Source of the DNA: Streptomyces sp. B21-083
Lineage (GTDB): Bacteria; Actinomycetota; Actinomycetes; Streptomycetales; Streptomycetaceae
DNA: 64,000 nt
Reading direction: 5' to 3'
Assembly (NCBI RefSeq): GCF_036898825.1
Contig: NZ_JARUND010000001.1
Location: forward strand, 4,092,001 to 4,156,000
The notes beneath the pieces were generated by a model that searched no databases, was not told where the DNA came from, and was given only the letters and a program-made list of their open reading frames with translations. Below, one piece after another: positions 1-64,000 of this stretch. Position 1 is the first letter of the stretch, and the number at the start of each line of letters is the position of its first letter. Position numbers and translations under genes: made by a program.

Positions 1-3000
1 TCGCGTCGGTGGGTGCCTCGTCCTGCGCCCAGGTGCCGACGGTCGTGGTGTCCATCTTGTAGGGGGCAGCGGTGCCGGAGAGCGGTACGTCGTAGACGAC
101 GGTGGTGGCCGCCGTGCCGGAGGTGGTGCTCATGGAGCCTTCGGCGAGTGCCGGGCGGGAGGCCTTGAGCAGCATGCCGGTGCCCGAGGTCAGTGCGGAG
201 CCGGCCGTGCCGTAGGTGAAGGTCCAGGGGAGTTCACCGGGCCGGGTGTAGGTGGCGACGCGGCCGTTGGTGTCATAGGTGTACTCCGTCTTCAGCGCGG
301 GGCTGATCCGGGGGTCCCACACTTGGCGGAGCTGGCCGGAGGCGTTGTAGGCGTACGAGGCGATCGTTTCGGACGTCGAGGCGGAGGCGGGGGTGGTGGC
401 GTTGGGAGTGGTGGCCCACAGGTTGACCGACGCGACCTGGCCCGCGTAGTTGCCGAGCGTGCTGGAAGTGGCGGTGGTGGCGGGCGCGTAGACGTACTCC
501 AGGACGCGGCAGCCCTTGGTGGCCGGGGTGGCCTGGCAGGTGGCCGCGGTGACCGCGCCGGTCGGGGAGATCACGTACTTCGGGCGGGCCAGCGTCTTGC
601 CGCCGACCGTGACCGTCTCCGAGGCGACGGTGACAGTGGTGTCGTCGACCGCTGTCGCCGAGGAGGCGAGCGTCCAGGTGGCCACGCCGGTGGCCGTCTT
701 GGTGAACACCGTGGTGTTGGCGTCGGTGTCGGTGAGGGTGAACGAGGCCCCGGACAGGGTGCCCGTCAGGGTGAGGAGCTCGGCGCCGGTCTCCGGCTGC
801 CAGCTGTCTGAGCCGGTGGCGGTGAAGGCGACCGAACTGCCGTCCGCGTGCAGCAGTTCCACCGAGGTGTCGGAGGTCTTGCGGATCTGCGTGTAGTCGC
901 TGCCGGCGGCGTCGATCGAGGAGGTCCAGCCGGGGCCGAAGATGGCCGCTTGGCCCTCGGCGTCGGTGCTGTTGGCGCGCGAGGAGTACATGCGCTCCAC
1001 GCTCGCGCTGAACGCGGCGGCATCCGTGGCCGAAAGGGTGTAGTTGCCGGTCAGCTGGTTCACGGAACCCGGGCCGACCTGGGCGCTGGGGGCGGTGCCC
1101 GCGTCCCGGTCCAGGGTGACCTCGGTGGTCTGGGAGTAGCCGGTGGTGGTGCCGTCGGTGAACGCGGCCCGTAGCTGGATCACGCCGTCCTCGGCGAGGC
1201 TGGAGACGGTGTTCCACACCAGCTTGGTGGCGGCGCCGCCAGTGACGGCGACCGGCCAGGCGGAGACGGCGGCGCCGGCGGCGGTCACGTCACCGACCGG
1301 CACGGTGTGCCAGGAGTCGGTTTCACCGCGTCGGTATTGCCAGGTCACCCCGGTGTAGGTGGGGAAGCCCTTGGCGGACAGCGTCAGTCGGCGTGCTGTG
1401 GTGTCACCGTCGGAAGGGGAGAGGATCGAGGCCCCGTCGGCGCCGACACCGAACGAGTAGGAGGTGGTGGCCGTCGACAGGTTGCCGCCGGAGTCGATCG
1501 TGCGGGCGTACAGCGTGTGCCAGCCGTTGGCCGGGTTGATGCTGATGGTCTGCGCGTCGCCGCCGGTGCCGTCGGTGGTGTCCAGTTTCTTGTTCGGCAG
1601 GGACGCGTCGTCCAGGCCCCACTGGAAACCGGCACCGTCCGTGGACGTGGTGTCGAGCGTGCAGGACACGGCGGCCGAGGCCTTGGCAGTCCAGTCGTTC
1701 TGGGTGTAGGTGTCACACGTGACGGTCGGAGCGTTCGGCTTGTCCGTGTCCATGGTGAACGTGGTGTAGCCGGTCCAGGAGCCGTAGTCGGTCCCGTCGT
1801 AGGCGCGCACCCGGTAGCGCAGGTGCTTGCCCGCCGGCAGCGCGCTGGCCGAGGGCACGGTCAGATTCGCCGTGGAACCGGAGGCCACCGCGGCGGAGGT
1901 GGCGGTGTAGGAGTACGTGGTGTCGGCGTAGGCCGGATCGGCGGTGACCTCGAACTGGCCGCGGGTGCTGGACCCGTCCGGGTCGGTCACCTTCGCCGAC
2001 AGCGTCGGGGTGAGCGAGGTCGCGTACCGGACGCCGTTGACCTGCGACGGTGCAATCGCCACCGAAGTCGGCTTCGTGGGGTACGAGTTGTAGGTCACCG
2101 TCAGCTTCGGGGCGTAGCCGGTGGTGGTGTAGTTGGCGGAGCGGAAGCGGCGCCAGGTGGTGGAGTCGGTTTCGCTGGTGCCGTAGACCATGAGGCCGTA
2201 GTTGGTGGCGCCGTCGGCCCAGGCCTGGACGATGGCGTCGATGTCCCAGTTGGACCAGGCGGCCGGGCAGGCCGAGGAGTAGCCGCGCGGCACCAGGTTG
2301 TTGACGGCGCCGGTCCCGGAGGAGGAGGGGCGGGTGCCCCAGGTCAGCGAGGTCGAGGACCAGTCGGAGGTGATGCGGCGGACCGTGGTGCCGGCTCCGT
2401 TGGTGGCACAGGTCGAGGAGTAGTAGCTGTAGAGGGCGAAGTTGGTGTCGGTGATGTGCTTGCCGGCGAACTTCGACATGTCGAACTTCAGGTACGAACG
2501 CGCCAGGTCCGCGCCGGCGTCGTAGGTGCCCGACTTCAGCTCCTGGGAGGAGACCTGCGAGTCCGGGTAGTCCGGGGTCTGGATCCATGTGTCCGTGGTC
2601 ACCGCGAGGGTGGACGTCGGGTCGACCGTCACCGGATAGGTGAGGGCGGGATCGGCGAGGAAGTCCGCGTCCGGGGTCAGGACCAGCGTCTGCGCGCCGT
2701 CGGTGGCAGTCTCGACCTTCGTGTCGACCCGGGCCTGGTACTCCGGTTCACCTGAGGAATCGTTTCTGCTGGAGTCCCACATCATGGGTGCCGGGGCCTC
2801 GGCGACCAGCTTGCCGCCGGAGTCCTTGAGCAGCAGATGTCCGGACTCGGCCTGGGACAGTTTCAGCCCGTCCAGGTGCATCGGAATCCGGTACGACACC
2901 GCACTGTCCGGCGCCTGGTCGAGGATGACGTTCTGGGAGAAGCCCTGCGCCAGCGCGCTGACCGTCAGCGTCTGCCCGTCGCCCAGGTCGTAGGAGGCCG

Positions 3001-3568
3001 TGTTGTCCTTGACCGTAGGGGTGGGGAGCTTGTCCTCCCAGCCCATCCCAAAGGACGTCTCCCCCTTCGACACCGATGCCAGCGCCGTGTCGCCGCCGTC
3101 CGAGACGGAGATGTCGGCGACCGTGGCCTCCGGGGTCAGGCTGGACCCGGTGTCGGACAGCGAGGTGTCGATGTCCTTCCAGGCTCCTTCCTGCTTCACC
3201 CGGACCGGACCGGCGAACGCCTCCGTCTGCAACTCCCCGGACGGCAAGGCGTATGTCGTCGAATCCGCGGTCCGCTCCGACAGCACCTCAATCTTGCGGT
3301 CCTGCAACCGCGCCATCAACAGCGCCGACGCGCCATCGGTCGCCTCCGGGGGTCCCAACACCTTCGCCAGCTTCGACGTCGTCGTGGTCGTGGAGGATTC
3401 GGCGGCGGTGACGGCTATCGCCTGCCCAGCCAACTCCACGACCATGGCCGTCTCAACAGCCAGTAGCAGCGACAGCGCCCCCGCTATCTGGCGCAATCGT
3501 CTGCCCGCCCGGAGCTCGGCGGACGCACTGAACGGACCGGGAGGCCCGCTAGTAAACCAAGAACCCAT
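1..3568 (-). CDS. Secreted RHS/YD-repeat protein, 5' part (copy A)
   Basis: Partial: the 3' end lies beyond the left edge. The frame stays in register from the ATG at 3568 (GAAGGGG Shine-Dalgarno just upstream) to base 1, about 1189 codons. The N-terminus has an arginine-rich stretch followed by a hydrophobic segment, as in a signal peptide. A DNRLRE-type region (residues ~320-490, ending in TDSTTWRRFRSANYTTTGY) and beta-sandwich linkers follow, then the first YD repeats near the left edge. It aligns throughout with the complete gene at 52065-58223, with equivalent positions almost equally far from the start and long stretches that look about 90 percent identical in DNA. Inferred: polymorphic-toxin or cell-wall-associated RHS protein; the toxin tip is not visible here. 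Confidence 0.85.
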   Translation of the reverse strand, partial: MGSWFTSGPPGPFSASAELRAGRRLRQIAGALSLLLAVETAMVVELAGQAIAVTAAESSTTTTTSKLAKVLGPPEATDGASALLMARLQDRKIEVLSERTADSTTYALPSGELQTEAFAGPVRVKQEGAWKDIDTSLSDTGSSLTPEATVADISVSDGGDTALASVSKGETSFGMGWEDKLPTPTVKDNTASYDLGDGQTLTVSALAQGFSQNVILDQAPDSAVSYRIPMHLDGLKLSQAESGHLLLKDSGGKLVAEAPAPMMWDSSRNDSSGEPEYQARVDTKVETATDGAQTLVLTPDADFLADPALTYPVTVDPTSTLAVTTDTWIQTPDYPDSQVSSQELKSGTYDAGADLARSYLKFDMSKFAGKHITDTNFALYSYYSSTCATNGAGTTVRRITSDWSSTSLTWGTRPSSSGTGAVNNLVPRGYSSACPAAWSNWDIDAIVQAWADGATNYGLMVYGTSETDSTTWRRFRSANYTTTGYAPKLTVTYNSYPTKPTSVAIAPSQVNGVRYATSLTPTLSAKVTDPDGSSTRGQFEVTADPAYADTTYSYTATSAAVASGSTANLTVPSASALPAGKHLRYRVRAYDGTDYGSWTGYTTFTMDTDKPNAPTVTCDTYTQNDWTAKASAAVSCTLDTTSTDGAGFQWGLDDASLPNKKLDTTDGTGGDAQTISINPANGWHTLYARTIDSGGNLSTATTSYSFGVGADGASILSPSDGDTTARRLTLSAKGFPTYTGVTWQYRRGETDSWHTVPVGDVTAAGAAVSAWPVAVTGGAATKLVWNTVSSLAEDGVIQLRAAFTDGTTTGYSQTTEVTLDRDAGTAPSAQVGPGSVNQLTGNYTLSATDAAAFSASVERMYSSRANSTDAEGQAAIFGPGWTSSIDAAGSDYTQIRKTSDTSVELLHADGSSVAFTATGSDSWQPETGAELLTLTGTLSGASFTLTDTDANTTVFTKTATGVATWTLASSATAVDDTTVTVASETVTVGGKTLARPKYVISPTGAVTAATCQATPATKGCRVLEYVYAPATTATSSTLGNYAGQVASVNLWATTPNATTPASASTSETIASYAYNASGQLRQVWDPRISPALKTEYTYDTNGRVATYTRPGELPWTFTYGTAGSALTSGTGMLLKASRPALAEGSMSTTSGTAATTVVYDVPLSGTAAPYKMDTTTVGTWAQDEAPTDA

Positions 3569-3902
3569 CACGACCCCTTCAAGAGATCTCCACATAAGAG
3601 ATCGATAAGGAGAGATCTACAGGCTCCGCACAGCTGCTGACCAGGTCTTGTCCACGAGCTGGACTACACGCACCGACCGATCCGACACGGCAACTTCATG
3701 GTTGTGGAGATGCTCTGTGAGAACTGCGCTTGGCCGGCGAGCGTGCCAGTCGTAGCCGGTGAGAACGAATCCTGGTGGCACATCTGGCGGCACCTGCCGA
3801 CTCAACTGCCAGACGTGGTTTGGCGTTTGGGTGTCTGGGACGTCTGGCGTTCCCCACGATGTCTGGCGTCGCGCCTGTGGCGCCGATGAGTCGGGAGGGC
3901 AG
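3569..3902. other. Intergenic region upstream of RHS copy A
   Basis: About 330 bp between divergent genes. It should hold the promoter of RHS copy A and the leader of the gene starting at 3903. Both strands have short open frames (minus 3617-3919, plus 3698-3889) with passable composition but no recognisable domain or ribosome site. The motif TCTGGCG recurs at about 3783, 3843 and 3862. I recognise no gene here; decayed coding sequence at an island edge is possible. Confidence 0.4.
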
Positions 3903-4574
3903 ATGGGTTTCACCGGCATGGACGAGGCTGCTGCGGCGCCGGGGTTGCGGACGGCCGTGGACTTTTACACCCGCAAAGCAGATCGGCTGCGGCAGCGCCG
4001 GCACGACCTGGAGGTTGAGTTGGCCTCTGTGCAAGCCGAGCTGGACAAGACATGCACGACATGCGACCAGCTTGCCGGGGCACTTGACGAGATCCTCGCC
4101 CCGCCCTCGCGCCCCGGCCAGGAGCAGGACGCCGACGCGCAGGAGGCTGCGGAGAGCCCGACTGATGAGGATAGCGATCCCGCCGCCCCCGCATCGGCAG
4201 AGTCCGAGCCAGCCGATGGGGCAGCTGGCGGCCGACAGGAACGCGGGCCCGGCAGGCCGCGTGCTTCGGCGGCGAAGAAGACGGCGTCGAAAGCGAAGTC
4301 CGGTTCTGTGATGCAGGCCATCGAGCAGCTGCTGGCGACGTCCGGAGAACCGATGCACGTCACGAAGATCACCGAGGCCCTTGGCCGTCCAACAGCCGGA
4401 AAAGCGGGGACGGCTGCGGTGGAGACGATCCGTGCGACGTGCAAACGGCTGGTCGGGCACGGGCGGGTCTCCGAGGTCAAGACAGCCGTGTTCGCGATCG
4501 CCCGGATTACTGAGACCGGGCCGGCCGATGAGCCGGGGCCCATGGGTGACGCCGGACTGAAGGGAGCCGCCTAA
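3903..4574 (+). CDS. Putative DNA-binding protein with C-terminal winged-helix (HARE-like) region
   Basis: 223 residues. The start is the ATG at 3903, behind GGGAGGGC, rather than upstream in-frame codons. Residues ~10-60 look like a coiled coil (RQRRHDLEVELASVQAEL). A long acidic/alanine-rich linker follows, then a basic AT-hook-like GPGRPRASAAKKT patch at about residues 115-130. Residues ~135-205 (MQAIEQLLATSGEPMHVTKI...) have the layout of a winged helix of the HARE type: a helix, the phrase EPMHV.KI..AL, then a wing. Inferred role is DNA binding, possibly regulating the neighbouring mobile cassette. Function is not recognised with certainty. A strong hairpin terminator follows 20 bp downstream. 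Confidence 0.62.
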   Translation: MGFTGMDEAAAAPGLRTAVDFYTRKADRLRQRRHDLEVELASVQAELDKTCTTCDQLAGALDEILAPPSRPGQEQDADAQEAAESPTDEDSDPAAPASAESEPADGAAGGRQERGPGRPRASAAKKTASKAKSGSVMQAIEQLLATSGEPMHVTKITEALGRPTAGKAGTAAVETIRATCKRLVGHGRVSEVKTAVFAIARITETGPADEPGPMGDAGLKGAA

Positions 4575-4594
4575 CGACGCCGGCCTCAAGAACT

Positions 4595-4626
4595 GTCCCC
4601 TCCTCCCGTTACGGGGAGGAGGGGAC
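4595..4626 (+). terminator. Hairpin terminator after the winged-helix gene
   Basis: Perfect 13-bp stem GTCCCCTCCTCCC / GGGAGGAGGGGAC with a 6-nt loop, 20 bp after the stop at 4574. It has no U tract, which is common in Streptomyces. Confidence 0.8.
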
Positions 4627-4694
4627 GGGTTCCGTTGAGCTTGGACCCTCTTCGGAACCTTCGACGTGGACCCCATTGGTAGTGGCTCACGCTG

Positions 4695-4730
4695 CCCCCG
4701 AGGTTAGAGCAACCGTGCTCGCCTCGGGGG
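4695..4730 (-). terminator. Hairpin terminator of the XRE gene
   Basis: Stem CCCCCGAGG / CCTCGGGGG with an inner GAGC/GCTC stem. It lies 60 bp beyond the stop of the minus-strand gene 4791-5102. Confidence 0.65.
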
Positions 4731-4790
4731 GTGCGTGGCCTATTTCGTCGTCCCGGCAGTTGCTGTTATTCGGGGACGGGAAGGCCGGTT

Positions 4791-5102
4791 TCAGTGGTCG
4801 GGATACGTTCCGCTTCGGCGCGGATACAGCGGCACGGCAAGGAAGTTCTCCAGGCGGGCGACGGTGGCGACGTCGGGCCAGCAGCGTCCGGCAAGCAGGT
4901 CGGCGATGGCCTGCCGGTTGACCCCGGCGCCGACGGCAGTTTGCCGCAGGCTCCGCTTCTGGGCCTTGAGGGCGTTCTCGAGGGCTCGGGCGATGGCCTG
5001 GATGACGGCGGCGCCGGGGTCGGTGAGCTCGGCGTGGGGCCAGGTTTCCGGATCGCGGGCAAGCTCGCGCGGCGGTGTTCGCCGGGCCATGCCTCCGACC
5101 AT
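4791..5102 (-). CDS. XRE-family helix-turn-helix regulator
   Basis: 103 residues. The ATG at 5102 is preceded by AAGGAG. Residues ~35-90 (ALENALKAQKRSLRQTAVGAGVNRQAIADLLAGRCWPDVATVARLENFL) are a clear lambda-repressor-like HTH: five helices, with recognition helix NRQAIADLL and the typical PDVATVARLE helix. It is divergent from the recombinase-like gene, with 75 bp between the starts, so it probably represses that promoter and its own. The small size and position fit a control gene of a mobile element. Alternatives are an antitoxin or a phage-type repressor; no toxin gene is seen beside it. Confidence 0.8.
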   Translation of the reverse strand: MVGGMARRTPPRELARDPETWPHAELTDPGAAVIQAIARALENALKAQKRSLRQTAVGAGVNRQAIADLLAGRCWPDVATVARLENFLAVPLYPRRSGTYPDH

Positions 5103-5177
5103 GCTGATGCACTCCTTTACGTGAAGATCGGCTTCAATCCCTTCACTGGCTGCTTGACCAGCCGGTGGGATTGGTCT

Positions 5178-6104
5178 GTGACGCTGAACTCGCAGGTCTC
5201 CGCCCGTATCCGCCGCTACCGCCCCCGACTGCCGCCGGAGCGGTGGGGGCCGGTCGCGGACCAGGTGAGGGCCACCGTCACGGCGGCGGCCCCGGCCACT
5301 TGTTACGAGGCGGGGCATCTGCTGCATGTGGTGGGCCGCCTCGCCGTGTGGGCCGACAGCACCGGTCTGCCGCGCGATCCGGGGCTGTGGATGCGGACCG
5401 AGACCATCGACGCGTTCATCCTCCGTGGGCTCAGGGGCAGGCCGGGCAGCACGGCGCAGACCTTCCGGACCTGGCTGCGCCGCACCCGCGAGGCGCTGGT
5501 GTGGGTGCAGCGCGGGGAGGCCCCGCCGATCCGGATCGCTGCGGATCGCCGACCCCAACCACCGTATGAACTGGGCGAGTTGAGCCGGTTGCGGAGCTGG
5601 GTGGAGTTGTTGCCGGGCCGGGCCCGGCTGGACGGGCTGGCGCTGATGGCGCTCACTGCGGGCTGCGGCCTGGCCCCGGGCGAGGTGCCGACCGTACGGG
5701 GCGGCGATCTGCGCGTCACCGCCCAGAACATGGTCGTTCTCGACGCGCCCTGGCTGAGCCGGCTGGTGGCCTGCCGATCCGAGTGGGAGCAGACGCTGGC
5801 CGAACTCGCGCAGGTCGCCGGGGACGGCTACCTGTTCCGGCCCGGCCGCAAGGTCGAGGCGGCGAAGAACCTGGTGAGTTCCTGGCCCGCCCGCCACCGG
5901 CCGCACGCGGGCCTGCCCCCGCTGGCGGCGCGGCGGCTGCGGACCACGTGGATCGTGGACCTGCTGCGGCAGCGGATCGATCCGGCCCTGGTCGCGGACG
6001 CCGCGGGCATGCGCTCGGCTGCGGGCCTGGCTCCCTACTTCCACTGGGTACCTCCGCTCGGTCCCGAGCAGGCCGCCGCGCTGCTGCGCGGACCCCGGCT
6101 GTGA
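5178..6104 (+). CDS. Degenerate tyrosine-recombinase-like protein
   Basis: 308 residues from the GTG at 5178 (GGTGGGA upstream; GTG at 5121 is an alternative start). The second half has the phage-integrase architecture: box I at LTAGCGLAPGEVPTVRGGDL (~160-178), box II at LAARRLRTTWIVDLL (~249-263), and AAGMRS..GLAPYFHW (~275-290) where LGH..xxxTxxY would be. The catalytic arginine of box I is replaced (GLAPGE instead of GLRxxE). The box II histidine and the GH histidine are also absent; an arginine (R255) and a tyrosine (Y287) remain. It is probably not a competent recombinase and may be a structural or DNA-binding partner. Its TGA overlaps the ATG of the DDE transposase by one base (TGATG), implying translational coupling. 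Confidence 0.7.
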   Translation: MTLNSQVSARIRRYRPRLPPERWGPVADQVRATVTAAAPATCYEAGHLLHVVGRLAVWADSTGLPRDPGLWMRTETIDAFILRGLRGRPGSTAQTFRTWLRRTREALVWVQRGEAPPIRIAADRRPQPPYELGELSRLRSWVELLPGRARLDGLALMALTAGCGLAPGEVPTVRGGDLRVTAQNMVVLDAPWLSRLVACRSEWEQTLAELAQVAGDGYLFRPGRKVEAAKNLVSSWPARHRPHAGLPPLAARRLRTTWIVDLLRQRIDPALVADAAGMRSAAGLAPYFHWVPPLGPEQAAALLRGPRL

Positions 6105-7930
6105 TGCGCCGCCCGCAGGCCCCCGACGATCCGGAGATCCGGATCCGGTGGCTGCGGCCCAAGCCGCCGTTGAGCGGGGCGGCGAAGATCCCCGACTCCA
6201 AGGTCGGCCAGTTGCTGACCCTCCTGGACCGCTCCGGCATCCCCCAGGAACTGGAAGAACTCCTCAAGGACCGTCCCGGACCCAAGGGTGTACGTCCCCG
6301 GGTGGTGCTGGCCGGTCTGCTGCTGTCGGCGTACTACACCGGCCGGGCCACCGTCGCCGATGCCTGGCGCATCCTGCACTACGGACTTGAGCCCAGAGCC
6401 CGCACCTGGCTGGGCATCCCCGACCGGCCTCCGGCCGGGCCCGCCGCGCGTATCGCCTCCAGCAAACGGCTCTACCGGGGCCTGGACACCATCACCACCG
6501 TCCTGGACCCGGTCCGCCACGACCGGCGCTCCCGTCTGCCCCAAAGCCACGCCGACTTCCACGCCGCGATCTGGGACAGCCCCGAAGGACGCACCGCCGC
6601 CGCCCGCCTCCAATCCCTGGCCAACCGCCTGGTCCTGGCCACCGTCCGGATGGCCCACCAGCGCGGACACCTGCGCGGCTGGAACGGTGACGTCGGCGTG
6701 GACGCCACCGACATCCGCGTGAGTGCCCACCCCGACAGCCGCCGACGCGGCACCGCCTCGGTGGAGATCACCGCGGGCTGGCACTTCAAGGGCGGCACCG
6801 GGGACAAGGTCTTCGGCTACAGCGCGGCCCTGGCCATCGCCGCCCACCACCGCGACTCGGGCGACGAGACGCCCAAGGCCTACCCCCAGCTGTGCCTGGG
6901 CTTCGAACTGGACACCCCCACCGTCCGCACCGGCCCCAACGCCGTCACGATCCTGACCCAGCTCGCCGAACTCGGCCTGCCCACCGGAATCCTGGCCGCC
7001 GACCGCGCCTACACCGGCTGCAGCCCGCCCACCTTCCAGACCCCCGTCCGCCGCCTCGGCTACCGCCTCGCCCTGGACTACAAGGTCAAGGAACGTGGCC
7101 TGCAGGGCAGTTGGCAAGGAGCCCCGCTCGTCGACGGATCGCTGATGTGCCCGCTCACCCCCGCCCCACTCATCCACGCCACCAGCGGCGCCGACGACGA
7201 CACCGTCCGGCTTCGCAGCGACGAACTCCGCGAGAAGATCGAAGCCCGCGCCTCCTACCACTTCAAGCTCAAGGAAGGGCCTGACGCCCGCGGGGCGATA
7301 CGCCTGCAGTGCCCGGCTTCCGGTCCCTCCCCGTCGGTCAACTGCGCCCGGCGTGACCGGCTTCGGCCCCGCACCCCTACCCCCACGGTGATGCCCGCCC
7401 GAGTGATCGACCTCAGCAACCCCCTGGGCCGGGCCCTCCCCGCAGCGGCCCGCCCCACCGTGCACATCCCCGAAACCGAACACTTCGCGCCCCCACCGGC
7501 GGAGGCCATGCCCCAGGTGTGCTGCGCGGGCTCCATCACCGTGCCCGCCGACGCCGAGGCGGCCGACTGGCGTCTGGCCAAGTACCGCCAGGATGTCCCC
7601 TATCTCCACACGCCCTGGCTGAACGCCTACCGGCCCATTCGTAGCCACAACGAGGGGGCCAACGGCCGTTTCAAGAGCGGGACGCTCGACATCGGCAACC
7701 CCAAACACCGGCCCGCCCCCGGACAGGTCACCCAGACCCTCCTCCTCGCGGTCATGCTCACCGTCGCCAACCTGACCGTCCTGGAGACCTGGCTCACCGA
7801 ACGCGCCGGCCCCGACGAACTCACCGATGCCGACTTCGAGGCCGCAGGCTCCCTCCCCCCGAACACCGGCACAGCCATCACCCCGTCGGCAGACCTCACC
7901 GGACGGCACCCGCCTCCGCGCACGACCTGA
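6104..7930 (+). CDS. DDE-type transposase
   Basis: 608 residues; the ATG shares its A with the stop of the preceding gene. The RNase-H-fold core is visible: first Asp at VGVDATD (D200), second at GILAADRAYTG (D300), and Glu at SHNEGANGRFK (E517), with the final helix region QTLLLAVMLTVANLTVLETWL. A long insertion between D300 and E517 carries cysteines (about C403, C414, C473, C474) that could bind zinc. The layout resembles IS1182/IS5-like transposases, but the gene is longer and is coupled to a recombinase-like gene, unlike ordinary insertion sequences. I could not identify terminal inverted repeats by eye. The frame is intact. Confidence 0.75.
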   Translation: MRRPQAPDDPEIRIRWLRPKPPLSGAAKIPDSKVGQLLTLLDRSGIPQELEELLKDRPGPKGVRPRVVLAGLLLSAYYTGRATVADAWRILHYGLEPRARTWLGIPDRPPAGPAARIASSKRLYRGLDTITTVLDPVRHDRRSRLPQSHADFHAAIWDSPEGRTAAARLQSLANRLVLATVRMAHQRGHLRGWNGDVGVDATDIRVSAHPDSRRRGTASVEITAGWHFKGGTGDKVFGYSAALAIAAHHRDSGDETPKAYPQLCLGFELDTPTVRTGPNAVTILTQLAELGLPTGILAADRAYTGCSPPTFQTPVRRLGYRLALDYKVKERGLQGSWQGAPLVDGSLMCPLTPAPLIHATSGADDDTVRLRSDELREKIEARASYHFKLKEGPDARGAIRLQCPASGPSPSVNCARRDRLRPRTPTPTVMPARVIDLSNPLGRALPAAARPTVHIPETEHFAPPPAEAMPQVCCAGSITVPADAEAADWRLAKYRQDVPYLHTPWLNAYRPIRSHNEGANGRFKSGTLDIGNPKHRPAPGQVTQTLLLAVMLTVANLTVLETWLTERAGPDELTDADFEAAGSLPPNTGTAITPSADLTGRHPPPRTT

Positions 7931-8084
7931 CGCCCAGCCCGCACGACAACCACAACCGACCACCGCACGCCGACCTCCCAGGCCGGCGTGCTCAGGCATG
8001 CCCGCACACCTGCCACAACCCCCGCGACGCCGACCAAGACGCCACGACGTGCGCACCCAGACCTCCCAACGAACCCAGAACGAC

Positions 8085-8121
8085 GAAATCCCGCCCGATC
8101 AAAGTGATCAGACGGGATTTC
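8085..8121 (-). terminator. Terminator downstream of tRNA-Ala
   Basis: GAAATCCCG...CGGGATTTC stem with an inner GATCA/TGATC pairing, 40 bp beyond the 3' end of the minus-strand tRNA. Confidence 0.75.
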
Positions 8122-8132
8122 GTGAACCGCCT

Positions 8133-8146
8133 ACGAGTTAACTCGT
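8133..8146. repeat. 14-bp perfect palindrome ACGAGTTAACTCGT
   Basis: Lies between tRNA-Ala and its terminator, 15 bp from the tRNA 3' end. It could be part of an attachment site, a processing signal or chance. Confidence 0.5.
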
Positions 8147-8160
8147 GAACGGCTCGTGCG

Positions 8161-8234
8161 TGGACCTGTGGGGATTTGAACCCCAGACCCCCTCGATGCG
8201 AACGAGGTGCGCTACCAGACTGCGCCACAGGCCC
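8161..8234 (-). tRNA. tRNA-Ala (anticodon CGC)
   Basis: 74 nt. Acceptor GGGCCTG pairs with CAGGTCC, discriminator A; D stem GCGC/GCGC; anticodon stem CCTCG/CGAGG with loop TTCGCAT (anticodon CGC, decoding GCG); T stem TGGGG TTCAAAT CCCCA. CCA is not encoded. The 3' end faces the accessory island, the usual geometry for tRNA-targeted integration, though no duplicated 3' end was seen in the window. Confidence 0.95.
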
Positions 8235-8349
8235 TTGCAACGAGTGAAACTCTAGCATCCCGATCCGGGTGCTCGGAAATCCGTTCCGTGCTGGTCAGTC
8301 GGGGCCCGCGCACGTCTCCCACCTGGCCGGAACGGCCGGGGAGCGCTCG

Positions 8350-9609
8350 CTACTCGTTGGCGGCCCTGGGCCGCTCGCCGTCCTCGTACTGGTCGAACAG
8401 GGGCGTACGGCCGCGCTCCCGGGCCCTGCGGGCGGATGCCGCGCGGCGTGCGTCGGTGCGACCGTCCGCGTCCTCCGGGCCCAGCTCCGCGTCGGACTCC
8501 GGCGACAGGTCCGCCTCCGCGTCCGCCGCGTCCTCCGTCGTCAGCGGCTCGTCCGCCGAGGACTCCGACTCGCGGCCCACCGTGCTGGACCGTGCCGAGC
8601 TCCAGGCGTCCGGTGCGCCGAGGTCGACGTCGGAGGTGGCGCGGGGGGCGACCGGGGCGGTCACGTACGTCGGCAGCGGTACCGGGACCGGGTCCCAGCT
8701 GTCGCCGTGGCCGGGGCGGCGCTGGCGTTCGCGCTGCTGGTCGACCCACTCCGCGTGGTCGGTCTGCTCGACGAGCGCACGCCTGTCGGCGGCGAGCGCG
8801 GACATCCCGGGGTCCGTCGCCGGCTCCGGGTGCTCGTCCTGCTCCTCGGCACCGGGGTCGGTGGACGGCCGCCGCCGGGGCTGGCGCTCACGCAGTCGCT
8901 GCGCGGCGAGCTCGGCCTGGCGTCGGTCCATCTGGTAGGTGAAACGGCGCCGTTCCTGCGTACGCAGATAGGCGATGTATCCGCTCAGCATGACCGCCGG
9001 GACGGCGGGGGCCCAGAGAAGGGCGAGTCCGCCGACCGCCGCGACGATCGTGCCGAGCGTGAAGGCGATGAACAGCATCACCGTCGTACGCCGGCGGCGC
9101 GCGAGGACCTTCGAGCGCCGGGCGCGCGCGGCGGCTTCCGCCGAGGTGCCCGCGCTCCGACGAGCCGCCGGCACGCGCTCACGCTTCCGTTCCCTCGCCG
9201 GGGCCGGAGCCGGAGCCGACGCCTGTGCGTGGTGCTCCCGCTTCGGCGCCCTCGGCTGTTCGTGCGCCTGCGCCGGTGACTGCTCCTGGTGCGCCTGTTC
9301 CTGTGCCTGTACCTGGACCTTCGCCTTGGGGCGGGTCGGGGGCGCGGCGAAGGCCCGGACGTCCACCGAGTCGGTGGCACCCTCCGGGTCGCCGGCGCTG
9401 TGCTCCTCCTCGTCGGCGGAGCGCGCCTGCAGGTCCTTGGCGTATCGGCGCTCCATGCCCGCCCGTCCGGACAGAAGCCGGATGGCGGTGCTGAAGCGTT
9501 CCGTCGGACGAGCCTCGTTCAGCTCGTCCTGCCTACGGAGCCACATCGGCACCAAGTAGGCGGCCCAGGCCCCGACAATGACTGCGTAGATGAGGCCGCT
9601 GCTGCTCAC
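8350..9609 (-). CDS. sepX: SepX-type (GlpR) membrane protein of cell division
   Basis: 419 residues from the GTG at 9609. An N-terminal membrane helix (LIYAVIVGAWAAYLVPMWL) is followed by a conserved RRQDELNEARPTERFSTAIRLLSGR segment, a long low-complexity cytosolic linker rich in Ala, Gln and Arg, two central membrane helices (~196-240: TTVMLFIAFTLGTIVAAVGGL and an adjacent one) and an acidic, proline-rich tail. This is the architecture of Streptomyces SepX, homologous to corynebacterial GlpR, the membrane receptor of the gephyrin-like protein Glp. The glp/moeA gene lies four genes upstream, which supports the call. Acts at septa and in hyphal compartmentalisation (family knowledge). Confidence 0.85.
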   Translation of the reverse strand: MSSSGLIYAVIVGAWAAYLVPMWLRRQDELNEARPTERFSTAIRLLSGRAGMERRYAKDLQARSADEEEHSAGDPEGATDSVDVRAFAAPPTRPKAKVQVQAQEQAHQEQSPAQAHEQPRAPKREHHAQASAPAPAPARERKRERVPAARRSAGTSAEAAARARRSKVLARRRRTTVMLFIAFTLGTIVAAVGGLALLWAPAVPAVMLSGYIAYLRTQERRRFTYQMDRRQAELAAQRLRERQPRRRPSTDPGAEEQDEHPEPATDPGMSALAADRRALVEQTDHAEWVDQQRERQRRPGHGDSWDPVPVPLPTYVTAPVAPRATSDVDLGAPDAWSSARSSTVGRESESSADEPLTTEDAADAEADLSPESDAELGPEDADGRTDARRAASARRARERGRTPLFDQYEDGERPRAANE

Positions 9610-9852
9610 GCCTCACACGGTAGAGGGGTTTGCGTGAGGCCATCTGCCAATTGAGCCGGTGTGTCGCACGATCTGGCTGATATTTCGAGCTTTTTTTGTG
9701 ATCGATGCGATCAGCGGGTCATCGAAGGCGTGAATTTAGCGCCCCAAGTCGATCGTCAGACGGACGCCAGTCGGTCGTGAGGCGGTCGTCAGGCGGCTGT
9801 CCGCGGTCGTTTGAGAGTCATCAGTCGAATACTTTTCGAACACTTATTCAAT

Positions 9853-10488
9853 TTACGCGGGATTCCTGGGCGTGTTCTGTGAGCGCGCCCGCTGCCAGCG
9901 GCTCAGCAATCCTTCCGGCACCTCTTCCGCGGTGAGGGCGAAGACGAGATGGTCACGCCAGGCCCCGTCGATGTGGAGATAGCGGGGCCTGAGTCCCTCC
10001 TCGCGGAATCCGAGTTTCTCCACCACCCGGCGGCTGGGTGCGTTCTCGGGGCGAATGCAGACTTCGACGCGGTGCAGTCCGACCGTGCGGAAACAGTGGT
10101 CGACCGCCAGTGCGACCGCCGTCGGCATGACGCCACGGCCCGCGACCGCCTCGTCCACCCAGTAGCCGACATGGCCCGAACACATCGAGCCCCAGGTGAT
10201 GCCGGCGACCGTCAACTGGCCGACCAACTGCCCCTGGTACTCGATGGCGAAGGGCAGCATCCGGCCCGCGTTCGCCTCCGCGCGCAGATGCCGGATCATC
10301 TGACGGTAGGTCGGCCGGTGGGCGATCGGGCCGCTGGGCGTGGGCGGCGGGATCGTCGCCTCCCAGGGCCGCAGCCAGTCTCGGTTGCGCCGGTTGATCT
10401 CGCGCCAGATCCGCTGGTCGCGCAGCCTGACGGGCCGGAGGACGACATCGCCTTCCACCAGCTCGACGGGCCAGGACGGGCTGTTCAG
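9853..10488 (-). CDS. GNAT acetyltransferase, RimJ-like
   Basis: About 211 residues. The domain spans VVLRPVRLRDQRIWREINRRNRDWLRPWE (N-terminal substrate part typical of RimJ/RimL), GQLTVAGITWGSMCSGHVGYWVDEAVAGRGVMPTAVALAVDHCF (acetyl-CoA-binding R/QxxGxG/A-like loop at VAGRGV) and the RPENAPSRRVVEKLGFREEG motif. The best start is the CTG at 10488, giving a 4-nt CTGA overlap with mogA; GTG at 10458 is an alternative. Probably acetylates an N-terminal alpha-amino group, as in ribosomal protein acetylation; the substrate is unknown. Confidence 0.8.
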   Translation of the reverse strand: MNSPSWPVELVEGDVVLRPVRLRDQRIWREINRRNRDWLRPWEATIPPPTPSGPIAHRPTYRQMIRHLRAEANAGRMLPFAIEYQGQLVGQLTVAGITWGSMCSGHVGYWVDEAVAGRGVMPTAVALAVDHCFRTVGLHRVEVCIRPENAPSRRVVEKLGFREEGLRPRYLHIDGAWRDHLVFALTAEEVPEGLLSRWQRARSQNTPRNPA

Positions 10489-11033
10489 CTCGCACCCCCG
10501 CTGGTTCCGGCGGGTCTGGGGTGATCGCCGCCCCGGATCTGGTCCACGGCGTGTTTCAACAGGGGCTCCAGGACGGCCAGTCCGTCCTTCACCCCGCCGG
10601 TGGAACCCGGCAGATTGACGATCAGCGTCCCGCCCGCGACTCCGGCGAGTCCGCGCGACAGCGCCGAGGTCGGCACCTTGTCCCGGCCGTACGCCCGGAC
10701 GGCCTCTGCGATGCCCGGCACCTCCCGGTCGAGCACCGCGCTGGTCGCCTCCGGCGTGCGGTCGGTGGGCGAGATGCCGGTACCGCCGGTGGTGACGATG
10801 ACGTCGTACCCGGCCTCGACACCGGCCCGCAGGGCGTTCTCCACCGGGTCGCAGTCGGGCACGACCCACGGTCCGTCGACGGCGAAGCCGAACCTTTCCA
10901 GCCCCGCCGCGATCAGGGGGCCGCCCTTGTCCTCGTAGACGCCCGCCGCCGCGCGGTTCGACGCGGTGACGACCATGGCGGCGTAGGGCGCGAGCAGCGG
11001 ACCCCCGAACTCTTCGGGCAGCGTCGGTGTCAT
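10485..11033 (-). CDS. mogA: MogA/MoaB-family molybdopterin adenylyltransferase
   Basis: 182 residues; the ATG at 11033 overlaps the moaC stop by 4 nt (ATGA). MoCF domain features: AAMVVTASNRAAAG.YEDKGGPLI at the start, the nucleotide-binding VIVTTGGTGISPTDRTPEAT, then SRGLAGVAGGTLIVNLPGSTGGVKDGL. In this family the enzyme adenylates molybdopterin before metal insertion by MoeA. The actinobacterial version may equally be annotated moaB. Co-transcribed with moaC and the acetyltransferase, judging by the overlaps. Confidence 0.85.
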   Translation of the reverse strand: MTPTLPEEFGGPLLAPYAAMVVTASNRAAAGVYEDKGGPLIAAGLERFGFAVDGPWVVPDCDPVENALRAGVEAGYDVIVTTGGTGISPTDRTPEATSAVLDREVPGIAEAVRAYGRDKVPTSALSRGLAGVAGGTLIVNLPGSTGGVKDGLAVLEPLLKHAVDQIRGGDHPRPAGTSGGAS

Positions 11034-11512
11034 GACCTGCTCCAGGTGCCCGACTTGCCGCCGGTTTTCTCCTCCACCCGGACGTCCGTGATGACCGCCC
11101 CCTTGTCGACCGCCTTGACCATGTCGATCACGGTGAGCGCGGCGACCGAGACCGCCGTGAGGGCCTCCATCTCGACGCCCGTGCGGTCCGTCGTCTTCAC
11201 GGTGGCCAGGATCTCGACGGCGTCGTCCGCGACCGACAGGTCCAGTTTCACACCCGACACCGACAACGGGTGGCAGAGCGGGATGAGATCCGGGGTCCGC
11301 TTGGCGCCCATGATGCCCGCGATCCGCGCGGTGGCCAGGGCGTCTCCCTTGGGAACCCCTTCCCCGCGCAGCAGTTCGATCACGCGCGGCGATACCAGGA
11401 CACGGCCGCTGGCGCGGGCGGTGCGCGCGGTCACGTCCTTGGCGGATACGTCGACCATGCGGGCGGCGCCCGTCTCGTCGATGTGCGTCAGTCGGTCGTC
11501 CTGCGTGCTCAT
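11030..11512 (-). CDS. moaC: Cyclic pyranopterin monophosphate synthase MoaC
   Basis: 160 residues from ATG 11512. Signature segments: HIDETGAARMVDVSAKDVTARTA near the N-terminus, IAGIMGAKRTPDLIPLCHPL, and VKTTDRTGVEMEALTAVSVAALTVIDMVKAVDKGA.ITDVRVEEKTGGKSG, which carries the DxxK/MVKAxD active-site region. It converts the MoaA product to cyclic pyranopterin monophosphate. Full length for the family. The moaA partner is not in the window. Confidence 0.95.
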   Translation of the reverse strand: MSTQDDRLTHIDETGAARMVDVSAKDVTARTARASGRVLVSPRVIELLRGEGVPKGDALATARIAGIMGAKRTPDLIPLCHPLSVSGVKLDLSVADDAVEILATVKTTDRTGVEMEALTAVSVAALTVIDMVKAVDKGAVITDVRVEEKTGGKSGTWSRS

Positions 11513-11618
11513 GTGCTGCGGCGCTCCCGGTCGGGCCTGTTGTGCGCGACACGGTACTCCCAACCGGCGCCCCTCAGCCGCCCCGCCCACCCGGTCGGGC
11601 GGGCCCCCGCCGCCCCGG

Positions 11619-12941
11619 TCAGCCGAGCAGCACGACCTCGACCTCGGCGCCGGGCTCCACGGACTCCTTGTCCTCAGGTACGACGATCAGCGCGTCGGCG
11701 TGGGCGAGGGCCGCGATCAGGTGTGATCCGGCGCCGCCGACCGGCGTCACCCGGCCGTCCGCGTACGTGCCGCGCAGGAACTGGCGGCGCCCGGCCGGAG
11801 AGGTCAGCGCCTTGTCCGTCGCCAGTACGGCCCTGGTCGTGGGCCGGTGGATGTCCGTGAGGCCCATCAGGGCACGGATCGCGGGCCGCACGAACAGTTC
11901 GAAGGAGACGTACGACGACACGGGGTTGCCCGGCAGGGCGAGCAGCGGGGTGTGGTCGGGGCCGACGGTGCCGAAGCCCTGGGGCTTGCCGGGCTGCATG
12001 GCGAGCTTGCGGAAGTCGACGCCGGCGCCGGGCTCGTCCTCGTCGGCGACATGCGAGAGGGCCTCTTTGACCACGTCGTAGGCGCCCACGCTGACGCCTC
12101 CGGTGGTGACGACGAGGTCGGCGCGGACGAGCTGGTCCTCGATGGTGGAGCGGAGGATCTCGGCGTCGTCGGCGACCGCGCCCACGCGGTAGGCGATCGC
12201 CCCGGCGTCCCGGGCGGCGGCGGTGAGGGCGAAGCTGTTGGAGTCGTAGATCTGGCCGCCCGTGAGCTTCTCGTCGGGCTGGATCAGCTCGCTGCCGGTC
12301 GACATGACGACCACGCGCGGGCGCGGGCGCACACGTACGGTGCCGCGGCCGATCGCGGCGAGGAGGGCGATCTGCGGCGGCCCGAGGATGGTGCCCTCGG
12401 CGAGGGCGCGGTCGCCGGCCTGGACGTCGCTGCCCCGCGCGCGCACATGCGCGCGTGCCGGTGCCGGGCGGTGCACGCGCACCTGGCCGTAGGCGCCGTC
12501 GGGGTCGGCGCTGCGGGCGCGCATCCCGGTGACGGGGCCCTCGCCGAGGCCCCCGTCGGTCCATTCCACGGGGACGACGGTCTCGGCGCCGGGCGGCAGC
12601 GGGGCGCCGGTCATGATGCGGGCGGCCTGGCCGGGGCCCACGTGGAGCAGGCCGTCCTGGCCGGCCGCGACGTCCCCGATCACGGTCAGGGCGGCGGGGT
12701 ACTCCTCGCTCGCGCCCGCGACATCGGCGACCCGGACCGCGTACCCGTCCATGGAGCTGTTGTCGAACGGCGGCAGGGAGACCTGCACCGTGACGTCCTC
12801 GACCAGGACACAGCCCTGGGCGTCGAGGAGTTGCAGCTCGATGGGTTCGAGGGGGCGGACGGTCGCGAGGATGTCCTCCAGGTGCTCGTCCACCGACCAC
12901 AGGTGGTCCTGGCCGGCGGTGCGGGGCGCGGCGCTGCTCAA
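11619..12941 (-). CDS. moeA: Molybdopterin molybdotransferase MoeA / gephyrin-like Glp
   Basis: 440 residues from the TTG at 12941 (GAGGAG site overlapping the galU end). Contains the MoeA fold in order: hinge PPFDNSSMDGYAVR, MTGAPLPPGAETVVPVE, RGSDVQAGD, STGSELIQPDE, the MoCF GGVSVGAYDVVKEAL, MQPGKPQGFG, and LALPGNPVSSYVSFELFVRP, then the C-terminal domain IV. It inserts molybdate into adenylated molybdopterin. In actinobacteria a paralogue of this class (Glp) works with GlpR/SepX in division, and this copy is in the same locus as sepX, so a division role is a fair inference. Confidence 0.9.
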   Translation of the reverse strand: MSSAAPRTAGQDHLWSVDEHLEDILATVRPLEPIELQLLDAQGCVLVEDVTVQVSLPPFDNSSMDGYAVRVADVAGASEEYPAALTVIGDVAAGQDGLLHVGPGQAARIMTGAPLPPGAETVVPVEWTDGGLGEGPVTGMRARSADPDGAYGQVRVHRPAPARAHVRARGSDVQAGDRALAEGTILGPPQIALLAAIGRGTVRVRPRPRVVVMSTGSELIQPDEKLTGGQIYDSNSFALTAAARDAGAIAYRVGAVADDAEILRSTIEDQLVRADLVVTTGGVSVGAYDVVKEALSHVADEDEPGAGVDFRKLAMQPGKPQGFGTVGPDHTPLLALPGNPVSSYVSFELFVRPAIRALMGLTDIHRPTTRAVLATDKALTSPAGRRQFLRGTYADGRVTPVGGAGSHLIAALAHADALIVVPEDKESVEPGAEVEVVLLG

Positions 12942-12946
12942 CGTTG

Positions 12947-13849
12947 CTACATCTCCTCGGCTACGTAACTGCGAAGCCAGGTCCGGAAGTCCGGGCCCAG
13001 GTCCTCACGTTCGCATGCGAGTCTGACAATGGCACGCAGGTAGTCGCCGCGGTCCCCGGTGTCATAGCGGCGGCCCTTGAAGACGACGCCGTGCACGGGG
13101 CCGCCGATCTTCTCGTCCTGGGCGAGCTGCTGGAGGGCGTCGGTGAGCTGGATCTCGCCACCGCGGCCGGGCTCGGTCTGGCGGAGTATGCCGAAGATGT
13201 GCGGGTCGAGGACGTAGCGGCCGATGATCGCGTAGTTCGACGGTGCGTCCGCGGCGTCCGGCTTCTCGACCAGCCCTGTGACCTTGACGACGTCGCCGTC
13301 GTCGGTGGTCTCGACGGCCGCGCAGCCGTACATGTGGATCTGCTCGGAGGCGACCTCCATGAGGGCGATCACGCTGCCGCCGTGCTGCTCCTGGACCTCG
13401 ACCATGCGCTTGAGCAGGGGGTCTCGGGGGTCGATGAGGTCGTCGCCGAGGAGGACGGCGAAGGGCTCGTGGCCGACGTGCGGGGCCGCGCACAGGACGG
13501 CGTGGCCAAGGCCCTTGGGGTCGCCCTGGCGGACGTAGTGCATGGTCGCGAGGTCGCTGGACTCCTGGACCTTGGCGAGTCGCGCGGCGTCGCCCTTCTT
13601 CTGAAGGGCGGACTCCAGCTCGTAGTTGCGGTCGAAGTGGTCCTCAAGGGGGCGCTTGTTGCGTCCCGTGATCATGAGGACGTCGTCGAGGCCCGCGGAC
13701 GCGGCCTCCTCGACCACGTACTGGATCGCCGGCTTGTCGACGACCGGCAGCATCTCCTTGGGAGTGGCCTTGGTGGCCGGCAGGAACCGGGTGCCGAGGC
13801 CTGCTGCGGGGATGACAGCCTTGCTGATCCTGGGGTGCGACTCAGTCAT
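12947..13849 (-). CDS. galU: UTP-glucose-1-phosphate uridylyltransferase
   Basis: 300 residues from ATG 13849. Nucleotidyltransferase motif AVIPAAGLGTRFLPATKATPKEMLPVVDKP at residues 12-41, then FAVLLGDDLID (metal-binding Asp), VEKP and GRGGEIQLTDAL. It makes UDP-glucose for cell-envelope and storage glycans. Only 5 bp separate its stop from the moeA start, so the two are likely co-transcribed. Confidence 0.95.
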   Translation of the reverse strand: MTESHPRISKAVIPAAGLGTRFLPATKATPKEMLPVVDKPAIQYVVEEAASAGLDDVLMITGRNKRPLEDHFDRNYELESALQKKGDAARLAKVQESSDLATMHYVRQGDPKGLGHAVLCAAPHVGHEPFAVLLGDDLIDPRDPLLKRMVEVQEQHGGSVIALMEVASEQIHMYGCAAVETTDDGDVVKVTGLVEKPDAADAPSNYAIIGRYVLDPHIFGILRQTEPGRGGEIQLTDALQQLAQDEKIGGPVHGVVFKGRRYDTGDRGDYLRAIVRLACEREDLGPDFRTWLRSYVAEEM

Positions 13850-13959
13850 GGCGGCAACCTTATCCGGAGCCTTTGTGCTGATTCTGTGACACCGATCAAC
13901 TGATGCTCATATCCACATATGAAGCACATGAGAACACCGGACACGATAGAGGGAGCGTC

Positions 13960-14568
13960 ATGGGGGCAGAGCCCGACAAGCGCACGTCACGGCGGGGCCT
14001 CCTCGCGGTGCGAGGCGGGCTGACGGCCGCCGACGTCGAGGCGGCGGCGGCCGCCCTGGCCGCCCGCGCGCTCGGCCTGCCCGAGCTCGCGCACGCGCGC
14101 ACGGTGGCCGCGTACGTCTCCGTCGGCTCCGAACCCGGCACCCGGGCACTGCTCGACGCCCTCCACGCGCGCGGGGTACGGGTCCTGCTGCCGGTCCTCC
14201 TCCCGGACAACGACCTCGACTGGGGCGCGTACGCCGGTGAGGGGTCCTTGGTGGAGGTGCGGCACGGCGGGCGGATGGCCCTGCTGGAGCCGGCCGGTGA
14301 CCGCCTCGGAGCGGAGGCCGTGACGGGCGCCGACGCCGTCCTGCTGCCCGGCCTGGCCGTGGACGAGCGCGGTCTGCGCCTCGGGCGCGGTGGGGGTTCG
14401 TACGACCGCGTGCTGGCCCGGCTGGAGCGCTCGGGCGTCGATCCGGCCCTGGTGGTGCTGCTGTACGACTCGGAGGTCGTCGCGCGGGTCCCGGCCGAGC
14501 CGCACGACCGGCCGGTGCACGCGGTGGTCACTCCGTCGGGGGTACGGCGCTTCCGCGGTCTCTCCTGA
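13960..14568 (+). CDS. 5-formyltetrahydrofolate cyclo-ligase
   Basis: 202 residues from ATG 13960 behind GAGGGAG; the in-frame ATG at 13903 lacks a site. Family signatures: early basic RRGLLAVR segment, VAAYVSVGSEPGTRALLDAL, VLLPVLLPDNDLDWGAY, and the ATP/substrate loop LLPGLAVDERGLRLGRGGGSYDR. It converts 5-formyl-THF to 5,10-methenyl-THF using ATP. Divergent from galU. A 12-bp hairpin ends the transcript. Confidence 0.92.
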   Translation: MGAEPDKRTSRRGLLAVRGGLTAADVEAAAAALAARALGLPELAHARTVAAYVSVGSEPGTRALLDALHARGVRVLLPVLLPDNDLDWGAYAGEGSLVEVRHGGRMALLEPAGDRLGAEAVTGADAVLLPGLAVDERGLRLGRGGGSYDRVLARLERSGVDPALVVLLYDSEVVARVPAEPHDRPVHAVVTPSGVRRFRGLS

Positions 14569-14571
14569 AGC

Positions 14572-14607
14572 GAACCGGCCCTCCACGCGCGCGTAGAGGG
14601 CCGGTTC
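14572..14607. terminator. Bidirectional hairpin terminator
   Basis: Perfect 12-bp stem GAACCGGCCCTC / GAGGGCCGGTTC between convergent genes (13960-14568 plus, 14645-17401 minus). Confidence 0.85.
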
Positions 14608-14644
14608 GGGGCTGCTTCGGGGACTTTCGGGGGTTACTGGGTGC

Positions 14645-17401
14645 TCACGACGGTTTCAGCAGCAGTGTGTCGCTCGTGCTGTCGTCGACAGCCTTGTCCG
14701 TGAAGGACCAGTCCAGCAGTTCGCCCTTGACCCACTTGCCCGTCTGGTCGGTGTAGTGGTCGCTGAAGGCGTGCCCGGAGGCGCCCGTCAGGTTGATCCA
14801 CTTCGACTTGTCGAGGTCGCCGAGGTTGACCACCATCCGCATCGACGGCACCCAGACGACGCCGTAGCCGCCGGCCGCGTTCCAGCCGGTCGCGTTGACC
14901 GTCGCCTCGCCGCCGCCGAGGTTCCAGGGGCCGCGGTTGAGGATGTACTGCACGAAGCTGGGGCCCTCGGTGCCCAGGGTCTGGTTCTTGAGGAACAGGC
15001 GGTGCAGCCGGCCCCAGCTCCAGGTGTCGATGTCCTTGCCGAGCTTGGCGGTCAGCTCCCAGCGGGCGTCCGACATGGCGCGCGCGAACAGCTGGTCGCG
15101 GTTGGTCACGGCCGGCTGGGTGCGCGTCTTCGGCGAGCTCCACCAGTCGTTGCCCTGGTCGTTGATGATCTTGCGGACCACCTCGAACCAGCGGTCGCCG
15201 CCGTCCGGCTGCGCCTGGTCCGCGTCCCGCTGACCGCATTCGAGCACAGGCTGGTCCGCGTCGGCAGGGCCGGTGTTGTTCACGGGCCTGACGTACAGGC
15301 ACTGGCCCTTGACCCGCACCTCCTTGGGCAGCTTGTTGCCGAAGGCGAGCTTCAGGATGTTGCGCCAGACCGAGTTGAAGTAGGCCGCCGCGGCCGAGTC
15401 GGCGTCCTGGGTGTAGTCCCAGCCCACCAGGAGCTTCTGCGCCTCACGGACGGACTTGTCGTCGACGTCGATCGCCAGCAGCTTGGGCACCAGCAGCTTG
15501 GCGATCTCGCTGCTGTTGTCCAGCTGCATCTGGCGCATGTCGTCGGTGGAGATCTTGCCGCCGCCCTTGATCTTCGAGGCGATCAGGTCGGCGATGCGCT
15601 GGCTGCGGGTGCCGTAACCCCAGTCCGTGGTGAGCGTGTAGGGGTACTTGGCCTTGTCGACGACGGCCTGGTTGGCGGTCACGATGTAGCCGCGCTCGGG
15701 GTTGAACTCGAAGGGCAGTTCGGCCTGCTTGAGGTAGCCCCTCCAGCGGTACTTGGAGTCCCAGCCGGGGACCGGGAGCGAGCCGTCGTCGCCCGCCGCG
15801 CGCGTGGGGATGCGGCCCGGCATCTGGTAGCCGATGTTGCCCGCGGTGTCGGCGTAGACGAGGTTCTGCGAGGGCACGTCGAAGGAGGCCGCGCCCGCGC
15901 GGAACTCGGTCCAGTTCGACGCCTTGTCGATCAGGAAGACGGCGTCCATGGAGTTGCCGGGGTCCAGCGCGGTCCAGCGCAGCGCGATGCCGTAGCCGTC
16001 GCCCCGGTCGGGGGCCGCGGTGTCGACCGTGGCCTTTTTGCCGACCTGGACGAGCTCGTCGTCGCGGTCGGACAGCAGAGGCCCGTTCTCGGTCTCCCGG
16101 ACGACGATCTCCTTGGACGAGCCGCCGGCGACCTTGATGGTCTCCTCGCGCGTGGTGAAGGGCTTCGTCTTGCCGTCGTACAGGTAACCGTCGCCGGAGA
16201 GCTTCTCCAGGTAGAGATCGGTGACGTCGGCGCCCGAGTTCGTCATGCCCCAGGCGATGTCGCCGTTGTGCCCGATGATCACACCGGGCATGCCCGCGAA
16301 GGTGTAACCGGAGACGTCGAACTGGCACTTGGCGGAGACGCTGCGGCAGTGCAGGCCCATCTGGTACCAGACGGACGGCAGCGCGGGCGACAGGTGCGGG
16401 TCGTTGGCCAGCAGAGGCTTTCCGGTGATGGTGTGGTCGCCCGAGACGACCCAGGAGTTGGAGCCGATGCCGTTGCCGTTCACCCCGACGGCCGTCGGGA
16501 CGTCGTCCAGGACCCGGTAGAGGCCCTCCAGCTGACTCTGGAAGGCCGCGGAGTCGACGGACGACGTCCCGGACGTGCCCGAGGACCCCGACTGCGTGCT
16601 CGTGCCGCTGCCGCCCTGGACGTACGTCTGGGTCGCCGCGTCGTACGCGCCTTCCTGGACGATCGGCTTGTTCCGGCTGTACGGGTACTCCGGGTACAGG
16701 TCGGCGATCTGCTTCGGTCCGAGGCGGCTGGTCAGCAGGGCGCGGTCGATCTCGTCCTGCATGTTGCCGCGCAGGTCCCAGGCCATCGCCTTCAGCCACG
16801 CGACCGAGTCGACCGGGGTCCACTCCTGCGGCCTGTAGTCGTTCTCGAACCCGAGGGCCGCGTACTCCAGGGAGATGTCCGCGCCGTCCTTGCCCTTCAG
16901 GTAGGCGTTGACTCCCTTGGCGTACGCCTGGAGGTACTTCTTGGTGGCGGCCGACAGGGTCTTGTCGTACTCCTCCTTGGCCACCCGGTCCCAGCCCAGC
17001 GTGCGCAGGAACTCGTCGTTCTTGACCTGCCCCTTGCCGAACATCTCGGAGAGGCGGCCCGACGTCATGTGCCGGCGGACGTCCATCTCGTAGAAGCGGT
17101 CCTGCGCCTGGACGTAGCCCTGCGCCATGAACAGGTCGGCGTCGGAGGAGGCGTAGATCTGCGGGATTCCGTAGCTGTCGCGCTTGACGTCGACGGGCCC
17201 CGAGAGGCCTTCGAGGGTGATTGAGCCCTTGGTCTGCGGGAAGGAGGCCCGGACGGTACTGACGGACCAGTACGCGCCGTAGGCCACGCCTCCGATGATG
17301 GCCAGGACCAGGACAATCACGAACAGTCGGGCTTTGCGCCCCTTCTTCCTGCCGGACTTGCCGGGCTTGTGTCCGGAAGAGCTGGTGGTAGTGGGGGGCA
17401 T
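14645..17401 (-). CDS. Penicillin acylase-family N-terminal nucleophile hydrolase
   Basis: 918 residues from ATG 17401; the longer frame to 17524 lacks a site. A basic N-tail and one membrane anchor (residues ~28-48, LFVIVLVLAIIGGVAYGAYW) precede the alpha-chain region (RDSYGIPQIYASSDADLFMAQGYVQAQDRFYEMD). The autoproteolysis site is at NGNGIGSNSWVVSG: the Ser of SNSW becomes the beta-chain nucleophile, followed by LLANDPHLSPALPSVWYQ. A Gly/Ser/Thr-rich spacer precedes the cleavage site. Members hydrolyse amide bonds of penicillin, acyl-homoserine lactones or lipopeptides. The substrate here is not known. Probably membrane-tethered and acting outside the cell. Confidence 0.92.
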   Translation of the reverse strand: MPPTTTSSSGHKPGKSGRKKGRKARLFVIVLVLAIIGGVAYGAYWSVSTVRASFPQTKGSITLEGLSGPVDVKRDSYGIPQIYASSDADLFMAQGYVQAQDRFYEMDVRRHMTSGRLSEMFGKGQVKNDEFLRTLGWDRVAKEEYDKTLSAATKKYLQAYAKGVNAYLKGKDGADISLEYAALGFENDYRPQEWTPVDSVAWLKAMAWDLRGNMQDEIDRALLTSRLGPKQIADLYPEYPYSRNKPIVQEGAYDAATQTYVQGGSGTSTQSGSSGTSGTSSVDSAAFQSQLEGLYRVLDDVPTAVGVNGNGIGSNSWVVSGDHTITGKPLLANDPHLSPALPSVWYQMGLHCRSVSAKCQFDVSGYTFAGMPGVIIGHNGDIAWGMTNSGADVTDLYLEKLSGDGYLYDGKTKPFTTREETIKVAGGSSKEIVVRETENGPLLSDRDDELVQVGKKATVDTAAPDRGDGYGIALRWTALDPGNSMDAVFLIDKASNWTEFRAGAASFDVPSQNLVYADTAGNIGYQMPGRIPTRAAGDDGSLPVPGWDSKYRWRGYLKQAELPFEFNPERGYIVTANQAVVDKAKYPYTLTTDWGYGTRSQRIADLIASKIKGGGKISTDDMRQMQLDNSSEIAKLLVPKLLAIDVDDKSVREAQKLLVGWDYTQDADSAAAAYFNSVWRNILKLAFGNKLPKEVRVKGQCLYVRPVNNTGPADADQPVLECGQRDADQAQPDGGDRWFEVVRKIINDQGNDWWSSPKTRTQPAVTNRDQLFARAMSDARWELTAKLGKDIDTWSWGRLHRLFLKNQTLGTEGPSFVQYILNRGPWNLGGGEATVNATGWNAAGGYGVVWVPSMRMVVNLGDLDKSKWINLTGASGHAFSDHYTDQTGKWVKGELLDWSFTDKAVDDSTSDTLLLKPS

Positions 17402-17660
17402 CGCTGTCCTTGCTGTCCTAACGCGAGCGGCAGGCGGTACTGGAGTGCTGGAGCAACCATAGGCGCAGGGCCCGGCGCGACTTGACGCGGAGTCGGGTAC
17501 GCGAACGGACGGGCATTCGATCATGCCTGTGGAAGTGTCAAGAAATCGTCAAGAGTTAGGTAAGGTAACGAAGTACTTGGGTACGCGGTGGCCTCACCTC
17601 GTGTCCGATGTACGTGACCCGCGCGCGTGCAGTGCGCGGGCCAGGGAAGGGAACGGCCCG

Positions 17661-19166
17661 CTGAACGTCCACGACCTCAACCAGCTCCTGCTCGTCTGCT
17701 CGCTCGTCCTCCTCATCGCTGTGGCAGCGGTCCGGATCTCCTCGCGCAGCGGGCTCCCCAGCCTGCTCGTGTACCTGGGGATCGGCATCGCCATGGGCCA
17801 GGACGGCATCGGCGACATCCACTTCGACAACGCCGAACTGACCCAGGTCATCGGGTACGCGGCCCTGGTCGTGATCCTGGCCGAGGGCGGCCTGGGCACG
17901 AAGTGGAAGGAGATCAAGCCGGCCCTCCCGGCCGCCTCCGCGCTGGCGCTGGCGGGCGTCGCGGTGAGCGTCGGGATCACGGCGACGGCGGCGCACTACC
18001 TGGTCGGGCTCGAGTGGCGGCAGGCGTTCATCATCGGCGCGGTGGTGTCCTCGACGGACGCGGCGGCGGTCTTCTCCGTCCTGCGGAAAATCCCCCTCCC
18101 CGCGCGCGTGACAGGCACCCTGGAGGCCGAGTCGGGCTTCAACGACGCCCCGGTGGTCATCCTGGTCGTCTCACTGTCCACGGCGGGCCCGGTCGAGCAC
18201 TGGTACAAGCTGCTCGGCGTGATCGTCATGGAGCTGGCCATCGGCGCGGCCATCGGCATCGCGGTCGGCTGGCTCGGCTCCTGGGGCCTCCGACACGTGG
18301 CCCTGCCCGCCTCCGGCCTCTACCCCATCGCCGTGATGGCGATCGCGGTCACCGGCTACGCGGCCGGCGCCATGGCCCACGGCAGCGGCTTCCTCGCTGT
18401 CTACCTGGCCGCCATGGTCCTCGGCAACGCCAAGCTGCCGCACTGGCCGGCCACCCGCGGCTTCGCCGACGGACTCGGCTGGATCGCCCAGATCGGCATG
18501 TTCGTCCTGCTCGGCCTGCAGGTGACCCCGCACGAGATGGGCGACGACATCTGGCCCGCGCTCGTCATAGGACTGGCCCTGACCATGGTGGCGCGCCCGC
18601 TCAGCGTGATCGTCAGCCTGACGCCGTTCCGCGTGCCGTGGCAGGAGCAGACCCTGATGTCCTGGGCCGGGCTGCGCGGAGCCGTGCCCATCATCCTGGC
18701 GACGATCCCCATGGTGAGCGGCATCGAGGACAGCCGTCGCATCTTCAACATCGTCTTCGTCCTGGTCGTCGTCTACACCCTCGTCCAGGGCCCGACGCTC
18801 CCCTGGCTGGCCCGCCAACTGCACCTCGGCAAGGGCTCTGAGGCCGACGACCTCGGCATCGAATCAGCACCCCTGGAGCGGCTGCACGGGCATCTGCTGT
18901 CCGTCGCGATACCCGACGGCTCCAAGATGCACGGCGTCGAGGTGGGTGAGCTGAGGCTGCCACCGGGCGCCGGGGTCACCCTCGTCGTCCGAGATGAAAA
19001 ATCGTTCGTTCCGCTACCGACGACCATCCTGCACCGCGGTGACGAACTCCTCGTGGTGACCACCGACCCGGTCCGCGACGCCACGGAACGCCGGCTGCGG
19101 GCCGTGGGACAGGGCGGCAAGCTGGCGCAGTGGCTGGGGACGGGCGGGAACGGAGCAGAGGCGTGA
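17661..19166 (+). CDS. CPA1-type K+(Na+)/H+ antiporter with TrkA-C-like domain
   Basis: About 501 residues. The likely start is the CTG at 17661, 8 bp behind GGGAAGGGAAC, giving LNVHDLNQLLL; ATG 17523 is possible but adds a non-hydrophobic leader overlapping the divergent gene's promoter. Some 12 membrane helices include SSTDAAAVFSVLRKIPLPARVTGTLEAESGFNDAPVVI, where the ND pair is the ion-binding signature, and WAGLRGAVPIILATIP. Residues ~415-480 form a TrkA-C-like cytosolic domain (LPPGAGVTLVVRD.K.FVPLPTTILHRGDELLVVT). Resembles NhaP2/CvrA. Function: exchange of K+ for H+, probably regulated through the C-terminal domain. Confidence 0.88.
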   Translation: MNVHDLNQLLLVCSLVLLIAVAAVRISSRSGLPSLLVYLGIGIAMGQDGIGDIHFDNAELTQVIGYAALVVILAEGGLGTKWKEIKPALPAASALALAGVAVSVGITATAAHYLVGLEWRQAFIIGAVVSSTDAAAVFSVLRKIPLPARVTGTLEAESGFNDAPVVILVVSLSTAGPVEHWYKLLGVIVMELAIGAAIGIAVGWLGSWGLRHVALPASGLYPIAVMAIAVTGYAAGAMAHGSGFLAVYLAAMVLGNAKLPHWPATRGFADGLGWIAQIGMFVLLGLQVTPHEMGDDIWPALVIGLALTMVARPLSVIVSLTPFRVPWQEQTLMSWAGLRGAVPIILATIPMVSGIEDSRRIFNIVFVLVVVYTLVQGPTLPWLARQLHLGKGSEADDLGIESAPLERLHGHLLSVAIPDGSKMHGVEVGELRLPPGAGVTLVVRDEKSFVPLPTTILHRGDELLVVTTDPVRDATERRLRAVGQGGKLAQWLGTGGNGAEA

Positions 19167-19400
19167 CGCACCTCGCTTCTTCCTTTCACAGGCCCACGGG
19201 TCTACTTGCCCTGTACAGTGAAGGCGCACCCTGATCGAACCAACTCTGTCTGAAGCAGAGCTGGCGCGACCGTATGGCGGCCGGGACATCCTCGTACAGG
19301 GGCGTCGGCATCTACCGCAGTCCGCGCAAGAGGACAGCTCTCGGCGCCGCCCGCCATGAAAAGAGGGGCCGCGCCACCAGGCGGCAGAAAGGCATGGGCC

Positions 19401-20678
19401 GTGGCATCCACGGTCACCTACGGACAGTTGCTCCGCACCCCCGGCGCCTGGACGTTCCTGCTCCCCGGTTTCGCCGCGCGACAGCCGTTCGCGATGCTCA
19501 CCATCTCCATCGTGCTGCTCGTCCAGCACACCACCGGCTCATATGGGACAGCCGGCGCCGTGGCCGCTGTCACCGGCGTCTCCATGGCCCTGTGCGCGCC
19601 CTACGGGGGCCGCCTGGCCGACCGCCACGGCCAGCGCACGGTCCTCGTCCCCGGCGTCGTCCTGCACACCCTGTCCGGCCTCACCCTGACGACGCTGGCG
19701 CTGACCGGCGCCCCCCTGTGGACGCTGTTCAGCGCCGCCGCCCTGACCGGCGCCACCACACCCCAGATCGGCCCCATGGTCCGCGCCCGCTGGGCGGCGA
19801 AGCTCCAGGACTCGCCCCTCATGCCGACGGCGGCGGCCTTCGAGTCCGTCACCGACGAGCTGACCTTCGTCTTCGGCCCGCTGCTCGCCACCGCTCTGTG
19901 CACCGCCCTCGACCCGGCCGCCGGCCTGGTCACCGAGGCCGCGCTGACCCTTCTCGGCGGCCTCCTGTTCGCGGCGCAGAAGAGCACTCAGCCGCCGGTG
20001 GCCGGCGACAACGCGCTCAGCGGACGGCACGCGCGCGGGGAACGTGTTTCGGCACTGGGCATCCCCGGGGTACGCGTCCTGATCGTCGCCTTCCTGGGTA
20101 TCGGGGCCGTCTTCGGCGGGATGCAGGTCTCGCTCGCCGCGTTCAGCGAGTCCACCGGCAACCCCGGCCTGAACGGCGTCCTTTACGGGGTCTTCGCCGC
20201 CGGCAACATGCTTTCCGGCCTGGTCTGCGGAGCCGTCGCCTGGCGCATGGCCCCGCAGCGGCGCCTGGTCGCCGGGTACACGGCCCTCGCGGTCACCGCC
20301 TCCGGCCTGTGGACGGCGGAGTCCGCGCTGACGCTGGCCGGGCTGGGCCTGCTGGTCGGCATGTGTATTGCGCCCGCGCTGATCACCGGCTACACCCTGG
20401 TCGACAGTCTGGTCCCGGCGGGCGCCCGTACCGAGGCGTTCACCTGGCTGACCGGCGCGGTCGCCCTCGGCCAGGCGGCGGCCGTCACCGTCGCCGGTCA
20501 GCTGGAGGACCACCTCTGGGACGGCGCCGGGTTCCTGGTCCCCATGGGCGGCACCCTGCTGGCCCTCGCGACCCTCTTGTCCCTGCGTTCACGGCTCACG
20601 CCGGAGCCGGCGAACCGCCCGGCGAGCCGGACGCTCGCACGTGGCGTCGGTCACCGCGTGCCGGTGACAGTGGACTGA
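19401..20678 (+). CDS. MFS transporter
   Basis: 425 residues from the GTG at 19401, which has GAAAGG at good spacing; ATG 19356 upstream has none. Twelve hydrophobic segments are predicted by eye. MFS motif A is at GGRLADRHGQRTVL between helices 2 and 3. It resembles small drug or sugar efflux MFS proteins of actinobacteria; substrate not inferable. A CTCTG/CAGAG hairpin at about 19248-19264 lies in the leader. Confidence 0.85.
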   Translation: MASTVTYGQLLRTPGAWTFLLPGFAARQPFAMLTISIVLLVQHTTGSYGTAGAVAAVTGVSMALCAPYGGRLADRHGQRTVLVPGVVLHTLSGLTLTTLALTGAPLWTLFSAAALTGATTPQIGPMVRARWAAKLQDSPLMPTAAAFESVTDELTFVFGPLLATALCTALDPAAGLVTEAALTLLGGLLFAAQKSTQPPVAGDNALSGRHARGERVSALGIPGVRVLIVAFLGIGAVFGGMQVSLAAFSESTGNPGLNGVLYGVFAAGNMLSGLVCGAVAWRMAPQRRLVAGYTALAVTASGLWTAESALTLAGLGLLVGMCIAPALITGYTLVDSLVPAGARTEAFTWLTGAVALGQAAAVTVAGQLEDHLWDGAGFLVPMGGTLLALATLLSLRSRLTPEPANRPASRTLARGVGHRVPVTVD

Positions 20679-20708
20679 TCCCCGGGAATACGTCACACTG
20701 GACCGTCG

Positions 20709-20735
20709 TTAGCACTCATCGAGTGAGAGTGCCAG
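20709..20735. promoter_or_regulatory. CIRCE-like HrcA operator
   Basis: TTAGCACTC-N9-GAGTGCCAG: the left arm matches the CIRCE consensus exactly and the right arm at 7 of 9 positions, with the canonical 9-nt spacer. It lies just upstream of the FmdB-type gene and touches its ribosome-binding site (AGGAGG from 20734), so HrcA binding could block transcription. Confidence 0.7.
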
Positions 20736-20747
20736 GAGGAAGACAAA

Positions 20748-21095
20748 GTGCCGACCTACCAGTACCAGTGCACCGAGTGCGGCGAGGGCCTTGAAGCGGT
20801 CCAGAAGTTCACGGACGACGCCCTGACCGAGTGCCCCGCCTGCAACGGCCGCCTGAAGAAGGTGTTCTCCGCGGTCGGCATCGTCTTCAAGGGCTCCGGC
20901 TTCTACCGCAACGACAGCCGCGGCTCGTCGTCGAGCAGTGCGCCCGCGTCGAAGCCGTCGACGGCCTCTTCTTCGACGTCGTCCTCCTCGGACTCGTCGT
21001 CGAGTTCGTCGAGCTCCTCGTCGTCGGGCTCGTCCTCGTCGTCCAGCTCCTCGTCGGGCTCCAGCAGCTCGTCGAGCACCAGCTCGGCCGCGTAG
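20748..21095 (+). CDS. FmdB-family zinc-ribbon protein with long serine tail
   Basis: 115 residues from the GTG at 20748, behind AGGAGGAAG. Residues 1-53 are the FmdB/CxxC_CxxC regulatory domain: MPTYQYQCTECG, then CPACNGRLKKVFSAVGIVFKGSGFYRNDSR, with two CxxC zinc pairs. The remaining 60 residues are almost only serine with some Gly, Thr and Ala, encoded largely by TCG/TCC/AGC. Family members are putative regulators of uncertain function. The CIRCE-like site upstream suggests heat-shock or HrcA control. Confidence 0.9.
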   Translation: MPTYQYQCTECGEGLEAVQKFTDDALTECPACNGRLKKVFSAVGIVFKGSGFYRNDSRGSSSSSAPASKPSTASSSTSSSSDSSSSSSSSSSSGSSSSSSSSSGSSSSSSTSSAA

Positions 21096-21195
21096 CACCG
21101 CCTCTTCGCCCACTGGACCCTGTCGTCGCACGACGACGGGGCCTTCGGCGTTTCCGCGTGCTCGCGGGGTTTTCGGTGCGGGCTAGGGTGCGGGC

Positions 21196-22047
21196 ATGGT
21201 GAATCAGGCGAATTCCGCGGGTGCCGAGATCGGTGTGATCGGTGGCTCCGGCTTCTACTCCTTCCTCGACGACGTGACCGAGATACAGGTCGACACACCG
21301 TACGGCTCCCCCAGTGACTCCCTGTTCTTCGGTGAGCTCGCCGGCCGCCGGGTCGCCTTCCTGCCCCGGCACGGACGCGGTCACCATCTGCCGCCGCACC
21401 GCATCAACTACCGCGCCAACCTCTGGGCGTTGCGTTCGGTCGGCGTACGCCAGGTGCTCGCCCCGTGCGCGGTGGGCGGGCTGCGGCCCGAGTACGGCCC
21501 GGGCACACTGCTCGTGCCGGACCAGCTGGTCGACCGTACGAAGTCCCGGGCGGGGACGTTCTTCGACGGGCTGCCACTGCCCGGCGGTGCCGTCCCGAAC
21601 GTGGTGCACGTGTCTCTCGCCGACCCCTACTGCCCGGTCGGCCGCGCGGTCGCGCTGGAGGCGGCGCGTGGGCGTGACTGGACGCCGGTGGACGGCGGCA
21701 CGCTGGCCGTGATCGAGGGGCCGCGGTTTTCGACCCGCGCCGAATCCCTCTGGTACCGGGCGCAGGGCTGGTCGGTGGTGGGCATGACGGGCCATCCCGA
21801 GGCGGCGCTGGCCCGTGAACTGGAGCTCTGCTACACGACGTTGGCCCTCGTCACCGACCTCGACGCGGGCGCGGAGACCGGCGAGGGCGTCTCCCACGAG
21901 GAGGTGCTCCAGGTGTTCGCGCAGAACGTGGACCGGATGCGGGGTGTGCTGTCCGACGCGGTGGCCGCGCTGCCGGCGGGCGAGACACGGGACTGCCTGT
22001 GCACGAAGGCGCTGGGCGGGATGGATCCGGGCTTCGAACTGCCCTGA
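21196..22047 (+). CDS. mtnP: S-methyl-5'-thioadenosine phosphorylase family
   Basis: 283 residues from ATG 21196. Phosphate-binding GVIGGSGFYSF at the N-terminus, FLPRHGRGHHLPPHRINYRANLWALRSVGVRQVLAPCAVGGL, IEGPRFSTRAES and VGMTGHPEAALARELELCYTTLALVTDLDAG complete the class II purine nucleoside phosphorylase fold. It cleaves MTA to adenine and methylthioribose-1-phosphate; the purine site here (MTGHPEA rather than MTxxPEA with Asn/Asp) leaves some doubt about MTA against other nucleosides. No other methionine-salvage genes nearby. Confidence 0.88.
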   Translation: MVNQANSAGAEIGVIGGSGFYSFLDDVTEIQVDTPYGSPSDSLFFGELAGRRVAFLPRHGRGHHLPPHRINYRANLWALRSVGVRQVLAPCAVGGLRPEYGPGTLLVPDQLVDRTKSRAGTFFDGLPLPGGAVPNVVHVSLADPYCPVGRAVALEAARGRDWTPVDGGTLAVIEGPRFSTRAESLWYRAQGWSVVGMTGHPEAALARELELCYTTLALVTDLDAGAETGEGVSHEEVLQVFAQNVDRMRGVLSDAVAALPAGETRDCLCTKALGGMDPGFELP

Positions 22048-22161
22048 CGACGGGGCGGGACACGAGGTCGGCGGGGCCAAACCTCCCGTTCGGGTGAGCG
22101 AGTTGTCCACAACCGGCGAGTAGTACACAGGCCTCGGCACGGTTCGCCGAGAAGCCTCATC

Positions 22162-22815
22162 GTGGGAGCGCAAGCAGATCCCTCGTCACAGGTGGTGGTC
22201 CCCGTGTCCTACGTACGCACCGTGCCTTCCGCACATTCCGCACCCGCTGCGCCCTCCGCGCCCATCGCGCATCCCGTACGTTCCGTGCGATCCGTCCCGC
22301 TCGTCCCCGCGCCCTGCGAGGTGCCGCACTTCGCCCCCGTGCGGGTGCGCGGCGGGCGGTATCAACTGCGGCGCCTGGTACGGCACCGGAGGCGGGTGCT
22401 CGCCCTCGGCCTCGCCGTCACGGCGGCGGCGATCGTCGCGGCGGGCCCACGCGAGACGACGGGGCCACCGCCCGATGTCGGCCGGGTCCGGGGTCACCCC
22501 GTGGCGGATCCCGTACGGGCACGCCCGGCGGTGGAGATGGTGACAGCGCCGGTCCGGATCGCCGACGCGGCCACGGTCCGGTTGCTGCGGCCCGGTGACC
22601 GGGTCGACGTCATCGCGGCCGAGGACTCTCCGACGGGCACCGCCGCCAGGGTGGTCGCGCGCCGGGCACGGGTGACGCAGGTGCCGCAGGCCCCGACGCC
22701 GCAGGACAGCGTGGCCGAGGGCGGGGCGCTGGTCGTGCTCTCGGTGCCGCACGCCACGGCGTCCCGGCTGGCCGGCGCGGGCGCGACAGCGCGGTTGGCG
22801 GTGACCCTGTGGTGA
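22162..22815 (+). CDS. SAF/RcpC (CpaB-type) domain membrane protein
   Basis: About 217 residues; the start is uncertain. The N-terminal 60 residues are rich in Pro, Ala and Ser. A membrane helix follows at ~82-98 (VLALGLAVTAAAIVAA). Residues ~140-210 (VRIADAATVRLLRPGDRVDVIAAED... ARVVARRARVTQVPQ... LVVLSVPHATASRLAGA) match the RcpC part of CpaB pilus-assembly proteins, which bind cell-wall glycan. A pilus system is not seen in the window, so it may work with tad genes elsewhere or be an orphan. Confidence 0.75.
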   Translation: MGAQADPSSQVVVPVSYVRTVPSAHSAPAAPSAPIAHPVRSVRSVPLVPAPCEVPHFAPVRVRGGRYQLRRLVRHRRRVLALGLAVTAAAIVAAGPRETTGPPPDVGRVRGHPVADPVRARPAVEMVTAPVRIADAATVRLLRPGDRVDVIAAEDSPTGTAARVVARRARVTQVPQAPTPQDSVAEGGALVVLSVPHATASRLAGAGATARLAVTLW

Positions 22816-22962
22816 GCCGACGCGTGATCTTTTCGAACCGTCCGCTGTCAAGTCCCTCGTCGGGGTTACCCAATTGGACAGGCCTGCCGGGCGTTGACGT
22901 AGGTTGCGGAGCTGTTTGTTCCACCATTTGCGTGTACGACGTGTACGAGGAGAGGCCCCGCG

Positions 22963-23433
22963 GTGAGCGAGAAGAAGAAACCGAGCGTCTGGGACGGCTT
23001 CAAAGCCTTCCTGACGCGCGGCAACGTCGTCGATCTGGCGGTAGCGGTGGTCATCGGTACCGCGTTCACCAACATCGTCAACTCGGTGGTCAAGGGCGTC
23101 ATCAACCCCCTGGTGGGGGCATTCGGGACCAAGAACCTGGACAACTACAGCTCCTGCATCAAGGACCCCTGCACCGGCACCGGCGACACCGCGACCGGCA
23201 TCCGGATCATGTGGGGCTCGGTCCTGGGCTCCACGCTCACCTTCCTGATCACCGCGGCCGTCGTCTACTTCCTGATGGTCCTGCCGATGGCGAAGTACCT
23301 GGCCAGGGTGTCCGCACGCCAGAAGGCGAAGGAAGGCGCGCAGGAGGTCATCGAGGTGAGCGAGCTGGAGGTCCTCAAGGAGATCCGCGACGCCCTGGTG
23401 GCCCAGCGGGGCACCGGACACAACGAGCGGTAA
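22963..23433 (+). CDS. mscL: Large-conductance mechanosensitive channel
   Basis: 156 residues from the GTG at 22963 (GAGGAGAGG upstream). Hallmark N-terminus KAFLTRGNVVDLAVAVVIGTAFTNIVNSVVKGVINPLVG forms TM1, then a periplasmic loop with two cysteines (YSSCIKDPCTG), TM2 (TFLITAAVVYFLMVLPM) and a cytosolic helical bundle (EVIEVSELEVLKEIRDALVAQ). Osmotic safety valve. The loop cysteines could form a disulphide, a modest departure from E. coli MscL. Confidence 0.95.
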   Translation: MSEKKKPSVWDGFKAFLTRGNVVDLAVAVVIGTAFTNIVNSVVKGVINPLVGAFGTKNLDNYSSCIKDPCTGTGDTATGIRIMWGSVLGSTLTFLITAAVVYFLMVLPMAKYLARVSARQKAKEGAQEVIEVSELEVLKEIRDALVAQRGTGHNER

Positions 23434-23455
23434 GAGACGGCCTGGTTCGGCGGGT

Positions 23456-23647
23456 TCAGAGGTGGTGGGGCGGCTTCTCGTCGAGGAAGCGCTTCAGGTC
23501 GGCCGCACTGTCGCCGCTGTCGCCGCCGTCGCCCGGGCGCTCGCCCCACCCCCGGTCGGTGTCGTCCGACGACTGCTGGTCCAGTGGGTCGTCGAAGATC
23601 AGCGCGGGCTTCGGCTCGCGCGGTCCGGGGGCGGCGGGGCTGCTCAT
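23456..23647 (-). CDS. Small acidic hypothetical protein
   Basis: 63 residues from ATG 23647 with GGAG upstream. Sequence pattern: SSPAAPGPREPKPALIFDDP, then LDQQSSDDTDRGWGERPGD and a C-terminal SAADLKRFLDEKPPHHL. It ends 23 bp from the convergent mscL stop. Disordered and acidic. It looks like one of the short conserved Streptomyces proteins of unknown function; I do not recognise a domain. Confidence 0.65.
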   Translation of the reverse strand: MSSPAAPGPREPKPALIFDDPLDQQSSDDTDRGWGERPGDGGDSGDSAADLKRFLDEKPPHHL

Positions 23648-23750
23648 GACTCCAGGGTACGTCCCGCCTGCCGGGCCCTGTCCGGGCCGTGGGGAGTCCG
23701 CCGGATCACGATCACGCTCCGGCACCGGCCTTCGGCCTGCGAGCGGTGGC

Positions 23751-25199
23751 TCATTGCCGTTTCATTATGACGTCGATTTCTTCCTCGAACTCGACGCTGA
23801 CGACACCTTGGTCGATACCTACACCGTACACAGAGTGACCGCACGTACGTGCGACAAGGTGCATCACGTCTTCTTCGACCTCTGCTTCTTGACATCCTCC
23901 CCCGTCCTCAAAAGAAAAGAGGGGGATTCCAACCCAGATGGGTTGAGGTTCACGGACGCTCGAAGGGCTGGTGGCCCTTGTCGTCCCTCCGACACCGGCA
24001 GTGTGCCGGGGGCGGGGGATCCCGCCCTGTCCTGCCGCGACGTTGTTTGCTGCGTTCTCGTCGGCGTTGCAGGTGAACCCGCAGGACACACAGACGAAGT
24101 CGGCTTGGCTCTTGCGCGACTTCTTCTCGATCCATCCGCAGGCACTGCACCGCATAGAGGTGAAGGGGGCAGGTACATCCTCGACCCGTCCAGGGGCCTT
24201 GTGCTCGGTGCGCCGACGGAGCAAGCCCCAGCCCTGGGCCAGGATTGCCCGGTTCAGCCCGGCCTTCTGCCTGACCTGCTTCCCAGGCTGCTCGACCGTC
24301 CCCTTTGCTGAGGCGGTCATGTTCGCGATGTTCAGCTTCTCGAACCGCACCAGGTCATAGTCACGGGCGAGCATCGTGCTGGTCTTCTCACACCAGTCCT
24401 TACGCCGGTCGACTTCACGTGCCCTGAGCCTGGCGACCATGGCGTACCCAGCGGTTTTGGCCTCACTGCCCTTCGGAGCGCGGGCCGCACGGCGCTGGTG
24501 CTTCCGGATCTGGGCACGTTCCCTGACGGTCAACTGCGGACAGTTCAGCTTCCGTCCGTCCGAGAGAGCCGCGGTGATTCTCACGCCCCGATCAATGCCG
24601 ATGACCTCACCCGTGCCCGGCGCGTCGACCGGCGCGGGCACGACCGCGAACGCCACATGCCATTGCCCGTTGCGGAAGGTGACGCGGAACGTCTTCGCCT
24701 CCGGCAGCTTGCGCCGGGTGAGCCGGAAGCGCACCCATCCGCAGCCGGGCACCTTGACTTGCGCCCACGTGCGGTTGAGCTTACGCACCACGACCAAGCG
24801 GCCCATCACCTGCTTGCCCCTGGCGTTCAGCTTGGGCGACCCGTCCGGCGCGAACTCCGGCACCCGGTCAGTGCCAATGACCCGGAAGCCCTCGTGTACG
24901 TGCTTCCTGCGCCATCTAGGCTCACCGAAGCCGGAGGCGAACCTGGCGTTCTTGGCCCTGGCGAAGTCCTTCAGGGCCTGCTGCTGCACATCCGCGTTCC
25001 CGGCCGCCAACCATGCGTTGTCGCGCCGGGCTTCGGTGAGCTGACGGCACTGCTCGGCAAAACCGGGCGCGACCCTACGACCCTTGTACCAGTGCGCGTG
25101 CTGCTCGACAGCGAGGTTCCACACGTACCGGGCGTGCGCACAGTGGTCGAGCATGATGCCCGACTGCTCGCTCGTCGGGTACATCCGAAACCGGGACAT
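23751..25199 (-). CDS. tnpB: TnpB (IS200/IS605 OrfB) RNA-guided nuclease, C-terminally extended
   Basis: 482 residues from ATG 25199. RuvC-like triad visible: D203 (EVIGIDRGVRI), E287 (LVRFEKLN), D380 (CNADENAANN); zinc ribbon C351xxC354 ... C370xxC373. The N-terminal OrfB helix-turn-helix (MLDHCAHARYVWNLAVEQH) is intact. Apparently catalytically complete. There is no stop at the element's right end: the frame passes codon 437 (CAA at the GATGTCAA end) and adds about 45 residues of flanking sequence ending IDVIMKRQ. No TnpA is nearby, so transposition would need help in trans. Family knowledge: TnpB cuts DNA guided by a right-end omega RNA. Confidence 0.9.
   Translation of the reverse strand: MSRFRMYPTSEQSGIMLDHCAHARYVWNLAVEQHAHWYKGRRVAPGFAEQCRQLTEARRDNAWLAAGNADVQQQALKDFARAKNARFASGFGEPRWRRKHVHEGFRVIGTDRVPEFAPDGSPKLNARGKQVMGRLVVVRKLNRTWAQVKVPGCGWVRFRLTRRKLPEAKTFRVTFRNGQWHVAFAVVPAPVDAPGTGEVIGIDRGVRITAALSDGRKLNCPQLTVRERAQIRKHQRRAARAPKGSEAKTAGYAMVARLRAREVDRRKDWCEKTSTMLARDYDLVRFEKLNIANMTASAKGTVEQPGKQVRQKAGLNRAILAQGWGLLRRRTEHKAPGRVEDVPAPFTSMRCSACGWIEKKSRKSQADFVCVSCGFTCNADENAANNVAAGQGGIPRPRHTAGVGGTTRATSPSSVREPQPIWVGIPLFSFEDGGGCQEAEVEEDVMHLVARTCGHSVYGVGIDQGVVSVEFEEEIDVIMKRQ
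23889..24090 (-). ncRNA. Candidate omega RNA of tnpB
   Basis: In characterised systems the guide RNA scaffold overlaps the tnpB 3' end and the right end. Here that stretch holds three hairpins: CCCGCC-rich, GCACACTGCCGGTGT, and the terminal GGAATCCCCC...GGGGGAGG stem. The guide would begin at about 23888 with GAAGCAGAGGTCG. The 5' limit is a guess. Confidence 0.4.
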
Positions 25200-25243
25200 G
25201 CCGTGAATCTAGCCAACACATTCCCTGATCGGGCAGGCAATCG
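23889..25243 (-). mobile_element. IS200/IS605 (IS1341-type) TnpB-only element
   Basis: The right end is taken at GATGTCAA (23889), preceded by the hairpin CCCCCTC...GAGGACGGGGG characteristic of these elements. The left end is taken just inside TTGAT (25244-25248 on the minus strand), a sequence like the TAM/target of known IS605 elements; a CCTG/CAGG stem follows. No target duplication is expected for this family. The ends are by inspection and may be off by a few bases. Confidence 0.6.
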
Positions 25244-25413
25244 ATCAACATCACCTGTGTGAGTGACCGCTCCCGGTTACCAATCCGGCAGAAGACCGGC
25301 TCCAGGGCCCTCAACTCCGAGACCCTGTACGTCTGCTTGAGATCGGCCACAGCGCCGTCACTGTCGCCACACCGGATTGCCCTGGCAGTGTTCCGGCTAA
25401 GCTGCCCCGCCAC
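25244..25413 (-). pseudogene. Possible gene fragment interrupted by the TnpB element
   Basis: A minus-strand frame from GTG 25413 (AGQLSRNTARAIRCGDSDGA, then ADLKQTYRVSELRALEP...GNRERSLTQVML) runs to the proposed left end. On the other side of the element, EAEVEEDVMHLVARTCGHSV...EIDVIMKRQ runs to a stop at 23751. If the right junction falls at 23890 the two join in frame as about 102 residues; at 23889 they join with a shift that gives a stop after 8 codons. No family recognised. Confidence 0.3.
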
Positions 25414-25608
25414 TCAGAAGCGGGCGTTCGCCTCGGGATTGAAGGACCGGGCACCCTGCCTGAAGGCAAGGTGTCGGCGCTCGCGGTGGCGACCGGGGTG
25501 ACGCTGACCGCCCGGACAGCAGCCGGGGAGCGCCGGGCGGGAGACGCGGAAGCGACGAAGGAAGGCTGAGGAGGCGGAAGAAGGGGTCGCTGGACAACAC
25601 TGGGCGTC

Positions 25609-26721
25609 ATGACAGTTGACGCTCTGACAGATGTCGCCGGCCTGCGGGTGGGGCACGCGACCCGTACCGGTGACGGGTGGCTCACCGGGACGACGGTCGT
25701 GCTCGCACCGGAGGGTGGAGCCGTGGCGGCTGTGGACGTGCGGGGCGGCGGACCCGGCACCAAGGAGACGGACGCTCTGGATCCGCGAAACGTGGTGCGG
25801 ACCGTCGAGGCGGTGGTGCTGACGGGCGGCAGTGCGTACGGGCTGGACTCGGCGTCGGGAGTGATGGCGTGGCTGGAGGAGCGGGGTCGCGGGGTGCGGG
25901 TCGGGCCCGGTCCCGGGCACGTCGTGCCGGTGGTGCCCGCCGCCTGCGTCTTCGACCTGGGCCGGGGAGGCGACTTCCGGGCCCGGCCGGACGCGGCCAC
26001 CGGTCGGGCAGCCGTCGAGGCGGCCGCCACGAGCGAACCCGGCGCGCCCGTCCCGGAGGGGTGCGTGGGCGCCGGTACGGGGGCCGTGGTCGGGCATCTC
26101 AAGGGCGGGGTCGGCACCGCGAGCGCTGTCCTCCCCTCAGGGATCACGGTGGCGGCGCTGGTGGTGTCCAACGCGGCGGGGTTCTCGGTGGATCCGGAAA
26201 CGGGGGTGCTGTACGGGGAGTTGTTCGAGGGGCGGCGGGTCGAGTACCCGGCGGCCGGTGTGCACGAGGCGGCGCGGCGGCGGCTGGCCGAGGTCGCCGC
26301 GCAGGCTCCTCTTCCGCCGCTGAACACCACGCTGGCGGTGGTCGCGACCGACGCGGCACTGTCGAAGGCGCAGGCGCAGAAGGTGGCCGGCACGGCGCAT
26401 GACGGCATCGCGCGGGCCGTACGGCCGGTGCATCTGCTCACCGACGGGGACACCGTATTCACGTTGGCGACGGGGGCACGTCCGTTGGCCGAGGACAACC
26501 CGCTAGCGCTGAACGAGATCCTGGAGGCGGGTGCGGATCTTGTGACGCGGGCGATCGTCCGGGCGGTGCGGGCGGCGGAGTCGGTGGCGGGGCCGGGTGG
26601 GGCGTGGCCGTCGTACAGGGAGTTGTACGGGGAGCTGCCTGGGTGCTGTCCGGGGACTCCAGGGGAGCCGGGGACGCCGACGCCGAGGGGCGGTAACTCC
26701 GGCCGCTTTCTTCTCGGTTGA
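25609..26721 (+). CDS. P1 family (S58/DmpA-like) peptidase
   Basis: 370 residues from ATG 25609. DmpA/P1 motifs: DVAGLRVGHATRTGDGWLTGTTVV, RGGGPGTKETDALDPRNVV, VLTGGSAYGLDSASGVM, GAGTGAVVGHLKGGVGTAS, and NTTLAVVATDAAL, where the nucleophilic residue that starts the beta subunit after self-cleavage is expected. Family members are Ntn-like aminopeptidases or amidases. The C-terminal 40 residues are proline-rich. Cytosolic; substrate not inferable. Confidence 0.88.
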   Translation: MTVDALTDVAGLRVGHATRTGDGWLTGTTVVLAPEGGAVAAVDVRGGGPGTKETDALDPRNVVRTVEAVVLTGGSAYGLDSASGVMAWLEERGRGVRVGPGPGHVVPVVPAACVFDLGRGGDFRARPDAATGRAAVEAAATSEPGAPVPEGCVGAGTGAVVGHLKGGVGTASAVLPSGITVAALVVSNAAGFSVDPETGVLYGELFEGRRVEYPAAGVHEAARRRLAEVAAQAPLPPLNTTLAVVATDAALSKAQAQKVAGTAHDGIARAVRPVHLLTDGDTVFTLATGARPLAEDNPLALNEILEAGADLVTRAIVRAVRAAESVAGPGGAWPSYRELYGELPGCCPGTPGEPGTPTPRGGNSGRFLLG

Positions 26722-26851
26722 GGTGTGATTGTCGCGGTTCTGTCACGTGATGGGCGTGAACATGATCGGCGGGAACCCGGGCCTGGGGTGATCCCCTCTT
26801 TCCTCACGCAGCGGAACGGATCACCCACATCACACAAAACTGGAGCAGCCC

Positions 26852-28096
26852 GTGACAACGCCGAACACAACAGCTCGGCGCGCACTGGGGGCATGTGCCG
26901 TCCTGATGGTCGGCGCCCTGAGCCTCACCGCGTGCGGTGGCAACAACAGCGGAGACAACGACGGCAAGGGGGGCAAGGGCGGTAGTGGCAGCGGCAAGGG
27001 CAGCAACTCCGTCGCGACGTCGGCCGTGCGGATCGCCATCTCCGCGAAGGACGGTTCGGCGGGCGCGTCGGTCAACACGACCGGTGTGAAGGTCAGCGGC
27101 GGCACGCTGACCGACGTGCGGATGACCGTCGCGGAGACGGGGGCGGCCGTGGCGGGGGCGGTCTCCGCGGACGGGCGCAGCTGGCAGCCGGCGCGGCAGT
27201 TGGAACGTGGGACGCGGTACCGAATAGCGGCGACCGCGAAGGACGCCGACGGGCGGACCCAGGCCGCCGACTCGACCTTCACGACGGTTTCCAAGGCGAA
27301 CAGCTTCATCGGGACGTACACACCGGACAACGGGACGACGGTGGGGGTGGGGATGCCGGTCTCGTTCACCTTCGACAAGGCCATCAGCGACCAGGCGGCC
27401 GTGCGGTCGCACATCACGGTGACGTCGAGCAGCGGGCAGGAGGTGGTGGGGCACTGGTTCGGGGCGCAGCGGCTCGACTTCCGTCCCGAGGAGTACTGGA
27501 AGGCCGGCTCCAAGGTCACGATGAAGATCGACCTGGACGGGGTGAAGGGCGCCAACGGCGCGGTCGGGGTGCAGAAGAAGACCGTGAGCTTCACGATCGG
27601 GCGCTCGCAGGTGTCCACGGTCGACGTCAACACGCAGACCATGACGGTCGTACGGGACGGGCAGACCGTCAAGAGCATCCCGATCTCGGCCGGCGCCCCG
27701 GAGTTCACCACGTACAACGGGCAGATGGTGATCTCCGAGAAGCTGCGGGAGACGCGGATGGACAGCCGGACGGTCGATCTGGCCAACGCGTACGACATCA
27801 AGGACGTACCGAACGCGATGCGGTTGACCACCTCCGGGACCTTCGTCCACGGCAACTACTGGTACAAGAAGAGCAACCCGCCCTTCGGGCGCACGGGCAT
27901 GAGCCACGGCTGTGTGGGGCTGCGGGACGAGCAGGGGGGTCAGGGGGACACGCCCGCCAAGTGGTTCTTCGACCACTCGTCGATCGGTGACGTCGTCATC
28001 GTCAAGAACTCCGCCGACAAGCAGGTCGCGCCGGACAACGGTCTCAACGGCTGGAACATGTCGTGGAGCGAGTGGACCGCGGCGAGCGATGCCTGA
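26852..28096 (+). CDS. Lipoprotein L,D-transpeptidase (YkuD) with Ig-like domains
   Basis: 414 residues from GTG 26852 (GGAG upstream). Lipobox LTAC with Cys28, then a Gly/Ser/Lys linker. Two Ig-like domains (~60-150 and ~155-250, starting SFIGTYTPDNGTTVGVGMPVS) precede the YkuD domain: QTMTVVRDGQTVKSIPIS, then the catalytic TGMSHGCVGLRDEQ with the HGC triad residues. The layout matches mycobacterial LdtMt2. Makes 3-3 cross-links in peptidoglycan on the outer face of the membrane. Confidence 0.93.
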   Translation: MTTPNTTARRALGACAVLMVGALSLTACGGNNSGDNDGKGGKGGSGSGKGSNSVATSAVRIAISAKDGSAGASVNTTGVKVSGGTLTDVRMTVAETGAAVAGAVSADGRSWQPARQLERGTRYRIAATAKDADGRTQAADSTFTTVSKANSFIGTYTPDNGTTVGVGMPVSFTFDKAISDQAAVRSHITVTSSSGQEVVGHWFGAQRLDFRPEEYWKAGSKVTMKIDLDGVKGANGAVGVQKKTVSFTIGRSQVSTVDVNTQTMTVVRDGQTVKSIPISAGAPEFTTYNGQMVISEKLRETRMDSRTVDLANAYDIKDVPNAMRLTTSGTFVHGNYWYKKSNPPFGRTGMSHGCVGLRDEQGGQGDTPAKWFFDHSSIGDVVIVKNSADKQVAPDNGLNGWNMSWSEWTAASDA

Positions 28097-28305
28097 GGGA
28101 CGCTGAAGTTCGGTAGCGTCTGAAGTGCCGCCGGAGCAGGGCGCGTTGGACGGATCATTTGATGGTTTTCGGGGCCGTGCGGGAACTTTTCGTGCGGCCC
28201 CGGCGTCTTCAGGACGTACGTTTTCTCGGTTCCCGGACATGATGTCCGACCGAGGAGCTACGGTATGCACCCACAAGGTGACATGCAGCAACGCCGGGAG
28301 AAGCC

Positions 28306-29052
28306 TTGAGCGTTCCGTACGAGACGGCAGCGTACGAACCACCCGAGTCGCCCGAGTCTCCGGAGGAGCATCTCGAGCGGCTCCTGGGTCGCGCGCTGAA
28401 CTCCTTCGAACTGCCCGACGACGCGATACGGCGGCTCGACTGCGCGCTGGCGCACGACAGTTCGCTGCACTCCGCGCACCACAGTGCGGGCCTGCACCGC
28501 GAGACGTACCGCCACACCTGGCTGCTCGCCGACGGTTCGGCGCTCACCCTGTGGGAGCTGGTGCACAACACGGCGCCCGGGGCGGGTCCGCAGGCCGAGG
28601 TGTACGTCGACGAGGAGGAGCTGCGCGCCGCCACGGCCCGGCTCCCGCTGCCCGCGGACACTCCTGACTTCGAGCTGCCGGTGACGGTGCAGCTCGCCGC
28701 GGTCGTCCAGCCGCGGCACACGTACGTTCCGGACGACTCTGCGGACCACGCGCGCCGGTTACTGAGGCGCGCGGAGAACGCGGACCGGCCGGGGGCTGAG
28801 ACCGCCGAGCTGCTGCGTGAGGCGTTCGCGCACCAGATCACGCAGGCGTTCGGGCGGCCGTGCCGCGCGGGCCGGGCCGGTATCGGCTTCTCGCTCTACG
28901 AGCACGCCTTCCTGCTGCCCGGCGGTGAGGAGGTCTCCCTCTGGGAGATCGAGCACACGGCCACGCCCGACGGCCGGCACATGTGCGAGGTGTATCCGAC
29001 GGAGGACCGGGCGCGGGACGCGATGGAGCGCCGGGCGGCGCGGACGTCGTAA
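28306..29052 (+). CDS. DUF6227-like conserved actinomycete protein
   Basis: 248 residues from the TTG at 28306, behind GGGAGAA. Two internally similar halves: YRHTWLLADGSALTLWELVHNTAPGAGPQAEVYVDEEEL and YEHAFLLPGGEEVSLWEIEHTATPDGRHMCEVYPTEDRA. This implies a duplicated alpha/beta module, each half preceded by a helical LLGRALN / LLREAFA segment. I recall such proteins as DUF6227 in Streptomyces; function unknown. Soluble. A strong 20-bp terminator follows. Confidence 0.8.
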   Translation: MSVPYETAAYEPPESPESPEEHLERLLGRALNSFELPDDAIRRLDCALAHDSSLHSAHHSAGLHRETYRHTWLLADGSALTLWELVHNTAPGAGPQAEVYVDEEELRAATARLPLPADTPDFELPVTVQLAAVVQPRHTYVPDDSADHARRLLRRAENADRPGAETAELLREAFAHQITQAFGRPCRAGRAGIGFSLYEHAFLLPGGEEVSLWEIEHTATPDGRHMCEVYPTEDRARDAMERRAARTS

Positions 29053-29071
29053 CCCCCGAACCGAAGTCGAG

Positions 29072-29117
29072 AACCCCGGTGGGCCGGTCGTCGAGACGAC
29101 CGGCCCACCGGGGTTTT
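29072..29117. terminator. Strong hairpin terminator
   Basis: Perfect 20-bp stem (29072-29091 with 29096-29115), 4-nt loop CGAG, followed by TT. It separates convergent DUF6227-like gene and fruA. Confidence 0.92.
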
Positions 29118-29162
29118 GACGACCGGCCCACCGGGTGGGTGCCGGCGTGCTCGTCGCTCCGC

Positions 29163-31229
29163 CTACGCCGCCACCGGCTCCTTCTTCGTCGGCGCCGCAG
29201 CCGTCGCGCCGTCCGGTGACTCGGCGGTTGTGGCGCCCGGCGCGGGCTTGCGCATGCTCTTGAGGAGGATCACCAGGGCCGTCGTGACGCAGGTGCCGGC
29301 CGCGATGGCGATCAGGTAGAGGAACGGGCTGCCGATCAGCGGGACCACGAAGATGCCGCCGTGCGGGGCGCGCAGCGTGGCGCCGAAGGCCATCGACAGG
29401 GCGCCGGTGACCGCGCCGCCGGCCATCGAGGCCGGGATGACGCGCAGCGGGTCCGCCGCCGCGAACGGGATCGCGCCCTCGGAGATGAAGGAGGCGCCCA
29501 GTACCCAGGCGGCCTTGCCGTTCTCGCGCTCGGCCGGGGTGAAGAGCTTCCGGCGGACGACGGTGGCCAGCGCCATGCCCAGCGGAGGGACCATGCCGGC
29601 GGCCATCACGGCGGCCATGACCTTCATCGCGGAGTCGCTCGGGTCCTGGACGGCGATGCCGGCGGTGGCGAAGGCGTAGGCGACCTTGTTGACGGGGCCG
29701 CCGAGGTCGAAGCACATCATCAGACCGAGCAGGATGCCCAGCAGCACGGCGTTGCTGCCGGAGAGGCCGGAGAGCCAGTCCGTCATGCCCTTCTGGGCCT
29801 CGGCGATCGGCTTGCCGACCACGACGAACATCAGGAAGCCGACGACCAATGAGGAGATCAGCGGGATCACGACGACGGGCATGATGCCGCGCAGCACCGG
29901 CGGGATCTTGATCCGCTGGATCGCGAGGACCACGCCACCCGCGAGCAGACCGGCGACGAGACCGCCGAGGAAGCCGGCGCCGATGTTGTAGGCGATCATG
30001 CCGCCGACGAAGCCGGGGACGAGGCCGGGTCGGTCCGCCATGCCGTAGGCGATGTAGCCGGCGAGGACCGGGATGAGGAAGCCGAAGGCGACGCCGCCGA
30101 TCTGGAACAGCAGTGCGCCCCAGCTGTCGACCTGGGTCCAGGAGAAGTGCTCCATGACCGAGGGCGCCTTGTCGATCTCCCAGCCGCCGATGGCGAAGCC
30201 GAGGGCGAGCAGCAGGCCGCCGGCTGCGACGAACGGGACCATGTAACTCACGCCGGTCATCAGCCACTTGCGCAGCTTGGTGCCGTAGCTGTCGCCGGAG
30301 TCGCCGGCCCGCTCGACGGGCGTACCGCCGCCCTGGGCGCTCGCGGTGACCTCGCCGCGCTCGGCCTTGCCGCGTACGTCGGCGATGAGCTGGGCGGGCT
30401 TGTTGATGCCGGCCTTGACGCCGACGTCGACGGTCGGCTTCCCGGCGAAGCGTTCCTTCTCCCGTACGGGTACGTCGTGGGCGAAGATCACGCCGTCCGC
30501 GTCGGCGATGGCCGCCGGGTCGAGCCGGGTGAACCCGGCCGAGCCCTGCGTCTCGACGACGAGTTCGATGCCCGCCTCGCGGCCGGCGTTCTCCAGGGAC
30601 TCGGCCGCCATGTACGTGTGCGCGATACCGGTGGGGCAGGAGGTGACGGCGACGATACGGAACGGCCGCCCGCCCCCGCCGGCGCCCTCGTCCGTACCCG
30701 CACCGGTACTCGTACTCGTACCCGCGGCGACTTCGGCGGAGGCCGCCGCCGAAGCCGCCGCGGAGTCTTCGGTGCCCGCGGCCGGGGTCGTGTCGCCGCG
30801 GATCAGCGCGGCGGCGCTCGCCGCGTCGCCCACCGAGCGCAGTGCGGCCGTGAACTCGTCGTTCATCAGCTGCCGGGCCAGCGACGAGAGGATCGTCAGA
30901 TGGGCGTCGTCGGCGCCGGCCGGGGCCGCGATCAGGAAGATCAGGTCGGCGGGTCCGTCGGCCGCGCCGAAGTCGATCCCGGCGGCGCTGCGCCCGAAGG
31001 CGAGCGTCGGCTCGGTCACGTGTTCGCTTCGGCAGTGCGGGATGCCGATGCCGCCGTCGAGGCCGGTCGGCATCTGCGCCTCACGGGCGGCCACGTCGGC
31101 GAGGAAACCGTCGAGGTCGGTCACCCGGCCCTTCGCCACCATGCGCTCGGCGAGGGCACGGGCCGCCGCGTCCTTGGTCTGGGCGGACAGGTCGAGATCG
31201 ACCAGGTCCGCGGTGATCATCTCGCTCAT
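29163..31229 (-). CDS. fruA: PTS fructose-specific EIIABC
   Basis: 688 residues from ATG 31229 (AAGGAG). Order: EIIA (1-~145) with phospho-His in GGIGIPHCR; an Ala/Ser/Thr linker; EIIB (~175-275) with phospho-Cys in VAVTSCPTGIAHTYMAAE; EIIC (~310-655) with about nine membrane helices, including FDLGGPVNKVAYAFA and EGAIPFAAADPLRVIPA. Takes up fructose and delivers fructose-1-phosphate to FruK. Last gene of the fruRKA operon; 166 bp from fruK. Confidence 0.95.
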   Translation of the reverse strand: MSEMITADLVDLDLSAQTKDAAARALAERMVAKGRVTDLDGFLADVAAREAQMPTGLDGGIGIPHCRSEHVTEPTLAFGRSAAGIDFGAADGPADLIFLIAAPAGADDAHLTILSSLARQLMNDEFTAALRSVGDAASAAALIRGDTTPAAGTEDSAAASAAASAEVAAGTSTSTGAGTDEGAGGGGRPFRIVAVTSCPTGIAHTYMAAESLENAGREAGIELVVETQGSAGFTRLDPAAIADADGVIFAHDVPVREKERFAGKPTVDVGVKAGINKPAQLIADVRGKAERGEVTASAQGGGTPVERAGDSGDSYGTKLRKWLMTGVSYMVPFVAAGGLLLALGFAIGGWEIDKAPSVMEHFSWTQVDSWGALLFQIGGVAFGFLIPVLAGYIAYGMADRPGLVPGFVGGMIAYNIGAGFLGGLVAGLLAGGVVLAIQRIKIPPVLRGIMPVVVIPLISSLVVGFLMFVVVGKPIAEAQKGMTDWLSGLSGSNAVLLGILLGLMMCFDLGGPVNKVAYAFATAGIAVQDPSDSAMKVMAAVMAAGMVPPLGMALATVVRRKLFTPAERENGKAAWVLGASFISEGAIPFAAADPLRVIPASMAGGAVTGALSMAFGATLRAPHGGIFVVPLIGSPFLYLIAIAAGTCVTTALVILLKSMRKPAPGATTAESPDGATAAAPTKKEPVAA

Positions 31230-31395
31230 CGCGGGCTCCTTCGCACGCATATCGCCCGGGAAAAGGGGTGGGCGGGGCTGGGGACGGGGGTGGTGCGGTT
31301 GGGGTTCATGGGGAGGAGGGCGGCTGCGGCGGGGCCGGGGGAACCCCGCCGCGTCAGGGCCTGCTCAGGGGGACAGCCGTACGGGGAGCGGGACG

Positions 31396-32343
31396 TCATG
31401 ACACCGGCTCCCTCAGTACACGGTCCACGGGCACCTCGCTCGTCACCGTCACGGCGGACGGGTCGAGGTCGGCGGGCGTCGGCATCACACTGCCGGGCAA
31501 CTGGACGGCGGCGGCGCCGTGTGCGACGGCGGAGGCGAGTGCCCGGGGGCCGCTGCCGCCGGCGATCAGGAAGCCGGCGAGCGAGGAGTCACCGGCGCCC
31601 ACATTGCTGCGTACGGTGTCGACGCGTGCGCTGCCGAACCAGGTACCGGTGCCGTTGACGAGCAACTGTCCGTCGGCGCCGAGGCTGGCGAGGACCGCGC
31701 CCGCGCCGAGTTCGCGCAGTTCCTCGGCGGCCTTCACGGCGTCGCCGATCGTGGCGAGGGGGCGGCCCACGGCCTCCGCCAGTTCCTCGGCGTTCGGCTT
31801 GACGACGTCGGGCCGCTCACGCAGGGCCGCCAGCAGGGCCGGCCCCGAGGTGTCGAGGGCGATCCGGGCACCCGCGGCGTGGGTACGGGCGACGAGGTCG
31901 GCGTACCAGGACGGGCCGAGCCCCCGGGGGAGGCTGCCGCAGCAGGCGATCCAGTCGGCGTCGGCCGACAGCCGGCGCACGGTCTCCAGGAGCGACTCCT
32001 GCTCGGCGGCGGAGAGTTCGGGACCGGGTGCGTTGATCTTCGTCAGGACGCCGTCGGCTTCGGCGAGGGCGATGTTGGACCGGGTCCCGCCCGCGACCGG
32101 TACCGGCGCGACCTCGATCCCCTGGGCGTGGAGCAGGTCGGCGACGAGCGCCCCGGGCGCGCCGCCCAGCGGCAGTACGGCCACGGTGCGCTGCCCGGCG
32201 GCGGCGACGGCCCGCGAGACGTTGACGCCCTTGCCGCCCGGGTCCATCCGCTCGCCGGTGGCCCGGATGACCTCGCCGCGGTCGAGGGACGGGACCTCGT
32301 ACGTACGGTCGAGGGACGGGTTGGGAGTGACGGTGAGGATCAT
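31396..32343 (-). CDS. fruK: 1-phosphofructokinase
   Basis: 315 residues from ATG 32343 (MILTVTPNPSLDRTYEV); GTG 32349 is an alternative. PfkB fold: RATGERMDPGGKGVNVSRAVAAAG (substrate site GGKG.N), and the ATP/anion-hole motif VRSNVGAGDSSLAGFL with catalytic Asp in GAGDS. Phosphorylates fructose-1-phosphate to the 1,6-bisphosphate. Only 12 bp after the fruR stop, so co-transcribed. Confidence 0.95.
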   Translation of the reverse strand: MILTVTPNPSLDRTYEVPSLDRGEVIRATGERMDPGGKGVNVSRAVAAAGQRTVAVLPLGGAPGALVADLLHAQGIEVAPVPVAGGTRSNIALAEADGVLTKINAPGPELSAAEQESLLETVRRLSADADWIACCGSLPRGLGPSWYADLVARTHAAGARIALDTSGPALLAALRERPDVVKPNAEELAEAVGRPLATIGDAVKAAEELRELGAGAVLASLGADGQLLVNGTGTWFGSARVDTVRSNVGAGDSSLAGFLIAGGSGPRALASAVAHGAAAVQLPGSVMPTPADLDPSAVTVTSEVPVDRVLREPVS

Positions 32344-32355
32344 GCGCACTCGTTT

Positions 32356-33117
32356 CTAGACATACAGCACTTCCGTGCCGCCGCGCTCGATGTCGTTGGC
32401 GTCCTCGGGGCTCAGACCGCTGTCGGTGATCAGCAGGTCCACATCGCCCAGGGCGCCGAAGCGGGCGAAGTGCTCCTGGCCGTGCTTCGTCGAGTCGGCG
32501 AGGAGCACCACGCGCCGGGCGGCGTCCACGGCTGCCCGCTTCACGGCGGCCTCGGCGAGGTCGGGCGTGGTCAGCCCGTGCTCGACGGAGAACCCGTTGG
32601 CGGCCACGAACAGGACGTCGGCACGGATCTCGCCGTAGGCCCGCAGCGCCCAGGCGTCCACAGCGGCGCGCGTACGGTGCCGGACGCGCCCCCCGACGAG
32701 GTGCAGCTGGATGCCGGGGTGGTCGGCGAGCCGGGCCGCGATCGGGAGGCTGTGCGTGACGACGGTGAGCGTCGACTCCAGCGGGATGGCGGCGGCGAGG
32801 CGTGCGACCGTCGAGCCGGCGTCGAGGATCAGGGTGCCCTCGGTGGGCAGCTCGGCGAGGGCGGCCTTGGCGATACGGTCCTTCTCGTCGGCGTAGGTCG
32901 ACTCGCGCTCGGTGAGGTCCGGCTCGAAGTCGAGGCGACCGGCCGGTATGGCCCCGCCGTGCACCCGCCGTAGGAGGCCCGCGCGGTCCAGCGCCTTCAG
33001 GTCCCGTCGGATGGTCTCCGCGGTGACCTGGAACTGCTCGGCGAGAGACAGCACGTCCACCCGCCCGCCGTCACGGGCGAGCCGCAGGATCTCCTGCTGC
33101 CGCTCCGGTGCGTACAT
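32356..33117 (-). CDS. fruR: DeoR-family regulator of the fructose operon
   Basis: 253 residues from ATG 33117 with GGAGG 9 nt upstream. N-terminal DeoR HTH (YAPERQQEILRLARDGGRVDVLSLAEQFQVTAETIRRDLKALDRAG.LRRVHGGA) and the DeoRC sensor domain (GTLILDAGSTVARLAAAIP, LVGGRVR, LFVAANGFS). Heads the fruRKA operon and probably represses it until fructose-1-phosphate binds. A TTTCCGGAAA palindrome lies 60 bp upstream (33177-33186) and is a possible operator. Confidence 0.93.
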   Translation of the reverse strand: MYAPERQQEILRLARDGGRVDVLSLAEQFQVTAETIRRDLKALDRAGLLRRVHGGAIPAGRLDFEPDLTERESTYADEKDRIAKAALAELPTEGTLILDAGSTVARLAAAIPLESTLTVVTHSLPIAARLADHPGIQLHLVGGRVRHRTRAAVDAWALRAYGEIRADVLFVAANGFSVEHGLTTPDLAEAAVKRAAVDAARRVVLLADSTKHGQEHFARFGALGDVDLLITDSGLSPEDANDIERGGTEVLYV

Positions 33118-33277
33118 GTCCGTTTACCTCCGCCCGATGCCCGATTTTGTGGATTCACTCGGAGGCTACGCCCGGATTTCCGGAAAGTAAACAGGTTCGG
33201 GCGTGATACGGACACAATCAGGCATCCGGCTGGACCGTGCGCTGTGGTGACGTGACGGCGGACACGTACAGCCGGAA

Positions 33278-33308
33278 AGGGCCCCGGCACATGAGGTGCC
33301 GGGGCCCT
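33278..33308 (-). terminator. Hairpin terminator of the DHA2 exporter gene
   Basis: Perfect 13-bp stem AGGGCCCCGGCAC / GTGCCGGGGCCCT with loop ATGAG, 36 bp beyond the stop at 33344. Confidence 0.85.
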
Positions 33309-33343
33309 GCTCCACCGTCGGTGTCCGCGTTCAGCGGACGAGG

Positions 33344-34861
33344 TCAGCCGATGAGGACCTTGTCCCGCTTCTCCTCCGTCGTCGGCGCCTCCAGCCCGTC
33401 CGCCGCCGAGGGCCGGCCCGGCAGAGCGAACATCACCAGGAAGATCACGCCCATCAGCCCGGCCACCCAGCCCAGCGCGTTCTGGAACGCGTCCACGAAC
33501 GCAGGGCCCACCTCGGTCGATGCCAGTCGGCCGCTCATCGTGCCGAAGAAGACCACCGACACCAGCCCGAGACCCAGCGCGTACCCCATCTGCTGCACGG
33601 TGTTGATCAGGCCGGACGCCGACCCGGCGTGTTCCTTCGGGACCTCCGAGAGGACCACGTCCGTCAGCGGGGCGACGATCAGGCCCATGCCGGCGCCCAT
33701 GACCACCAGCGGGAGCGCCATCTGCCAGGAGGCGATGGCCAGGCCGTAGCGGCCGGACTCCCAGATGTAGATCAGCACACCGAGGCCCATCAGTAGAGCG
33801 CCAGCCTGGAGCACCTTGCGGCCGAAGCGCGGTACCAGTTTCTGGACGGACATCCCGGCCGCCACCGACACCGCGATCGAGAAGGGCACGCCGGTCAGCC
33901 CGGCCCGCAGCGCGCTCCAGCCGAGCCCCGTCTGCATGTACAGGGTCCAGACCAGGAAGAAGACGCCGAGGCCGACCCCGAAGACGGTCTGTACGGCGAT
34001 GCCCGCGGCGAAGCTCTTCACCCTGAACAGCGACAGCTCGATCAGCGGGGAACCGTCGATCCGCGTCTTGCGCTTCTCGTACGCCACCAGCGCGCCGAAG
34101 ACGCCGAGCGCGCCGGCCATCGACAGGTATCCCCACAGCGGCCAGCCCAGCTCGCGCCCGCGGATCAGCGGGTAGAGCAGCATCAGCAGGCCCAGTGTCA
34201 CCAGGGTGACGCCGACGAGGTCCAGCTTCAGCGCCCGCGGGGCCTTGGACTCGGTGATGAAGCGGTGGCCGAGGACAAGTCCCGCGATGCCGACCGGCAG
34301 GTTGATCAGGAAGATCGGCCGCCAGCCGAGGCCGAACAGGTCCCACTCCGTCAGCAGGGCGCCCAGCAGTGGGCCGGTCACCGCGCCCAGGCCCACGATC
34401 GCGCCGAAGAGGCCGAACACCTTGCCGCGCTCGTGCGCCGGGAAGGTCGCGTGAACGATCGACAGGACCTGCGGCACCATCATCGCCGCCATGGCGCCCT
34501 GGAGGATGCGGGAGGCGACCAGCATCTCGGGGTTCGCGGCGAAGCCGCAGAGGGCGGAGGCGAGGGTGAAGCCGCCGATGCCGACGAGGAACAGCCGCTT
34601 GCGGCCGTGGATGTCACCGAGCCGGCCGCCGGTGACGAGGCCTGCGGCGAAGGCGAGCGCGTAGCCGGCGGTGATCCACTGGATCTGGCTGAAGGAGGCG
34701 CCGGCCTCGCGCTGGATCGACGGGATCGCGACGTTGACGATCGTGACGTCGACGAGGTCCATGAAGGCCGCGGTCATCACGATGGCGAGGGCGAACCAGC
34801 GCCGCCGGTCCGGCACGGCGGCCGGGGCGGGCGTGTCCAAAGGGGTCTCGGTGGAGTTCAT
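33344..34861 (-). CDS. MFS exporter, DHA2 family (14 TM)
   Basis: 505 residues from ATG 34861. Opening helix FALAIVMTAAFMDLVDVTIVNVAIPSIQ carries the DHA2 motif D1 (DvTIVNVAlP); motif A at GGRLGDIHGRKRLF; motif C at AIVGLGAVTGPLLGALL. Fourteen hydrophobic segments. Likely drug or metabolite efflux by proton antiport. Divergent from the WYL regulator with only 62 bp between starts, containing inverted repeats, so that regulator is its likely controller. Confidence 0.9.
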   Translation of the reverse strand: MNSTETPLDTPAPAAVPDRRRWFALAIVMTAAFMDLVDVTIVNVAIPSIQREAGASFSQIQWITAGYALAFAAGLVTGGRLGDIHGRKRLFLVGIGGFTLASALCGFAANPEMLVASRILQGAMAAMMVPQVLSIVHATFPAHERGKVFGLFGAIVGLGAVTGPLLGALLTEWDLFGLGWRPIFLINLPVGIAGLVLGHRFITESKAPRALKLDLVGVTLVTLGLLMLLYPLIRGRELGWPLWGYLSMAGALGVFGALVAYEKRKTRIDGSPLIELSLFRVKSFAAGIAVQTVFGVGLGVFFLVWTLYMQTGLGWSALRAGLTGVPFSIAVSVAAGMSVQKLVPRFGRKVLQAGALLMGLGVLIYIWESGRYGLAIASWQMALPLVVMGAGMGLIVAPLTDVVLSEVPKEHAGSASGLINTVQQMGYALGLGLVSVVFFGTMSGRLASTEVGPAFVDAFQNALGWVAGLMGVIFLVMFALPGRPSAADGLEAPTTEEKRDKVLIG

Positions 34862-34869
34862 GGCCTCAA

Positions 34870-34903
34870 CCTAGGACCCCATTAGGTCAGATCGTGTCCT
34901 AGT
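34870..34903. promoter_or_regulatory. Inverted repeat between divergent exporter and WYL regulator
   Basis: CTAGGAC (34871-34877) and GTCCTAG (34896-34902) are perfect arms 18 nt apart. An inner CCTA...TAGG pair overlaps. Candidate operator of the regulator at 34924. Confidence 0.55.
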
Positions 34904-34923
34904 GGTACGGCATCCTCGTATCC

Positions 34924-35889
34924 ATGACGACGGACACCCCGGCCCGGCTCCTTCAGCTCCTCTCCCTCCTCCAGACGCCCCGTGAGTGGCCCGGCGGTGA
35001 GCTCGCCGACCGGCTGCGGGTGTCCCGGCGTACCGTCCGGCGGGACATCGACCGACTTCGCGAACTCGGCTATCCCGTGCAGGCGAGCAAGGGTTCCGAC
35101 GGCGGGTACCGGCTCGTCGCGGGCAAGGCGATGCCGCCGCTGGTGCTCGACGACGAGGAGGCGGTGGCGATCGCGGTCGGGCTGCGGGCGGGCGCCGGGC
35201 ACGCGGTCGAGGGGCTGGACGAGGCCTCCGTGCGGGCGCTGGCCAAGCTGGAGCAGGTCCTGCCGTCCCGGCTGCGCCGGCGCGTCTCCACGCTCCAGGC
35301 CGCGACCACCCCGCTGACCAGCGGAGACGGTGCGGTCATCGCGCCCGAGACGCTCACCGTGATGGCCTCGGCGATCGCCGGCCAGGAACGGCTCCGGTTC
35401 GCCTACCGCGCCAAGGACGGCACCCCCACCAAGCGGCTGACCGAGCCGCACCGGCTTGTGTCGACCGGCCGCCGCTGGTATCTCGTCGCCTACGACCTCG
35501 ACCGCGCCGACTGGCGCACCTTCCGGGTCGACCGGGTCAGCGACCCCCTCGCGACGGGCGCCCGTTTCGCCGCGCGCGAGCTGCCTACGGGCGACGCGGC
35601 GGAGTACCTGCGCCAGTCGATGTACGCGCGACAGGAGGTGTACGTGTTCGAGGCGACGTTCGCCGCCCCGGCCGCGTTCGTCTCCGCACATCTCCCCGCG
35701 TGGCTCGGCGTCCCCGAAGCCCTCGACGAGCACCGCTGCCGCGTCCGTGCCTCGGTCGGTGATCCGGTGGAGTGGCTGGCGGTGCGGCTCGCGTCGGTCG
35801 ACTGCGAGTTCACGGTCCGGGAGCCCGCCGAACTGGTCGTACGGCTGAGGGAGTTGGGCGCCCGTATGACCCGGGCGGCGACCAACTGA
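34924..35889 (+). CDS. YafY-type HTH/WYL transcriptional regulator
   Basis: 321 residues from ATG 34924. N-terminal winged helix (ARLLQLLSLLQTPREWPGGELADRLRVSRRTVRRDIDRLRELGYPVQA), then WYL domain (~140-220): LRFAYRAKDG... TKRLTEPHRLVSTGRRWYLVAYDLDRADWRTFRVDRVS with the WYL motif as RWYLVAYD; WCX extension to the end. WYL domains sense nucleic-acid or small-molecule ligands. Divergent partner of the DHA2 exporter. Confidence 0.92.
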   Translation: MTTDTPARLLQLLSLLQTPREWPGGELADRLRVSRRTVRRDIDRLRELGYPVQASKGSDGGYRLVAGKAMPPLVLDDEEAVAIAVGLRAGAGHAVEGLDEASVRALAKLEQVLPSRLRRRVSTLQAATTPLTSGDGAVIAPETLTVMASAIAGQERLRFAYRAKDGTPTKRLTEPHRLVSTGRRWYLVAYDLDRADWRTFRVDRVSDPLATGARFAARELPTGDAAEYLRQSMYARQEVYVFEATFAAPAAFVSAHLPAWLGVPEALDEHRCRVRASVGDPVEWLAVRLASVDCEFTVREPAELVVRLRELGARMTRAATN

Positions 35890-35940
35890 CCAACGGCCCC
35901 ACCGACCGACCTACCGGCCACCCTCAGCGGTCTCCCGCCG

Positions 35941-36236
35941 CTCCACGGAAAGCCCCGCAGGGTCCCCGGGTTGCGCACCGCGCCTGCCGCCGGACCGGTC
36001 GGGACGTCAGACGGGGTTGCCCCCTGCGGGCTCGCGCCGCTCCACCGAAAGCCCCGCGGGGTCCCCAAGTTGCGCACCGCGCCTGGCGCCGGACCGGTCG
36101 GGACGTCGGGCCGGGTGCCCCCCGCGGGGCTTGCGCCCTCCACTGAAAATCCCGCAGGGTTCCCAAGTTGCGCACCGCGCCTGCCGCCGGACCGGGCGGG
36201 GCGTCGGGCGGGGTTGTCCCCTGCGGGCTTGCGTGC
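35941..36236. repeat. Three tandem copies of a ~99-bp repeat
   Basis: Units begin CTCCACNGAAA at 35941, 36040 and 36138 (periods 99 and 98). Each includes TTGCGCACCGCGCCTG, GCCGGACCGG and a CCC.GCGGG inverted segment. The units are roughly 80-85 percent alike by eye. Open frames run through on both strands, but they mirror repeat structure and have no start signals. Looks like an intergenic repeat family rather than a gene. Confidence 0.85.
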
Positions 36237-36327
36237 CGGGCAGCCGGTGCGGGTTCCGGCGTGTGGTGTGGCGTGCCTCCGCCCATACCCGCAGCAGGCC
36301 GGGGCTCTCCTGCGCCGGCCGGAGCGG

Positions 36328-36465
36328 GGTGCGCTGCGCGATGCCGGCCGCCCAGGCGATGTCCTCGGCGCGGATGGCACTCGGCCCGTGGGTCGCGAAG
36401 AGCCGTCCCGCCCACCCGGGCGATCTCCGTCCGGACACGGACCGCACCTTGTACCGCTGTGGCAC
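36328..36465 (-). pseudogene. Relic of a TetR-family N-terminus
   Basis: In a minus-strand frame from GTG 36465, residues 20-45 read GRLFATHGPSAIRAEDIAWA then AGIAQRT, the TetR helix-turn-helix pattern. After RT the expected FYRYFPSKEAL continuation is lost and the frame runs into the 99-bp repeats. No ligand-binding domain follows. Evidence is one short motif. Confidence 0.5.
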
Positions 36466-36540
36466 AATCTGCCATTCGGCGGGCCACCCCGGGGTTCAGG
36501 TACGGGGTGCCCCGCCCTCAGTCTGCCCGGGCGCGAAGAA

Positions 36541-36586
36541 GAGCCGGGCCCCGGCACCTGGGGGGGTAGGTGCCGAAGCCCGGCTC
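36541..36586. terminator. Two-part stem-loop downstream of hrdD
   Basis: Outer stem GAGCCGGGC / GCCCGGCTC and inner stem GGCACCT / AGGTGCC with a G-run loop. In hrdD direction it is about 285 bp past the stop. Confidence 0.6.
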
Positions 36587-36591
36587 GGGAT

Positions 36592-36625
36592 GAGCCCCGA
36601 CGCTGGGGGGGGTTGCGTCGGGACT
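36592..36625. terminator. Second stem-loop downstream of hrdD
   Basis: Stem CCCGACGC / GCGTCGGG extended by GAG/CTC, loop with eight Gs, 5 bp from the preceding hairpin. Possibly a tandem terminator. Confidence 0.6.
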
Positions 36626-36870
36626 CGGCTCAGGGGGTCCGAGACGTTGCCGTCCGGACCCGAAGTCCTGGCCCGGAGTTCTTGTGCCCCGGACCCGGTG
36701 GTTTGAAGCAGCCTTGCACCACTGTCTTTGCGCGGCCTTCCGCCACCCCGCGCACGCGACCCCCAACAGTCGTACGCCGCCCGGCGCGCGGAGCGCTCCC
36801 GCGCGCCCCCACCTGCCGGATCAGGTACGCCTATCGGGCCTGTCGACGGCCGCAGCCGTCGACACGGCGA

Positions 36871-37872
36871 CTACGCCGCCGCGTCGAAACCCGTGTCGTG
36901 AGCCAGCTTCTTCAGTTCCAGCAGCGCGTGCTTCTCGATCTGCCTGATCCGCTCACGGGTCAGCCCGTGTTCCTTGCCGACCTCCGTCAGCGTGCGCTCC
37001 CGGCCGTCGACGATGCCGTACCGCATCTTGATGATGGAGGCCGTGCGCTGGTCGAGGCGGCCGATCAGGTCGTCCAGTTCCTCGCTGCGCAGCAGGGTCA
37101 GGACGGACTGCTCGGGCGATACCGCCGACGTGTCCTCCAGGAGGTCGCCGAACTGGGTGTCGCCGTCGTCGTCCACCGCCATGTTCAGCGACACCGGGTC
37201 GCGGGCCCAGTCCAGTACGTCGACCACACGCGCCGCGTTGGTGTCCAGCTCGGCGGCGATCTCCGCGGGTTCCGGGTCCCGCCCGTTCTTACGGTTGAAC
37301 TCGCGCTGCACGCGCCGGATCCGGCCCAGCTCCTCGACCAGGTGGACGGGAAGGCGGATCGTGCGCGACTGGTCGGCGATGGAACGGGTGATGGCCTGAC
37401 GGATCCACCAGGTGGCGTACGTCGAGAACTTGAAGCCCTTGCGGTAGTCGAACTTCTCGACCGCGCGCACCAGGCCGGCGTTGCCCTCCTGGATCAGGTC
37501 GAGAAGGGGCAGACCGCTGCGGGGGTAACGGCGCGCCACGGCGACAACCAGCCGGAGGTTGGAGCGGATGAAGACGTCCTTGGCCCGCTCGCTCTCGGCG
37601 AAGAGCGCCTCCAGCTCGTCGACGGTGGCGTCCGCCTCGGCCTCCGCCTGGCCGTCGAGGATCTGGCGGGCGAAGACACCGGCTTCGATGGTCTGCGACA
37701 GCTCGACCTCCTTCGCGGCGTCGAGCAGCGGGGTGCGGGCTATCTCGTCCAAGTACATGCCGACCAGGTCGCGGTCGGCGATCTCGCCGCCATGGGCGCG
37801 AACACTGCGTGCGCCGCCGACGGTCCCGCCGGTGGCGGACGACGTACGACGGGCGACGGCACGGGTTGCCAT
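36871..37872 (-). CDS. hrdD: RNA polymerase principal-like sigma factor HrdD
   Basis: 333 residues from ATG 37872 (GGGAG upstream). Sigma-70 group 2 layout: region 1.2 (DLVGMYLDEIARTPLLDAAKEVELSQ), region 2 (RSNLRLVVAVARRYPRSGLPLLDLIQEGNAGLVRAVEKFDYRKGFKFSTYATWWIRQAI.R), region 3 (LPVHLVEELGRIRR), region 4 (RTLTEVGKEHGLTRERIRQIE). No long region 1.1, unlike HrdB. The N-terminus ATRAVARR...SSATGG and the neighbourhood match S. coelicolor HrdD as I recall it. A sigma-R-type promoter lies upstream. Confidence 0.9.
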   Translation of the reverse strand: MATRAVARRTSSATGGTVGGARSVRAHGGEIADRDLVGMYLDEIARTPLLDAAKEVELSQTIEAGVFARQILDGQAEAEADATVDELEALFAESERAKDVFIRSNLRLVVAVARRYPRSGLPLLDLIQEGNAGLVRAVEKFDYRKGFKFSTYATWWIRQAITRSIADQSRTIRLPVHLVEELGRIRRVQREFNRKNGRDPEPAEIAAELDTNAARVVDVLDWARDPVSLNMAVDDDGDTQFGDLLEDTSAVSPEQSVLTLLRSEELDDLIGRLDQRTASIIKMRYGIVDGRERTLTEVGKEHGLTRERIRQIEKHALLELKKLAHDTGFDAAA

Positions 37873-37973
37873 GCTTGCTCCCTTGCGATGGAGGGCCAGC
37901 GGGTGGTCCTGGGGATCCCTGTTGGTTACTGAACGCTCAGCACACTCCTCGCGTGCCCAGCTTCCGATGGAAA

Positions 37974-38001
37974 CAACGACTGGAATCAGGACAGAATTCC
38001 C
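37974..38001 (-). promoter_or_regulatory. Sigma-R-type promoter of hrdD
   Basis: On the minus strand GGGAAT (38001-37996), an 18-nt spacer, then GTTG (37977-37974). This matches the recalled sigma-R consensus GGGAAT-N18-GTT, with transcription starting about 95 bp upstream of the hrdD ATG. hrdD is known to be read by ECF sigma factors in S. coelicolor. Confidence 0.7.
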
Positions 38002-38060
38002 AACCCGTCCCCCTATTTTTCTGATCTTGCAGTACCCTGTGCCGCCGCAGAGGAGGCGGG

Positions 38061-38579
38061 ATGTCGTCGAAATCCGCAGAAGTGCAGGTCAGGCCGGGGG
38101 TCGAGGATGACCTCGAAGGCCTGACCGACGTCTACAACCACTACGTGCGCGAGACACCCACGACTTTCGACACCAAAATCTTCACTCCGGAGGAGCGCCG
38201 CCCCTGGCTGCTCTCCTACCCCCAAGACGGCCCACACCGCCTGATGGTTGCCACGGATGTGGACTCACAGCGGATTCTGGGGTACGCCACGTCGGGCGCC
38301 TTCCGTCCGAAGCCGGCCTACGGCACCACCGTGGAGGTCACCGTCTATCTCGCGCCGGACGCGGGCGGGCGCGGTGTCGGCACCCTGCTCTACAAGGCCC
38401 TCTTCGAGGCGCTGGACGGCGAGGACGTACATCGCGCCCTCGCGGGGATCGTGCCACCGAACGAAGCGTCCGTGCGGCTGCACGAACGCTTCGGGTTCCG
38501 GTACGTCGGTACGTACCGCGAGGTGGGCCGCAAGTTCGGCCGGTACTGGGACGTGGCCTGGTACGAGAAGGAGCTGTGA
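38061..38579 (+). CDS. GNAT N-acetyltransferase, phosphinothricin-acetyltransferase-like
   Basis: 172 residues from ATG 38061 behind GAGGAGG. Pattern of the Pat/Bar group: VRPGVEDDLEGLTDVYNHYVRETPTTFDT, VEVTVYLAPDAGGRGVGTLLYKALFEAL (acetyl-CoA loop AGGRGVG), IVPPNEASVRLHERFGFRYVGTYREVGRKFGRYWDVAWYEK. Such enzymes acetylate amino acids such as methionine sulfone or phosphinothricin; which one is not decidable here. Monocistronic, convergent with the LigB gene. Confidence 0.9.
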   Translation: MSSKSAEVQVRPGVEDDLEGLTDVYNHYVRETPTTFDTKIFTPEERRPWLLSYPQDGPHRLMVATDVDSQRILGYATSGAFRPKPAYGTTVEVTVYLAPDAGGRGVGTLLYKALFEALDGEDVHRALAGIVPPNEASVRLHERFGFRYVGTYREVGRKFGRYWDVAWYEKEL

Positions 38580-38679
38580 GCCGCCTCCCGTACCCTCCGC
38601 GCGCCCTTTCCGTGGCCCTCAGGTGGTCCTTTCAGCCTCGGGCGGCTGCCCGAAGGGGCCGAACAGGGACCCGTAGGGG

Positions 38680-39471
38680 TCAGCCGAACTGCACCGAGCG
38701 CTTGGCCATCCCCATCCAGAAGCCGTCGATGACCGACCTCTGGGAGTCCAGCTCCCCGGCCAGGTCGGCCGCGCCCATCGTCACGAAGAGCGGCGCGAAG
38801 TGCTCGGTGCGCGGGTGGGCGTACCGGCCCGCGGGAGCCTTGTTCAGGAAGTCCAGCAGGCCGTCCACGTCGCGTGTCTCCAGCGCGCGGTGGCCCCAGT
38901 CGTCGAACTCGCTCGACCAGGTCGGCACTCCGGGGCCGGTGTGCCTGAGGGCGGCCAGGTTGTGGGTGAAGAAGCCGGAGCCGACGATCAGCACACCCTC
39001 GTCGCGCAGCGGGGCGAGCCTGCGCCCGATGTCCATCAGTTTCACCGGGTCGAGGGTCGGCATCGAGATCTGCAGGACAGGGATGTCCGCCTCGGGGAAC
39101 ATCTCCACCAGCGGGACGTACGCACCGTGGTCGAGGCCGCGGTCCGGGACGTCCTGGACGGGCATGCCGGGGGCCCGCAGCAGCTTCCGTACGGACTCGG
39201 CGAGTTCGGGGGCGCCGGCGGCGGCGTACTCGACCTGGTAGTAGTGCTCCGGGAAGCCCCAGAAATCGTAGACGAGGGGGATCGTTTCGATGGCGCCGAT
39301 GGCGAGCGGGGCCTCCTCCCAGTGGGCGGAGACCATGAGGATCGCCTTGGGGCGGGGCAGGTCCGCCGACCAGGCGGCGAGTTCGCCGGGCCAGATCGGG
39401 TCGTCCGCCAGAGGAGGCGCGCCGTGACTGAGGTAGAGCGCGGGCATGCGCTCCTGGATGCCGGCCGACAT
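38680..39471 (-). CDS. LigB/YgiD-type extradiol dioxygenase
   Basis: 263 residues from ATG 39471 (GGGAG). Class III ring-cleavage fold with the metal ligands in place: His in LYLSHGAPPL, His in VSAHWEE, His in DRGLDHGAYVPL, and TEHFAPLFVTMGAA near the C-terminus. Closest recalled relatives are 4,5-DOPA extradiol dioxygenase YgiD and plant DODA. The real substrate is probably a catechol. Divergent from a MarR regulator, sharing a promoter region with a clear inverted repeat. Confidence 0.9.
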   Translation of the reverse strand: MSAGIQERMPALYLSHGAPPLADDPIWPGELAAWSADLPRPKAILMVSAHWEEAPLAIGAIETIPLVYDFWGFPEHYYQVEYAAAGAPELAESVRKLLRAPGMPVQDVPDRGLDHGAYVPLVEMFPEADIPVLQISMPTLDPVKLMDIGRRLAPLRDEGVLIVGSGFFTHNLAALRHTGPGVPTWSSEFDDWGHRALETRDVDGLLDFLNKAPAGRYAHPRTEHFAPLFVTMGAADLAGELDSQRSVIDGFWMGMAKRSVQFG

Positions 39472-39508
39472 GACGACTGCTCCCTTCCCGGGACTTTTAC
39501 CGCTCCTG

Positions 39509-39529
39509 CTTCAAGTCTGCATCTTGAAG
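39509..39529. promoter_or_regulatory. Inverted-repeat operator between LigB and MarR genes
   Basis: CTTCAAG-N7-CTTGAAG, perfect 7-bp arms. A second overlapping pair CTTGA-N4-TCAAG extends to 39536. Lies in an AT-rich divergent promoter region, 38 bp from the dioxygenase start: likely the MarR binding site. Confidence 0.7.
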
Positions 39530-39604
39530 TCTCAAGCTACTTGCACACTGAACATACATCGTTTTGGTTTAAAATTCAAGGACGGGGAACGTAGAGTGGA
39601 GTAC

Positions 39605-40114
39605 ATGAACACGGCATCTACATCCGACGAGGAGCCCTGCTGGCTCACCGACGAGGAACAGCGCACCTGGCGTGCCTACGTGCACGCCGTCACCCTTCTC
39701 GAGGACCATCTCGACCGCCAGCTACAGCGCGACGCCGGTATGCCGCACGTCTACTACGGCCTGCTCGTCGGCCTCGCCGACGCTCCCGGCCGACGACTGC
39801 GGATGACCGAGCTGGCCATGAAGGCGAAGATCACGCGCTCGCGCCTCTCGCACGCCATCGCCCGGCTGGAGAAGAACGGCTGGGTACGACGCGAGGACTG
39901 CCCCTCGGACAAGCGCGGCCAGTTCGCGGTCCTGACCGACGCGGGCCAGGATGTGCTCCGGCGCACCGCACCGGGCCATGTGACCGCCGTACGCCAGGCG
40001 CTGTTCGACCGGATCAGTGACGAGCAGCGCAAGACGCTCCACGACGTCATGGAGATCGTCGCCCAGGGCCTTCAGCCGAAGGACGCGGGCGCGGATCTGC
40101 CCTGGCTCCGCTGA
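39605..40114 (+). CDS. MarR-family regulator
   Basis: 169 residues from ATG 39605; GTG 39596 also in frame. Winged helix: YYGLLVGLADAPGRRLRMTELAMKAKITRSRLSHAIARLEKNGWVRREDCPSDKRGQFAVLTDAGQDVLRR, with recognition helix SRLSHAIARLE and the wing DCPSDKRG. Dimer helices at both ends. Probably represses the divergent dioxygenase in response to a phenolic ligand; no ligand can be named. Confidence 0.92.
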   Translation: MNTASTSDEEPCWLTDEEQRTWRAYVHAVTLLEDHLDRQLQRDAGMPHVYYGLLVGLADAPGRRLRMTELAMKAKITRSRLSHAIARLEKNGWVRREDCPSDKRGQFAVLTDAGQDVLRRTAPGHVTAVRQALFDRISDEQRKTLHDVMEIVAQGLQPKDAGADLPWLR

Positions 40115-40139
40115 GCGGAACCAGGGCAGATCCTGGAGT

Positions 40140-40177
40140 CGTACGTCACGAGGCGTCCCCACCCCGCGTGACGTACG
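40140..40177. terminator. Hairpin terminator between convergent genes
   Basis: Perfect 11-bp stem CGTACGTCACG / CGTGACGTACG between the MarR gene (plus) and the DHA2 exporter (minus). Confidence 0.75.
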
Positions 40178-40225
40178 GAGTGGCCCGAAGGGGTAAGAGG
40201 GGTCCCGGCGGAGCGGGAGCCGGGG

Positions 40226-41758
40226 TCAGTGGGCGACCACCGGAACCCTCAGCTCCTCCTCCGCACTGTCACCGCTGACCGAACTCATGTCCGGGCGACC
40301 GGCGTTGATGAAGGTGAAGGCGATACCCGCGGCGACGACCAGGATGCCGACGGCGAACCAGATGGCGCTGGTGTAACCCTCGACCATGCCCTTCAGCTGG
40401 ACCAGCTGCTGCTGGGAGCGGGAGGACGCGCCGCCGATGTGGTCAGCGACGTACGACGTGGTGGCGGAGGCGGCGATGGTGTTCAGCAGAGCCGTACCGA
40501 TCGCGCCGCCCACCTGCTGCGAGGTGTTGACCATCGCGGAGGCGACACCGGAGTCACGCGGCTCGACGCCCAGCGTGGCCAGGGACATGGCCGGCATGAA
40601 CGCCGTACCCATACCGAGGCCGAGCAGGAGCATGGCCGGCAGGAGCAGGGCCGCGTACGAGGAGCCGATCTCCATCTGGGTCAGCAGCAGCATGCCGAGC
40701 GCGGCGAGCAGGAAGCCCGGGCCCATCAGCAGCCGCGCCGGGACGCGGGTCATCAGTCGGGCGCCGATCTGCGTGGAACCCGTGATCATGCCCGCGATCA
40801 TCGGCAGGAACGCGAAGCCGGTCTTGACAGGCGAGTAGCCCTTCACGATCTGCAGGTAGTAGGTCAGGAAGAGGAACAGGCCGAACATCGCGATGATCGC
40901 GAGGCCGAGCGAGAGGTAGACACCGCCGCGGTTGCGCTCGGTGATGACGCGCAGGGGCAGCAGCGGGGCCTTGACCTTGGACTCGACGAACACGAAGGTC
41001 GCGAGAAGCAGCGCCGAGGCGACGAACAGGCCGATCGTCACCGAGTCGCTCCAGCCTTCCGACTCGGCCCGCGTGAAGCCGTAGACGAGGGAGACCAGAC
41101 CCAGGGTGGACAGGACGACGCCCGGGATGTCGAGCGGCGAGCGGTTGCGGCTGCCGGACGGCTCACGGATGACGAAGTACGCGCCGAGGGCGGCGACGAT
41201 CGCGAACGGGATGTTCACGAAGAAGGTCCAGCGCCAGTCCAGGTACTCGGTGAGGAAGCCGCCGAGGATCAGACCGACGGCGCCACCGCCACCGGCGATC
41301 GCACCGTAGATGCCGAACGCCTTGGCGCGCTCCTTGCCGTCGGTGAACATCACCGCGAGCAGGGAGAGCGCGGCGGGCGCCAGCAGTGCGCCGAAGGCAC
41401 CCTGCAGCGCACGGGAGCCGAGCAGCATCGCCTCGTTCTGCGCCGCGCCACCCAGGGCGGAGGCGGCGGCGAAGCCGATCAGACCGGTGACGAAGGTGTT
41501 CCTGCGGCCCCAGATGTCGGCGATCCGGCCACCGAAGAGGAGCAGTCCGCCGAAGGCCAGGGCGTAGGCCGTGATGACCCACTGGCGGTTGCCGTCGGAT
41601 ATCCCCAGGTCCTGCTGGGCGGAGGGAAGGGCGATGTTCACGATGGTCGCGTCGAGCACGACCATCAGCTGGGCGAGCGCGATGAACGTGAGCGCCTTCC
41701 AGCGGTTGGAGTCGGGAGCCGGCGCCTTGGCGGCGGCAGCCTGGGCTGTTTCGGACAT
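40226..41758 (-). CDS. MFS exporter, DHA2 family (14 TM)
   Basis: 510 residues from ATG 41758 (SETAQAAAAKAPAP); GTG 41770 is a 4-codon longer option. KALTFIALAQLMVVLDATIVNIALPSAQQDL carries motif D1; GGRIADIWGRRNTF motif A; AIAGGGGAVGLILGGFL motif C. Typical of multidrug exporters of the EmrB/QacA type. Lies downstream of a TetR gene in the same direction (151-bp gap), the usual regulator-pump pairing. Confidence 0.92.
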   Translation of the reverse strand: MSETAQAAAAKAPAPDSNRWKALTFIALAQLMVVLDATIVNIALPSAQQDLGISDGNRQWVITAYALAFGGLLLFGGRIADIWGRRNTFVTGLIGFAAASALGGAAQNEAMLLGSRALQGAFGALLAPAALSLLAVMFTDGKERAKAFGIYGAIAGGGGAVGLILGGFLTEYLDWRWTFFVNIPFAIVAALGAYFVIREPSGSRNRSPLDIPGVVLSTLGLVSLVYGFTRAESEGWSDSVTIGLFVASALLLATFVFVESKVKAPLLPLRVITERNRGGVYLSLGLAIIAMFGLFLFLTYYLQIVKGYSPVKTGFAFLPMIAGMITGSTQIGARLMTRVPARLLMGPGFLLAALGMLLLTQMEIGSSYAALLLPAMLLLGLGMGTAFMPAMSLATLGVEPRDSGVASAMVNTSQQVGGAIGTALLNTIAASATTSYVADHIGGASSRSQQQLVQLKGMVEGYTSAIWFAVGILVVAAGIAFTFINAGRPDMSSVSGDSAEEELRVPVVAH

Positions 41759-41840
41759 GGAGATACCCACTTCGGGACTTCGTGACGGAAAAGTGTGTGA
41801 AAGGGGACCGGCTCGTCAACGCTGACGGCCGAAAGTCTGT

Positions 41841-41867
41841 TGAGGCTGTTGCGTGAGGCTGTTGCGT
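41841..41867. repeat. Direct repeat TGAGGCTGTTGCG x2
   Basis: Two abutting 13-bp copies in the gap between the TetR gene and the exporter, about 85 bp upstream of the exporter start. Possible regulator half-sites or simple duplication. Confidence 0.6.
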
Positions 41868-41909
41868 CTGTCGCGAGTGCTGACTCGGATACCGCGATGA
41901 ACTAATCGG

Positions 41910-42551
41910 TCAGGATCGGCGCAGGTCCTCCATGGTCGCGGCCTTGCCGGGCAGTTCGGAGTGGGCCGGGGCCCGCAGTCCGTCCAGGAACAGCTGCAGG
42001 TGCCGGTGGACGAAGCGGTCGATGTTCATGCACGCCGTCCCCGCCGGAGGGCGGCTGAGCTGGGACACGACGACCATCACGTCCCCCACGCCCACGTCGG
42101 TGCGCAGCTGACCGGCCGCCATGGCGCGCTCCATGATCTCCGCGGTGAACTCTTCGATCCGCTTGCGCGCGGCCTCCAGGTCCGGATGGTTCTGGTCGAA
42201 GGTGCTGGACATCATCGGGCAGAGCGCGCTGATCCGTTCGTCGGCGGAGACGTGCACGAAGCGCTCCAGCGCCGCGAAGGCGTCGCCGGTCTCCGCGAGC
42301 GCCCGCTCCGCCGCCTCGGACGTACGGTCCATGACCGAGCAGACGACTTCCCGTACGAGGGCCTCCCGGTCCGGGAAGTTGCGGTACACCGTGGCATTGC
42401 CGACGCCGGCCCGGCGGGCGATCTCGTCGATCGGCACCTCGGGGCCGAACTCGACGAACATCTCGCGGGCGGCGGTGGCGATCCGCTCCCGGTTGCGCAG
42501 GGCGTCGGCGCGGGGCCGGGCCGCCTTCTGCGCGGGGATCGCGGTCTGCAC
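41910..42551 (-). CDS. TetR-family repressor
   Basis: 213 residues from the GTG at 42551 with AGGAGA upstream; the longer frame to 42614 has a weaker context. HTH: ALRNRERIATAAREMFVEFGPEVPIDEIARRAGVGNATVYRNFPDREALVREVV. C-terminal ligand domain contains LCPMMSSTFDQNHPDLEAARKRI. Likely represses itself and the DHA2 exporter downstream. Confidence 0.92.
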   Translation of the reverse strand: MQTAIPAQKAARPRADALRNRERIATAAREMFVEFGPEVPIDEIARRAGVGNATVYRNFPDREALVREVVCSVMDRTSEAAERALAETGDAFAALERFVHVSADERISALCPMMSSTFDQNHPDLEAARKRIEEFTAEIMERAMAAGQLRTDVGVGDVMVVVSQLSRPPAGTACMNIDRFVHRHLQLFLDGLRAPAHSELPGKAATMEDLRRS

Positions 42552-42594
42552 GGTGTCTCCTAGAGGGCGTTTGCGACGCGATCCGGGGAAGCAG

Positions 42595-42639
42595 TCCCCG
42601 TTTCGCTCGGACACATGGCTAAACGGGGAAACGATCCCC
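42595..42639. promoter_or_regulatory. Nested inverted repeats upstream of the TetR gene
   Basis: TCCCCGTTT (42595-42603) pairs with AAACGGGGA (42621-42629), and GGGGA (42625-42629) also pairs with TCCCC (42635-42639). They lie about 45-90 bp upstream of the TetR start: candidate TetR operator. Confidence 0.55.
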
Positions 42640-42830
42640 GGTTATTTCCCGCCACCGAAGAGATTCTCTGTGACCTGAGTCACATGACCTCCGGCAGCCC
42701 TCGTGGCGGTCCTCGGGCGGGACATCCACGATCGGTCTCCTCCAGCGCGCGCCCGCGCCGACCTCGACCCAGGGTGATCGGAAGGGTGCAGTCCGACACC
42801 GCCGGCTGCCGTGGCGCGAAGGGTCCGTGC

Positions 42831-44141
42831 ATGCAGCAGCCGACCAGCCGTCGTCGGATACGTCGGATACGCCCGCCCGGCCCACCGCGCCCCCGCCGGA
42901 TGGCCGCCCTGGTGTCCGTGGCCGCGCTGATCCTGGCGGTCGGCACCTCGGCCGGCACCGGGCGCCTCGACCGGGGCGCCACGACGGCAGCGGGCTCCGT
43001 CCCGCTGACCCGCTCCTCGCCGCTCGGCCCGTGTCTGATCCGGGGCGGCCTCGGCGTCCAGATGTCCGAGGGACTGCCCACCCCGATCGGCTACTCCCGT
43101 TCCACCGGCACCGTCCACGCGCTGAACCTGATGATCGACTTCTCCGACGCCCCGGGCCAGGGCAGCGCCCTCGACCGGCTCGCGGAGTTCTTCCCGCAGA
43201 CCCGGGACTGGTTCACCACCAGTTCCTACGGCCGCCTCGACTACCGCCCCGAGGCGCCCATCGCCGACTGGCTGCGGATGCCCCGGTCGTTCCGCTCGTA
43301 CGGCATAGAGCGCGGCGCCCCCTTCGACCCCGGCTACCGCCGGCTGGTCCACGACATCGTGGCCGCCGCCGACCCGACGGTCGACTTCCGCTCGTACGAC
43401 CTGCTGAACGTGCTGGTCACCCCGAACGCGGGCCCCTCCGCTCTGGACACCGTCCTGTCCGTCACCTTCGCCGGCAACCGCGAGGCACCGGTCGCGGACG
43501 GCGTACCCGTCGCCAACGCGTCCTTCGTCTACTCCCGCCAGGACGACGGCTCCGGTTCGTACGACACCACGGGCTACCGCGTCCTCCCGCACGAGAACGG
43601 CCATGTGTTCGGGCTGCCCGACCTGTACACACAGTCCGGCGGGGGCGCGGTCGGCCACTGGGACATCATGAGCGAGGACTGGGGGGCCAACAACGACCTG
43701 CTCGGCTGGCACAAGTGGAAGCTCGGCTGGCTGGACCCCTCGCAGGTCGGCTGCGCGGTGACGGCCGGGACGAGCGAGTACACGCTCACCCCGCTGGCCC
43801 GTCCCGGCGGCGCGAAACTCGTGTTCGTACCCCTGACCTCCCGTACGGGATACGCCGTGGAACTGCGTACCCGCGAGGGCAACGACGAGACGGTGTGCCG
43901 GCCGGGCGTGCTGATCTACCGGGTCGACGCGAAAGTCGACACCGGCCGCGGTCCGGTCACGGTGTACGACTCCCGCCGGGGCAGCGGCGGCTGTACCCGC
44001 AGCCCGAACGTGCACGCGGAACTCTCCGACGCGACCTTCACACCCGGCGAGTCCTTCACGGACCCGGGGCGCCGCGTCCGCATCACCGTGGCGAGCGCGG
44101 ACCTCGACGGGAACTACCGGGTCGCGATCACCCGACGGTGA
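42831..44141 (+). CDS. Secreted M6-like metalloprotease
   Basis: 436 residues from ATG 42831. An arginine-rich N-terminus and a hydrophobic stretch (MAALVSVAALILAVGTSAGTG) form a signal peptide. The zinc site is HENGHVFGLPDLY (HExxH in RVLPHENGH) with GHWDIMSED downstream as the Met-turn-like element, as in immune-inhibitor-A-type M6 proteases. The C-terminal part has beta-rich segments with cysteines. Exported; degrades extracellular protein. Convergence of motifs is good, family assignment M6-like rather than certain. Confidence 0.85.
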   Translation: MQQPTSRRRIRRIRPPGPPRPRRMAALVSVAALILAVGTSAGTGRLDRGATTAAGSVPLTRSSPLGPCLIRGGLGVQMSEGLPTPIGYSRSTGTVHALNLMIDFSDAPGQGSALDRLAEFFPQTRDWFTTSSYGRLDYRPEAPIADWLRMPRSFRSYGIERGAPFDPGYRRLVHDIVAAADPTVDFRSYDLLNVLVTPNAGPSALDTVLSVTFAGNREAPVADGVPVANASFVYSRQDDGSGSYDTTGYRVLPHENGHVFGLPDLYTQSGGGAVGHWDIMSEDWGANNDLLGWHKWKLGWLDPSQVGCAVTAGTSEYTLTPLARPGGAKLVFVPLTSRTGYAVELRTREGNDETVCRPGVLIYRVDAKVDTGRGPVTVYDSRRGSGGCTRSPNVHAELSDATFTPGESFTDPGRRVRITVASADLDGNYRVAITRR

Positions 44142-44154
44142 GCCGGGCGGGGGC

Positions 44155-44541
44155 TCGTCGGGAGCCGGGTTGGAGCACGGCGATGAGCCGGGTGGGGAGC
44201 ATGGTGAGGAGCCGGGCGGGGAGCCGGTGGGGAGCATGGTGAGGAGCCGGGCGGGGAGCCGGTGGGGAGCATGGTGAGGAGCCGGGCGGGGAGCATGGCG
44301 AGGAGCCGGGCGGGGAGCCGGTGGGGAGCCGGGCGGGGAGCCGGTGGGGAGCCGGGCGGGGAGCCGGTGGGGAGCCGGGCGGGGAGCACGGTGGGGAGCC
44401 GGTGGGGAGCCGGGCGGGGAGCACGGTGGGGAGCACGGTGCTCGCGGGCGGGGAGCACGGTGCTCGCGGGCGGGCGGTCAGCGGTTCCATACGCCGGTGG
44501 GGAGCCGGGTGGTGCTCGCGGGCGGGCGGCCAGCGGTTCCG
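44155..44541. repeat. G-rich ~12-nt tandem repeat array
   Basis: Many degenerate copies of GGGGAGCCGGGC, GGGGAGCCGGTG and GGGGAGCATGGT alternate, with a larger 36-nt unit starting ATGGTGAGGAG repeated two to three times. At the right end a 28-nt segment beginning TGCTCGCGGGCGGGCGG occurs at about 44459 and 44513. The top strand has dense runs of four Gs able to form quadruplexes. All frames are open because of the repeat; not a gene. Fills the space between the protease gene and the double-IclR gene. Confidence 0.9.
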
Positions 44542-44562
44542 TGCGGGCATTACGGTGAGCCC

Positions 44563-46305
44563 ATGGTCGCCTCCGTCACGAATGTCCCGCCGGTCCTGGA
44601 CGGTCCCGTACCCGTCGAGGCCGTCGCCCCGCTGATGCGCGGGATCGCCGTGCTGCGGCAACTGACGGAGGCGGGCGGGACGTTGAGCCTGAGCGGGCTG
44701 GAGCGCGCGACCGGCCTGGCCCGTTCGACGGTCGACCGGATCACGGCGACGCTCGCCCGCATGGGGTACGTCCGTCTCGACGGCCGGGACGCCGTTCTCA
44801 CCCCTCGGCTGATGGAACTCGGCAACGCCTATCTGGCCGCCCTCGGGCTGCCCGCCCTGCTCGACGCGCACGCGGACGCCCTCGCCGACGAGCTGGACGA
44901 GTCGGTGTCGCTCGCGGTCGGCGACCGTGACGGCATCCGGTTCATCCACCAGGCCACCCGCCGCCGCGCGATGTCCCTCAGCTTCCGCATCGGCGACCTC
45001 CTCCCCGCCGAACGCACCGCCCCCGGCCCGCTGTTCGCCACCGAGTGGACGGTCGACGACTGGCGCCGCTGGCACGAACGCCGGGCGGCGGACCCGGCCG
45101 ACCACGGATTCCCCGCCGTTCCGCCCCGGACCGACGACTCGGGCGCCGACTTCGAGGCGTACGTGGAGCGGGCCCGCGTCGACGGCTGGGCACTGGACGA
45201 CCAGCTGATCGAACCGGGGCTGGTCGCCGTCTCCGTACCCGTACGGGACCCCCGTACGGGTCGGGTGGCCTGTGTCGCGAGCGTCGTCAGCCACACGAGC
45301 CGCCGAACGGTCACCGACCTGCGCGACGACCTGCTGCCGCGACTGCGCTCGACGGTGACCGCGATGGAGGCCGAGCTGCGGGTGCGCCCGGTCGCCGGGG
45401 CGCCGGCGGCTCCCTCGGGCCTCGCGGCCTGGACCGGTGCCTCGAAGCAGGAACTGGGCCGCGAGTTCATCGAGTCCCTGGCCAGGGGCCTCACCGTCCT
45501 GACGGCCTTCGGCGAGTCCCGCGCCGAGCTGACCCTGACAGAGGTCGCACGGGCGACGGGCCTGGCGAGGGCGACCGCCCGCCGGGCCCTGATCACCTAC
45601 GAGCACCTGGGGTACGTGCGGACACACGGCCGCACCTTCATCCTCACCCCCCGGGTCCTGTCCCTCGGCTTCCCGCCCCTCTCCCGTACGTCCCTGCCCG
45701 AGATCGCGGGCCCGCACCTGGCCGAACTCGCGGGCCGGGTACAGGAGTCGGCGTCACTGGCCATCCTGTCGACGGACTCGGGGGCAGGATCGGGGTCAGG
45801 TTCAGGGGCGGGATCGGGGTCAGGTTCAGGGTCGGGTTCGGGGGCGGAGATCCAGTACACGGCGCGGGCGGCGGCGAGGCGCATCGTGAGCGCGCACATC
45901 ACCGTCGGGACGCGGCTTCCGGCGTATCCGACCTCGATGGGGCGGGTGCTGCTGGCCGGCACACCGGAGGCGGAGCGGCAGCTGCGGGACCTGCCTCCAC
46001 TGGCCCCGCTGACGCCGCACACCGTGACGGACCCGGCCGCCTTCGCCCGGGTGCTGACGGTGGTGCGGGAGCAGGGATACGCCCTGGTCAGCGAGGAGTT
46101 GGAGGAGGGGCTGCGGTCGATCGCCGTCCCGGTGCGGGACCGTACGGGGCGGGTGGTCGCCGCGGTGAACGTGGCGATGCACACGACCCGGCGTACGGCG
46201 GAGAACTGCGTGACGGAGATCCTGCCCGAGCTGTACGCGACGGCGTCACGGATCGAGGGCGAACTGCGGACGGCGGGACGCTTCACCCGGGTGCCGCTGG
46301 CCTGA
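44563..46305 (+). CDS. Tandem double IclR-family regulator
   Basis: 580 residues from ATG 44563. Two complete IclR modules: HTH 1 at ~20-80 (MRGIAVLRQLTEAGGTLSLSGLERATGLARSTVDRITATL), effector domain 1 at ~90-265, then HTH 2 at ~295-360 (LARGLTVLTAFGESRAELTLTEVARATGLARATARRALITYEHLGYV) and effector domain 2 to the end. Effector 2 is interrupted at residues ~407-428 by a run of Gly/Ser/Ala repeats. IclR proteins of this type (PcaR-like) regulate aromatic or sugar-acid catabolism. Nearby glucarate genes suggest a related role, but the gap and repeat leave this open. Confidence 0.88.
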   Translation: MVASVTNVPPVLDGPVPVEAVAPLMRGIAVLRQLTEAGGTLSLSGLERATGLARSTVDRITATLARMGYVRLDGRDAVLTPRLMELGNAYLAALGLPALLDAHADALADELDESVSLAVGDRDGIRFIHQATRRRAMSLSFRIGDLLPAERTAPGPLFATEWTVDDWRRWHERRAADPADHGFPAVPPRTDDSGADFEAYVERARVDGWALDDQLIEPGLVAVSVPVRDPRTGRVACVASVVSHTSRRTVTDLRDDLLPRLRSTVTAMEAELRVRPVAGAPAAPSGLAAWTGASKQELGREFIESLARGLTVLTAFGESRAELTLTEVARATGLARATARRALITYEHLGYVRTHGRTFILTPRVLSLGFPPLSRTSLPEIAGPHLAELAGRVQESASLAILSTDSGAGSGSGSGAGSGSGSGSGSGAEIQYTARAAARRIVSAHITVGTRLPAYPTSMGRVLLAGTPEAERQLRDLPPLAPLTPHTVTDPAAFARVLTVVREQGYALVSEELEEGLRSIAVPVRDRTGRVVAAVNVAMHTTRRTAENCVTEILPELYATASRIEGELRTAGRFTRVPLA

Positions 46306-46338
46306 CTTCAGGGGCCGAGGGGCTCGTCCCGTAGGGGC

Positions 46339-47136
46339 TCAGCGCCAGTCGGGGGCACCCGGGGCCAGGTGCAGCTGGGTCTCGATCTTCGCGCGGATCT
46401 CACGCATGACGGCGACGATCCGCAGTTCGTGCTCCGGGGTGAGCCGGGCCACCGGCACCGAGCAGCTGATGGCGTCGGTAGCCGGGGTGTCGTAACGCAG
46501 GGCGAAGCCGAAGCCCGCGATACCGGTCACCGTCTCCTCGCGGTCGACGGAGTACCCGCGCTCGCGGACCTGGGCCAGATCGGCGTGCAGGGCGGCCCGG
46601 GTGGTGTGGGTGTTGTCGGTGAGCGCGACCAACTCCCCTCCAGGCAGCGGGAGTTCGTCGTCGGGGCGCTCCGCGAGCAGCGCCTTGCCGAGGGCGCCGG
46701 CGTGGGCCGGGACGCGGCGGCCGACGCGGCTTATGGTGCGCGGGTACTCGTGGGACTCGCGGGTGGCCAGGTAGACGACGTCCGGTCCGTCGAGACGCGC
46801 GAGGTGGATCGTCTCGCCGAGCGCGTCCGAGGCCTCGTCGAGGTGGGGACGGGCCGCGCGGATACGCCGGTCGCCGTCGAGATAGCCGGTGCCGGTGAGC
46901 AGGGCGCGGATGCCGATGCCGTAGAGGGAGCCAGTGGCGTCGGAGCGGACCCAGCCGCAGTCGACGAGGGTCTGGAGCAGCTGGTACATGCTGCTGCGCG
47001 GCACTTCCAGTTCCTCGGCGAGTTCGTCCAGACGCGAGGGCTGCTCGCCCCGGGCGGCGAGAAGTTCCAGCAGCGCGACGGTCCGGGCCGCCGACTTCAC
47101 GCTGCGGACACCTCTCTTCTCCGGCATGGGCTCCAT
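46339..47136 (-). CDS. IclR-family regulator of glucarate genes
   Basis: 265 residues from ATG 47136 (ATG 47127 is 3 codons in). HTH: RSVKSAARTVALLELLAARGEQPSRLDELAEELEVPRSSMYQLLQTLVDCGWV; effector domain with HLARLDGPDVVYLATRES, AHAGALGKALLAERP and GFALRYDTPATDAISCSVPVARL. Divergent from the dehydratase gene 47296 with a pseudo-palindrome between, so its likely target is that promoter and its own. Ligand probably glucarate or a breakdown product (inference). Confidence 0.9.
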   Translation of the reverse strand: MEPMPEKRGVRSVKSAARTVALLELLAARGEQPSRLDELAEELEVPRSSMYQLLQTLVDCGWVRSDATGSLYGIGIRALLTGTGYLDGDRRIRAARPHLDEASDALGETIHLARLDGPDVVYLATRESHEYPRTISRVGRRVPAHAGALGKALLAERPDDELPLPGGELVALTDNTHTTRAALHADLAQVRERGYSVDREETVTGIAGFGFALRYDTPATDAISCSVPVARLTPEHELRIVAVMREIRAKIETQLHLAPGAPDWR

Positions 47137-47259
47137 CGTAGGTCGGCCGTGTGGACCGTGAATCCGCACCGCCGCTGCCGCTGCCGCTGCCCTTGCTGTT
47201 GCCACTACCACTGCCGCTGGCATTGACCTCGTCCGTTCACCCACCTAATCTCCATCTTC

Positions 47260-47281
47260 ATACGCAGACGGTATCTGCATA
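47260..47281. promoter_or_regulatory. Pseudo-palindrome in the IclR/dehydratase promoter region
   Basis: ATACGCAGA-N5-TCTGCATAG, 7 of 9 positions symmetric, 15 bp upstream of the dehydratase start codon. Candidate IclR operator. Confidence 0.5.
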
Positions 47282-47295
47282 GGGAGACAGAGTTC

Positions 47296-48258
47296 ATGGC
47301 AGTGATCAACTCGGAGGTCGCGGGAGTCGTCCAGCGGCTCCGTGACGGGATGACCGGCGGGGTGCTGTCCTTCCCCCTCACGAGCTTCCGGGACGACGGC
47401 GGTCTCGATCTGGACGGGTACCGGGCGTATCTGACCGGCCGGCTGGCCGCCGCCCCCGGCGCGGTGTTCCCCGCCTGCGGAACGGGCGAGTTCTTCTCGC
47501 TCGACGAGGACGAGTACCGCGCGGTCGTCACCACCACGGTCGAGGTCGCCGACGGTCGACTGCCGGTGGTCGCGGGCATCGGCTACGGCTGGGCGCAGGC
47601 GCTGCGGTTCGCCCGTATCGCGGAGGAGGCGGGCGCGGACGCCCTGCTGGTCCTGCCGCACTATCTGGTCGGGGCGCCGCAGGACGGGCTGGTGGAGCAG
47701 CTGCGCCGCATCGCCGCCGGGACCCGGCTGCCGCTGATCGCGTACCAGCGCGGCCAGGTCACGTTCACGGCGGAGGGAGTGCGGCGGATCGCGGCGATCG
47801 AGGGGGTCGTCGGCCTCAAGGACGGTCACAGCGACCTCGACCGGCTCCAGCGCCTCACCTTCGCCGCCCCCGACGGCTTCCTCTTCTTCAACGGCGCCTC
47901 GACGGCCGAGATCCAGGCCCGCGCCTACGCCACGGTCGGTGTCCCCGCCTACTCCTCCGCCGTCCACGCCTTCGCCCCCGAGATCGCGAACGCCTTCTTC
48001 GGTGCGCTGCGGGACGGGGACGACCCGCTCGTGACACGGCTCCTGCGCGAGTTCTACGTCCCGCTGGTCGAACTCCGCGACCGGGTGCCGGGCTACGCCG
48101 TGTCCCTGGTGAAGGCGGCGGCCCGGCTGCGTGGCCTCCCGGTCGGCCCGGTCCGCGCCCCCCTCACCGACCCGGGCCCGGACGACCTCGCCACCCTGGC
48201 CAAGGTGCTGGACCACGGCCTGGGGCTGGTGGGGGCGGTACGACAGCCGACCTCCTGA
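47296..48258 (+). CDS. kdgD: 5-dehydro-4-deoxyglucarate dehydratase
   Basis: 320 residues from ATG 47296 (GGGAGA upstream). DHDPS/NAL-family barrel: [52 protein letters not shown], Schiff-base lysine in [12 protein letters not shown], and [11 protein letters not shown]. The FPLT and GTGEFFSL signatures are those of the decarboxylating glucarate-pathway enzyme: product is 2-oxoglutarate semialdehyde. First gene of the operon kdgD-gntP-gudD. Confidence 0.93.
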
Positions 48259-48347
48259 CCAGCCATTTCCCTTCCCTCAGTCCAGTTCGGCTCAGTTCGG
48301 TTCGGCTCAGTCCAGTTCAGTAGCTCACAGTTCAAAGGGGAACTGTC

Positions 48348-49685
48348 TTGCCTCTCCTCGTGGTCGGCATCAGCGTTCTGATTCTGCTGCTCCTCATGAC
48401 CAGGCTGAAACTCAACGGCTTCGCCGCCCTGCTCCTCGTGGCGGTCGGCGTCGCGCTGGTACGGGGTATCCCGGTGGCGACCATCCCGGACGTCCTCTCC
48501 GAAGGCATCGGGGGTCAGATCGGCGACACGATGCTCACCATCGGGCTCGGCGCCATGGTCGGCCGCGTCATGGGCGACTCGGGGGCCGCCCAGCGGATCG
48601 CCGGGAAGCTGCTGGACGCGGGCGGACCGCGCGGGGTCCAGGTGGCCATGGTGGTCACGTCCATGCTCATCGGCGTGACCATGTTCTACGAGGTCGCCTT
48701 CATCATCATCGTGCCGATCGCGTTCACCCTGGTCAGGGTCACCGGCGCGAAGCTGCTCTGGGTCGGCCTGCCGATGTCGATCACCCTCTCCACGATGCAC
48801 AGCTTCCTGCCCCCGCACCCGGGCCCGACCGCCGTCGCGGCCACCTTCCACGCCTCCGTCGGACTGACCCTGTTCTACGGCCTGTTCATCGCCGTCCCGG
48901 TGGGCGCGCTCATCGCCCTGGTGTGGCCGCGGCTGCCGTTCATCAAGGCGATGAACCCGTCCATCCCCAAGGGGCTGGTCAGCGAGCGCGAGTTCACCGA
49001 CGAGGAGATGCCCGGCCTCGGCTGGTCGCTGTCGGTGGCCCTGTTCCCGGTGGTCCTGATAGCGGGGGCGGCGGTGACCGACCTGGCCACCTCCGCCGAG
49101 AGCCCGTTCCTGAACGTCGTCGCGTTCGTCGGCTCGGCCCCGATCGCGCTGCTGCTCACCCTGTGCCTGGCCGTGTGGGCGTTCGGTCCGCGCATCGGGC
49201 GGAGCCTGGAGGAGGTCGGCGCGTCCTGCACCTCGGCGGCCCAGGCGATGGCGATGATCCTGTTGGTGATCGGCGCCGGCGGCGCCTTCAAGAACGTCCT
49301 GGTGGAGGGCGGTATCTCCGACTACATCAAGGACGCCACCGATTCCTGGTCGGTCTCCCCCATCGTCCTCGCCTGGCTCATCGCCGTCATCCTGCGCATC
49401 GCGCTCGGCTCGGCGACGGTCGCCGTCGTCACCGCCTCCGGCGTGGTGCTGCCGCTCCTCGCGGGCAGCGGCGTCCACCCGGAGATCATGGTGCTCGCCG
49501 TCGCCTGCGGCTCGATCGCCTGCTCGCACGTCAACGACCCGGGCTTCTGGCTGTTCAAGGAGTACTTCAACCTGTCCGTCGTCGAGGCCATCAAGGTCCG
49601 TACGAGCTACACGACCGTTCTGGCGGTGCTGGGCCTCGGCGGAGTGCTGGCGACGGAATGGGCCCTGGACATCCTCACCATCTGA
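48348..49685 (+). CDS. GntP-family permease
   Basis: 445 residues from the TTG at 48348 (AAAGGGGAA). About 12-13 membrane helices; family motifs [32 protein letters not shown]-like [21 protein letters not shown] and [23 protein letters not shown]. GntP proteins import gluconate and related sugar acids with H+. Placed between the two glucarate enzymes, so D-glucarate/galactarate uptake is the likely job; classical GudP is an MFS protein, which makes this pairing less usual. The leader holds short CAGTTCGG repeats. Confidence 0.92.
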
Positions 49686-49720
49686 CCCCCTCCCCTTTCT
49701 CCCCGCGCACAAGGATCTCG

Positions 49721-51067
49721 ATGAGCATGAGTACGCGTACGAGTCAGCCGACCGTCACCGCCCTCTCCGTCTACCCCGTCGCCGGCCGCGACAGCATGGA
49801 GCTGAACCTCTCCGGCGCCCACGGCCCCTACTTCACCCGCAACATCGTGATCCTCACCGACTCGGAGGGCCGTACGGGACTCGGCGAGGTGCCGGGCGGC
49901 GAGAAGATCACGCGGACGCTGCGTGACGCGGAGTCCCTGGTCGTCGGGGCGAAGGTGGGCGACTACCAGCGCGTCCTGCGGGAGATCGGGGCCCGCTTCG
50001 CCGACCGCGACTCGGGCGGACGCGGCGCCCAGACCTTCGACCTGCGCACCACCGTGCACGCGGTGACGGCGGTCGAGTCGGCGCTGCTCGACCTTCTCGG
50101 CCAGCACCTGGACGTACCCGTGGCGGCCCTGCTCGGCGACGGCCAACAGCGGGATTCCGTACGGGTGTTGGGTTATCTCTTCTACGTCGGCGACCCGGAC
50201 CGGACCGACCTGGACTACGTCCGCGAGCCGGACTCACCGGTGGACTGGTACCGCGTACGGCACGAGGAGGCCCTCACTCCCGAGGCGATCGTCCGCCAGG
50301 CCGAGGCCACCCACGCCCGCTACGGCTTCCGCGACTTCAAGCTCAAGGGCGGGGTCCTGGAGGGCGCGGAGGAGGTCAAGGCCGTACGGGCGCTGAAGGA
50401 CCGCTTCCCCGAGGCTCGGATCACCCTCGACCCGAACGGCGCGTGGTCGCTGGCCGAGGCGATCGAGCTGTGCCGCCCGCTGGCCGACACCCTCGCCTAC
50501 GCCGAGGATCCCTGCGGCGCGGAGGGCGGCTACTCGGGGCGCGAGATCCTGGCCGAGTTCCGCCGGGCGACGGGTCTGCCCACGGCGACCAACATGATCG
50601 CCACGGACTGGCGGCAACTGACCCACGCCCTGGCCCTCCAGTCGGTCTCCATCCCGCTGGCCGACCCCCACTTCTGGACCATGCGCGGCTCGGTACGCGT
50701 GGCCCAGCTGTGCAACGCGATGGGCCTGACCTGGGGATGTCACTCCAACAACCACTTCGACATCTCCCTGGCCATGGTCACCCACTGCGGGGCGGCGGCC
50801 CCGGGCGAGTACAACGCCCTCGACACCCACTGGATCTGGCAGGAGGGCCTGGAACGCCTCACGGTCGCTCCGCCCCGGATCGTCGACGGTGAGATCGCGG
50901 TGCCGGACGCGCCGGGACTGGGCGTCCAGGTGGACATGGAACGGGTGCTCGCGGCTCACGAGCTGTACCAGGAGCGGGCGTTGGGGGCGCGGGACGACGC
51001 GATCGGGATGCGGTATCTGGTACCGGGGTGGGAGTTCGACGGGAAGCGGCCTTGCCTGGTGCGGTAG
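49721..51067 (+). CDS. gudD: Glucarate dehydratase
   Basis: 448 residues from ATG 49721 (AAGGAT). Enolase superfamily: N-terminal capping domain; KxK base motif in [14 protein letters not shown]; metal ligands in [24 protein letters not shown] and [10 protein letters not shown]; catalytic His in [19 protein letters not shown]. Converts D-glucarate to 5-dehydro-4-deoxyglucarate, the KdgD substrate. Third gene of the operon, 35 bp after the permease. Confidence 0.95.
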
Positions 51068-51125
51068 GACCATGGATCGCCGGGGGATCCGGCCTGATGC
51101 CGGATCGGCTTATGACCGCGTGGGC

Positions 51126-51356
51126 TCAGCGGGCGCAGGGGAACGCCGGGCCGGAACTCTGGCCGGAGAAGGCGGCGAGGTCGGTGGTGGAGACGTTTTC
51201 GAGGAACTGGTAGTTCCCGACGCCGGGGGCTATGCCCCAGACGGACTCGGTTCGGCAGCACGTCAACGACCCGCGCGGCCGTTCCACCGGTTTCAGCGCA
51301 GCACCGCCGGGTTCCCTGACTCGCGGCGGCTCCTCGCCAGAGTCTGCAAACGCCAC
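51126..51356 (-). CDS. Small hypothetical ORF, uncertain
   Basis: 76 residues from GTG 51356. The C-terminal half (GVGNYQFLENVSTTDLAAFS, GQSSGPAFPCAR) has coding-like composition and high G/C third positions, yet there is no clear ribosome site and no known domain. It sits in the otherwise empty 51068-51481 interval. Could be the 3' remnant of a longer gene; the plus strand also has a short frame (51092-51213) ending SVVETFSRNW. Confidence 0.3.
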   Translation of the reverse strand: MAFADSGEEPPRVREPGGAALKPVERPRGSLTCCRTESVWGIAPGVGNYQFLENVSTTDLAAFSGQSSGPAFPCAR

Positions 51357-51481
51357 GGCGCGCTCGGGCGCTGATCTTACCGAGCATGTACTCGTCCAGC
51401 CGCCGAAGTGCCACGCGCTACACTTACGGCGGTGGCACAGCCGTGCGTCGGCTGGGCCGCCACAACACTGTTGGGATCCTC

Positions 51482-51554
51482 GCCTTCGTAGCTCAGGGGA
51501 TAGAGCACGGCTCTCCTAAAGCCGGTGTCGCAGGTTCGAATCCTGCCGAGGGCA
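51482..51554 (+). tRNA. tRNA-Arg (anticodon CCT)
   Basis: 73 nt. Acceptor GCCTTCG pairs with CGAGGGC (one T-G pair), discriminator A; D stem GCTC/GAGC; anticodon stem CGGCT/AGCCG with loop CTCCTAA (anticodon CCT, decoding AGG); T stem GCAGG TTCGAAT CCTGC. No encoded CCA. Confidence 0.95.
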
Positions 51555-51564
51555 CAAGGCAAGC

Positions 51565-51616
51565 AAGGTCGAGGCCCAGGTCACGCGGAGAATTCCCCGG
51601 CCTGAGCCTCGACCTT
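51565..51616 (+). terminator. Terminator after tRNA-Arg
   Basis: Perfect 11-bp stem AAGGTCGAGGC / GCCTCGACCTT beginning 11 bp after the tRNA; 30-nt loop with a smaller internal GGCC pairing. Confidence 0.7.
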
Positions 51617-52050
51617 TCGCGTTCCGGCTACGTCCTCGGCCGGTCTGGCCACAGTCCGCACACTATGACCAGCGCTTCGCAGACCTACTGCTCACCGCGC
51701 ACGCGCCCGGCGAGCCCCTCGATGCCCTCGTACAGTCAGCGCCCGCTGCCGCCGCACGAAGTGCGCACTTGCAGCGTATGCATCCGTATATTCCTTCATT
51801 TCTTTGAAAATCTTGCCCCTGCGACCAGAACCGCACAGAAACGTCCACCACCCCCAGGAGTCGCCACCGAGGGCACAAACCCGCTCCAGTCGCAGCTGCT
51901 GCCGCCGCCTCAACCTCCAGCCGTTCCACCTCGATTACTCGCTCTTAACTATCTCTTTAGGCCAGCCATGGCCGGTTTCGAACGCTCTCCTGCCCTGCCT
52001 GCAAGATCAGTTCGATCGGTTGACCGATCGCGGAGTTCATCGCTGATTTT
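51617..52050. other. Leader/promoter region of RHS copy B
   Basis: About 430 bp, locally less G+C rich (for example around 51783-51815 and 51930-51960). No convincing gene on either strand. It should hold the RHS promoter. I see no duplicated tRNA-Arg 3' end here that would mark an integration. Confidence 0.5.
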
Positions 52051-52064
52051 GGAGGAAAGTGACT

Positions 52065-55000
52065 GTGCGTCACAGACCCAGGGTTTTTCAGAACCCCCGG
52101 CCAGGACGTGTCCACCGGCCCCGTCGCCACTACCGTTCCCGTCGACTGCGGCAGACAGCCCTCGTCACACTGATGGCCCTGGCAGCCGAGACCGCTCTGG
52201 TCGCGGGCAGCAGCGGGCTGGCGTTCGCCAGCGACGCGACGGGCGCGACGGCGAAGGCGAAGGCGTCCGCCGGGAAGGCCCTTGGGCCCGCCCAGGTGCA
52301 GGACGAGGCCTCCGCCATGCTGATGGCCCGGCTCCAGCACCGGAAGATAGAGATCCTGTCCGACCGTACGACGGACTCGTCGACGTTCGCACTGGCGAGC
52401 GGGGAACTGCAGACGCAGGCGTACGCCGGGCCGGTTCGGACGAAGGTGGACGGCGTCTGGAAGAACATCGACACCTCGCTCTCCGACACCGGCGCCGATC
52501 TCACGCCCGCTGCCGCGCCCGCCGATGTGGCCGTCTCCGACGGCGGGGACACGCACCTGGCGTCGGTGAGCAAGGGCAAGCAGTCCTTCGGCCTCGGCTG
52601 GGCGGCCAAGCTGCCCACGCCGTCCGTGAAGGCCAACACCGCGTCCTACGCGCTCGGCAGCGGCCAGACCCTGTCGGTCAGCGCGCTCGCGCAGGGCTTC
52701 TCCGAGAACATCCGGCTGGCCCGCAAGCCCGCCGACGGGGCGGTCACCTACCGCATCCCGATGAACCTGGCCGGGCTGAAGCTGTCCCGCGCCGCCTCCG
52801 GGCACCTGCTGCTGAACGACACCAGCGGCAAGCTGGTCGCCGAGGCGCCCGCGCCGATGATGTGGGACGCCAGCCTGGACAAGGCCTCCGGTGAGTCCGC
52901 GCACCAGGAGCAGGTGGCGACGAAGGTCGAGACGGCCGCCGACGGCAGCCAGACCCTCGTCCTGACCCCGGACACGTCCTTCCTGGCCACCGCGACCTAC
53001 CCGGTGACCGTCGACCCCACCACCACCCTCGCCGTCACCACCGACACCTGGGTGCAGAACCCCGACTACCCCGACTCCCAGATCAGCTCGGAGGAGCTGA
53101 AGTCGGGGACGTACGACGGCGGGAGCGACACCGCGCGCTCGTATCTGAAGTTCGACGTGTCGAAGTTCGTGGGCAAGCACATCACCGCCGCGAACCTGTC
53201 GCTGTACAACTACTACTCGGCCACGTGCTCGACCTCAGGTCCGGCCACGCTCGCCAAGCGGGTCACCTCCACCTGGACCTCCTCCGCGATCACCTGGGGT
53301 GCGCAGCCGACCACCACGACGACCGGTGACGCCTCCAACACCGGGCACTGGGGCTTCGACTCGACCTGCGCGGCGAACTGGTCGAACTGGAACCTCCAGG
53401 CGATCACCCAGGCGTGGGCGGACGGTTCGACCAACCAGGGCGTCCAGATCGCGGGCGCGTCCGAGACGGACTCCACCACCTGGCGGCGCTTCCGCTCGGC
53501 GAACTACTCGACGTCCGGGTATGCGCCGAAACTGTCGGTGACCTACAACTCGTACCCGGCGGTGCCGGCGAGCACGGCCATCACGCCCTCGCAGGTCAAC
53601 GCCTACAACGGCAAGCGGTACGTCACCTCGCTCACCCCGACGCTCTCGTCGAAGGTGACGGACGCGGACGGGGCCAACGCCCAGGCGCAGTACGAGATCA
53701 CGCCGGATCCGGTGTATGCCGACACCACGTACACGAACACCGGGTACGGCACGACGGTGGCCTCCGGTTCCACTTCGACCCGGGCCATTCCGTCCGCCTC
53801 GGCCTTCCCCGCGGGCAGCCATCTGCGCTACCGGGTACGGGCGTACGACGGTACGGACTTCGGTGCCTGGTCCGGTTACACGACGTTCGTGCTGAACACG
53901 GCCAAGCCGGCCGCGCCGACCGTCACCTGTGACACGTACACGCAGAACGGTTGGACCGCCAAGGCCTCCGCGGCCGTGAACTGCACCCTGTCCACCGCCG
54001 CCACCGACGGAGCCGGCTTCCAGTGGGGCCTGGACGACGCGTCCATGCCGAACAAGAAGCTCGACACCACCAACGGCACCGGCGGCGACGCCCAGACCGT
54101 CAGCATCAACCCGGCCAACGGCTGGCACACGCTGTACGCGCGCACCATCGACTCCGGCGGCAACCTCTCCACCGCCACCACCTCCTACAGCTTCGGCGTC
54201 GGTACGGACGGCGCCGCGATCCTGTCCCCGCGGGAAGACACCACCACCGCGCGACGGCTCACCCTCAATGCCAGGGGTCTGACCTCGTACACCGGTGTGA
54301 CCTGGCAGTACCGGCGGGGCGAGACAGACACCTGGCACACCGTGCCCGTCGCTGACGTGACCGCCTCCGGTTCCGCCGTCTCCGCCTGGCCCGTCGCCGT
54401 CAGCGGCGGTACCACCACCAGCCTGGTGTGGAACACCGTCGCCAGCCTCACCGAGGACGGCGTCATCCAGTTGCGCGCCGCCTTCACCGACGGCACCACC
54501 ACCGGCTACTCGCAGACCGTCGACAGCACCCTGGACCGCGACGCGGGCACCGCGCCGAGCGCCGAGGTCGGGCCGGGCACGGTCAACGAACTCACGGGTG
54601 ACTACACGCTGAACGCCACCGACGCCGCGGCGTTCGCGGCCGACGTGGAGCGCACCTTCTCCTCGCGTGCGAACAGCAACGACTCCGAAGGCCAGGCCCA
54701 GATCTTCGGGCCTGGCTGGACTTCGTCCGTCTCGGCCGAGTCGAGCGAGTACACCCAGATCCGCAAGACCTCCGCCGCCTCCGTAGAACTGCTGTCCGGC
54801 GACGGCAGCTCGGTCGCCTTCACCGCGACGTCGAACGGCGGCTGGCAGCCGCAGGCCGACGACGCCGACCTGACGCTGACAGGCAGCCTGACCGGTACGG
54901 CGTTCACGCTGAACGACACCGACGCCGACACCACGGTGTTCACCAAGGCGGCCGCCGCGGCGACGACCTGGACGCTGTCCTCCTCCGCCACGGCGGTCGA

Positions 55001-58000
55001 CAACAGCACCGTCACGGTCACCTCCGAGACGGTCACCTCGGGCAGCAGCACGCTGGCCCGTCCGAAGTACGTGATCTCCCCGACCGGCGCCGTCACCGCG
55101 GCCACCTGCCAGGCAAACCCGGCCACCAAGGGCTGCCGCGTCCTGGAGTTCGTCTACGCGACCTCCACCACGGCCACTTCCGGCGCGGTCGGCGACTACA
55201 CCGGCCAGGTCAAGGCGCTCAAGCTGTGGGCCACCAGCCCCGGCGGCTCCGCCTCGACCGCCGAGACGGTCGAGTCCTACGCGTACGACAGCTCCGGGCG
55301 GCTCGCCCAGGCCTGGGACCCGCGCATCAGCCCCGCGCTGAAGACGGCGTACACCTACGACACCGACGGCCGCGTCGCCACGTACACCCCGCCCGGCGAG
55401 TTGCCCTGGACGTTCACCTACGGCAAGGCCGGGTCGGCCCTGACCTCGGGTACGGGCATGCTGCTGAAGGCCTCCCGCCCGGCACTCGTCACGGGCTCCG
55501 CGAGCACCACGTCCGGCACGGCGGCCACCACCGTCGTCTACGACGTGCCGCTCTCCGGCACCACCGCCCCGCACCAGATGGACGCCACGACCACGGCGAC
55601 CTGGGCTCAGGCCGAGGCACCGACCGACGCGACCGCGATCTTCCCGGCGGACTCCGTCCCCACCTCCAGCACCGGCAGCGACCTGACCGCCACCTCGTAC
55701 GGCCGGGCCACTGTCACCTACATCGACGCGAACGGGGAGGAGACCAACTCCGCGAGCCCCGGCGGCGGCATCACCACCACCGAGCGCGACGTGTTCGGCA
55801 ACACCACCGCACAGCTCACCGCCGCCAACCGCGCGCTGGCGCTGAGCAGTTCGTCCGACGAGCTGACCGAGCTGGGCCTGGACGTCCTGTCCACGGCCGA
55901 CCGCGCCCAGCAGCTGGCCACCGTCTCGGAGTACTCGGCCGACGGCACACGCGTCACCGACATCTACGGGCCGCTGCACCAGGTCACCCTCGCCCACACA
56001 CTGACCGGCTCCACCAGCGAGTCCACCCAGCCCGCCGGCTCGGTGGTCCCCGCCCGCAGCCACACCGCGCTCACCTACGACGCCAACCGTCCCGGTGACG
56101 CCGCGGTCTCCGGTCTGCTCACCTCCAAGGTGACGGGCGCGGCGCTCCCGGGCTACGCCACCGACGCCGACACCAGCACGGTGACCTACACCTACGACTG
56201 GGCGACGGGGCAGCAGAAGTCCGCCACGGGCGGCACGAGCACCGACGTCGTCGCCACCTACGACAGCGTCGGCCGGGTGGCGAGCACCCGCACCGCGGGC
56301 TCCTCCGGCTCGGACGCGGACACGCTGAACAGCACGTACTACAGCGCGTCCGCCACGGGCACCTGCGCCTCCACGGAGTGGGACGGCCTGCTGTGCCGGA
56401 CCGCTCCCGCGTCGTCGATCAGCGGCGGCGGCAGCAATCCGTCCGACGCCGTCACCACGGTCTACACGTACGGCCGCTGGGGCCAGGTCGCGACCAAGGC
56501 CGAGACCGCGAACGGCGTCACCCGTACGACCACCACCACGGTGGACTCGGCGGGCCGCGGCACCGGAACAGCGATCACCGGCGGCACGGGCACGGCCACA
56601 CCGGCCACCACGACGGCCTACGACCAGGACACCGGTCAGGTCGCCACCCAGTCGTCCAACGGCCAGACCGTCACCTACGGCTACGACGACCTGGGCCGTC
56701 AGATCTCCTACGCCGACGGCTCGGGCAACACCACGACCACCTCGTACGACGTCCTGGACCGCCCGGTCACGCGCGGTGACTCGGCACCGTCCACGGTGAC
56801 GTACGCCTACAACACCGTGGGAACCATCGGCACCGTGACCGACTCGGTGGCGGGCGCCTTCTCCGGCACCTACGACGCCGACGGCACCCTGACCTCCGAG
56901 ACCCTGCCCGGCGGTTACACGCTGACCGTGGGCACGGACCCGGCGGGGCAGGTGACGGGCCGTTCCTACACCAAGTCCGACGGCACCACGGTCTCCTCCG
57001 ACACCGCCGACTACACGGTCGACGGCCGCCGGGCCGACCACACGCAGACCGACGGCACCAGCGTCCGGTCCGCCTACACCTACGACACTGCCGGCCGCCT
57101 CACCCAGGCCGCCGATTCCACCACGAACGGCTGCACGACCCGCGCGTACACCTTCGACGCGAGCAGCAACCGCACGGCGCTGACGACCACGTCCGACGAC
57201 TGCGACAGCAGCACCGCCGACGCCACCACGGCCACCGCGTCGTACACCTACGACACGGCCGACCGTCTGGTGAACAGCGGTTACGTCTACGACGCCTTCG
57301 GCCGCACCACCACCAGCGGCAGCACGGCGCTGGCCTACTACACCAACGACCGGGTCGCCACCGAGACCCTCGGCACCAGCCGCAACACCTGGGCCCTGGA
57401 CGCCGCCGGACGCCTCGCCGTCCAGAACGCCCAGACCCAGGCCACCGGCGGCACCTGGACCACCGGCTCCACCACGACCAGCCACTACGCCGACCCGTCG
57501 GACAGCCCCTCCTGGAGCGTGAGCGGCGGCACGGTCGCCCGATACGTGCATGACCTCACCGGGGGGCTCGCCGCTACGACCACGGCGTCCGGCGCGGTCG
57601 TCCTCCAACTGTCCGACCTGCACGGCGACATCACCGTGCAGCAGCCGCTGGACACCACGGTGGCCACCACCGTGCGCCACTACGACGAGTACGGCAACGT
57701 GCTCGCCGACTCCACGGACGGCACCGGTTACGACTGGCTGGGCGCCCACCAGCGCTCGGGCAACATGCTCAGCGGCTACACCCTCATGGGCCTGCGGCTC
57801 TACGACCCCACGACCGGTCGTTTCCTGAGCCGGGACGCCCTCTACGGCGGCAACTCCAACGCCTACGACTACTGCTCCGGCAATCCGGTCACCTGCCTCG
57901 ACCTCTCCGGTCTCAGCAAGCACAACTACAACAAGCACGGCTGGCACTGGTGGGGCTACGAGATGGACATGACCAACCACCGGGGGTGGGTCGTGGTCAA

Positions 58001-58223
58001 CCGGTTCAACGAGCACGCCGCGGGAACCGCCCTGGTCGCCGCCATGATCGGCGCCTACGCTTGGGCGACGGGTGTGGGAGCGCTGGCAGCCGCGCTCGGT
58101 GCGGTCTTCGCCGCCTACTACTGGTACATGAGTGCCAGGATGCAGTCGGTGCTGTACGCCAATCCTCACCGGGGAGTGAAGCTCAAGATCGTCTTCGGCT
58201 ACCCCAGCATCAGCAGGGAGTGA
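52065..58223 (+). CDS. Secreted RHS/YD-repeat protein with hydrophobic C-terminal tip (copy B)
   Basis: 2052 residues; GTG 52065 is 9 nt from GGAGG, GTG 52059 only 3 nt. Basic stretch plus hydrophobic core (TALVTLMALAAETALVAGSS) is a signal peptide. DNRLRE region at ~325-490; beta-sandwich modules to ~830; RHS entry module (ELTGDYTLNATDAAAF, VERTFSSRANSN, IFGPGWTSS); YD repeats from ~1065 (YAYDSSGRL, YTYDTDGRV, YGYDDLGRQ); core end YTLMGLRLYDPTTGRFLSRD...NAYDYCSGNPVTCLDLSGL at ~1900-1950. After GLS a ~104-residue tip (HGWHWWGYEMDM...) has two adjacent hydrophobic helices (GTALVAAMIGAYAWATGVGA, ALGAVFAAYYWYM). Inferred polymorphic toxin with a membrane-active tip. Confidence 0.9.
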   Translation: MRHRPRVFQNPRPGRVHRPRRHYRSRRLRQTALVTLMALAAETALVAGSSGLAFASDATGATAKAKASAGKALGPAQVQDEASAMLMARLQHRKIEILSDRTTDSSTFALASGELQTQAYAGPVRTKVDGVWKNIDTSLSDTGADLTPAAAPADVAVSDGGDTHLASVSKGKQSFGLGWAAKLPTPSVKANTASYALGSGQTLSVSALAQGFSENIRLARKPADGAVTYRIPMNLAGLKLSRAASGHLLLNDTSGKLVAEAPAPMMWDASLDKASGESAHQEQVATKVETAADGSQTLVLTPDTSFLATATYPVTVDPTTTLAVTTDTWVQNPDYPDSQISSEELKSGTYDGGSDTARSYLKFDVSKFVGKHITAANLSLYNYYSATCSTSGPATLAKRVTSTWTSSAITWGAQPTTTTTGDASNTGHWGFDSTCAANWSNWNLQAITQAWADGSTNQGVQIAGASETDSTTWRRFRSANYSTSGYAPKLSVTYNSYPAVPASTAITPSQVNAYNGKRYVTSLTPTLSSKVTDADGANAQAQYEITPDPVYADTTYTNTGYGTTVASGSTSTRAIPSASAFPAGSHLRYRVRAYDGTDFGAWSGYTTFVLNTAKPAAPTVTCDTYTQNGWTAKASAAVNCTLSTAATDGAGFQWGLDDASMPNKKLDTTNGTGGDAQTVSINPANGWHTLYARTIDSGGNLSTATTSYSFGVGTDGAAILSPREDTTTARRLTLNARGLTSYTGVTWQYRRGETDTWHTVPVADVTASGSAVSAWPVAVSGGTTTSLVWNTVASLTEDGVIQLRAAFTDGTTTGYSQTVDSTLDRDAGTAPSAEVGPGTVNELTGDYTLNATDAAAFAADVERTFSSRANSNDSEGQAQIFGPGWTSSVSAESSEYTQIRKTSAASVELLSGDGSSVAFTATSNGGWQPQADDADLTLTGSLTGTAFTLNDTDADTTVFTKAAAAATTWTLSSSATAVDNSTVTVTSETVTSGSSTLARPKYVISPTGAVTAATCQANPATKGCRVLEFVYATSTTATSGAVGDYTGQVKALKLWATSPGGSASTAETVESYAYDSSGRLAQAWDPRISPALKTAYTYDTDGRVATYTPPGELPWTFTYGKAGSALTSGTGMLLKASRPALVTGSASTTSGTAATTVVYDVPLSGTTAPHQMDATTTATWAQAEAPTDATAIFPADSVPTSSTGSDLTATSYGRATVTYIDANGEETNSASPGGGITTTERDVFGNTTAQLTAANRALALSSSSDELTELGLDVLSTADRAQQLATVSEYSADGTRVTDIYGPLHQVTLAHTLTGSTSESTQPAGSVVPARSHTALTYDANRPGDAAVSGLLTSKVTGAALPGYATDADTSTVTYTYDWATGQQKSATGGTSTDVVATYDSVGRVASTRTAGSSGSDADTLNSTYYSASATGTCASTEWDGLLCRTAPASSISGGGSNPSDAVTTVYTYGRWGQVATKAETANGVTRTTTTTVDSAGRGTGTAITGGTGTATPATTTAYDQDTGQVATQSSNGQTVTYGYDDLGRQISYADGSGNTTTTSYDVLDRPVTRGDSAPSTVTYAYNTVGTIGTVTDSVAGAFSGTYDADGTLTSETLPGGYTLTVGTDPAGQVTGRSYTKSDGTTVSSDTADYTVDGRRADHTQTDGTSVRSAYTYDTAGRLTQAADSTTNGCTTRAYTFDASSNRTALTTTSDDCDSSTADATTATASYTYDTADRLVNSGYVYDAFGRTTTSGSTALAYYTNDRVATETLGTSRNTWALDAAGRLAVQNAQTQATGGTWTTGSTTTSHYADPSDSPSWSVSGGTVARYVHDLTGGLAATTTASGAVVLQLSDLHGDITVQQPLDTTVATTVRHYDEYGNVLADSTDGTGYDWLGAHQRSGNMLSGYTLMGLRLYDPTTGRFLSRDALYGGNSNAYDYCSGNPVTCLDLSGLSKHNYNKHGWHWWGYEMDMTNHRGWVVVNRFNEHAAGTALVAAMIGAYAWATGVGALAAALGAVFAAYYWYMSARMQSVLYANPHRGVKLKIVFGYPSISRE

Positions 58224-58225
58224 AC

Positions 58226-58516
58226 GTGAACAGGGTTGTGGACTACACCGCCTTCGCGCTGGGCTGCGTGCTCACGCTGACGGGGCTGGTCTCCGTCCTC
58301 TCCGGCCGGGCACCGTCCTGGCTGCGACACGTCGACCGGCCCCGGCTGTTCGGCGTGTGGGCAATGTGCCTCGGCCTCTTCTGCGTCACCCAGCTGCCGG
58401 TGCTGCGCGACGAGGTGGTCCGCCTCGGCTCGGCAGCGGTGGACGCCCGCGTCGCGTTGCTGCTCGTGTCGGCGGCGGCGCTGCTGCTGGGGCTGCGGAG
58501 GACACGAGGTCAGTAG
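58226..58516 (+). CDS. Small membrane protein, putative immunity partner of the RHS tip
   Basis: 96 residues from GTG 58226, 2 nt after the RHS stop, with CAGGGAG overlapping the RHS end as ribosome site. Three hydrophobic segments: YTAFALGCVLTLTGLVSVLS, LFGVWAMCLGLFCVTQL and VALLLVSAAALLLGL. No known domain recognised. Tight linkage, small size and membrane topology opposite a hydrophobic toxin tip fit an immunity protein, by analogy with RHS/CDI systems. Could also be a DUF-type membrane protein with no such role. The transcript ends at the hairpin 58519-58554. Confidence 0.75.
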   Translation: MNRVVDYTAFALGCVLTLTGLVSVLSGRAPSWLRHVDRPRLFGVWAMCLGLFCVTQLPVLRDEVVRLGSAAVDARVALLLVSAAALLLGLRRTRGQ

Positions 58517-58518
58517 TG

Positions 58519-58554
58519 GCTGTGGGCGGACGCCGGCCGGCCTCCGCCCACAGC
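58519..58554. terminator. Hairpin terminator of the RHS operon
   Basis: 12-bp stem GCTGTGGGCGGA / TCCGCCCACAGC, 3 bp after the last stop codon. Also stands between convergent transcription units. Confidence 0.85.
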
Positions 58555-58609
58555 GGTTCTCTCGGTATCCAGGGCGTCTTCCCGGTTGGGGAGGCGCCCT
58601 TCCGTCCGG

Positions 58610-59029
58610 TCAGCCCGCCGCCGGTGGTGCGGCATGCAGCTGGCGTACCAGCTGCGGGGTGAGGAGTTCGCCCGCGCGGTCGGCGAGGACGGCCATCTCG
58701 TAGCCGACCAGGCCCACGTCGCAGCCCTCGGCGGCCAGGACGCCCAGGCAGCTGCCGTCGCGGATGCGGCCGACCATGAGGAAGCCGCCGAGCATTTCGA
58801 TCATGACGAGCTTCATGCCCCGGAAGCCGTGTGTCGTCGCCGCGTTCTGGGCGAGGCTGGTGATGCCGGAGACGACGGCGGCGAGGTGGTCGGCGCGGTC
58901 TCGGCCGAGGTTGTCGGAGGCGGCCATGAGGAGGCCGTCGGAGGAGACGGCGACCGCGTCGGTGACGCCGTCGGCGGTGCGGACGAACTCCGAGACGAGC
59001 CAGCCGAAACTCTGGACGGCGGTGGTCAC
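58610..59029 (-). CDS. Roadblock/LC7-domain protein (CvnB-type)
   Basis: 139 residues from GTG 59029, overlapping the kinase stop by 4 nt (GTGA). Roadblock fold: SFGWLVSEFVRTADGVTDAVAVSSDGLLMAASDNLGRDRADHLAAVVSGITSLAQNAATTHGFRGMKLVMIEMLGGFLMVGRIRDGSCLGVLAAEGCDVGLVGYEMAVL. In conservons this protein links the kinase CvnA to the GTPase CvnD. Here the usual DUF742 and GTPase genes are missing: the stop is followed by the RHS terminator. Confidence 0.92.
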   Translation of the reverse strand: MTTAVQSFGWLVSEFVRTADGVTDAVAVSSDGLLMAASDNLGRDRADHLAAVVSGITSLAQNAATTHGFRGMKLVMIEMLGGFLMVGRIRDGSCLGVLAAEGCDVGLVGYEMAVLADRAGELLTPQLVRQLHAAPPAAG

Positions 59030-61251
59030 GATGACGCTCCTTGGGTGCTTCGGGGTGTGCTTCGGGCCTCGGCGCGGGCGACACCTGCTCGGAAGCCGTT
59101 GAGCAGGGAGGAGACAGCGGGACGTGCGGTGGGCGGGGTCGGCGGCCCCGACGGGGGTGCGGACGGGGGTGCCGCGAGGATCTGCTGGGTCTGTGCGGGG
59201 GCGAGCAGGCGGCCGGGCAGGACGAGGAGTGCGGACAGGCCGCCGCCCGGGGTGTCGAAGAGGTGGACCTTCGTGCCGTCGCCGAGGCGGTCGGTGAGCC
59301 GGCCGACGACGAGATGGCCGAGGAAGCGGGTGGGGGCGGCGAGGAAGGCGTCCTCGCCGGAGCCGGAGAGGCGTTCGCCCGCGCGTTCCTTGTCGGTCGC
59401 GGACATCCCGACGCCGTGGTCGACGACGGCGAAGCTGTACGTGTCGTCGTCGGTGTCGTACCAGCCGTGCACCTCGACCCGCTCGTTCGGCGGCGAGAAC
59501 GTCAGCCCGTTCTCGATGAGTTCGGCGAGGAGATGGGCGACATCGGCAACGGCGTGGCCTCGGACGCGCACCGGTTCCACGGCCGCGATCAGGACCCTCC
59601 GGTACTGCTCCACCTCGGCGACGGCCGACTGGACGACTTCCAGGCCGTCGGCGGGCGCCGCCGTGGCCCGGGGCGGATTCTGTCCGGCCAGGACCAGCAG
59701 GCTTTCGGCGTTGCGCCGCATCCGGGTGGCGAGGTGGTCGAGTTCGAAGAGCTCGGCGAGGGCGTCCGGGTCGAGTTCCTGCCGTTCCAGGCGCGTGATG
59801 AGACCGAGCTGCCGGCGTACGAGATTCTGGTTGCGGCGGCCGAGGTTGGCGAGCGACTCGGTGGTGTTGCGGCGCAGGCCGGCCTGCTGGGCGGCCAGTT
59901 GGAGGGCGGTGTGTTCCACCAGGCGCAGTGACTCCGCGACTTCGGTGATCTCCGCCGCGCCGCCCAGTGCTCGCGCCTCGGGGAACTCCACCTGGTCCTG
60001 CGGTGACTGCTGGATCCGGGCGACCGTCGCGGGCAGCCGGTGCCGGGCCACGTCGTGGGCCGCCTCGGCGAGGGCGCCGAGCGGGCGGGTGAGGGAACGC
60101 GAGGCGAAAGCGGCGAGGCCCGCCACGAGGGCGGCCATGAGCGTGCCCGCCAGGAGGTAAGCGGCGAGGGCGAGTTCGGCGTCGTGACTGAGGCGGTCGG
60201 CCCGGTCCCGTACGTCGTCACCGACCGACTGCTGGACGGCGTACAGATCGTCTACGAGCACGGTCATCCCGTCCCACCAGGTGCCGGCGTCGACGCGCAG
60301 CGCGGAGCCGTCGGCGGCGCCCTCCGCCCGGGTCTCGTAGGTGGTGGCGCGTTCGGCGTCCTCCGTGGCGAACGCGTGCTTCAGGGCGGTGAGTTGGGGC
60401 GCGGTCGCGACCTCCCGGAAGCGGGCGAGGGCGGCGACACGGGCCGCGCGCACCTCCGTGAAGGTGAGGTACTCGCGGCCGTGGAAGGCACCCTCGGCGA
60501 ACACGCCGTTGAGGAGGCCTCGTTCGAGGGCGACGGACTCCTTGGCGGTGGCCAGTTCCCGCAACGCGTCCAGCCCGTCCCGCAGTTGGCGGTCGGCGCT
60601 GGAGGCGGTGTCCGCCACCGGGTCGACGTCGTTGAGGGCGTCCACGGCGGCGGTGTAGAAGGTGAGGGTGGCGGTGCGGTCGGCGGTGGCCTTTCCCCCG
60701 GCCGCTCTGTCGGCGGCGGCTCGGACGGCGGCGAGGCGGCGCAGGTACCGCTGGATGACGTTCTGCACCGCCTGTTCGGGGCGCATCGCGCGCAGCGCCG
60801 TGTCGACCCGTCCGCGAGTGGCGGTGAGTTGTGTGCGGTAGCTCTTCTCGCCGCCCAACAGGCCGTTCGTCAGGCCGCGTTCACGCTGCAGCTGGTGCAC
60901 CAGCGCCTGGACGCGCAGGCTGAGGCCGACCTCGTCCCGGGTGGTCCGGGCATCGCCGAGCGCCTCCGCGCGGCCGTACACGGCCAGTCCGGCGACCGTC
61001 AGCAGCAGGCAGATCGGGACGGTGATGACCACCGCCACCCGGCCCCGGATGCTGCGCCAGCCGGGCAGCGGACGGCGGCCGGGAGTCGTTCGGCCACGGT
61101 GACGTTGTCCCGAACCCGCACGGGAACCGGCTTTCCCGGAAGGGCCGTTGCCGACTACGCCGAGCCTGCCAGGCCGGACGGAACCGCCAAACCGCCTGCC
61201 AAGCCTGTCGAGCACCTCGAACAGCGGCCGAAATGGCGTCCACACCCTCAT
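59026..61251 (-). CDS. Nitrate/nitrite-sensor-like histidine kinase (CvnA-type)
   Basis: 741 residues from ATG 61251. Long basic N-tail; TM1 at ~70-92 (VAVVITVPICLLLTVAGLAVYG); extracellular NIT domain (~95-340: VHQLQRERGLTNGLLGG..., LERGLLNGVFAEGAFHGREYLTF); TM2 (LAAYLLAGTLMAALVAGLAAF); HAMP; dimerisation helices with ELDHLATRMRRNAESLLVLAG; HATPase_c with N-box LLAELIENGLTFSPP and G1 VVDHGVGMS. The C-terminus is Pro/Ala-rich. Conservon-type sensor kinase, translationally coupled to the roadblock gene. Confidence 0.93.
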   Translation of the reverse strand: MRVWTPFRPLFEVLDRLGRRFGGSVRPGRLGVVGNGPSGKAGSRAGSGQRHRGRTTPGRRPLPGWRSIRGRVAVVITVPICLLLTVAGLAVYGRAEALGDARTTRDEVGLSLRVQALVHQLQRERGLTNGLLGGEKSYRTQLTATRGRVDTALRAMRPEQAVQNVIQRYLRRLAAVRAAADRAAGGKATADRTATLTFYTAAVDALNDVDPVADTASSADRQLRDGLDALRELATAKESVALERGLLNGVFAEGAFHGREYLTFTEVRAARVAALARFREVATAPQLTALKHAFATEDAERATTYETRAEGAADGSALRVDAGTWWDGMTVLVDDLYAVQQSVGDDVRDRADRLSHDAELALAAYLLAGTLMAALVAGLAAFASRSLTRPLGALAEAAHDVARHRLPATVARIQQSPQDQVEFPEARALGGAAEITEVAESLRLVEHTALQLAAQQAGLRRNTTESLANLGRRNQNLVRRQLGLITRLERQELDPDALAELFELDHLATRMRRNAESLLVLAGQNPPRATAAPADGLEVVQSAVAEVEQYRRVLIAAVEPVRVRGHAVADVAHLLAELIENGLTFSPPNERVEVHGWYDTDDDTYSFAVVDHGVGMSATDKERAGERLSGSGEDAFLAAPTRFLGHLVVGRLTDRLGDGTKVHLFDTPGGGLSALLVLPGRLLAPAQTQQILAAPPSAPPSGPPTPPTARPAVSSLLNGFRAGVARAEARSTPRSTQGASS

Positions 61252-61610
61252 GTCACGACGCTAGTGCGACTGCGGCGACTGCCGGTTTCCAACCTGTAAG
61301 AGTCCGTGCGGAGTTGAATTGCGCCGCCCTCACACCGCAGGCCGGAGAAACGTGCCGGGGCGGGGCGGAGCCGAGGACACAGTCGGGTGTTCCCGCGTCA
61401 TCGGTATCCCCCGGTCACCCCAGCTCATCACGGCCGGGGCGTACATCGAGAGGCAACCGGCTTCCTCGTCCGGCGCAACGCCATCCTGCAGGCCGACACT
61501 GTGGCCAACGGCGGGCGGGCGCACGACCGGGTCTGGAAGGTCTTCGCCCACCGGGGCACGGCTGACGGACAGGGCCGACGGACAGGGCTGACCGACTCGG
61601 TCAGCAGCAG
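61252..61610. other. Intergenic region between kinase and mannanase genes
   Basis: About 360 bp holding the kinase promoter. Short plus-strand frames (for example 61387-61707, with ILQADTVANGGRAHDRVWKV) look like decayed coding sequence, but I recognise no family and see no ribosome site. Confidence 0.4.
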
Positions 61611-61652
61611 GCCGGAGGGCGGCGTTCCGGTGACGGAACGCCGCCCTCCGGC
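61611..61652 (-). terminator. Hairpin terminator of the mannanase gene
   Basis: Perfect 19-bp stem (61611-61629 with 61634-61652), loop GTGA, 27 bp beyond the stop at 61679. Confidence 0.93.
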
Positions 61653-61678
61653 GATCGGTGCTGATCAGGCAGAGTCGA

Positions 61679-63349
61679 TCAACTCGTCGTACAGGTCGTG
61701 CCGTTGAGGGTGAAGGTGGTGGGCGCCGGGTTCGTCGCCCCCTTCGTCCCGATGAAGCCGACCGAGACCGAGCCGGCGGCCGGGATCGTGGCCGTGTAGG
61801 AGGCGGGTACGACGCTCACGTCGGCGCCGCTCTGCGTGGGCGTCCCGCCCCACATGTTGTTGATGGTCTGGCCGCCCGCGAAGCTGAAGCCCAGCGTCCA
61901 GGTGGTCAGGGCGGTGGTGCCCGTGTTGCGCAGGGTGATGTCGCCCTGGAAACCGCCCTGCCAGTCGCCGACGACCCGGTAGGCGACGGAGCAGCTGATC
62001 CCGGGGGTGCCGCCGCCCGGGGACGTGGTGACGTTCACCGTGGCCGAGCGGGTCGAGCGGTTGCCGGCCGCGTCCCGTGCGTACACGGCGAAGGTGTAGG
62101 CCGTGGCCGCGGTGAGGCCGGTGACCGTGACGGTGTTGGTGGTGGAGGCGGCGGCCGTGGTCTCCGTACCGCCGCTCACGCGGACGACGTCGTAGCCGGC
62201 GACGCCAACGTTGTCAGTGGCCGCCGCCCAGGTCAGGGTGGTCGACGTGGCCGTGGTTCCGGACGCGTTGGGGGTGCCGGGGGCGGTCGGGGCCTGGGTG
62301 TCGGTGCCCGTGCCGCCGCCGTAGACCGTGGCTTCCCGGGACGTCTGGGCGATGCCGTTGGCGCCGTTGAAGATGCGCTGGCCCCAGGAGCTGAGCTGCT
62401 TGGGGTCGAAGCCGATCGACAGGTCGAGGACCGGGTCCGTGTTGCCGCTCCACGACCAGGCCAGGTAACCCAGCTTCAGCTGCTGGGCGGTCGCCATCAT
62501 CGTGTCCTCGTCAGGGTCGCCGTACTGGTCGGCCGGACCACCGAACTCACCGATCAGGATGGGGAGTTTGGCCGTGACGAAGGCGTTCAGGTAGTCGGTG
62601 ATCTCCGCCGCCGTGTCGAAGACGCTGTACATGTGGATGGAGAAGATCAGGTTGCCGGTGGTGTCGGCGTTGTACACGGACTGGGCGTTGGCGCGCATGA
62701 CACCCTGCCAGTCCTGACCCCAGTTGGGCGCGTCCACCATGATCGTGTGCTGGAAACCGGCGGCACGCAGTTTCTGTACGGCGGCGATCGTGGGGGCGGT
62801 CCAGCCGGCCGGGTCGGTGTTGCCCCAGGGCTCGTTGCCGATGTTGATGACGACGTAGTCCTCTTGGCCGGCGAGCACGCTCTTGAGACCGATCCAGTAG
62901 TCGGCGGCCTGGTCGAGTGTCCCGGCGGCGGCCTCCTCGCCGTAGCCGGTGGTGTCGTGCACCTCCAGTACGCAGATCAGGCGGTTCGCCTTGCACTGCG
63001 CGACGATCGCGGCGACTTCGTCGGCGGTGTTCCTGGTCCAGCGATGCCCGTCGGCGAGGACGACCCGGACGGTGTTGGCGCCCAACGCCTTGACGTCCCT
63101 GAGGGATTGGGTCTGGGTCGGGTACCAGGTGTAGGCGTGGTTGACGCCCCGCATCACGAAGTCGTTGCCGTTGCCTTCGAGGAGACGGCCGTTGGAGATG
63201 TGCAGGCCGGCGGCCGCGACGGCACGGGGTGGCTCGGCCTGCGCCTGGGCGGGGCTCGGGGCGAGCACCAGGAGGCCTAGGAGGGTGACCAAGGCGGTCA
63301 GCAGGATGGTCAGAGGGCTCTTTCGCGTGGTGCTTCTCGTTGTTCTCAC
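61679..63349 (-). CDS. Secreted GH5 beta-mannanase with Fn3 and CBM2
   Basis: 556 residues from GTG 63349 (GGAG). Signal peptide to ~36 (LTILLTALVTLLGLLVLAPSPAQAQA). GH5 domain ~45-340: LHISNGRLLEGNGNDFVMRGVNHAYTWYP, LEVHDTTGYG, acid/base Glu in INIGNEPWGN, FSIHMYSVFD, nucleophile Glu in ILIGEFGG, LGYLAWSWSGN. The pattern is that of GH5 subfamily 8 mannanases such as S. lividans ManA, as I recall. Fn3 ~360-450, then CBM2 ~460-556 (CSVAYRVVGDWQGGFQGDITLRNTG...W). Degrades mannan, and binds cellulose through the CBM. A CebR-type operator is upstream. Confidence 0.93.
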   Translation of the reverse strand: MRTTRSTTRKSPLTILLTALVTLLGLLVLAPSPAQAQAEPPRAVAAAGLHISNGRLLEGNGNDFVMRGVNHAYTWYPTQTQSLRDVKALGANTVRVVLADGHRWTRNTADEVAAIVAQCKANRLICVLEVHDTTGYGEEAAAGTLDQAADYWIGLKSVLAGQEDYVVINIGNEPWGNTDPAGWTAPTIAAVQKLRAAGFQHTIMVDAPNWGQDWQGVMRANAQSVYNADTTGNLIFSIHMYSVFDTAAEITDYLNAFVTAKLPILIGEFGGPADQYGDPDEDTMMATAQQLKLGYLAWSWSGNTDPVLDLSIGFDPKQLSSWGQRIFNGANGIAQTSREATVYGGGTGTDTQAPTAPGTPNASGTTATSTTLTWAAATDNVGVAGYDVVRVSGGTETTAAASTTNTVTVTGLTAATAYTFAVYARDAAGNRSTRSATVNVTTSPGGGTPGISCSVAYRVVGDWQGGFQGDITLRNTGTTALTTWTLGFSFAGGQTINNMWGGTPTQSGADVSVVPASYTATIPAAGSVSVGFIGTKGATNPAPTTFTLNGTTCTTS

Positions 63350-63398
63350 TGCGACTCCAGGGAGTGAGCGCCAAGAAACTTCAGCATCAGCAGAAATG

Positions 63399-63412
63399 TG
63401 GGAGCGCTCCCA
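63399..63412. promoter_or_regulatory. CebR-type operator TGGGAGCGCTCCCA
   Basis: Perfect 14-bp palindrome, 50 bp upstream of the mannanase start, identical to the recalled CebR (cellobiose repressor) binding consensus. It predicts induction by cello-oligosaccharides. Confidence 0.9.
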
Positions 63413-63467
63413 TAAAACGCACTACGACAGGGACACGTCAAGGCGTCGCACGCACATCGGCCGTTGG

Positions 63468-64000
63468 TCAGCCGATGCCGGACCGTGTGCTGCGGAACGT
63501 ACGTCGGTACGCGTCCGGCGGCACGCCGATCGTGCGGTTGAAGTGGCGGCGCAGCGTTGTGGCGGTGCCCATGCCGACGGCCTCCGCGATGGCGTCGACA
63601 CTGTCGCCGGTGGCCTCCAGCAGCTCCTGGGCGCGCCGGATCCGCTGGGTCAGCAGCCACTGCAGCGGGGTGGTGCCGGTGACGGTCCGGAAGTGGCGGC
63701 CCAGGTGGCGCGAGCTCATGTTCGCCCGGCGTGCCAGGTCCTCCACGGTCAGGGCGCGGTCGAGCCGTTCGATCGCCCAGGGGAACAGTTCGGCGAGCGG
63801 ATGGTCGTCCTGGGCGGGCACCGGCGCGGTGACGAACTGCGCCTGACCGCCAGCCCGGTGCGGAGCTACGACGAGGCGGCGAGCGACGGTGTTGGCGATC
63901 GCCGAGCCGTGGTCGAGTCGTACGAGATGCAGGCACAGGTCCATGGATGCCGCCTTGCCGGCGGAGGTGAGCACGCTGCCGTTGTCGACGTACAGCACGT
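63468..64000 (-). CDS. GlxA-type AraC-family regulator, C-terminal part
   Basis: Partial: the start is beyond the right edge. The visible 177 residues begin in a DJ-1/PfpI-like domain tail (LYVDNGSVLTSAGKAASMDLCLHLVRLDHGSAIANTVARRLVVAPHRAGGQAQF) and continue to two AraC HTHs (ERLDRALTVEDLARRANMSSRHLGRHFRTVTGTTPLQWLL, then ATGDSVDAIAEAVGMGTATTLRRHFNRTIGVPPDAYRRTF). This is the GlxA layout. Encoded upstream of, and co-directional with, the mannanase, but separated by the CebR-type site. Confidence 0.9.
   Translation of the reverse strand, partial: VLYVDNGSVLTSAGKAASMDLCLHLVRLDHGSAIANTVARRLVVAPHRAGGQAQFVTAPVPAQDDHPLAELFPWAIERLDRALTVEDLARRANMSSRHLGRHFRTVTGTTPLQWLLTQRIRRAQELLEATGDSVDAIAEAVGMGTATTLRRHFNRTIGVPPDAYRRTFRSTRSGIG

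What the first reader, a model, noticed from the sequence alone, without database searches (positions are those of the whole stretch)
57910..58516. RHS tip plus downstream small membrane protein: candidate toxin-immunity pair acting at the membrane
After the RHS core end (DLSGL) a roughly 104-residue tip with a Trp/His-rich start and two adjacent hydrophobic helices is followed after only 2 nt by a 96-residue, three-helix membrane protein, then a terminator. Most known RHS tips are nucleases, deaminases or ADP-ribosyl transferases. A short hydrophobic tip with a membrane-spanning partner suggests a pore-forming or envelope-directed effector in a Gram-positive secreted RHS. I recognise neither sequence.
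Basis: partly seen in the sequence, partly recalled or inferred. Interest (0 to 1): 0.8.

Follow-up and report, generated by a model that had tools for sequence, protein, structure and literature searches.

The report
Streptomyces RHS membrane-toxin tip and immunity
A giant secreted-type Streptomyces protein ends in a 102-residue tip predicted to fold around a membrane-seeking helical hairpin, followed by a small membrane protein that probably protects the producer; it looks like a new family of a known kind of bacterial weapon.

Summary
A 2054-aa RHS protein (52059-58223) ends in a 102-aa tip (57915-58223). Two bases later a 96-aa three-helix membrane protein begins (58226-58516), followed by strong hairpins without a T run. 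Neither matches a Pfam or NCBIfam family. Relatives of the tip are rare (profile: 5 of 392 genus and 8 of 394 family genomes) and sit at RHS ends or on short orphan fragments. A 16-row alignment gives a fairly confident model: beta-hairpin, long Ala/Gly-rich alpha-hairpin, beta-hairpin. Best reading: a polymorphic RHS toxin that inserts in the membrane of competing bacteria, plus a membrane immunity protein. For: divergent tips (36-62% identical) keep a homologous three-helix partner in 4 of 5 loci read, and a related tip clade carries an unrelated four-helix partner. Against: one intact relative has no adjacent partner, stand-alone relatives of the partner exist, and the hairpin's hydropathy is only moderate. 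No toxicity was tested; pore formation is inferred. Pore-forming RHS tips with membrane immunity are already known (Tse5/Tsi5), so this is a new family of a known kind, here on a Gram-positive, WapA-like RHS.

The parts
52059..58223 (+). RHS polymorphic-toxin carrier protein, 2054 aa, with a Sec-type signal-like N-terminus (read by eye)
   Evidence: DNRLRE and Rhs_assc_core models above their cut-offs. The exact start codon is uncertain; the database version is 2016 aa.
53040..53543 (+). DNRLRE / CBM96 domain (residues 328-495 by NF033679)
   Evidence: 110.4 bits, cut-off 34; PF24517, 45.7 bits, cut-off 26
57681..57914 (+). RHS-associated core end (residues 1875-1952) with Asp1926 and Asp1948 22 residues apart, ending DLSGL
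   Evidence: TIGR03696 48.6 bits, cut-off 32.5; spacing as in the DPXGX18DPXG autoprotease motif described in PMC10684867 (passages)
57915..58223 (+). toxin tip, 102 aa plus stop; predicted beta-hairpin / alpha-hairpin / beta-hairpin
57975..58070 (+). first long helix of the tip (tip residues 21-52)
   Evidence: AlphaFold2 model, mean pLDDT 80.7
58080..58160 (+). second long helix of the tip (tip residues 56-82)
58226..58516 (+). candidate immunity protein, 96 aa, three membrane helices
   Evidence: AlphaFold2 model pLDDT 78.9, pTM 0.60, helices 2-26, 39-54, 58-67, 69-90
58519..58554 (.). hairpin after the immunity gene, terminator-like without T run
58571..58600 (.). second hairpin, next to the end of the convergent minus-strand gene

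Best explanation
The tip is the toxic end of a secreted, surface-type RHS polymorphic toxin of Streptomyces, and the 96-aa protein is its cognate membrane immunity protein. Proposed working: the RHS protein is exported and its barrel holds the tip. Self-cleavage after DLSGL frees the 102-aa tip at a competitor. The tip inserts its long Ala/Gly-rich alpha-hairpin into the competitor's cytoplasmic membrane and dissipates the membrane potential, as an ion channel or pore. The producer is protected because the three-helix protein sits in its own membrane and blocks insertion or assembly. Shown: gene anatomy, family relationships, different tips on paralogues, frequent adjacency of the partner, predicted folds. 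Inferred: export, self-cleavage, toxicity, pore formation, immunity.
For: (1) Carrier is an RHS protein with DNRLRE domain and core. (2) A paralogue in the same genome is 58-72% identical region by region through the core and 28% in the tip, the usual mark of a polymorphic toxin. (3) Partner adjacency in DNA that I read, clade A: window, S. geranii L014, Actinacidiphila cocklensis L015, Streptomyces sp. CB01373 L016; partner identities to the window's 54, 25, 29%, tip identities 62, 43, 36%. Gaps 2, 4 or 10, 122 and 68 nt. Same contig, by strain name and contig length, in NPDC001220 and NPDC057428; neighbouring locus tags in NPDC005474 with a tip fragment. (4) The S. geranii copy is a 145-aa orphan module (short core fragment + tip) with its partner, as in displaced 'Rhs orphan' pairs (PMC12704120, passages). 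(5) Clade B tips are homologous to clade A (hhalign 97.1%, E 5e-11), yet their downstream protein is a four-helix membrane protein with no detectable relation to the clade-A partner (hhalign 0.2%): open in 3 of 5 loci, interrupted or a fused remnant in the other 2. (6) Background: 3 of 44 small genes and 31 of 213 genes in 20 sampled stretches of this genome have two or more hydrophobic segments (crude gene caller). (7) Tip model: helices of 32 and 27 residues between beta-hairpins; no Lys, Arg, Asp or Glu between tip positions 36 and 74 and net charge +5 in the window's tip.
Against: L029 (G858) has an intact tip and no membrane ORF in the 1.5 kb read downstream; the only relative of the partner found in that genome is 2.4 Mb away. 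One search found no partner for the strains of P0004-P0006, and searches found no tip for the strains of P0010, P0014, P0015, P0017, all on long contigs (those searches have limited reach, so these are not firm absences). The partner belongs to a wider family of three-helix proteins that are not next to RHS genes. Clade-B gaps are 129 and 239 nt in the two loci measured, wider than in the window. The tip's hydropathy is moderate: best 19-residue mean 1.69 in the window's tip, whole-helix means 0.28 and 0.98. No GxxxG in the window's tip by reading; small-x3-small pairs exceed shuffles in only some members (p 0.004 to 0.85 in 7 tips). No fold match with E <= 0.001 for either model. Tip and partner co-divergence has 5 points and is not significant (rho 0.8, p 0.10).
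Confidence: 0.62

Rival explanations
1. Enzymatic toxin: the His/Trp-rich start (H3, N4, N6, H8, H11, E16, D18) is a catalytic or metal site, and the hydrophobic hairpin only carries it into or across the membrane; the membrane partner blocks entry.
For: These residues are invariant among the seven clade-A tips and invariant or nearly so; N4 and N6 are also kept in the clade-B rows.
Against: The His and Asp residues are not kept in the homologous clades B and C, where Cys and basic residues stand instead. The segment is a short predicted beta-hairpin. No enzyme family matched.
Confidence: 0.13
2. Not a toxin: the hydrophobic tip anchors the RHS protein in the producer's own membrane, or helps its export, and the small membrane protein is a partner in that.
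For: The tip is hydrophobic and the next gene encodes a membrane protein; neither was assayed.
Against: The same-genome paralogue has a quite different tip, without such a hairpin by eye, on a similar body. An orphan tip-plus-partner fragment exists. Related tips have unrelated membrane partners.
Confidence: 0.1
3. Tip is a toxin, but the 96-aa protein is an unrelated small membrane protein of a scattered three-helix family that lies next to it by chance; immunity lies elsewhere.
For: Relatives of the 96-aa protein occur alone, and one intact tip lacks it.
Against: Adjacency in 4 of 5 clade-A loci read, across tips 36-62% identical to the window's; 2-nt spacing in the window. Stand-alone relatives may be orphan immunity genes, as reported for ExiCD (PMC12744356, passages).
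Confidence: 0.08

Closest known systems
Tse5 / Tsi5 (RHS pore-forming effector of the H1-T6SS of Pseudomonas aeruginosa; PMC9637101 and PMC10684867, passages)
   Same: RHS carrier; C-terminal toxin released by self-cleavage that inserts in membranes; small integral-membrane immunity protein.
   Different: T6SS delivery, against a Sec-signal-like start and DNRLRE domain here; Tsi5 has two predicted membrane helices against three; no sequence relation seen.
CDI ionophore toxins with CdiI (PMC11630599, abstract and two result sections)
   Same: C-terminal depolarising toxins of polymorphic carriers; small hydrophobic membrane immunity proteins (72-100 residues); strong divergence of pairs.
   Different: Five-helix bundle with a GxxxGxxxG zipper; here one alpha-hairpin between beta-hairpins, and no GxxxG. 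CdiI is a two-helix hairpin.
EsxX / ExiCD of the staphylococcal T7SS (PMC12744356, passages)
   Same: Gram-positive, secreted, membrane-depolarising C-terminus; polytopic membrane immunity; immunity genes also found as orphans.
   Different: LXG carrier, glycine zipper, two-protein membrane immunity plus soluble cytoplasmic immunity.
Tox-WTIP (Zhang et al. 2012, PMC3482391, passages)
   Same: Short polymorphic-toxin tip of two predicted membrane helices, thought to form pores.
   Different: RxxR in helix 1 and Wx[ST]IP in helix 2 are absent here; described there as restricted to proteobacteria.
WapA-type RHS proteins (S. suis WapA, PMC12704120, passages)
   Same: Gram-positive carrier with signal peptide, DNRLRE domain, RHS domains, variable C-terminus; orphan toxin/immunity pairs.
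   Different: A carrier family; whether any tip there resembles this one was not checked.

Membership tests
RHS polymorphic toxin | RHS-associated core domain before the tip | tested here: met
   TIGR03696, 48.6 bits over cut-off 32.5, residues 1875-1952
RHS polymorphic toxin | Same body, different tips | tested here: met
   Same-genome paralogue 58-72% identical per region to residue 1951, 28% in the tip
RHS polymorphic toxin | DPXGX18DPXG-type aspartyl autoprotease motif before the tip | tested here: inconclusive
   Both Asp at the right spacing (22) in the window and in 8 of 8 relatives checked, but the prolines are missing in nearly all
RHS polymorphic toxin | Adjacent cognate immunity gene | tested here: inconclusive
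   Adjacent in 4 of 5 clade-A loci read; function untested
RHS polymorphic toxin | Export signal | not tested
   Basic then hydrophobic N-terminus by eye; no predictor was run
RHS polymorphic toxin | Tip toxic, neutralised by partner | not testable with these tools
   needs expression assay
CDI ionophore family | GxxxGxxxG zipper in a five-helix bundle | tested here: not met
   Two helices in the model; no GxxxG in the window's tip by reading
Tox-WTIP | RxxR in helix 1, Wx[ST]IP in helix 2 | tested here: not met
   Neither motif in the helices by reading; motif definition from PMC3482391
Tse5-CT | Sequence or fold relation to Tse5-CT | tested here: inconclusive
   Profile against PDB chains gave one match, E 0.32, not Tse5; no fold match with E <= 0.001. 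Whether the toxin part is held in any chain was not checked.

The most novel reading that the evidence does not exclude
One small toxin scaffold (beta-hairpin / long alpha-hairpin / beta-hairpin, about 100 aa) has radiated on Streptomycetaceae RHS proteins into at least three, perhaps four, clades, and each clade has recruited its own unrelated membrane immunity protein. The clade-A immunity was recruited from, or has shed, a scattered stand-alone family of three-helix proteins, some of which may be orphan immunity genes that protect non-producers.
Probability: 0.4. Interest if true: 0.6.

Novelty: new variant of a known kind. Interest (0 to 1): 0.5.

Why it matters
The pore-forming RHS tip with experiments that I found (Tse5) is from a Gram-negative T6SS. 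A Gram-positive, WapA-like RHS with a 102-aa membrane tip and a 96-aa membrane immunity protein is small enough to express, reconstitute and model as a pair. Clades A and B share one toxin scaffold but have unrelated membrane partners, which makes it possible to ask directly how membrane immunity arises and how specific it is.

Tried and rejected

Phylum-wide profile search: 3 of 396 genomes matched, the own genome included; the other two lie in a short-chain dehydrogenase-like and a membrane transferase-like frame (recognised by eye) and were dropped. Clade D (L035) is a weak case: hhalign supports it against A (91.8%) and C (86.0%) but not B (1.2%), on a single sequence. hhalign values are single-pair comparisons of hydrophobic proteins; the A/B partner comparison (0.2%) shows that two membrane families need not align. 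Resemblance of the Cys-containing start of clades B and C to class IIa bacteriocins is recalled only; no model supported it.
Full report
Observation. The RHS gene runs from 52059 to 58223 and its product ends in DLSGL (residues 1948-1952) plus a 102-aa tip (57915-58220, stop to 58223). A GTG two bases after the stop opens a 96-aa protein to 58516. Third-position GC is 0.90 and 0.92. Two hairpins follow at 58519-58554 and 58571-58600 (z -5.3), without the T run a simple terminator scan looks for.

Carrier. NCBIfam finds a DNRLRE domain (residues 328-495, 110.4 bits) and an RHS-associated core (1875-1952, 48.6 bits). The N-terminus has a basic stretch and then a hydrophobic stretch ending AFA, which by eye is a Sec signal (no predictor run). 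Asp1926 and Asp1948 lie 22 apart, as in the DPXGX18DPXG aspartyl autoprotease of other RHS proteins; in Tse5 the cut follows the Leu after the second motif (PMC10684867, passages). The prolines are missing in nearly all rows here, so cleavage after DLSGL is likely, not shown. 8 of 8 relatives checked keep both Asp.

Tip relatives. A search with the tip region found 7 proteins with E <= 0.1, the window's own included; the other six are 50-91% identical in the tip, and the five that carry a name are Streptomyces. A profile of ten tips found 8 short proteins with E <= 0.01, among them orphan tip fragments (P0018, P0020, P0025) and clade-B forms. Single-sequence genome search: 2 of 392 genus genomes, the own one included, for the tip and 3 of 392 for the partner. 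Profile of the tip: 5 of 392 genus genomes and 8 of 394 family genomes, of which four are clade A (own genome, G858, G830, G1010). Phylum: 3 of 396, two of them false. The scan of genome contigs gave 3 loci, L014-L016. The family is therefore rare and, as far as seen, confined to Streptomycetaceae.

Clades. Clade A tips begin SKHNYN. Clade B tips begin AKYNKN or close variants with Cys (G094, G290, G839; truncated or remnant in G166 and G978). Clade C (G030, G989) has KNYNKT/KKYNKT with two Cys. A further single case, D (G894), is weaker. hhalign: A-B 97.1%, A-C 91.2%, B-C 96.5%, A-D 91.8%, C-D 86.0%, B-D 1.2%. Shared features are the N-terminal segment, the hydrophobic alpha-hairpin, and a final GVKL/GTKI-type strand ending in E or Q.

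Partners. Clade A: the window, L014, L015 and L016 have a homologous three-helix protein directly downstream (gaps 2, 4 or 10, 122 and 68 nt). L030 and L031 repeat the tips of L015 and L016 letter for letter and are not counted again. L029, whose tip equals that of P0007, has none: a hairpin-like repeat and a convergent frame follow, and the only three-helix relative found in that genome is 2.4 Mb away. So 4 of 5. Of the ten small-protein hits, P0010, P0014, P0015 and P0017 are on long contigs where no tip was found; P0008, P0009, P0016 are on short contigs and cannot be judged. P0004-P0006 have tips and no partner was found. Those searches have limited reach, so these are open. Clade B: a four-helix protein of 121-145 aa follows in G094, G290 and G166 (the G166 tip has lost its start). 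In G839 the tip frame is cut short and the partner frame has a stop; in G978 the start of a tip is fused to the end of a partner. It shows no relation to the clade-A partner (hhalign 0.2%). Clade C: small ORFs of 73 and 94 aa, 34% identical over 61 residues (E 0.007); the 94-aa one has two hydrophobic segments at my threshold, the 73-aa one none. D: 121 aa, three segments. In 20 sampled stretches of the own genome 3 of 44 small genes and 31 of 213 genes have two or more such segments (crude gene caller), so a run of membrane partners is more than chance gives, though the number of independent clades is small.

Wider family of the partner. The clade-A partner profile also hits stand-alone three-helix proteins (E limit 0.1): one in the own genome (G000:C1:3410788, E 4.8e-4), one in G858 (4.5e-6), one in G094 (8.0e-6), and weak ones in G830 (0.026) and G1083 (0.032). 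A profile of four of these aligns with the partner profile over nearly its whole length (96.1%, E 3.1e-9; without the divergent clade-A members 87.0%, E 4.1e-6). The stand-alone family is scattered: the own genome and 3 of 20 other relatives. None of five copies inspected within about 1.5 kb is next to an RHS tip. G022 carries a closer relative (38% identical) and G143 another, with no tip found in those genomes at the sensitivity used. These could be orphan immunity genes, as for ExiCD (PMC12744356, passages), or a separate membrane family from which immunity was recruited.

Polymorphism. The same-genome paralogue (partly in this window, positions 1-3541, minus strand) is 70, 72, 64 and 58% identical in successive regions and 28% in the tip; its tip shows no such hydrophobic hairpin by eye, and a 209-aa ORF, soluble-looking by eye, follows. 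The S. geranii copy is an orphan fragment with partner. Both are marks of RHS/WapA systems (PMC12704120, passages).

Structure. Tip model (16 rows, query DLSGL plus tip): mean pLDDT 80.7, pTM 0.68, first nine residues below 50; in tip numbering strands 8-11 and 14-19, helices 21-52 and 56-82, strands 88-93 and 96-101. Partner model (13 rows): pLDDT 78.9, pTM 0.60, helices 2-26, 39-54, 58-67, 69-90. No significant fold match for either. Tip positions 36-74 carry no Lys, Arg, Asp or Glu in the window's tip, an aromatic cluster (YYWY) lies in helix 2, and net charge is +5. The hydropathy is moderate (best 19-residue mean 1.69), so membrane insertion is a prediction with room for doubt.

Mechanism. 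A membrane-seeking hairpin with a membrane immunity protein fits depolarising toxins: Tse5/Tsi5 (PMC9637101, passages), CDI ionophores with CdiI (PMC11630599, abstract and two sections), EsxX. I put about 0.8 on a toxin-immunity pair, 0.7 on action at the membrane, 0.55-0.6 on a pore or ion channel. An enzymatic site in the His/Trp-rich start is less likely because the homologous clades lack its His and Asp residues.

Novelty. Five paper searches (20 of 234, 20 of 107, 15 of 191, 12 of 19 and 6 of 6 papers listed) showed no title or abstract start on this tip or on a pore-forming RHS tip of Streptomyces. I read only those listings and the named passages and sections, and most subscription papers are not held. 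The kind of system is known; the family, the fold arrangement and the set of alternative membrane partners appear undescribed on that evidence. Overall: a new variant of a known kind, moderately interesting.

Noticed in passing
window 1-3541 (minus strand), continuing to G000:C1:4089680 (locus L002): Second RHS gene about 50 kb away, similar body, different tip, and a 209-aa ORF downstream that may be its immunity gene.
   Followed up: partly
G000:C1:3410764-3411063 (locus L044; also L041): Stand-alone three-helix protein in the same genome, related to the immunity candidate; scattered copies in other Streptomyces, two of them (L045, L047) near transposase-like frames by eye.
   Followed up: partly
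L034 (G978): Remnant in which the start of a clade-B tip is fused to the end of a clade-B partner, as if a deletion removed the middle of the pair.
   Followed up: no
L029 (G858): Intact clade-A RHS tip without an adjacent immunity candidate.
   Followed up: partly
window 58610-61251, minus strand: Roadblock/LC7 protein and a NIT-domain histidine kinase-like protein, convergent with the pair (conservon-like, name recalled).
   Followed up: no
window 61679-63349, minus strand: GH5 cellulase with fn3 and CBM2 domains.
   Followed up: no
L020, L033, L017, L018: Clade B and C tips start with a Tyr-Asn-rich segment and two Cys 5-7 residues apart, recalling class IIa bacteriocins (recalled); no model supports it.
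   Followed up: partly
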